Below are positions 1 through 23,976 of a DNA stretch of 23,976 nt, piece after piece. The position numbers were made by a program, and so were the translations under genes. The DNA is from a bacterium (GTDB taxonomy: Bacteria; CSSED10-310; JAJRTK01), in assembly GCA_024278345.1 (NCBI GenBank), contig JAJRTK010000168.1:1-23976 (forward strand), given 5' to 3'. Position 1 is the first letter of the stretch; every line of letters begins with the position of its first letter. The notes under the pieces were generated by a model. It saw nothing but the letters and a program-made list of their open reading frames with translations. It made no database searches and had not been told where the DNA came from.

Positions 1-174
1 GAAGAAAAGGCCAACCTTTTCACTTCGCACCCACAACAGGCGCGGAGGCTACTCCTCAAGCTCGTGGAGTGGCGGCAACAAAACGCCCTGTACGAAACCA
101 TCGATAGAAGGGGACCCACCGAACTCGATCCCCAGCAGCTAGAACAGCTCCGGGCTCTTGGTTATCTTGAGTGA
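1..174 (+). CDS. Sulfatase-family protein, C-terminal fragment
   Basis: The window opens inside a reading frame of 57 codons that ends in TGA at 172-174. The peptide has the look of a sulfatase/alkaline-phosphatase superfamily tail: an N-L-F...HP..A..L segment, a W-R motif, and the terminal LRALGYLE, which is common at the end of bacterial sulfatases and TPR-sulfatases. The catalytic domain lies outside the window, so substrate and activity cannot be judged. The gene is convergent with the next gene, 264 bases away, and the space between them holds a copy of the dispersed hairpin repeat. The family call rests only on the tail and is moderate. Confidence 0.55.
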   Translation, partial: EEKANLFTSHPQQARRLLLKLVEWRQQNALYETIDRRGPTELDPQQLEQLRALGYLE

Positions 175-250
175 GGCCCAGGTCTCCCTACAGCCCACCA
201 TCCAGCAACAATATTCATGGAACACCTTCAGGGGATTATTTCCAAGAGGT

Positions 251-345
251 GCCTTTTTTCTTATGGTTGCGTTCCGCTCCCGTCGGCGTCCATCCGACCG
301 CCGCCGTCCGCCTGTCATCGCCCGAGGCTATCGCGGGGCAGCCCC
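251..345 (+). repeat. Dispersed intergenic hairpin repeat, copy A
   Basis: Pyrimidine-rich lead-in (251-264), then the family core GTTGCGTTCCGCTCCC at 268-283. A hairpin follows: GTCGG at 282-286, a 7-base loop, CCGAC at 294-298. It closely matches copy D (13650-13745), including the CCGCCGTCCGCC segment. It lies between the convergent sulfatase-like gene and the pRiA4b-like gene. The outer boundaries are estimates. The rest of 175-438 shows nothing else recognisable. Confidence 0.7.
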
Positions 346-438
346 CAGATCCGCTCCACCACATAGAATACCGCCGTAAAGCCAGAGTAGAGCGGGAATA
401 GCTGGACTCCGGAATCGGCAGTCATCTTTCACGGAAAC

Positions 439-3039
439 CTACAAAACCGGGGACCTGGCGCGGATGGCAAAAAACTCTCGCTTGAAGATGGTGAACCTGG
501 AAGTGTCCCGCTGGATCGTGAGAAAAAATTCCTTTGCCCCACCGGAAGCATCGGCTAGCTTGGTGACTTCTTCAAATGCCACCACCAGCGATGCAGCTTG
601 GGAGTAGTCCTTCCTCCGTTTCCCCTTCAAAATCGCCATGACACGCGTTCGAGTAACGGTTTGAAGGGCTTCAAAGGCCCGTTGCCAATCTTCAGCAGAG
701 AGCGGACGAACCTGGAGGCGGCTCCGCAGAATTTGGCCAGACGCTTGCCAAGCTACGAAGTTCCGGTCTTCGAGCTCTTCGTTGAGCCGGAGAGCCACAC
801 AGTCCCATTCCACGGGCATCCACTGCTGGGTGACGGCTGGAAGAAACGAGAGACTCGTCGATTGACGGGGCATCCAAATGCCCATCCCGAAGCCAGACCA
901 AAAACGGGCAGCCTCGGAGCCAACCGGTAGCGCGTCGGTCCGACTCACGGCCAGGAGCAGGAAGGGCACCACCACCGGACCGGGGTGCCCGGGGGCGGCC
1001 CAGCCCGTCCCCGGAGCAGAGGCAGCCAACTGGAAGGCGGTGGCTTCCCTCCCGATGAAAAGGGCAAGCAAGCTGGCCAGGCGCGGAGGAACGGCGACTT
1101 CTTGCCGTTCGATGGCTTGGTGCTCCACCGCCAAGAGCGCTTCTTGCTCTTCGGTGGTGGCCTCCTGGCGGAGGGCTAAAAGCCGAAGGAGATTGGGGGA
1201 AGCTCTCCAAGCCTGGCGCCGGGCCTCCAGGGCGGCGACCTGATCACCCCGCTGTTTGTAGAGCCAGGCAGCAAGATCGGCAAATTCGGCTCGGCTTTCC
1301 GCGGTCCGCGCTTTCCGCATATGTTCCATGGCCCTGGCCGCGCCTTCTTCGTAGGCCTTCCGCCATGCCAAACAGTCGATCCAATCGAAGTAGATTCCCT
1401 CGCTCTCAGAAGGGTGACGCTTGGCCATTTTCTTGATCTCGGCTTCTTTCCCGTGGAGGAGCAAAGCCTCCACCAGCATCTTGCGATGGTAGGCATCCCT
1501 TCGATCCGGGCGCTTGAAACGGCTCCGCAGTAGAGCAATCCAAGCCGGAAGAAACTTCTTGAGAGCTGGAAGTCGATCTCCGGAAACACGGCCTAACGCC
1601 TGGAGGATGGGAATTTTTTGCAGGGGTAGAGCATCGCTCACACTCATGAGCACAGCCGGCCGATCCTTCGGCGAAGTCCATTCATAAAGGATCCTCAAGT
1701 AGCGCCACATCGCTTCCCGGAGGTTGCCTTCGGCCAACCGTTCCAACTGTTCCAAAGGCACCGGTTCCAAACACTCCTGGTTCACCTCCGCGATGGTGCT
1801 GAAGAGCATCGAATAAAAGAGCAACGCCCTGGGCTTGTCTCCCTCTTCGAAAGCGCGATTGGCGATCGCCAGTGTATTGGCAAGCTCTTTCGACTCCAAG
1901 GCATCCTCCAGTGCCCCGCCGTTCTCCATCCCGTCCCACGGGTCGTCGTCCTCGTCCCACGGGTCGTCGTCCTCGTCCCAATCGTCATCCTCGTCGAACC
2001 ATTCATCTCCCTCTTCGCTTCCATCGTAGGAAAGCATGCCGAGGAATTCCGTGAAACCCGGCGGCGAGTCCGGCATCCCCAATGCGCCACTCGTCAAGGC
2101 CCCTGCAAAGAGATCCATCAACGTGTTTTCAAGCTCGCTCATACTCTTGGGTCCTGACGAGCCGAAAGGAGAGGGTCTTCTCCCCGAAAAATCGACCATC
2201 TCCGGCTCGGGAAGGCTCGAGATGAAAACGTTGAGACCCGCTTCACTGAGGCTTCGGGCAAGGCGGATCACCATCGTCTGGAGCGTTTCATTGGAATAAC
2301 CGGCCATGAGAGCCTTGAGCCTATCCAGGCCATCCGGGCTCCCGCTTTCGCCCTCTTCCTTGCCATTCTCCCGAGCCCGAGAGTCCGCCGGAACCAGCTC
2401 CAGTTGCCGAACCTGGCGCCGACCCTTTTTCTTCGAAACCGCCTTGCGGCCCGAAGCAGGCTTTGCCCCACCTGAACCCGAATCAACCACCTTCCAGATT
2501 TTCGCCAATCTCTGATTGATCTCTTCCTTCGAGAACCTCCCCGGATCCAATCCTTCGTGCAGATCGGAAATCTCCCCGTACTCAGGATGGCTGGCATCCT
2601 CCAGCACCTCCATGATCCACCCATAGTTCCACGCCCCCCCGCAATCCTCCGGAGGCGCAGCTCGTTTTCCAGCAAGACAGACGGGATGAGTCCAGGTGGG
2701 ATCTGAAGGAAGAATCTTCTGGAGAAGGATCTCGTGGTCCCAACTGTCGCCAAAGTCGTAAGTGTAGCAAAGCTTGGCGCCCTCTCTCTTGAGAACCTCG
2801 TAGAGCCTGGTCGATTCTTCTTCGCCAGCTTCGAATTCACGGACAATACGCCCCTTGTTTTTCAGCGTAAAGGCATGCAGATGGTAGCCCTCCCAATCCA
2901 TGGCGGTCTGGATGATGATGTGGAGATCGGACAAACTCAAGTCCGCCCGCAAAAGGAACCTCCTCCAGATCGGCGGCCGGATGTTCCGAAGCGATATCTT
3001 TGCCTGGTAGATGGACTCGGGGGTTAGTTTCTTGCTCAT
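439..3039 (-). CDS. pRiA4b ORF-3-like protein with long helical C-terminal extension
   Basis: The product is 866 residues. Residues 1 to about 185 form a plasmid pRiA4b ORF-3-like domain (also called IS1096 passenger TnpR-like): early IRPPIWRR, then YDFGDSWDHEI at 94-104 and CLAGKRAAPPEDCGG at 121-135, all hallmark positions. A basic linker (about 190-215) follows. Residues about 345-375 are very acidic, D/E/W/P-rich, and coded by a short tandem repeat. The remaining 500 residues look alpha-helical and repeat-like (A/L/E/R rich) but I recognise no named domain. The family's biochemical role is unknown despite the resolvase-like name. ATG start at 3039 has only a weak upstream purine stretch. 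It follows the PilB-like gene by 89 bases on the same strand and may be cotranscribed. Most family members are near 200 residues, so this is an unusually long version. Confidence 0.8.
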   Translation of the reverse strand: MSKKLTPESIYQAKISLRNIRPPIWRRFLLRADLSLSDLHIIIQTAMDWEGYHLHAFTLKNKGRIVREFEAGEEESTRLYEVLKREGAKLCYTYDFGDSWDHEILLQKILPSDPTWTHPVCLAGKRAAPPEDCGGAWNYGWIMEVLEDASHPEYGEISDLHEGLDPGRFSKEEINQRLAKIWKVVDSGSGGAKPASGRKAVSKKKGRRQVRQLELVPADSRARENGKEEGESGSPDGLDRLKALMAGYSNETLQTMVIRLARSLSEAGLNVFISSLPEPEMVDFSGRRPSPFGSSGPKSMSELENTLMDLFAGALTSGALGMPDSPPGFTEFLGMLSYDGSEEGDEWFDEDDDWDEDDDPWDEDDDPWDGMENGGALEDALESKELANTLAIANRAFEEGDKPRALLFYSMLFSTIAEVNQECLEPVPLEQLERLAEGNLREAMWRYLRILYEWTSPKDRPAVLMSVSDALPLQKIPILQALGRVSGDRLPALKKFLPAWIALLRSRFKRPDRRDAYHRKMLVEALLLHGKEAEIKKMAKRHPSESEGIYFDWIDCLAWRKAYEEGAARAMEHMRKARTAESRAEFADLAAWLYKQRGDQVAALEARRQAWRASPNLLRLLALRQEATTEEQEALLAVEHQAIERQEVAVPPRLASLLALFIGREATAFQLAASAPGTGWAAPGHPGPVVVPFLLLAVSRTDALPVGSEAARFWSGFGMGIWMPRQSTSLSFLPAVTQQWMPVEWDCVALRLNEELEDRNFVAWQASGQILRSRLQVRPLSAEDWQRAFEALQTVTRTRVMAILKGKRRKDYSQAASLVVAFEEVTKLADASGGAKEFFLTIQRDTSRFTIFKREFFAIRARSPVL
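1932..1991. repeat. 21-bp coding tandem repeat, two perfect units plus a degenerate third
   Basis: Units at 1932-1952 and 1953-1973 are identical, starting CGTCCCACGGGTCGTCGTCC. A degenerate 18-base unit follows to 1991. Read on the minus strand it encodes repeated D-E-D-D-D-P-W units of the acidic linker in the pRiA4b-like protein. The length is a multiple of three, so expansion or contraction keeps the frame. Confidence 0.9.
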
Positions 3040-3128
3040 GGGCTGGACTCGTGGAGAAGTGGAAGGGAAAGAGCGGTGAAAACTAGTCGAACAAGATGCC
3101 GTTTGAGTTTAAAGCACAAACCACCATT

Positions 3129-4349
3129 TTACAAGACATTGAGAACTTCCTCGATGGTGGTAAGCCCTTGCATGACCTTGGAAATCCCATCTTGCTTGAG
3201 CGTCGCCATTCCGCCCTGAACTGCTGCCTGGCGAAGGACCTCGGTGCCGACGCGAGCAACGATTCGATCCCGCACATCCTCCGTGGGAACCAACAGCTCG
3301 AAAAGCCCCAAGTGACCTCGATAACCCAACTTGTTGCAGGCAGAACAACCCACGGCCTTGAAAAACTTCGTCGCCGGCGGAAACCGAAAGCCGATCTCCT
3401 TTTGAACCTCTTCCGACGGATGGTAGGCCTTGCGGCAGTGGGAACAGAGCCGGCGAACAAGCCTCTGCGCCAAAATCGCCGAGATGGCCGCCGACACCAA
3501 GAACGACTGAATCCCCATGTCCAGCAAGGTCTGCACGGCGGTGCAAGTATCATTGGCCAGCATTCGCCCAAGAACGATCCTTTTGGAGAACGAGCCCTGG
3601 ATCAAGATTCGCGCTGTCTCCGAGCTCTGGATCTCGCCGCACATCAAAACGTCGGGCTCCTGATTCATGAGGGACCGAAGAGCCTCTTCAAAGGTGAAAT
3701 CCACCTTCCCGTCGTATTTGCCAGTGGTGAGGCCGGGGATTTCGTATTTGATGATGGTCTCGAGAGTTGAAACGCTCTTGTGCGGAGCATTGAGATGGTT
3801 CAGCGCCGCGTAGAGAGTCGAGTTCTTCCCGCTCCCCGGAGGCCCCGCCACTAGAATGAGGCCATTGGGGCGATCAAGGATCTCCGTAAACTTTTCCACG
3901 ATGGGCCCGGTGATTCCTAGCTGAGGAAGCTCGTGCTGCAAGGTGCGGCGAAAATGGATCTTGATCACCAGTTTCTCGCCAAAAAGAGACGGAAAACCAA
4001 AGACATCCATCTCCACTTTCCGCTCGCTGACCACGCGCTTGTGGAACCCGCGCTGGGGAATCGTCCTCCGAGTGATATCCATGGACGAAATGACCTTGAC
4101 CCGGTTGATCGCCTTGCCAAAAAACTCAAGGGGCAGCTCGCGGTACTTCCGGAGCACGCCGTCCATGCGCATCCGGATCACGGCGATCTCTTCGAACGGT
4201 TCCATGTGGATATCCGTCACGTGTTTCTCTACCGCCATGTTGATCAGATCGTCCACCATCCCGATGACGGACTCCTCTTCCTCCCCGCTCCCACCTGCTG
4301 GCGGCCCGGGAAGCCCACTCGGGTCCAAGCGCAACGTCTTCTTTTTCAC
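3129..4349 (-). CDS. GspE/PilB-family secretion ATPase paralogue with degenerate active site
   Basis: 406 residues, lacking the N-terminal T2SSE domain of full PilB/GspE (usually 550 or more). The fold is clear: VTDIHMEP at 44-51, GEKLVIKI around 124-131, a P-loop at 169-176, a PDVLMCGEI Walker-B-like strand at 232-240, and the tetracysteine zinc site (C302, C305, C335, C338) before GYRGHLGLFELL. Key positions are altered. The P-loop reads GPPGSGKN, with Asn in place of the Ser/Thr after Lys. The usual GEIRD is GEIQS, and the histidine-box GHLVLSTLH segment is replaced by KRIVLGRML. The Asp-box EDPVEY is ETIIKY. Nucleotide binding may persist, but hydrolysis is doubtful; this is inference. 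Start is GTG at 4349 with GGGAGG six to seven bases upstream. No pilin or platform gene is nearby. Confidence 0.88.
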   Translation of the reverse strand: MKKKTLRLDPSGLPGPPAGGSGEEEESVIGMVDDLINMAVEKHVTDIHMEPFEEIAVIRMRMDGVLRKYRELPLEFFGKAINRVKVISSMDITRRTIPQRGFHKRVVSERKVEMDVFGFPSLFGEKLVIKIHFRRTLQHELPQLGITGPIVEKFTEILDRPNGLILVAGPPGSGKNSTLYAALNHLNAPHKSVSTLETIIKYEIPGLTTGKYDGKVDFTFEEALRSLMNQEPDVLMCGEIQSSETARILIQGSFSKRIVLGRMLANDTCTAVQTLLDMGIQSFLVSAAISAILAQRLVRRLCSHCRKAYHPSEEVQKEIGFRFPPATKFFKAVGCSACNKLGYRGHLGLFELLVPTEDVRDRIVARVGTEVLRQAAVQGGMATLKQDGISKVMQGLTTIEEVLNVL

Positions 4350-4481
4350 CGGGTACCTCCCTTTCCGATTGCGGGACTTTCCAAGGCATCATCCTAGAAA
4401 ATCGCCTTCGTTTCTTTGCAAGCGTCTCGCCATCAGCTTTCCAATCCCCCCACTCCCGCCCAGCAGACCGACTTGAGAGTC

Positions 4482-4496
4482 GCTAGTATTTCTAGC
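4482..4496. promoter_or_regulatory. Short inverted repeat upstream of the PilB-like gene
   Basis: GCTAG-TATTT-CTAGC is a perfect 5-bp inverted repeat with a 5-base spacer, about 135 bases upstream of the GTG start of the PilB-like gene. It could be a small operator or a chance palindrome. No convincing promoter was found next to it. Confidence 0.25.
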
Positions 4497-4510
4497 ACCA
4501 TCCTACCAAT

Positions 4511-4592
4511 ATTTTCTTGTGTTGCGTTCCGCTACCATCAGGCGCCGTCCGACGCCTGCTGTTCGCCACGTTCCCCCCCGGCCGCGGCCATC
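4511..4592 (+). repeat. Dispersed intergenic hairpin repeat, copy B
   Basis: Core GTTGCGTTCCGCTACCATC at 4521-4539. A perfect 6-bp hairpin follows: CAGGCG at 4539-4544, 8-base loop, CGCCTG at 4553-4558. Compared with copy E (CGGGCG/CGCCCG) both arms changed together, keeping the pairing. The tail TGCTGTTCGCC is shared with copy F. It lies between the zinc-ribbon kinase gene and the PilB-like gene. The 3' boundary is approximate. Confidence 0.72.
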
Positions 4593-4644
4593 ACGCCGAA
4601 GAACGGAGAACCCGCCGGACCGTCACCCAATCTGGCCTTCTCCC

Positions 4645-6660
4645 TCATGAAGACCGCCTCTCCACAACCGGCCCGACCTGGTCCAAAACTTCCGTGGCCC
4701 TATCAAGCTGCTCCTCCATCTCCTTAAGAAGCCTGGGCAAAGGTGTGCTGGCACGCTCCAAGCGTCCATCCATCGAGCCAAGGCGCCCAATGGTTCCCCC
4801 CAAGGTCGAGGCTGTCCGGATCAACTCGCCGTAAAGCTCCGTCAACGCCTGCTCCGCCTCCCGGAGCTGCTCCAAAGAGTGCTCCTGGAACGACCGCTGC
4901 CGCACCAAGTCGCCCAAAAGCAACGTGTCGGTCTCCGACTCGATCTCGGCATCCAAGGTCTGGATCACCTCGAAGATCTCCCCTTCGTCCAGATCGGCCA
5001 AGGCATCCTCGAGCCGCTGGATCCTCACCGCCAGGAGAAGTGCTCGCTCTCCCATCTCTTCGAGCACGGGTAGCTCCGGAGCCAGCTCCTTGAACAGGGA
5101 CCGCGATTCCCCGGTGAGCATATCGTGGACCGCCGAATATCGCAGAAGGATCTTCCGGATGAGCTTCTTGAGCCTTGAAGAGCGGAGCTTCGGGAGCACT
5201 TCCCGGCATCGTGCGGCCAGCGCCGGGGCTCCACGCCGGGCCTCTCCGCCGGTCAACCGCCCCAGCGGCGAAGAAAAGAGAAGGCGGAGGAGCGGCATCG
5301 CCAAGATCACCGCGATCCAAACAAGCACCACGGGATCGTCGAATACAGCCAACAGAATCGGCATCACAATCATGGCGTAAATGGCGGTCCAGGCGGTCAT
5401 ATCCCGCCATCCCAGCTTGAACATATTGAACTGGTGGCAAATCGTCGCCGGCACGCCCATCGCCTCAAAACGGGAAGCCACCTCTTCGGCGGCCTTCTTG
5501 CTCAGCCCTCGAAACGCCTCCGTGGGAAGGTTCCGGAGCTTCCGGTCCATGCGCTTGGTGTTTTCCACGGATTGCCCCGTCAATTCTTCCACCAAGGCCA
5601 CCACCTGGGCCTTTTGCTGGTAGGTGAGGGGATCCCTCCGGTGACCGTATCTCCATCTGACCTTCCACCATGCCCAGCCCTTGAGGTAGACGGAGTGCCA
5701 GCCGCGGTTTTTCCGACTCAGGGCCAAGGGCTCGCACCCGCATTCAAGGCAGATGGCCATGAAGGGCAACATCGGCTCGTGACACCGGAAACAACAGCGT
5801 GTCCCCTCATCCAGGCGTGCCAGGGCACTGGATTCCTTTGGTAGAGAGGAACGGACGAGGCATTCCCGCATCTCGGCGGCCGTCTGAAAACGCCGGTCCG
5901 CATCCTTCTCCAGCGCCCGGGCCACCAGGTCATCAAACCATTGGGGCAGGTCGGGGCGCAGCTCCCGCAGCCGTGGCGGCGGGGTTTCGATATGCTGCCG
6001 GAGCACCTCGTACAGGGGGCCTCTGAAAGGAAGGCGTCCAGTGGCCATTTCGTAAAGGACCACGCCGAAGGAGTAGAGATCCGCCCGAGGATCCACCACC
6101 GAACCGCTCAACAGCTCTGGCGCCCCGTACTCCGGCGTCGCCAGAAGTGCCGTCCCCATGGTCATCCCCACCAGCCCGGTCATGTGCGCCAAACCGAAAT
6201 CCACGAGCTTCACCCCGCCATCGGCACCCACCAGGATATTCTGCGGTTTCACATCGCGGTGAACGATCCCCTGACCATGAGCCGCCTCCAACGCCGCCGC
6301 CATCTGAGCACCCAAGTGAAGAATCTGCTCGAAAGGCAGACGGCCGCTTCTTCGCAGGAGTCGTTTGAGATCCGAGCCTGGCAGAAATTCCATGGTAAAG
6401 AAAAGCTGCTCCCCATCCTCCACAAGCTCGAAAATCCGCACGATGTTCGGGTGGTCCAGCTTCCTGGCCGCCGCCACCTCCCGCTCGAAGCGCGACCGCA
6501 GGATCGGCTGCGACCGGAGGTGCGGGAAGAGCACTTTAACGCACAGCTCGGTCCCCAGGCGCCGATCCAGAGCCAGGTAGACTTCGGCCATCCCGCCTTG
6601 CCCAAGAAAGCCGCGGATTTCAAAGCGATCCGCCAGGACTTCTCCAGTTTCCAACAGCAT
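4645..6660 (-). CDS. Membrane-anchored Ser/Thr protein kinase with zinc ribbon
   Basis: 671 residues. Residues 12-270 are a complete Hanks-type kinase: glycine loop GQGGMAEVY (20-28), Lys42, HRDVKPQN (134-141), DFG (154-156), APE (180-182). A four-cysteine zinc-ribbon-like site follows (C290-x2-C293 and C304-x2-C307). Two hydrophobic helices at about 422-462 probably span the membrane. A long Leu/Glu/Arg-rich C-terminus (about 500-665) is predicted coiled coil. All catalytic residues are present, so it should phosphorylate protein Ser/Thr. The zinc ribbon between kinase and membrane may sense metal or redox state, which is inference. ATG at 6660 has AAAGGTG upstream. It is divergent from the PknK-like gene. 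Its stop is about 300 bases before the PilB-like start, making that ATPase a conceivable substrate. Confidence 0.92.
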   Translation of the reverse strand: MLLETGEVLADRFEIRGFLGQGGMAEVYLALDRRLGTELCVKVLFPHLRSQPILRSRFEREVAAARKLDHPNIVRIFELVEDGEQLFFTMEFLPGSDLKRLLRRSGRLPFEQILHLGAQMAAALEAAHGQGIVHRDVKPQNILVGADGGVKLVDFGLAHMTGLVGMTMGTALLATPEYGAPELLSGSVVDPRADLYSFGVVLYEMATGRLPFRGPLYEVLRQHIETPPPRLRELRPDLPQWFDDLVARALEKDADRRFQTAAEMRECLVRSSLPKESSALARLDEGTRCCFRCHEPMLPFMAICLECGCEPLALSRKNRGWHSVYLKGWAWWKVRWRYGHRRDPLTYQQKAQVVALVEELTGQSVENTKRMDRKLRNLPTEAFRGLSKKAAEEVASRFEAMGVPATICHQFNMFKLGWRDMTAWTAIYAMIVMPILLAVFDDPVVLVWIAVILAMPLLRLLFSSPLGRLTGGEARRGAPALAARCREVLPKLRSSRLKKLIRKILLRYSAVHDMLTGESRSLFKELAPELPVLEEMGERALLLAVRIQRLEDALADLDEGEIFEVIQTLDAEIESETDTLLLGDLVRQRSFQEHSLEQLREAEQALTELYGELIRTASTLGGTIGRLGSMDGRLERASTPLPRLLKEMEEQLDRATEVLDQVGPVVERRSS

Positions 6661-6769
6661 CGAGGCACCTTTCGCTCACTCCTCGGGCCGCGAAATCATC
6701 GCCCACCGAGGCCCCAGAAGAGCTTACGGCCCGCAAGAGGGTCTGGAGTGAGAATAAACGACAAAGATC

Positions 6770-6892
6770 GCCTCCACAAACCGGGCTCCGGTTTTCGGTG
6801 GTGCTCCGGTTTTTTTTGTGATGGCTCAAGAGGGGTGACAAGGGGCGAGTAGCGGGTGCCGGAGGGCGCCCGATGGGAGCGGAACGCAACCT
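6770..6892 (-). repeat. Dispersed intergenic hairpin repeat, copy C
   Basis: Reads on the minus strand. Core GTTGCGTTCCGCTCCCATC lies at about 6872-6890, followed by a hairpin (6853-6858 with 6867-6872, one G-T wobble on the plus strand) and CGCTACTCGCCCC shared with copy E. Beyond it an A-run (T8 on the plus strand near 6810) and a CCGG-rich segment resemble the flanks of copies D and E, so the full unit may be about 120 bases. It fills much of the 276-base gap between the two divergent kinase genes. Confidence 0.72.
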
Positions 6893-6936
6893 TGAAGCCG
6901 ATTTTGCGCTTTCCGCCGCGAAGCGATAACTTCGGC

Positions 6937-9900
6937 ATGATGAATGGCGATCTCCTTCAGCACCCGGACAGAATCGGAGAATACCGTATCCTCGGCTGCA
7001 TTGGACAGGGGGCCATGGGCACGATCTACCGTGCGGAGCACCCCCGCCACCCGAACCAGGTGGCGCTGAAAATCTTGCGGCGGGAACGGCTCCAGCAGAT
7101 GCCTCGCGCGCGGCGGGAAATCCAGGCTCTTGCGCGAATCTCCCACCCCGGCGTCGTAAGAATCCTCGACAGCGGAAACCTTGACGGGCTGCCATGGTAT
7201 GTCATGGACTTCATCGAAGGGCCGACGTTCAGGGAGTACTGCAAGCAGTTTGGCGGTTTCGGGAATGGCGCTTCCCTCAGTGCGCCCTTCAATTCCGTGG
7301 ACCTCAAGCAGATGTTGCGGATCGCGGTTCGGATCAGTTGGCCGCTGGCCTATCTTCACGGCGAGGGGATCGTCCACCGGGATCTGAAGCCGGAAAACAT
7401 CCTCATGGGCGCGGATGATCGGCCAGTGCTGGTGGACTTTGGGCTGCACCAGGAGTTTGGCGGCGGTTCCAGCCGGGAACAGTTGGCGCCGGAGGGCGGG
7501 ATATCCGGAACGCTCCGCTATATGTCCCCCGAGCAGATTCGCGGGCGCCTCGTTGACGCCCGGGCGGATCTTTATTCGCTGGGTGTGGTGCTGTACGAGA
7601 TGTTGGTGGGGGAGCCTCCCTTCAAAGCCGCGACGCCTTATCTCCTTGCGCGGGCGCACATGAAGCAGCCCTCGGTTCCGCCTTCGGAACGGGTGGGTGG
7701 CGTGCCGTTCGAGCTTGACGAATTGGTGCTCCGCTTGCTGGAGAAAGATCCCCGGGATCGCCTGGGATACGCCGATGATGTCGCCATGACTCTGCGGCGG
7801 ATGGGGATTTTGGAGCGTCCCGGCCCCGATTGGCCCCGGCCGAAGCCTTACCTGTATCGGCCCGCGCTGGCGGGCCGCCGGAAAGAGCTCCGGAAACTCC
7901 AGAACTTTCTGAAACGCCTGGACTCGAGCCGAGGCGGGATGCTCTTCATCGGTGGCGAAACCGGTGTGGGCAAAACGCGGCTCGCTCTGGAGCTGTCGCG
8001 GGAAGCCAGGCGGAGGAAGGTGCTGGTTCTCACCGGCGGCTGCATGCCTCCCGCGGATCGGCGAAGCGGAACCAGCCCCCGGATCAGCGCCCCCTTGGCG
8101 CTGCTTCGCAACCCTCTTCGCGGCATCGCCGATTGGTGCCGGCAGATGGGTGAAGCCGAAACCAAAAGGGTTTTGAGGCAGCGCACCCGGATCCTGGAAC
8201 CTTATGAGCCTTCCTACGCTGATTTGCCCGGCCTGGAGGAAGAGGCCACTCCGGTGGATCTTCCGTCAAGAGCGGCACGCGACCGTCTTTTCAACGCTCT
8301 GCGGGAGATTCTTGCAGCCGTCGCCGAGGCAACCCCGGTCATCGTGCTCCTTGACGACATCCAATGGATCGACGAGCTGGCCATGGAATTCTTGGAACGG
8401 CTCGCCCGAACAAAAGCTTTGGACAATACGCCCGTCCTCCTGGTGAGCACATACCGGCCGGAAGAATTGGACGACCGCCTTCGAGAGCTGATCCAAGAAG
8501 CCGGAGAGGATTTGATCCTGCTCAAGCGCCTTTCGGATCGGGAAGTGGCCCGGATCGTCGCCGACATGCTGGCTTTCGACGAACCACCGGAAAAACTCAC
8601 GGCCTATCTGGCAAAGCAGTCTGAAGGAAACCCTTTCTTCGTCGCGGAGTACCTGCAAGCCGCGGTGGAAGATGGCATTCTAGCACGGGATGAAGACAGC
8701 CGGTGGCAGGTGGTGGATCCATCTGAAAGCCAGGGCGACTACGACCCGCTCCACATGCCGCAGTCTCTGCGGCAGATCATCGAGCGGCGCTTGCAGGGCC
8801 TCCGGGAACCAACACTCCTGGTGGCATCGGCGGCAGCGGTCATCGGCCGCGGTGCGGCGCCGAAACTCCTTGGCCTCATGACTGGCCTCGACGAAACCCA
8901 ACTTCTGCACGAAGTGGAAGAGCTCATCCGGCGCCAGGTCCTGGAAGAACAGGAAGATGGACGGCTTCGGTTCACCCACGACAAGATCCGCGAAATTGCG
9001 TACGGTCGCCTTTGGGGAATCCGCTACAGGAAGCTCCATCGGGCGGCGGCTCAAGCGATTGAGCAGCTCATGGGGAAGAACGATGACGATTGGCTCGGCT
9101 CCCTGGGCAACCACTGGGAGTGCGCCGGCAATGCCAAGCGAGCCAGGAAATGCTATCTGGCCGGCGCTCGAAAGGCTATCGCTCACTACGCCCACCAGAA
9201 GGCGGAGCAGCTCTATGGAGCCTACCTGAGCCTGGTCCCGCTCCCCACGCGGAAGAGTCTTGTCGTGCGGAACGAGCTGGCGACGAAGATCCTGGAGGTT
9301 CAAGGCAGAAACAACGAGGCACTGGCGCAACACCGGACGGCCGAGCGGGAAAGCCGCCAGATCGGGGATCAAAAGGCCTGGAGCCTCAGCCTCTTGGGCC
9401 AGGGCCGCATCTGGCACAGTCTGGGTAAGCTGGAAATGGCTCGAGAGTTCTATCTCCGCGCCCTGGAAATCAGCCGGGGCGGCAAGCACCGCCAAACGGA
9501 GAGCAAGGCCCTGGGAAACCTGGCTCTTGTGGAATGGGAGACAGGCAACAATGAGAGCGCCCGAGTACTCTTCGAGCAGGACGTGGAACTCACCCGCCGG
9601 ATCGGGGATCGGAGCGGCGAGGGGATCAGTCTGGGGAATCTGGGGCTCCTCCACCTGGATGAAAACCGGCCCGAGGTGGCCTTGGACTACCTGGAGCAGG
9701 ATCTGGCCATCGCGCGAGAAGTGGGGAATCGTTGGAGCGAGGGGGTCAGTCTCTTGAACATTGCCTCGATCCACTTCGACCGCGGAAATCTAGCCAAAGC
9801 CGGGAAGCTGCGTCTGGAAGCTCTTGGCATCGCCCGAGAGATCGGTCACCGCGTCTTCGAGGCCAACGTGTTGAAGAACCTCGCCCACCACTCCCGCCTG

Positions 9901-10245
9901 GCGCTGGGTGACTTTGAACGGAGCGATCACCTTCTGGACACGGCCGAAGCCATGATGCAAGAAATGGGCTGCTCCCACCAGCTCGCGAGCTGCCTTTGCG
10001 AACGGGCCCTCAACCAGTTGGCGCGCAATCGCAAACCGCCAGAAACTCTGGTCCAACGCGCCCGGCGGCTCGCTCGAATCGACGCCAATCCCGACAGCGC
10101 AATCGGCCGGGAAATCGCTCTGATGGAACGGCGAATCGAAGCCTTCGATGCCGGAAAAGAGCTCCACAGGGGCGAACTCCTCCAGGAATTGCCCCCGCCT
10201 CTCCAAGACAAGCTCCTGGAGCTCATGGAAAACCAAGGCTACTGA
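6937..10245 (+). CDS. PknK-like protein: Ser/Thr kinase, AAA ATPase and TPR fusion
   Basis: About 1102 residues. Kinase domain 15-290: GQGAMGTIY (23-31), Lys45, HRDLKPEN (147-154), DFG (167-169), SPEQ in place of APE. An AAA_16/MalT-like ATPase follows: P-loop GGETGVGKT (339-347) and Walker B VLLDDIQW (470-477). Residues about 790-1010 contain repeated TPR units with a recurring GDRSGEGISLGNLG-type pattern. The architecture matches the PknK/large signalling kinase class: a cytoplasmic kinase controlled by a STAND-like ATPase and a TPR sensor. Start: I chose ATG at 6937 (or the adjacent 6940). An open frame extends to 6856, but those codons are repeat DNA (copy C) and not conserved protein; the SD at either ATG is weak. 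It is followed after 93 bases by hldE on the same strand. Confidence 0.9.
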   Translation: MMNGDLLQHPDRIGEYRILGCIGQGAMGTIYRAEHPRHPNQVALKILRRERLQQMPRARREIQALARISHPGVVRILDSGNLDGLPWYVMDFIEGPTFREYCKQFGGFGNGASLSAPFNSVDLKQMLRIAVRISWPLAYLHGEGIVHRDLKPENILMGADDRPVLVDFGLHQEFGGGSSREQLAPEGGISGTLRYMSPEQIRGRLVDARADLYSLGVVLYEMLVGEPPFKAATPYLLARAHMKQPSVPPSERVGGVPFELDELVLRLLEKDPRDRLGYADDVAMTLRRMGILERPGPDWPRPKPYLYRPALAGRRKELRKLQNFLKRLDSSRGGMLFIGGETGVGKTRLALELSREARRRKVLVLTGGCMPPADRRSGTSPRISAPLALLRNPLRGIADWCRQMGEAETKRVLRQRTRILEPYEPSYADLPGLEEEATPVDLPSRAARDRLFNALREILAAVAEATPVIVLLDDIQWIDELAMEFLERLARTKALDNTPVLLVSTYRPEELDDRLRELIQEAGEDLILLKRLSDREVARIVADMLAFDEPPEKLTAYLAKQSEGNPFFVAEYLQAAVEDGILARDEDSRWQVVDPSESQGDYDPLHMPQSLRQIIERRLQGLREPTLLVASAAAVIGRGAAPKLLGLMTGLDETQLLHEVEELIRRQVLEEQEDGRLRFTHDKIREIAYGRLWGIRYRKLHRAAAQAIEQLMGKNDDDWLGSLGNHWECAGNAKRARKCYLAGARKAIAHYAHQKAEQLYGAYLSLVPLPTRKSLVVRNELATKILEVQGRNNEALAQHRTAERESRQIGDQKAWSLSLLGQGRIWHSLGKLEMAREFYLRALEISRGGKHRQTESKALGNLALVEWETGNNESARVLFEQDVELTRRIGDRSGEGISLGNLGLLHLDENRPEVALDYLEQDLAIAREVGNRWSEGVSLLNIASIHFDRGNLAKAGKLRLEALGIAREIGHRVFEANVLKNLAHHSRLALGDFERSDHLLDTAEAMMQEMGCSHQLASCLCERALNQLARNRKPPETLVQRARRLARIDANPDSAIGREIALMERRIEAFDAGKELHRGELLQELPPPLQDKLLELMENQGY

Positions 10246-10338
10246 CTTGGGAGCGTGGAACCCCGCCATCTAGTCCGAAAGCCTGCTTGTGTGGTAAAAG
10301 CCAGATCCAACCAACCATGACCCAAAGGATCCGAACCC

Positions 10339-11835
10339 ATGAACCGGCGCGATTCCCTGGTAGCTTTTGGCGCAGCCGATCTGGAGCGGTTCTTGGCCTT
10401 GGCTCAAGACCGAAAAACGCTGGTAGTGGGCGATCTCTTGCTCGATCACCACCTTTGGGGGAAGGCAGAGCGAATTTCGCCGGAGGCACCGGTTCCCGTC
10501 GTGCGGGTCGGCGGTGAAGAAAACAGCCTTGGCGGTGCCGGGAACGTGGCGCGGAACCTCCGGACCATCGGCTGCCAGGTCAGGCTTTGCTCCGTCGTGG
10601 GCATCGACGAGGCTTCCAACAGGTTGGGAGAACTTCTGGAAGAAGCCGGCATTGAGGCGATCCTCCAGGAAGACCCGGAGAGAATCACGGCGAAGAAAAC
10701 TCGGATTCTAGCCGGCGGACAGCAGATCCTCCGCGTCGATCAAGAAAGCTCCCGACCGCCTCCGCCAGGGATCGAGGGGGAATTCATCCGGCAGGTGGAG
10801 GCTCAACTGGATTGGGCCGAGGCCGTGTTCATCTCCAACTACCAGAAAGGCGCCATCACCCCTCTTCTACTCAAGAGCCTGCTTCCCGCCCGCCCCGATC
10901 TTCCCGTCTACGTCGATCCGCGAGGCCGGGATCTGAGCCGGTACCGCGGGGCCACCTTGATCAAACCCAACTTGCGAGAGGCTTCGCTGGCAGCGGGCCA
11001 AGAAATCGTCGATGATGCAAGCCTTTCCCAGGCAGGCAGGCGACTGCTGGAAGAATCTGACCCCGAGCTTCTGCTCATCACCCGGGGAGGCCGCGGGATG
11101 AGCCTCTTCCTGAAAAATGGCAAACGGATCGACGTAGCGGCCGCCGAGCAGAATGTCTTCGATGTCACCGGCGCTGGCGATACCGTACTCGCCTTCGCGG
11201 GGCTGGGCCACTCGTGCGGCCTCGGCTTCCCACAGGCTGCCCGCCTGGCCACGGAGGCCGCGGGGATCGTGGTCCAAAAGCTCGGAGCCGCCGCCGTCGA
11301 GGCCCGGGAGTTGGAAGAGGCGTTCGGCCTCCCCAGAACGAGCGACAAGGAAGTCACGCCCGGCGAAGCGGCGGCTCTCATCCGCCTGGCCCGGCGGCAG
11401 GGGCAAACCGTCGTTTTCACCAACGGCTGCTTTGACCTGCTCCACGTGGGACACATCCACTTGCTCCGCCAAGCGCGGGAGCTAGGGGATTTGTTAGTGA
11501 TAGGCCTCAACACCGACCGCTCCATCCGCGAGATCAAAGGCCCCCTCCGACCTCTCATCTCTCAGCACGAACGCTCCCACATGCTAGCCTCCATCGACGC
11601 CGTCGATCTGGTGGTCCTGTTCGACGAATCCACACCCGTGGAACTTCTCCGCCAGCTCCAGCCCGACATCCTGGTCAAGGGTGCCGACTACACACGCGAC
11701 GCGGTGGTGGGCGGTGATATCGTGGAGGCCAACGGCGGAAGGATCGAGCTCATCGATCTCAAGGAGGGCCGCTCCACATCGAAGATCATCCAGAATATCC
11801 TGGAACGATACGGAACCCCGCGACGCGGGCAATAG
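10339..11835 (+). CDS. hldE: Bifunctional heptose-7-phosphate kinase / heptose-1-phosphate adenylyltransferase
   Basis: 498 residues, matching the usual bifunctional length. The N-terminal PfkB/ribokinase domain shows GGAGNVARNL (65-74) and DVTGAGD (275-281), with the catalytic Asp at its end. The C-terminal nucleotidyltransferase domain shows TNGCFDLLHVGH (361-372, HxGH), then ISQHER and ILVKGADY. It converts D-glycero-D-manno-heptose 7-phosphate to the 1,7-bisphosphate, and after GmhB action adds AMP to the 1-phosphate to give ADP-heptose for LPS inner core. ATG at 10339 has AAAGGA about 10 bases upstream. gmhA follows directly. gmhB and hldD are not in the window. Confidence 0.96.
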   Translation: MNRRDSLVAFGAADLERFLALAQDRKTLVVGDLLLDHHLWGKAERISPEAPVPVVRVGGEENSLGGAGNVARNLRTIGCQVRLCSVVGIDEASNRLGELLEEAGIEAILQEDPERITAKKTRILAGGQQILRVDQESSRPPPPGIEGEFIRQVEAQLDWAEAVFISNYQKGAITPLLLKSLLPARPDLPVYVDPRGRDLSRYRGATLIKPNLREASLAAGQEIVDDASLSQAGRRLLEESDPELLLITRGGRGMSLFLKNGKRIDVAAAEQNVFDVTGAGDTVLAFAGLGHSCGLGFPQAARLATEAAGIVVQKLGAAAVEARELEEAFGLPRTSDKEVTPGEAAALIRLARRQGQTVVFTNGCFDLLHVGHIHLLRQARELGDLLVIGLNTDRSIREIKGPLRPLISQHERSHMLASIDAVDLVVLFDESTPVELLRQLQPDILVKGADYTRDAVVGGDIVEANGGRIELIDLKEGRSTSKIIQNILERYGTPRRGQ

Positions 11836-11904
11836 CGTTCCGGAGCAATCGTGCTCCAAAATGACGGCAGACCGGTCATCAGCAGCCATGGGGAAGATGT
11901 GACT

Positions 11905-12510
11905 ATGGATAACCCGCACTCTGAGATCAAAGCCCATTTCGAGGCCCACCTGGCACTGGTCCAACGGGCCTCGCAAGGTCTGACAGGCCCGATATCAAGA
12001 GCTTTTCATCTTCTTTCTGCCTGCCTCTTTTCCGGCTCGAAAGTCCTGGTTTGCGGCAATGGCGGCAGTGCCGCCGATGCCCAGCACTTCGCAACGGAAC
12101 TGGTGGTCCGATACCGCCACCAGCGGAGCCCCATGGCGGCTTTGGCCCTCACCACCGATTCCTCCATCCTCACCGCCGCCGCCAACGACGATGGCTTTGC
12201 CACTGTCTTCCAACGCCAGGTGGAGGCCCTGGGCCGACCGGGAGATCTCCTTCTGGCCATCAGCACAAGCGGCGATTCAGAAAACATCTTTCGAGCCTGT
12301 TCCAGCGCCATGAATCTGGGCCTGGGCCTCATCGCCCTCACCGGGGAGTCGGGGGGACGGCTGGCCGGCCTCCTCGGGCCAGATCTCAACGCCGAAAATG
12401 TCATGCTCCTAAAGGTACCGGGCCAAAAAGCCGACGAGGTCCAACAAATCCATCTTCTGGTGCTCCACGTCCTCTGCGAATTGCTGGAAGAAAAAGCCCG
12501 GAGGCGTTGA
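11905..12510 (+). CDS. gmhA: Phosphoheptose isomerase (sedoheptulose 7-phosphate isomerase)
   Basis: 201 residues from ATG 11905. It is a single SIS domain with VCGNGGSAADAQHFATEL near residues 37-54, AISTSGDSENI around 117-127 and a C-terminal QQIHLLVLHVLCELLEE helix, the pattern of GmhA and not of the sugar-phosphate SIS regulators. It makes D-glycero-D-manno-heptose 7-phosphate from sedoheptulose 7-phosphate, the first step of ADP-heptose synthesis, feeding the hldE product upstream. ATG 11905 gives the family's normal N-terminus (short helix before FEAHL) with GGGGAAG about 8 bases upstream. A GTG at 11851 in frame, with GGAG ahead of it, would add 18 residues and cannot be excluded. Probably one operon with hldE. 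Confidence 0.92.
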   Translation: MDNPHSEIKAHFEAHLALVQRASQGLTGPISRAFHLLSACLFSGSKVLVCGNGGSAADAQHFATELVVRYRHQRSPMAALALTTDSSILTAAANDDGFATVFQRQVEALGRPGDLLLAISTSGDSENIFRACSSAMNLGLGLIALTGESGGRLAGLLGPDLNAENVMLLKVPGQKADEVQQIHLLVLHVLCELLEEKARRR

Positions 12511-12511
12511 G

Positions 12512-13489
12512 TTGAGCCGATTTCCAGAAGCCGATCTTCGGAAGGTGAAGACGATCCCCCACGGAGAACGGCCAAGACATGTCTCCCGGGAAGAGTTCGC
12601 GCGACCCGTGGCTGCCGATGCCACTCTCTCCGAGTTCCTGGACGCCTTGCCAAGATTCCTCAAGGCTCAAGAGCTGGCGGTTCTGGTGGAAGCCATCTGT
12701 GAGGCCCGCCGCAAGGGCGCTCCCTTTGTTATCGCCATGGGGGCCCATCTGCTCAAGGTCGGGCTCGCGCCACTCTTGATCGATCTCATGGAAAAGGGCT
12801 TCCTCACGGCGCTGGCCCTCAACGGAGCCGGAGTCATCCACGACGTGGAGATCGCCCTTTTCGGGCGAACGTCCGAAGATGTCGCCAGTTCCCTGGACGA
12901 CGGGACCTTTGGTTTTTCCGCGGAAACCGCGGAGGCTGTCAACGGCGCCGTCCTCCAAGGCCACCGGAAAAACCTGGGCTACGGCGAAGCCATGGGCTTT
13001 TTCCTAGACCGTCTGAAGAATTGCCCCTACCGCCATCTCTCGCTGCTCCACGCCGCCCACCGGCTGGGACTTCCCGTTACGGTGCATGTCGCTCTGGGAA
13101 CGGACATCGTTCACCAGCATCCCAGCGCTGACGGCCAGGCCATCGGAGCCACCTCCATGCGGGATTTCCGGATTCTGTGCGAGGTCCTCCGTCACCTCTC
13201 CGGCGGCGTCTGGCTGAATCTCGGATCCGCGGTCGTCCTCCCCGAGGTCTTTCTCAAGGCCCTTTCAGTGGCCAGGAACCTCTACGGTCCCATCCAGGAT
13301 TTCACCACCGCAAACCTGGACATGCTCCAACACTACCGGCCATCGCAAAACGTCGTCCGTCGCCCAACCCGCCTGGGATCGAGCCGCGGCATCAGCATCA
13401 CCGGACACCACGAGATCCTGGTCCCCCTCCTCTGCGCCGCTATGAAATCGCAATGGGCCAAGGAAGAGGCAGAAAAAGCTTCTTCATAG
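12512..13489 (+). CDS. Deoxyhypusine-synthase-like protein of the heptose cluster
   Basis: 325 residues, starting at TTG 12512, one base after the gmhA stop. GGAGG at 12500-12504 sits 7 bases before it, so this rare start is well supported and translation is probably coupled to gmhA. The segment FVIAMGAHLLKVGLAPL (72-88) followed by NGAGVIHDVEIALFG (104-118) resembles the NAD-binding core of deoxyhypusine synthases (TSNLISSG..L and GGVEEDL equivalents). Later motifs include GTDIVHQHP (196-204), GSAVVLPE (238-245) and ITGHHEI (296-302). I do not see the GARPDEAVSWGK lysine motif of true deoxyhypusine synthase, so that reaction is unlikely. Bacteria generally lack eIF5A, and position next to hldE-gmhA suggests a sugar- or LPS-linked role. 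Fold similarity is inference from motif spacing. Confidence 0.6.
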   Translation: MSRFPEADLRKVKTIPHGERPRHVSREEFARPVAADATLSEFLDALPRFLKAQELAVLVEAICEARRKGAPFVIAMGAHLLKVGLAPLLIDLMEKGFLTALALNGAGVIHDVEIALFGRTSEDVASSLDDGTFGFSAETAEAVNGAVLQGHRKNLGYGEAMGFFLDRLKNCPYRHLSLLHAAHRLGLPVTVHVALGTDIVHQHPSADGQAIGATSMRDFRILCEVLRHLSGGVWLNLGSAVVLPEVFLKALSVARNLYGPIQDFTTANLDMLQHYRPSQNVVRRPTRLGSSRGISITGHHEILVPLLCAAMKSQWAKEEAEKASS

Positions 13490-13629
13490 GAAAAAGCCCT
13501 CGCCACCCAAGACCCGGATATCGTTGACGATGAACCCATGTCGTCCACCAGAGGCCAACCACGAAGATTTTGCCTCCGTTCCCGAGGGATTCCCTCCAAG
13601 AGCTTCATCAACACCTTGGACTTTTCGTT

Positions 13630-13668
13630 TAGGGCGTGGTTCCCGATAAACTTTTTCTTTTCTTCGTG
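13630..13668 (+). repeat. Second dispersed repeat, copy 1
   Basis: TAGGGCGTGGTTCCCGATAA followed by a pyrimidine tract runs directly into hairpin repeat copy D. The same motif recurs at 21251-21289 with two differences in the first 16 bases and a similar pyrimidine tract after it. It could be the 5' part of a longer version of the hairpin repeat. Confidence 0.5.
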
Positions 13669-13773
13669 TTGCATTCCGCTCCCGTCGGCGTCCGTCCGGC
13701 CACCGCCGTCCGCCCATCATCGCCCTTCTCCCCTGACAGCCACCCGCAAAAAAAAAAAACCAAGGGAAGGGCG
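13650..13773 (+). repeat. Dispersed intergenic hairpin repeat, copy D
   Basis: Core GTTGCATTCCGCTCCCGTC (13668-13686) overlaps a hairpin GTCGG (13684-13688), 7-base loop, CCGGC (13696-13700), with one G-T wobble compared with copy A. Further on, CGCCCTTCTCCC at 13721-13732 can pair with GGGAAGGGCG at 13764-13773 around a loop holding a 12-base A-run, giving a larger second stem. It lies in the leader region ahead of the PP2C operon. Confidence 0.7.
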
Positions 13774-13900
13774 CACCATTTGTAAATACCGCCAAGAACC
13801 GCGAGACAAGGCCAAAGGGCCGGAGTCCGGGAACCGACTCCACCAAAAGGATTTTTTTCAAGGTATCAGGTCATTTTCCTTGAATTCACCCCCTTCCCCC

Positions 13901-13929
13901 TTGACATAAAGGTTGCATGGACCTATATA
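13901..13929 (+). promoter_or_regulatory. Sigma70-type promoter of the PP2C-NrtR operon
   Basis: TTGACA at 13901-13906, exactly 17 bases, then TATATA at 13924-13929. The -35 is perfect and the -10 one base off TATAAT. The region is AT-rich against GC-rich surroundings. Transcription would start near 13936, giving a leader of about 78 bases to the PP2C ATG at 14014. It is the strongest promoter visible in the window. Confidence 0.8.
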
Positions 13930-13950
13930 AGGGTTACGCTAACCTTATAT
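13925..13950. promoter_or_regulatory. Palindromic operator overlapping the -10 (candidate NrtR site)
   Basis: ATATAAGGGTTA (13925-13936), CGC, TAACCTTATAT (13940-13950). The arms are an 11-bp inverted repeat with one extra G in the left arm. It covers the -10 hexamer and the expected start point, where a bound repressor would block RNA polymerase. NrtR proteins bind palindromes, and an NrtR-family gene ends this operon, so autoregulation is the simplest guess. The assignment to NrtR is inference. Confidence 0.6.
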
Positions 13951-14013
13951 TTGTGAGTTACGCGCTTCCTCAGGTAGCCAAAGCGAAGGCCAGTGTCACA
14001 ATGGAGACAAGAG

Positions 14014-14808
14014 ATGGAAAGCTTGATCCACGAAAGAGTAAGCGTCTCCTTGGGCTCGATCTCGGGCCGCGAGCACCGGCGAACTCGCCGGAACAACCAG
14101 GATGGCGTCTCCGTGTCGGTTTCGGACGGGCTCATCGTGGCGGCGGTGACGGATGGCTGCTCATCAGGGAGGTTTTCCGAGGTGGGAGCTCTTCTGGGAG
14201 CCCGGTGGCTGAGCCGCTGGATTCCGGAAGGTTGGGATCCGGCGATTCCTCTTCCCCAGTTGATCGCCTGGATCGAGGCCGGGTTGCTCCAGTTCCTGGA
14301 AACCCTTGCATCTGCTCTTTCCCCGGACCTGGAATCGGCTTGGGAGATTGTGAAAGAGTATCTGCTCTTCACCTGGATGGTGGCGGTTATCGATCCTGAA
14401 CGGAGCGTCATCTTCGGGATCGGCGATGGCGTGTGGTCGGTGAACGGCCAGGTGACCCGCCTTGACGCTGGGGTCTCCAATGCGCCGCCGTATCTGGCCT
14501 ACCGCCTTGTCCCGGATCGCGTTGAAGAAATGGAGGCGGCGGATCTCAGGACAGCCGTTCACGTGGCGATGCCTACGCCATTCGTCCGGAGCCTCATCGT
14601 GGGAAGTGACGGGTTGAACGATCTTCTTGACGGCGCCAAGAGAACCTTGAAGGATGGCTCGCTCCAGGGCGGTCTGGAGCAGTTCGAAAGAGATCCGCGG
14701 TATGCCAGAAACCCATCGCTCCTCCAGAAACGGCTGGCGGTCATCGGGGACTTGAATGGCCGCCTTAGGGACGACACCACCATGGTCTTCATCCGTGGGG
14801 AGGGTTGA
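14014..14808 (+). CDS. PP2C-family (PPM) Ser/Thr phosphatase
   Basis: 264 residues from ATG 14014. PPM metal-site motifs appear in order: NNQDG (28-31, usually NEDA/NQD), VTDGCSSG (46-52, usually DGMGG), GIGDGVWSVNG (136-145), GSDGLND (198-204) and RDDTTMVF (252-259). The acidic metal ligands D47, D199 and D254 are present, so activity is plausible. It is a free-standing soluble enzyme expected to reverse phosphorylation by the kinase encoded 3 bases downstream. I chose ATG 14014 because GGAG lies 7 bases ahead; GTG 13993 in frame would add seven residues with a poorer SD. First gene after the strong promoter at 13901. PP2C, kinase and vWA proteins are known to travel together in TerY-P-type triads. 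Confidence 0.85.
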   Translation: MESLIHERVSVSLGSISGREHRRTRRNNQDGVSVSVSDGLIVAAVTDGCSSGRFSEVGALLGARWLSRWIPEGWDPAIPLPQLIAWIEAGLLQFLETLASALSPDLESAWEIVKEYLLFTWMVAVIDPERSVIFGIGDGVWSVNGQVTRLDAGVSNAPPYLAYRLVPDRVEEMEAADLRTAVHVAMPTPFVRSLIVGSDGLNDLLDGAKRTLKDGSLQGGLEQFERDPRYARNPSLLQKRLAVIGDLNGRLRDDTTMVFIRGEG

Positions 14809-14811
14809 CCG

Positions 14812-15867
14812 ATGCAAGTTTTTTCCGCTGGCCACGGCCTGAAACTGAATGACAAGAACCTGCTTGGGATCGGCGGCGAGGCCCGGGTTTACCGTTGGCG
14901 AAATCTAGCGGTGAAGATTCTTCACCCCATCGATCCCAAGCTCGCGGGGGCCGAAAAGTCGCGAGCCCGGAAGATGCGGGCGGCGAAGATCGAGAAGATT
15001 CGGGATTTTCCTCGGAACCTTCCACCACAAGTGGTGGCGCCCATGGATCTCGTGACGGATCGAGCCGGCCATCCGCTGGGGTATACGATGCCCATGGTCC
15101 CAGGGGCGGAGGATCTCTTCCTTCTCTCCCGCCGGCGCTGGCGAGAGGGAGTCTTCTCCAACGCCACGGTGACAGAGCTCTTCCGGGAGATCCACGGCGT
15201 CGTGGGCAAGATCCACTCCAGCGGCGCCGTCATCGGAGATCTCAACGACGCCAACATTCTCTTCGCCGGAACCCGGCCCTGGTTTATCGACGCGGATTCC
15301 ATGCAGTTCGGGAGGCATCTCTGCACGGTGGCGCACGAGAGGTTCCTCGACCCGATCCTCTACGGCGCCGACCTGACCCGCGGCCCCGTTTTCACCTGGG
15401 ACACCGACTGGTATTCCTTTTCGGTGCTCCTCTTTTCGAGCCTGCTCTACGTCCATCCCTACGGCGGAGTCCACAAGGTCCACAAGACCCTTCTCCGGCG
15501 GGCCGAGGCCCGGCACAGCATTCTTCGGCCCGACGTCAACTACCCCAAGGCGGCCACGCCCTTCTCCATTCTGCCCGATGACCTGCTCCACTGGTTCGAA
15601 GGCCTCTTCGACAAAAAACAGCGAGACCTCTTTCCGGCCGGCCTTCTGGAGATCGCCTGGAATTCCTGCTCATGCGGGGCGGAACATGCTCGGGCCGCCT
15701 GTCCTCTCTGTGGCGCGGGCCGGAAACCGGTGGTCCGGGAAGCTGTCCGCTTCCACGGAAAGTGCCGGGAAACGGTGATCTTCCGGTGCCGTGGCCGGAT
15801 TCTGGAGGCCGTGGTCCAGGGGAACCTGAAGATCCTTTATCAGGAAGGGGATTCGGTCCGGCGGTAA
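14812..15867 (+). CDS. Protein-kinase-like protein with C-terminal zinc ribbon (TerY-P type)
   Basis: 351 residues up to a TAA at 15865-15867. The kinase fold is divergent but complete: GIGGEARVYR (19-28), Lys35, catalytic loop IGDLNDANILF (141-151) replacing HRDLKPEN, and FIDADSMQF (158-166) replacing DFG. Catalytic Asp143, Asn148 and metal Asp160/162 are kept. A zinc ribbon follows (C286, C288, C297, C300). This resembles the kinases paired with PP2C and TerY-like vWA proteins. ATG 14812 is 3 bases after the PP2C stop with GGGAGGG about 7 bases ahead, so translation is coupled. After the zinc ribbon a new beta-rich domain starts, and the TAA cuts it; the same frame stays open to 16632, so the protein may be truncated (see findings). 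Confidence 0.82.
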   Translation: MQVFSAGHGLKLNDKNLLGIGGEARVYRWRNLAVKILHPIDPKLAGAEKSRARKMRAAKIEKIRDFPRNLPPQVVAPMDLVTDRAGHPLGYTMPMVPGAEDLFLLSRRRWREGVFSNATVTELFREIHGVVGKIHSSGAVIGDLNDANILFAGTRPWFIDADSMQFGRHLCTVAHERFLDPILYGADLTRGPVFTWDTDWYSFSVLLFSSLLYVHPYGGVHKVHKTLLRRAEARHSILRPDVNYPKAATPFSILPDDLLHWFEGLFDKKQRDLFPAGLLEIAWNSCSCGAEHARAACPLCGAGRKPVVREAVRFHGKCRETVIFRCRGRILEAVVQGNLKILYQEGDSVRR

Positions 15868-15879
15868 GATGGTACCCTG

Positions 15880-16632
15880 GTGTTGGAGCAGCGGCTCCAG
15901 CCGGGGATGAGATTTGCCATCTCGGGGCCGGCCACATGGGTTGCCCTCGGGTGTCAACTGGTCAAAGTGGAGGGGGAACGCCCCACCGGGCGGCTTCAGA
16001 CGGGACTCTTCGGCACGGAGCCCAGCTTCGACGCCAACTCCCGGGGCTGCTTCCACCTGGACCACGAGTGGCTGGTGGACGGGGCTGGCGGGACGCGGGT
16101 AGGCAAGGTTCTGGAGGGTCAAACCTGGTTCCGCGTGGGAGAAAAACTGGGATTCGGTTTTTACCGGGCGGGTCTCCTGACCTTTTACTTCTTGTTCCGC
16201 CCGGGCCGGGCGGGCCTTCTCGATATTGCTCTGCCGCCCATGGACGGGCGTCTTCTGTCGGTCTCGGCGGTCTTCGACGAGGAGCATGTCCTCTTCTCCA
16301 CGCTGGTCGAGAAAGGGGGCCGGGAGAGGGCATCCCTTTTCCTTGTGGGGAGTGATGGTGGGCTCGTGGCCAGTCTTTCGGGCAGCCCGGAAGAGAGCGA
16401 ATGTCTTTCCAGCGTGGAGGGGAAGGCCCTTCTGGGAGGACGGATCCTGTGTGCCGCCGAGCAGGGACTACTGTCGCTCCACGTGGACCGGAAGAGCAAA
16501 ACGATAGGAGAGGGAACTTTCTTCACCGACACCGAGCCTTTTGTCCAGGGGGGGGCCAGGCTGCTTCCCGGTCCCGGGGGCTCGGTCTACGTTGTCACTG
16601 AGCGCCGGGTCTCTCAATTGAGCCTGGCATGA
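15880..16632 (+). CDS. Beta-rich protein, probable severed C-terminus of the upstream kinase
   Basis: 250 residues from GTG 15880; ATG 15907 is an alternative. Neither start has a good SD. The sequence is rich in short beta strands and Gly turns and could be a small propeller or beta-sandwich; I recognise no named family. It is in the same reading frame as the kinase, with 12 bases between the kinase TAA and this GTG, and the open frame continues right up to that TAA. The reading across it, EGDSVRR-stop-DGTLVLEQRLQPG, flows like one domain. I therefore consider it the C-terminal part of a 605-residue kinase split by a nonsense codon, or a product made by readthrough or reinitiation. A genuine separate gene is possible. 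Confidence 0.55.
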   Translation: MLEQRLQPGMRFAISGPATWVALGCQLVKVEGERPTGRLQTGLFGTEPSFDANSRGCFHLDHEWLVDGAGGTRVGKVLEGQTWFRVGEKLGFGFYRAGLLTFYFLFRPGRAGLLDIALPPMDGRLLSVSAVFDEEHVLFSTLVEKGGRERASLFLVGSDGGLVASLSGSPEESECLSSVEGKALLGGRILCAAEQGLLSLHVDRKSKTIGEGTFFTDTEPFVQGGARLLPGPGGSVYVVTERRVSQLSLA

Positions 16633-16713
16633 AAGGAGTAAAAAACGAGCGACGAAGCCGCCGCTCCCCGGATTCCGGTGGCGCTTCGACCTCCGGCTGT
16701 CCGCTGGCGATTG

Positions 16714-16766
16714 GGGCAAGAGGGGCGAGTAGCGGGCGTCGGATGGCGCCCGATGCGAGCGGAAGT
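16714..16766 (-). repeat. Dispersed intergenic hairpin repeat, copy E
   Basis: Reads on the minus strand, against the operon. Perfect 6-bp stem CGGGCG (16733-16738) with CGCCCG (16747-16752) and an 8-base loop, the family core TTCCGCTCGCATC beside it, and CGCTACTCGCCCCT shared with copy C. It occupies the 207-base gap between the beta-rich ORF and the nicotinamidase-like gene, so it interrupts the operon. Homologous CCGG-rich sequence may extend the unit back to about 16645. Confidence 0.72.
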
Positions 16767-16794
16767 CAGCAATTGATGAAGAGCGATCCGAGTT

Positions 16795-16823
16795 TTGACA
16801 ACGGTCACAATTTTTTCCGAAAT
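16795..16823 (+). promoter_or_regulatory. Possible internal promoter before the nicotinamidase-like gene
   Basis: TTGACA at 16795-16800 is a perfect -35, but the best -10 at 17-19 bases (GAAATA/AAATAA) is poor. It could give separate expression to the nicotinamidase, vWA and NrtR genes behind repeat copy E. No palindrome like that at 13925 is present here. Confidence 0.3.
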
Positions 16824-16839
16824 AAGGAAGGAGAAAGCC

Positions 16840-17811
16840 ATGAAGATGCCATTCCCCAGGTTTTATGAGCCGGCCAAGGTCGGCGAGATCTACCTTGAAC
16901 GGAACGCCCATGTTTCCGACGTTGCCGAGGAATTCCGTGAAAGGGGAGGCGTACGGCCGGCGGGGCGGGACAAGTTCCGTATCGCGGCGTTCGGGATCGA
17001 TTGCCAGGTCGATTTCTGCATTCCCGGCGGAAGCCTCTTCGTTCCTGGCGCCGTGGAAGACACCCGCCGAAGCATCGAGTGGATCTACGGGAATCTTGAC
17101 AAGATCACCGGCCTCCACTTTTCCATGGACACCCACCGCGTCTTCCAGATTTTCCATCCTGGATGGTGGATTGACGATCAGGGGTGCCACCCGAAACCCA
17201 TGACCATCATTCGCCATGATGACGTAAAAACAGGGAAGTGGAAGCCGGTGAGCCATCCCAGGGAGTGCCTGGAATACTGCCGGAAACTGGAACAGACCGG
17301 CAAGTACATCCTGACCATCTGGCCTTACCACACGCTTCTTGGAGGGCTGGGTCACGCGCTGGTTCCCGCTCTTATGGAGGCCGCCATTTTCCATGCAGTT
17401 TCCCGAATGACCCAGACCCACTTCGAGACCAAGGGAACCCACGCCATGACCGAGAATTACTCGGTCCTCTCCCCCGAGGTCCAGGAGCTGGGCGGGCAAG
17501 TGGTGGGCGGCTTCAACGCTCCCTTCTTCAAACTGCTCATGGAGTACGACCGGATCTATATTTTCGGGCAGGCCAAGAGCCACTGCGTGCTCTCCACAAT
17601 CCGGGACATCCAGACGCGGGTCCGGGCGACGGACGCCGGGCTGGCCGAAAAGGTCTGGATCTTGGAGGACGCCATGAGCTCCGTTCCGGCTCCTCCGTTG
17701 GATCCACTGCCGCCGGAGCTTGATTTCCCGCGCATTGCCGACGCGGCCATGGACGATTTTCGCCGCTCGGGGATGCGGATCGTCAAGACCTCCGATCCCG
17801 TGGACTTCTAG
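16840..17811 (+). CDS. Nicotinamidase-like cysteine hydrolase (isochorismatase superfamily)
   Basis: 323 residues, over 100 longer than typical nicotinamidases. All catalytic and metal features can be placed: Asp54 (GIDCQVDF), metal site D97-x-H99 and H106 (MDTHR...FHPGWW), WPYHTLLGG at 161-169, catalytic Lys198 (ETKGTH, followed by YS), and nucleophile Cys249 (GQAKSHCVLST). That is the D-K-C triad of PncA enzymes. It would deamidate nicotinamide, or a related amide, in NAD salvage; the extra N-terminal and central segments leave the substrate open. ATG 16840 has AAGGAAGGAG 8 bases ahead; an in-frame TTG at 16795 is disfavoured because it overlaps the putative -35. It is followed by the vWA gene after 60 bases and NrtR, which fits an NAD-responsive operon. 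Confidence 0.85.
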   Translation: MKMPFPRFYEPAKVGEIYLERNAHVSDVAEEFRERGGVRPAGRDKFRIAAFGIDCQVDFCIPGGSLFVPGAVEDTRRSIEWIYGNLDKITGLHFSMDTHRVFQIFHPGWWIDDQGCHPKPMTIIRHDDVKTGKWKPVSHPRECLEYCRKLEQTGKYILTIWPYHTLLGGLGHALVPALMEAAIFHAVSRMTQTHFETKGTHAMTENYSVLSPEVQELGGQVVGGFNAPFFKLLMEYDRIYIFGQAKSHCVLSTIRDIQTRVRATDAGLAEKVWILEDAMSSVPAPPLDPLPPELDFPRIADAAMDDFRRSGMRIVKTSDPVDF

Positions 17812-17871
17812 GGCCGCGGGCCACCTCCAACGGGGAAGACAACCTTCCGAAACATCACGGGAGACAGCGCC

Positions 17872-18657
17872 ATGAGCAGCAGACAACTCACAAACCTTTT
17901 TTCTGGAGCGGTCCAGGACGGCATTTTGAGCCAGGGCTCCTCGTCCATGCTCACCGGTTCTCTGGGCCCCGTAGTCATTGCCGGCGCGGCCGGGATGGCC
18001 GCCGAAGATATACCTTCTTCCGACGTGACCTTGATCACCGTCGTCATCGACAAGTCCTCCAGCATCGGTTATTCCGGCCTGGAGAATGCCGTTCGAAGCG
18101 GCCAACAGATGCTGGTGGATGCGTTTGCCGCCAGCCGCGAGGTGGACGACATCCTCATGGCCCTCTGGACCTTCAACGACAAACAGAAAGTGGTTCATTC
18201 CTATCTGCCGGTCTCTGACGCACGAAAACTCGACAGGCGGAACTACCGCACGTCGGGTGCCACCGCTCTCTACGACACTTGGTGCGACGCCTTGGCCGCC
18301 AACGTGGCCTATGCCCAGAAGCTCCGGGACAGCGGGACACCATGCCGGAGTGTGGTGGTCATCATCACTGATGGCGAGGATGTCTGTTCCAAGCGGAGAT
18401 CTTCGGACTGCGCGAAGCTGAGCCGCGATCTCCTGGCGTCGGAACAGTTCGTCCTGGCCTTCGTCGGCGTGGGGCGGGAAGCGGACTTCCGCGCCGTCGC
18501 CCGCGGCATGGGCCTGCCCGAAGGCTCCATCCTGGTCCGGAAAAAAATCACGCCCTCGGCTATGCGCCAGGTCTTCCAAATGGTGAGCCAGTCCGCCATC
18601 CGCGCCAGCCAGGGTCTTATCCAGCCAGGCCCCAACGCCGGATTCTTCCAGCCATGA
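17872..18657 (+). CDS. von Willebrand factor A (TerY-like) domain protein
   Basis: 261 residues. The vWA domain spans about 52-245 with an intact MIDAS metal site: DKSSS (60-64, DxSxS), Thr131 in TSGATALYD, and Asp167 in ITDGED. No signal peptide or transmembrane helix is evident, so it should be cytoplasmic. Such proteins usually act as metal-dependent scaffolds, and TerY-like vWA proteins are recurrent partners of PP2C phosphatases and zinc-ribbon kinases like those upstream. The C-terminus is short, Gln/Pro/Gly-rich. ATG 17872 has a modest GGGAGA upstream. The stop overlaps the NrtR start by ATGA, so both are co-translated. No TerD-type gene is present, so a tellurite-resistance role is not supported. 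Confidence 0.85.
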   Translation: MSSRQLTNLFSGAVQDGILSQGSSSMLTGSLGPVVIAGAAGMAAEDIPSSDVTLITVVIDKSSSIGYSGLENAVRSGQQMLVDAFAASREVDDILMALWTFNDKQKVVHSYLPVSDARKLDRRNYRTSGATALYDTWCDALAANVAYAQKLRDSGTPCRSVVVIITDGEDVCSKRRSSDCAKLSRDLLASEQFVLAFVGVGREADFRAVARGMGLPEGSILVRKKITPSAMRQVFQMVSQSAIRASQGLIQPGPNAGFFQP

Positions 18658-19415
18658 GCAAGAGAAAATCAACCCATTGTGGTGACTCCCAGGAGTCGGC
18701 GGCGCTTCGGGACTTCCGGGCCGCCGACTATCCTCGGCCGGCTGTAACCGTGGACCTGGTTGTTTTCACGATTCTCGACACCGACCTCAAGTTGCTGCTC
18801 ATCCGGCGCCGCGAGCACCCTTTCAGGGGAAAGTGGGCGCTTCCCGGTGGATTCGTCCGCGTGGGCGACGAAGTCGTGGACCAAGGAGAAAACCTGGAGG
18901 ATGCGGCGGAGCGGGAGCTGGCCGAGGAAACGGGGCTTCCACGGGGTTCCGTCTTCCTGGAGCAGCTCTACACCTTCGGCCGCGCCGGGCGTGACCCGAG
19001 GATGCGGGTCATCACCGTGGCCTACTACGCCCTGGTGCGGCCGACCCTGGCACCATTCGTCCACGCCGGAAGCGATGCGTCCGACGCACGGTGGGCGTCG
19101 ATCCAAGAGCTCGAGCCCGCGGCCCTGGCTTTCGACCACGAGCTGATCCTCCGAAAGGCGCTGGAACGGATCCGAGGTAAGATCGACTACTCGGCCATCG
19201 CCTTCGAGCTCGTGCCTGAGACCTTCAGCATCACCGAGCTCCGGGCAGTCCACGAAGTCATCAAGGGAGAAAGCTACGACCCGGCCAATTTCCGGCGGCG
19301 GTTCAAAAGAATGCTCGCGGACGGGATCCTGGAACCCGCCCCTGGGAAGAGGGCGACCGGGAGGCGGCCTGCCGCCGTCTACCGGTTCAAGGACCGGAGA
19401 ACATCTGGGGACTGA
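18654..19415 (+). CDS. nrtR: NrtR-family regulator: Nudix domain plus winged helix
   Basis: 253 residues. Residues 30-160 form a Nudix domain with ALPGGFVR (62-69) and RELAEETGL (87-95). Residues 180-247 are the typical NrtR winged helix (FSITELRAVHEVIKG, then NFRRRFKRML and GRRPAAVYRF). NrtR represses NAD biosynthesis and salvage genes and is released by ADP-ribose. Oddly, the spacing between the Gly and Glu of the Nudix box is about 7 residues longer than in G-x5-E, while REL..EE is intact, so hydrolysis is not excluded. It overlaps the vWA stop by 4 bases. The palindrome at 13925 is a natural target, making it a likely autoregulator of the operon. Function of the family is established; this target is inferred. 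Confidence 0.88.
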   Translation: MSKRKSTHCGDSQESAALRDFRAADYPRPAVTVDLVVFTILDTDLKLLLIRRREHPFRGKWALPGGFVRVGDEVVDQGENLEDAAERELAEETGLPRGSVFLEQLYTFGRAGRDPRMRVITVAYYALVRPTLAPFVHAGSDASDARWASIQELEPAALAFDHELILRKALERIRGKIDYSAIAFELVPETFSITELRAVHEVIKGESYDPANFRRRFKRMLADGILEPAPGKRATGRRPAAVYRFKDRRTSGD

Positions 19416-19710
19416 ATCCGTGATCCATACTGGTCGTTCTCCACGGTGCCCCAGGCAACCCCGGCCTTGCCGGATCCAGTCTGATCTTCGCTGCTTGGAT
19501 GGATCGGGCATGCCCGCGAAGGGGCTTCTCCAACTTGCACGCCTCCGCCATGTCGTGCGACAATTGGAGCGGTTTTCCAAACGAAAATGTTCTTCCTAAA
19601 TCACCAGCATCTCTTGAGATTTGGCTGGTTTTTTGCAGTTTCCACTGGCCGTTTCACCATGCACCAGAGGGGCACCCCCCTTTTCGCCGAATCGATTCGG
19701 AGGATACCCG

Positions 19711-21201
19711 ATGCCAGGACGTCAGCCCGTCAAAACCGTCGCCCTCGTCACGCCCCCGTACCACTGCGGCGTCGTGGAATCCGCCGGCACCTGGCTGCCT
19801 TTGGCCCTGGTCTACGTTGCGGGAAGCTTGCAAGAGGCCGGCTACGACGTGACCCTTTACGACGCCATGAGCCTGTTCCACGAACATTCCGAGATCCAGG
19901 CGACACTGGAAAAGCTCAAACCCGACGTCGTCGGGTCCAGCGCCATCACCGCGACCTATTTGGATGCCGTGGAGGTCCTCCGCACGGCAAAGCGCCTCAA
20001 TCCCGATGTCATCACTCTCTTGGGCGGCGTCCACCCCAATTTTATGTGGCGGGAAACCCTCCAAGAATATGGCGACGTCGTAGACTTCATCGTCAGAGGT
20101 GAAGGTGAGCTGACCTCCGTGGAGCTCCTCCAAGCCCTGGAGGCTGGCGACGATCCGGACAAGGTCAAGGGAATCGCCTACATCCGCGACGGCAGGCCCG
20201 TGGCCACTCCTCCCAGGCCCTTCCTGGAAAACCTTGACAAGCTGCCTCTGGGTTGGAACCTTATCGATTGGTCCATCTATTCCTACCGCCCCAAGCCAGA
20301 CTCCATCCTGGGAGTCGTCAGCTCCTCGCGGGGCTGCGACCAAGGCTGCACCTTCTGCTCGCAACAGCGGTTCTGGGAGCGCAGCTGGCGTGCCCGATCC
20401 CCTGAAAACTTCGTTGACGAGCTGGAACATCTGAGCCGCACCTACGGCGTCAATATTGTCATGCTCGCTGACGAAACCCCCACCATCGACGAGGAGCGCT
20501 GGCGCAGCCTCCTGGACGAGCTCATCCGGCGCAACCTCGACATGGAGATCCTCATGGAGACCCGCGTCGATGACATCCTTCGGGACCGAGAGATCCTGCA
20601 CCTTTACAAAGAAGCCGGGATCGTCCATATCTACGTCGGCGTCGAGTCGCCCCACCAAAAACAGGTGGACATCTTCGAGAAAAATGTCCTCGTGGAAGAC
20701 TCGCGGCTCGCCATCGAGCTCATCAACGCCGCCGGCATCGTCTCGGAAACCTCCTTCGTCCTGGGCATGCCCGACGAAACCGTCGATTCGATCCGCCGCA
20801 CCGTGGAGATGGCCATCCACTACAACCCCGACATGGCCTTCTTCTTGGCCATCGCCCCCTGGCCCTACTCCCAGATCTACCAGAAGCTCGAACCCTACAT
20901 CGCCGTCCACGACTACCGCCAATACAATCTGGTGAAACCCGTGGTCAAACCTATTGAGATGGAGCTCGAAACCCTCGAAGCCGAGCTGGACGCCGCACAC
21001 CGCCGCTTCTATATGAGCAAGATGCACCGCTTCCACTCCATGCCCGCCCACAAGCGCGATTTCATGGTGTCGGTGATGGATCTCCTGGTGGAACACTCCT
21101 ACCTGGGCGAAAAGATGCGCGCCATGGCCGATCACACCGATGAAATGCCTGAAGAAATGAAGAAGATCTTCGAACGAATGCGTGCTGCCACCACGGCATG
21201 A
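19711..21201 (+). CDS. Cobalamin-type radical SAM enzyme, BchE-like
   Basis: 496 residues from ATG 19711, chosen because GGAGG lies 7 bases ahead and the upstream open frame (to 19621) is not protein-like. Residues 10-160 are a Rossmann cobalamin-binding-like domain (PPYHCGVVESAGTWLP, LVYVAGSL, GGVHPN) without an obvious DxHxxG. The radical SAM domain has C209-x3-C213-x2-C216 in SSRGCDQGCTFC and then SQQRFWERSWRARSPENFVDEL, very like anaerobic Mg-protoporphyrin ester cyclase (BchE) relatives. No photosynthesis gene is nearby, so BchE activity itself should not be assumed; similar proteins do diverse methylations and cyclisations. It stands alone in the window, 295 bases after nrtR, in which I saw no clear promoter or riboswitch. 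Confidence 0.85.
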   Translation: MPGRQPVKTVALVTPPYHCGVVESAGTWLPLALVYVAGSLQEAGYDVTLYDAMSLFHEHSEIQATLEKLKPDVVGSSAITATYLDAVEVLRTAKRLNPDVITLLGGVHPNFMWRETLQEYGDVVDFIVRGEGELTSVELLQALEAGDDPDKVKGIAYIRDGRPVATPPRPFLENLDKLPLGWNLIDWSIYSYRPKPDSILGVVSSSRGCDQGCTFCSQQRFWERSWRARSPENFVDELEHLSRTYGVNIVMLADETPTIDEERWRSLLDELIRRNLDMEILMETRVDDILRDREILHLYKEAGIVHIYVGVESPHQKQVDIFEKNVLVEDSRLAIELINAAGIVSETSFVLGMPDETVDSIRRTVEMAIHYNPDMAFFLAIAPWPYSQIYQKLEPYIAVHDYRQYNLVKPVVKPIEMELETLEAELDAAHRRFYMSKMHRFHSMPAHKRDFMVSVMDLLVEHSYLGEKMRAMADHTDEMPEEMKKIFERMRAATTA

Positions 21202-21202
21202 G

Positions 21203-21228
21203 CCCCCGATAAACCAAGGGCGCGGGGG
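21203..21228 (+). terminator. GC hairpin directly after the radical SAM stop
   Basis: CCCCCG (21203-21208) pairs with CGGGGG (21223-21228) around a 14-base loop, starting two bases after the TGA. There is no T-run after it, so it is a weak terminator candidate or a 3' stabiliser. Confidence 0.35.
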
Positions 21229-21250
21229 AAAGCCCGTCGAGCTCGCAGTC

Positions 21251-21289
21251 TAGGGCGTAGTTCCCGAAACCCCCTTTTTCTCTTTGTGC
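21251..21289 (+). repeat. Second dispersed repeat, copy 2
   Basis: TAGGGCGTAGTTCCCGAAAC and a pyrimidine tract, matching 13630-13668. Downstream at 21335-21353 is a perfect 6-bp hairpin (CGCCTG, 7-base loop, CAGGCG) and at 21366-21378 TTGTAAGTTACGC, nearly identical to 13951-13963. This fills the 177-base gap before the small minus-strand ORF. Confidence 0.5.
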
Positions 21290-21378
21290 CGGGTCATCCA
21301 CCCAAGGCGGGACAATTCGTTGTAGCAATCAAACCGCCTGGATGTCTCAGGCGCTGGACCCATTATTGTAAGTTACGC

Positions 21379-21633
21379 CTATTTTTCGGGAGGCTGAAAT
21401 GATGACCAACCGTCGGGATCAACTCCAAACATCTCGAAAGCGGTAGCAATTGCATCCTCCTTGGTTTCGTGCCAGGAATCGGCGGAAAAAAAACCGGCGG
21501 GGGCCATCGCAAGAATGTACCCGCTACGGCGACCTCCCTGGATGACCAGAGAGATGACACATTCCTGGCAAACATTTGACTTCAGGTCCCGGAGCCGCGC
21601 TCCAACAATTCTGTGTTCCCCATATTCTGGATG
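21379..21633 (-). pseudogene. Small conserved-looking ORF without a start codon
   Basis: The minus-strand frame is open for 84 codons, ending in TAG at 21379-21381. The peptide has protein-like composition: EYGEHRIVGARLRDLKSN, a C-x2-C, SLVIQGGRRSGYILAMAPAG, then WHETKEDAIATAFEMFGVDP and a final W. No ATG, GTG or TTG occurs in frame before the internal Met of ILAMAPAG; the preceding codon region ends in TAA at about 21634. Possible explanations are a 5'-truncated or frameshifted gene (an ATG lies in another frame close by), or use of ATT near 21609. I do not recognise the family. It lies about 48 bases after the small membrane protein gene, on the same strand. Confidence 0.4.
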
Positions 21634-21680
21634 TTACAGTCGCGGTGATCGCCACCATCAGTAATCTCCAACAGGTTGGC

Positions 21681-22022
21681 TCATCCAAACGCCAAAAAAT
21701 ACTGCCACCAGGTTCCGCCCCCGAAAATCACCAGCAGTACAAGATGCTTGATCATAAGCATCTTTTTTCGTGCGGCCTCGGTTGGCTTGCCGTAGTAATC
21801 TTCCACGTAGGTGAAGCCCCGTCCGGCGCCCGTGATGAAGACCAGTAGGGTGCATCCCAGGCCCAGGTAGAAGAACTCCTTTTGCAGGTCTTGGAGCACC
21901 ACCGCGACCTCCGACGGAAGGCCGGTTCGTTCAAGAAACGCCACCGCCACGACGGTGGCCGCCCAGGCACCGGCGGCGAAATCGTGGGCAAACCCGATGA
22001 AAACCGTGAGGAGTTTTTTCAT
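21681..22022 (-). CDS. Small integral membrane protein
   Basis: 113 residues. Three hydrophobic segments are visible: about 5-29, 50-68 and 90-110. GAGRGFTYVEDYYGKP lies in the loop between the second and third. The KK motifs suggest a cytoplasmic N-terminus. I do not recognise a named family. It sits downstream of resB, the exported protein and ccsA on the same strand, separated from ccsA by repeat copy F, so a supporting role in cytochrome c maturation or heme handling is only a guess. ATG at 22022 has GAGGA about 10 bases ahead. Confidence 0.65.
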   Translation of the reverse strand: MKKLLTVFIGFAHDFAAGAWAATVVAVAFLERTGLPSEVAVVLQDLQKEFFYLGLGCTLLVFITGAGRGFTYVEDYYGKPTEAARKKMLMIKHLVLLVIFGGGTWWQYFLAFG

Positions 22023-22061
22023 CTACGGGGAATCCTCGAATTGGCGGCCACTCAAAGGCGA

Positions 22062-22107
22062 ACAGCAGGAGCGGACGCGAGTGATGGGAGCGGAACGCAA
22101 CAAAAAA
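22062..22107 (-). repeat. Dispersed intergenic hairpin repeat, copy F
   Basis: Reads on the minus strand: T-rich lead, GTTGCGTTCCGCTCCCATC, then a tail CTGCTGTTCGCC shared with copy B. The hairpin arms are degraded in this copy. It lies in the 119-base gap between ccsA and the small membrane protein gene, in the direction of transcription. Confidence 0.7.
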
Positions 22108-22141
22108 CAGAGTGATTCTGGTCGCTCTCCCACCGGCGGAT

Positions 22142-22969
22142 TTACTGGAAATAGGCGCTGTGCATCGATGGAAGAAGGAGCGGCATGATAAAGACCGTGA
22201 GCAGGGAAATCCCGAAACAAGCCAAGGCGAACCAGGCCGTCTTTTTGGGACCCATCCGAAGAAAAAGTCGGGCGTGGAGAAAGCTTCCATAGCAGATCCA
22301 GGTGATGAAGGACCATGTTTCAATGGGGTCCCAGGCCCAGTAGCGGCCCCAGGATTGATCCGCCCAGACGGCGCCCGCAGCGACGGTGGTGGTCCAAAAA
22401 ATGAATCCGAATCCCACGAACCGAACCAGGTAAGCATCCATCACCTCCACCGATGGAAGGCGATCTAGCAAGTTGCTTGAGGCTCCCTTCAACTTTCGGA
22501 GAAGCAGCACGGCGGTGCCCACGGATAAAAGGAAAGCCCCCACCGCCAGTTTGTTGAACAGGATGTGATAGACGAGCCAGATCGAGCGAAACGTGGGGGG
22601 CAGTTTCTGCATTTCCGGATTCGTGAAGAGGCCGATCCCCACCATGAGGATGCAGATGGGCAGGACGACCAGGGAGATGGCGGTCCATTGCCGGCGCCAG
22701 CGGAGAAAGAGGGCGAGCATGACCAGGCCGATCCAAGCGTTGGACGAAAGGATCTCGTATTTCAGCAGGTAGGGACCATGCCCCGACTCGATCCAGCGCA
22801 GGATGAGGGCGGCGGAATGGGGGACCAGGCCGCCCAGGAGAGCCCATTCGCCCCAGGCGACTCGTTGGGGGTGGCTGAAGAGGACGGCGTGTGTCAACAG
22901 GACGGCGGCCACGATGTACAGGGCGACAGCGCCCCAGTGCAGGCCGACTTCGAGGGCGAATTCACCCAT
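22142..22969 (-). CDS. ccsA: System II cytochrome c biogenesis protein CcsA (heme handling)
   Basis: 275 residues, a multi-span membrane protein. Near residue 205-235 is the WWD signature: WADQSWGRYWAWDPIETWSFITW followed by the LHAR end, here shown in pieces: WGRYWAWDP and ETWSFITW. This motif presents heme at the outer face in CcsA/ResC. With ResB it forms the synthase that exports heme and attaches it to CXXCH apocytochromes. ATG 22969 has AAAGGAGA ahead and overlaps the stop of the upstream gene by one base (TGATG), so translation is coupled. The length is normal for short CcsA proteins. CcmC is the main alternative, but ResB nearby favours system II. Confidence 0.92.
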   Translation of the reverse strand: MGEFALEVGLHWGAVALYIVAAVLLTHAVLFSHPQRVAWGEWALLGGLVPHSAALILRWIESGHGPYLLKYEILSSNAWIGLVMLALFLRWRRQWTAISLVVLPICILMVGIGLFTNPEMQKLPPTFRSIWLVYHILFNKLAVGAFLLSVGTAVLLLRKLKGASSNLLDRLPSVEVMDAYLVRFVGFGFIFWTTTVAAGAVWADQSWGRYWAWDPIETWSFITWICYGSFLHARLFLRMGPKKTAWFALACFGISLLTVFIMPLLLPSMHSAYFQ

Positions 22970-23514
22970 CAGGGATCTCCTTTTTCAGGCGCCTCTTCCG
23001 GCGGGGCAAGGCCATGGGCCACGGAAGCGGGCATCGCCGAAGGTGCTTTCTTCCGCCCCACGATGGGAGGTTCGGCGAAACGAACCTCGTCCACAACCCA
23101 GCGGCCTTCGATTTGCCGAAGCTGGTACAACATTTCGTAAAGGTCGGTGGAAGCTTCGCCCACCTGTTTTCCCGTGCCAATTTGCCGATCGAGGTAAGTC
23201 CAGCGCTCCCGCGTCCGCACTTCCGTCAACTCGGCCTTTTGTTCCACTCCTAGAACCTCAAGTTCCAGCAGCGCGGAGTCCAAGGTGATCCCCATGTCGA
23301 GCTTGGCTCCGATGAGGCCGCCCAGCTTCTTCGCCTCCCGAGGACTGGACACTTTCTCCACCAGGCTCGAGTCGCCGACCTTGTACGCCTCCACCAAGCG
23401 CTCATTGTAAGCGCGAACCAGGCGAACCGCACGATCCTCTGGCAAGCCGCGCTCGCAACCAGGTTGTGAAACCAACACCATTCCTACGATCACGGAAAAG
23501 ACGAGCCTGAACAC
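22969..23514 (-). CDS. Small exported protein, possible lipoprotein, of the cytochrome c cluster
   Basis: 181 residues. The N-terminus is a signal peptide (hydrophobic 4-16) with Cys20 in a weak lipobox (SQPGC), so lipoprotein status is uncertain. The mature part has a helical stretch (AVRLVRAYNERLVEAYKVGD), a beta-type section with TRERWTYLDRQIGTGKQVG, then a Pro/Ala-rich tail. The layout resembles NTF2/SnoaL-like small domains, but I do not assign a family. It lies between resB and ccsA, overlapping the ccsA start, and is probably in the same operon. A role around heme attachment in the periplasm is inference from position only. Confidence 0.75.
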   Translation of the reverse strand: MFRLVFSVIVGMVLVSQPGCERGLPEDRAVRLVRAYNERLVEAYKVGDSSLVEKVSSPREAKKLGGLIGAKLDMGITLDSALLELEVLGVEQKAELTEVRTRERWTYLDRQIGTGKQVGEASTDLYEMLYQLRQIEGRWVVDEVRFAEPPIVGRKKAPSAMPASVAHGLAPPEEAPEKGDP

Positions 23515-23545
23515 CGAAAACGCCTAAGGAGATAAACTGGCAAAT

Positions 23546-23976
23546 TCATGAAACATCGCCTCCCAAGCTTCCCCCCACCGAGGCGACAAGCCGCTGAAAA
23601 CGCTCCTCGAAGAGTGGCTCGAAGCGAAAGGCCTTGAGTGCGACGAACACCTGCTCACCACCAGGCGTCCCCGTCTTGATCACCGCCGTTTCCCACGGGG
23701 TCACCCCAAAAATCAAGACCGCGCCCACAAGGATGACGACAAAACCCGTGTAGGCCAACCAGAGCCCATAATCCCGGTTTCCCCGGAACCGGGCCCAATA
23801 CCGGAACCCCAAGAAGTCGATCCGCTCGCCTTCTCCAAACTCCGCACCTCTCCCCGACCGCAAAGATCCGATGAACAAAAGAGCCGTCCCTCGAAGCAGG
23901 CGAACCTCCAGGGACGCGGGAAGATCCGAAGATGCCACCGGTCCGGTACTCCGGAGGCGCGCCTCCAGTCCCCCTC
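23546..23976 (-). CDS. resB: ResB-family cytochrome c biogenesis protein, C-terminal part
   Basis: The frame is open from the window edge to its stop at 23546, so the N-terminus is missing and a start near 23938 (GTG) need not be the true one. The visible 140-odd residues end with FLGFRYWARFRGNRDYGLWLAY, split here as GFRYWARF and DYGLWLAY, then the last membrane helix TGFVVILVGAVLIFG and a soluble tail. This matches the end of ResB/Ccs1, the partner of CcsA in the system II heme lyase. The exported protein follows after 31 bases. The call is supported by the adjacent ccsA. Confidence 0.8.
   Translation of the reverse strand, partial: GGLEARLRSTGPVASSDLPASLEVRLLRGTALLFIGSLRSGRGAEFGEGERIDFLGFRYWARFRGNRDYGLWLAYTGFVVILVGAVLIFGVTPWETAVIKTGTPGGEQVFVALKAFRFEPLFEERFQRLVASVGGSLGGDVS

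Follow-up and report, generated by a model that had tools for sequence, protein, structure and literature searches.

In the 23,976-nucleotide stretch of bacterial DNA analysed here (hereafter the window), a plus-strand locus at 13.9-19.4 kb probably represents an NrtR-controlled NAD-salvage operon that carries its own TerY-P/YegI-like Ser/Thr phosphorylation triad. It encodes a PP2C-type phosphatase and a Ser/Thr kinase, then a beta-rich segment, a protein resembling nicotinamidases (NIC), a VWA protein standing alone and a Nudix regulator of the NrtR type. The gene order is conserved, the cluster is linked to other NAD genes, its catalytic motifs are intact and palindromes recur in its promoters.

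Organization of the locus

The features of the locus are:

13901..13929, plus strand: putative promoter, TTGACA (13901-13906), 17-bp spacer, TATATA (13924-13929)
13925..13950, unstranded: near-perfect 11-bp inverted repeat, ATATAAGGgTTA-CGC-TAACCTTATAT, overlapping the -10 box
14014..14808, plus strand: PP2C-type phosphatase, Pfam PP2C_2 50.3 bits; longest ORF from GTG 13993
14812..15867, plus strand: YegI/TerY-P-like Ser/Thr kinase domain and C-terminal zinc ribbon (CxC...CPxC), ending at an in-frame TAA
15868..16632, plus strand: beta-rich domain, in all relatives one gene with the kinase, whose C-terminal part it forms; GTG 15880 is the first start listed
16633-16839, unstranded: intergenic gap of 207 bp before NIC, containing a TTGACA at 16795 and, at 16721-16764, a dispersed repeat
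16840..17811, plus strand: NIC, nicotinamidase-like cysteine hydrolase of 323 aa, with invariant catalytic and metal residues and a family profile match to PncA
17872..18657, plus strand: stand-alone VWA protein, Pfam VWA 28.3 bits, with an intact MIDAS (DxSxS...T...D)
18654..19415, plus strand: NrtR-type regulator, Nudix and NrtR winged helix; its start overlaps the VWA stop (ATGA)

The PP2C, kinase, VWA, Nudix with NrtR winged helix and nicotinamidase-like protein named in a first-pass annotation of this DNA are all present, and all are on the plus strand. The PP2C, VWA, Nudix and NrtR winged-helix domains pass their Pfam cut-offs; the kinase and NIC fall below theirs and were identified via family profiles. 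The PP2C gene likely starts at ATG 14014, judged by the Shine-Dalgarno sequence. The metal-site Asp residues of the phosphatase are invariant and it matches E. coli PphC (hhalign E=8.5e-9). The MIDAS residues of the VWA protein are also invariant; YegL is a weak match to it (45.9%, E=2e-4). In the kinase family profile, the P-loop, Lys, GDxND, DxDS and four Cys are invariant, as is the zinc ribbon CxC...CPxC after the kinase domain. This profile matches solved kinases and aligns with E. coli YegI over 275 columns, reaching into the zinc ribbon (hhalign E=2.4e-21, another, ordinary kinase of the window giving E=4e-13).

The first-pass annotation had described six tightly spaced or overlapping ORFs behind one strong promoter, one of them a separate beta-rich gene. 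The ORFs do all lie on the plus strand, but that gene proved to be the C-terminal half of the kinase gene, split by an in-frame TAA: in all relatives the kinase and the beta-rich segment form one open frame or give directly abutting matches, which rules out a separate gene. At 15865-15867 the window has TAA (VRR*DGT) where 16 of the 16 relatives compared have ..R-E-D.. (GAA/GAG), so the ancestral genes number five, not six. The frame is unchanged across the junction. Downstream of it, the beta-rich half retains 44-56% identity to its closest relatives, so the stop, seen in a single MAG, may have arisen recently, reflect an error of sequencing or mark a split of the gene. A model of the beta-rich domain is all-beta at low confidence (pLDDT 55). 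Its matches to WD40/TolB-type propellers are weak and not significant (best E=3e-3, TM 0.3) and carry no weight here.

Nor is the spacing tight throughout, given the 207-bp gap before NIC, in which the TTGACA at 16795 makes an internal promoter possible; several relatives have an operator-like site at the equivalent place. As for the one strong promoter, the TTGACA-17 bp-TATATA arrangement is indeed found ahead of PP2C, but a strict promoter scan did not report it. The view that this is not the standard ter system holds, because the locus shows no linkage to ter genes: neither TerD nor TerC, and no other ter/tellurite or restriction gene, is among the annotated ORFs at 10.3-21.2 kb.

Conservation of the cluster and its linkage to NAD genes

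Using family profiles of the five proteins, we compared the locus with those of a genome from the window's own phylum (G003), a Myxococcales MAG (L009) and all genomes read from a second phylum, which, as inferred from the affiliation of L009, is probably Myxococcota. The order PP2C - kinase/beta - NIC - VWA, in the same orientation, is found in all 23 loci besides the window. Of 195 genomes of the second phylum, 90 have the VWA subfamily; 83 of the 90 belong to one family and 88 show a single match, the exceptions being one gene in two pieces (G203) and a second weak match (G110). Among 386 genomes across the domain, strong matches to the VWA and kinase subfamilies are found only in genomes with the whole cluster. 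The module is therefore a dedicated one and, in this sample of genomes, confined to two phyla, probably the myxobacteria and a lineage that is sister to them. Conserved clusters in unrelated phyla were the support that the first-pass annotation had looked for, and the cluster indeed stands in two phyla, usually with NrtR and with further NAD genes adjoining. This genome-neighbourhood comparison excludes the opposite outcome, that homologues of the nicotinamidase and NrtR should nowhere else stand beside the kinase, PP2C or VWA.

An NrtR-family match is present in all 24 cluster genomes; 18 of them have a full-length NrtR no more than 20 kb from the cluster, and in two others the contig that carries the cluster is short. 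In 13 loci the full-length NrtR is adjacent, either directly downstream of VWA (the window, L047, L054 and L064) or directly upstream of PP2C (L016, L055, L056, L058, L059, L060, L062, L065 and L066). NAPRTase is also present in 24 of 24 genomes, and in six loci a divergent NAPRTase gene (TIGR01513 109 bits) lies immediately 5' of PP2C. Canonical pncB-prs-pncA is located upstream of PP2C in L054. L062 has Prs and NadE upstream of NrtR-NIC-PP2C, with PncB about 3 kb past NrtR's NadE neighbour on the same contig; G123 has NrtR-NIC-PP2C beside PncB, Prs and NadE. In G110 the regulator adjoins pncA and pncB instead.

NIC is more widespread than the cluster, occurring alone, without it, in 21 other genomes among the 386. 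In a tree of 42 NIC proteins, the cluster NICs of the window type (type I) and of the Myxococcaceae type (type II) are parted by a strongly supported split, each being closer to stand-alone NICs. A single clade of all cluster NICs is rejected (p-AU 1.8e-6; 29 rows, with the long-branch row removed). This argues that the NIC slot has been filled by two separate lineages, through replacement or independent recruitment, and recurrent filling of the same slot would indicate that the slot is functional.

It could be supposed that the triad and the NAD genes are chance neighbours or share only their expression, being housekeeping genes transcribed together but without a direct link in function. In the window, the gap and the possible second promoter part NIC from the kinase gene. 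We nevertheless regard this explanation as very improbable: the order is fixed across two phyla though the kinases are about 35% identical at the extremes, two lineages have come to occupy the NIC slot, and NrtR is linked to the cluster on both its upstream and its downstream side.

NIC, the regulator and its candidate operators

The likeness of NIC to PncA and Pnc1 resides in its active site and its NAPRTase neighbours. D54, K198 and C249, together with D97, H99 and H164, are invariant in 20 homologues and are the equivalents of the catalytic Asp-Lys-Cys and the Asp-His-His metal site. The NIC family profile matches M. tuberculosis PncA (E=3.6e-5, in an alignment spanning the Asp, His and Cys regions), yeast Pnc1 (E=1e-3) and one further nicotinamidase. 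NIC differs in its length (about 320 aa versus about 190), in its N-terminal extension and in carrying GQAKSHC in place of the canonical PncA motif. The single sequence matches weakly (Pfam E=0.25) and misses the nicotinamidase cut-offs, scoring 11.9 bits in each case versus 174 bits for NF008623 and 27 bits for PF00857. An AlphaFold model built from two sequences was unusable (pLDDT 36). Because NAPRTase is present in 24 of 24 cluster genomes and canonical PncA is above cut-off in only 3 of the 24, NIC appears, for most of these genomes, to be the strongest nicotinamidase candidate; canonical PncA was not detected in the window's own genome, which is 88% complete. NIC may act on another amide, since it misses the family cut-offs and PncA accompanies it in some genomes. 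Outside the cluster, NIC adjoins NAPRTase in L011 and L112 and NrtR in L116.

The regulator scores above the gathering thresholds for both of its domains (Pfam NUDIX 74.3 bits, NrtR_WHD 54.9 bits) and below the NCBIfam NF050029 cut-off (172 versus 400 bits). Its Nudix-box residues are kept, with a 7-residue insert. Its nearest solved structure is the arabinose regulator AraR (223 bits, versus 164 bits for Shewanella NrtR).

At the place of the window promoter, relatives have TTGAC and inverted repeats. The inverted repeat at 13925-13950 has a chance expectation of 0 in 100 shuffles and, by comparison with these relatives, is a candidate NrtR operator. The window palindrome has just one site in its 6.06-Mb genome at up to 3 mismatches, and no shared palindrome was found before that genome's own pncB; with no further site in the window's genome, the regulon is shown for the relatives only. 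In the second phylum, GTGT-N7-GACACTA directly follows the TTGAC -35 box before nrtR and PP2C, and is found at 17 sites in 9.9 kb of cluster upstream windows, compared with 6 in 436 kb elsewhere. Eight whole genomes contain 33 matches versus 16 for the reversed control pattern, and about fifteen of the 33 are at the cluster, including between the beta-rich domain and NIC. The palindrome thus recurs in the nrtR, PP2C and NIC promoters of relatives. Six further sites, in 6 genomes, precede an SPFH gene followed by a NAD-kinase-like gene (matched by profile with human NADK2, E=1e-8), and five matches at four places in 3 genomes precede ADP-ribosylglycohydrolase genes (Pfam 152-200 bits). ADP-ribosylglycohydrolases release ADP-ribose, which fits a regulator sensing that compound. 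Type-I loci with NAPRTase have GAGTC-TTGAC-GACTC instead, centred on the -35 box and present once per genome except in G204, which has one extra site with one mismatch.

The composition of this regulon argues that the ligand of the regulator would be an NAD metabolite. Its best solved match being AraR, the regulator might alternatively sense a sugar or sugar nucleotide, and NIC, with its low family scores and altered motif, might cleave a different amide, so that the locus would serve another pathway that resembles NAD salvage. This seems unlikely to us in view of the sites before NAD-kinase-like and ADP-ribosylglycohydrolase genes, the presence of the same regulator family beside pncA and pncB (G110) and beside NadE, Prs and PncB (G123), and the adjacency of NIC to NAPRTase in several lineages.

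Proposed working and relation to known systems

For the NAD-salvage operon that we favour, repression by NrtR, its ligand, the nicotinamidase activity, the role of the VWA protein and the phosphorylation target are read from gene context, and the system might work as follows. As consumption of NAD+ builds up ADP-ribose or a related product, NrtR would leave the palindromes in the promoter of the operon. NIC, which in many relatives has NAPRTase beside it, would then be made and would feed nicotinamide back into NAD through the Preiss-Handler route. The kinase and PP2C, expressed together with it, would determine how far a salvage component is phosphorylated, or else the VWA protein, itself perhaps a MIDAS-dependent adaptor, and phosphorylation would tune the salvage flux faster than transcription can. 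The likeliest kinase substrates would be NIC, NAPRTase or the VWA protein. The first-pass annotation had made NAD breakdown products the input, the VWA protein a scaffold, and the enzyme or its partners the targets of phosphorylation; the identity of the regulator and its regulon support the first of these, and the scaffold and the targets stand as hypotheses. We propose only tentatively that the kinase-phosphatase-VWA switch controls NAD salvage directly, with reversible phosphorylation of the nicotinamidase or NAPRTase and ADP-ribose-responsive transcription through NrtR giving two layers of control over the NAD pool. If true, bacterial NAD salvage would here have, for the first time as far as we know, a dedicated control by phosphorylation. 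Kinase-PP2C-VWA triads occur with tellurite, restriction and conflict genes, and their inputs and substrates are largely unknown; the present linkage of a triad with a single defined metabolic pathway, for which ADP-ribose is a candidate ligand and the operon itself supplies candidate substrates, makes its function directly testable.

The components are individually of familiar kinds; the combination is apparently undescribed, since no description of kinase-PP2C-VWA with NIC, NrtR and NAD genes was found in the open-access literature searched. The TerY-P triad, as PMC11090510 summarizes Anantharaman 2012, consists of a TerY-like VWA protein, a PP2C and a Ser/Thr kinase with a C-terminal zinc ribbon, and such triads are proposed phosphorylation switches (PMC11090510). 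The cluster has the same three kinds of component, the zinc ribbon after the kinase and the intact MIDAS. It differs in that it is without ter or restriction genes, a beta-rich domain is added to its kinase, kinase and VWA are separated by a nicotinamidase-like gene, and NrtR and other NAD genes are linked to it. The TerY-P-type assignment in the first-pass annotation thus stands at profile level for the kinase and PP2C and is weak for the VWA. Because of this weak relationship and the missing ter linkage, we file the cluster as a putative variant of the kinase-PP2C-VWA triads and not as a TerY-P member.

The E. coli YegI-PphC(YegK)-YegL locus resembles the cluster in its related kinase and PP2C and in having the three genes together; it differs in its VWA protein, which is only weakly similar, and is without NAD genes. 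YegI is reportedly membrane-bound. It autophosphorylates and is dephosphorylated by PphC (Rajagopalan and Dworkin, as cited in PMC13232886), and no inducing condition is known even for these two proteins (PMC13232886). A kinase-zinc ribbon-beta-rich protein next to PP2C and VWA has been described in GAP1-N2 conflict systems (PMC7159879). The kinase domain layout and the PP2C and VWA neighbours are the same; those systems belong to actinobacteria and are built around GTPase, GAP1 and FNIII proteins, of which the cluster showed none.

These parallels, and the fact that TerY-P triads accompany restriction-type systems and TerY-P-like modules show anti-phage activity (PMC11090510), could suggest a stress or anti-phage module whose YegI-like kinase has other targets, with NIC and NrtR only refilling an NAD pool that the response costs or senses. 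We consider this improbable, though somewhat less so than an AraR-like regulator in another pathway. PADLOC gave no significant match for the kinase, PP2C, NIC or VWA, the exception being a Nudix match of the regulator, and no nuclease, TerD, GTPase or other effector is among the annotated genes of the window. Defence islands spread patchily, whereas the cluster has one VWA copy in nearly all of its genomes, is concentrated in one family and keeps a fixed order, and its kinase and VWA subfamilies occur, among the 386 genomes, in cluster genomes only.

NrtR proteins repress NAD genes, and ADP-ribose releases them, MsNrtR among them (PMC6800001). The NrtR regulons described in the passages considered of PMC6800001 and PMC6363681, where no kinase, PP2C or VWA targets are mentioned, differ from the present one in operator sequence, and the Nudix box of our regulator is largely intact; they share with it the Nudix and winged-helix architecture and, on the reading proposed here, palindromic operators and targets in NAD synthesis or salvage.

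Internal stop and dispersed repeat

The kinase gene of the window is interrupted by an in-frame TAA at 15865-15867, the rest of the gene being clearly constrained; this may be a sequencing error, a recent nonsense mutation or a gene split. The window also contains a dispersed repeat, the copies of which span about 45-68 bp, are 79-91% identical and are mostly intergenic:

256-323, repeat copy
4512-4567, repeat copy
6841-6890, repeat copy
13658-13725, repeat copy
16721-16764, repeat copy
22057-22105, repeat copy

A single copy lies within the operon, 5' of the nicotinamidase-like (NIC) gene, and another upstream of the operon promoter.

Deoxyhypusine synthase-like neighbour

Directly upstream of the cluster lies a gene with no Pfam match, whose product we take to resemble deoxyhypusine synthase. 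Homologues (48% and 34%) occur within about 3 kb of a stand-alone NIC gene in two other genomes, and are absent from the other loci checked.

Window 12512-13489, deoxyhypusine synthase-like gene
L012 3033-3980, homologue
L013 14944-16062, homologue

Divergent NAD-related families

A divergent NAPRTase family, not detected by Pfam, matches NCBIfam TIGR01513 with a score under the cut-off.

L047 14017-15459, minus strand, divergent NAPRTase
L011 10614-12056, minus strand, divergent NAPRTase
L048-L052, further members

In six genomes, the palindrome of the cluster promoters in the second phylum (GTGT-N7-GACACTA) is followed by an SPFH (Band 7) gene and then a divergent NAD kinase-like gene:

L067, L072, L074, L076, L078, L079, SPFH and NAD kinase-like pairs

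On the opposite strand of L072, an Imm11 immunity-like gene (4198-4974) lies about 1.1 kb from the SPFH and NAD kinase-like operon.

The NAD kinase-like proteins behind the palindrome have no Pfam match and are an unannotated candidate NAD kinase family; comparison with NADK2 gives E=1e-8.
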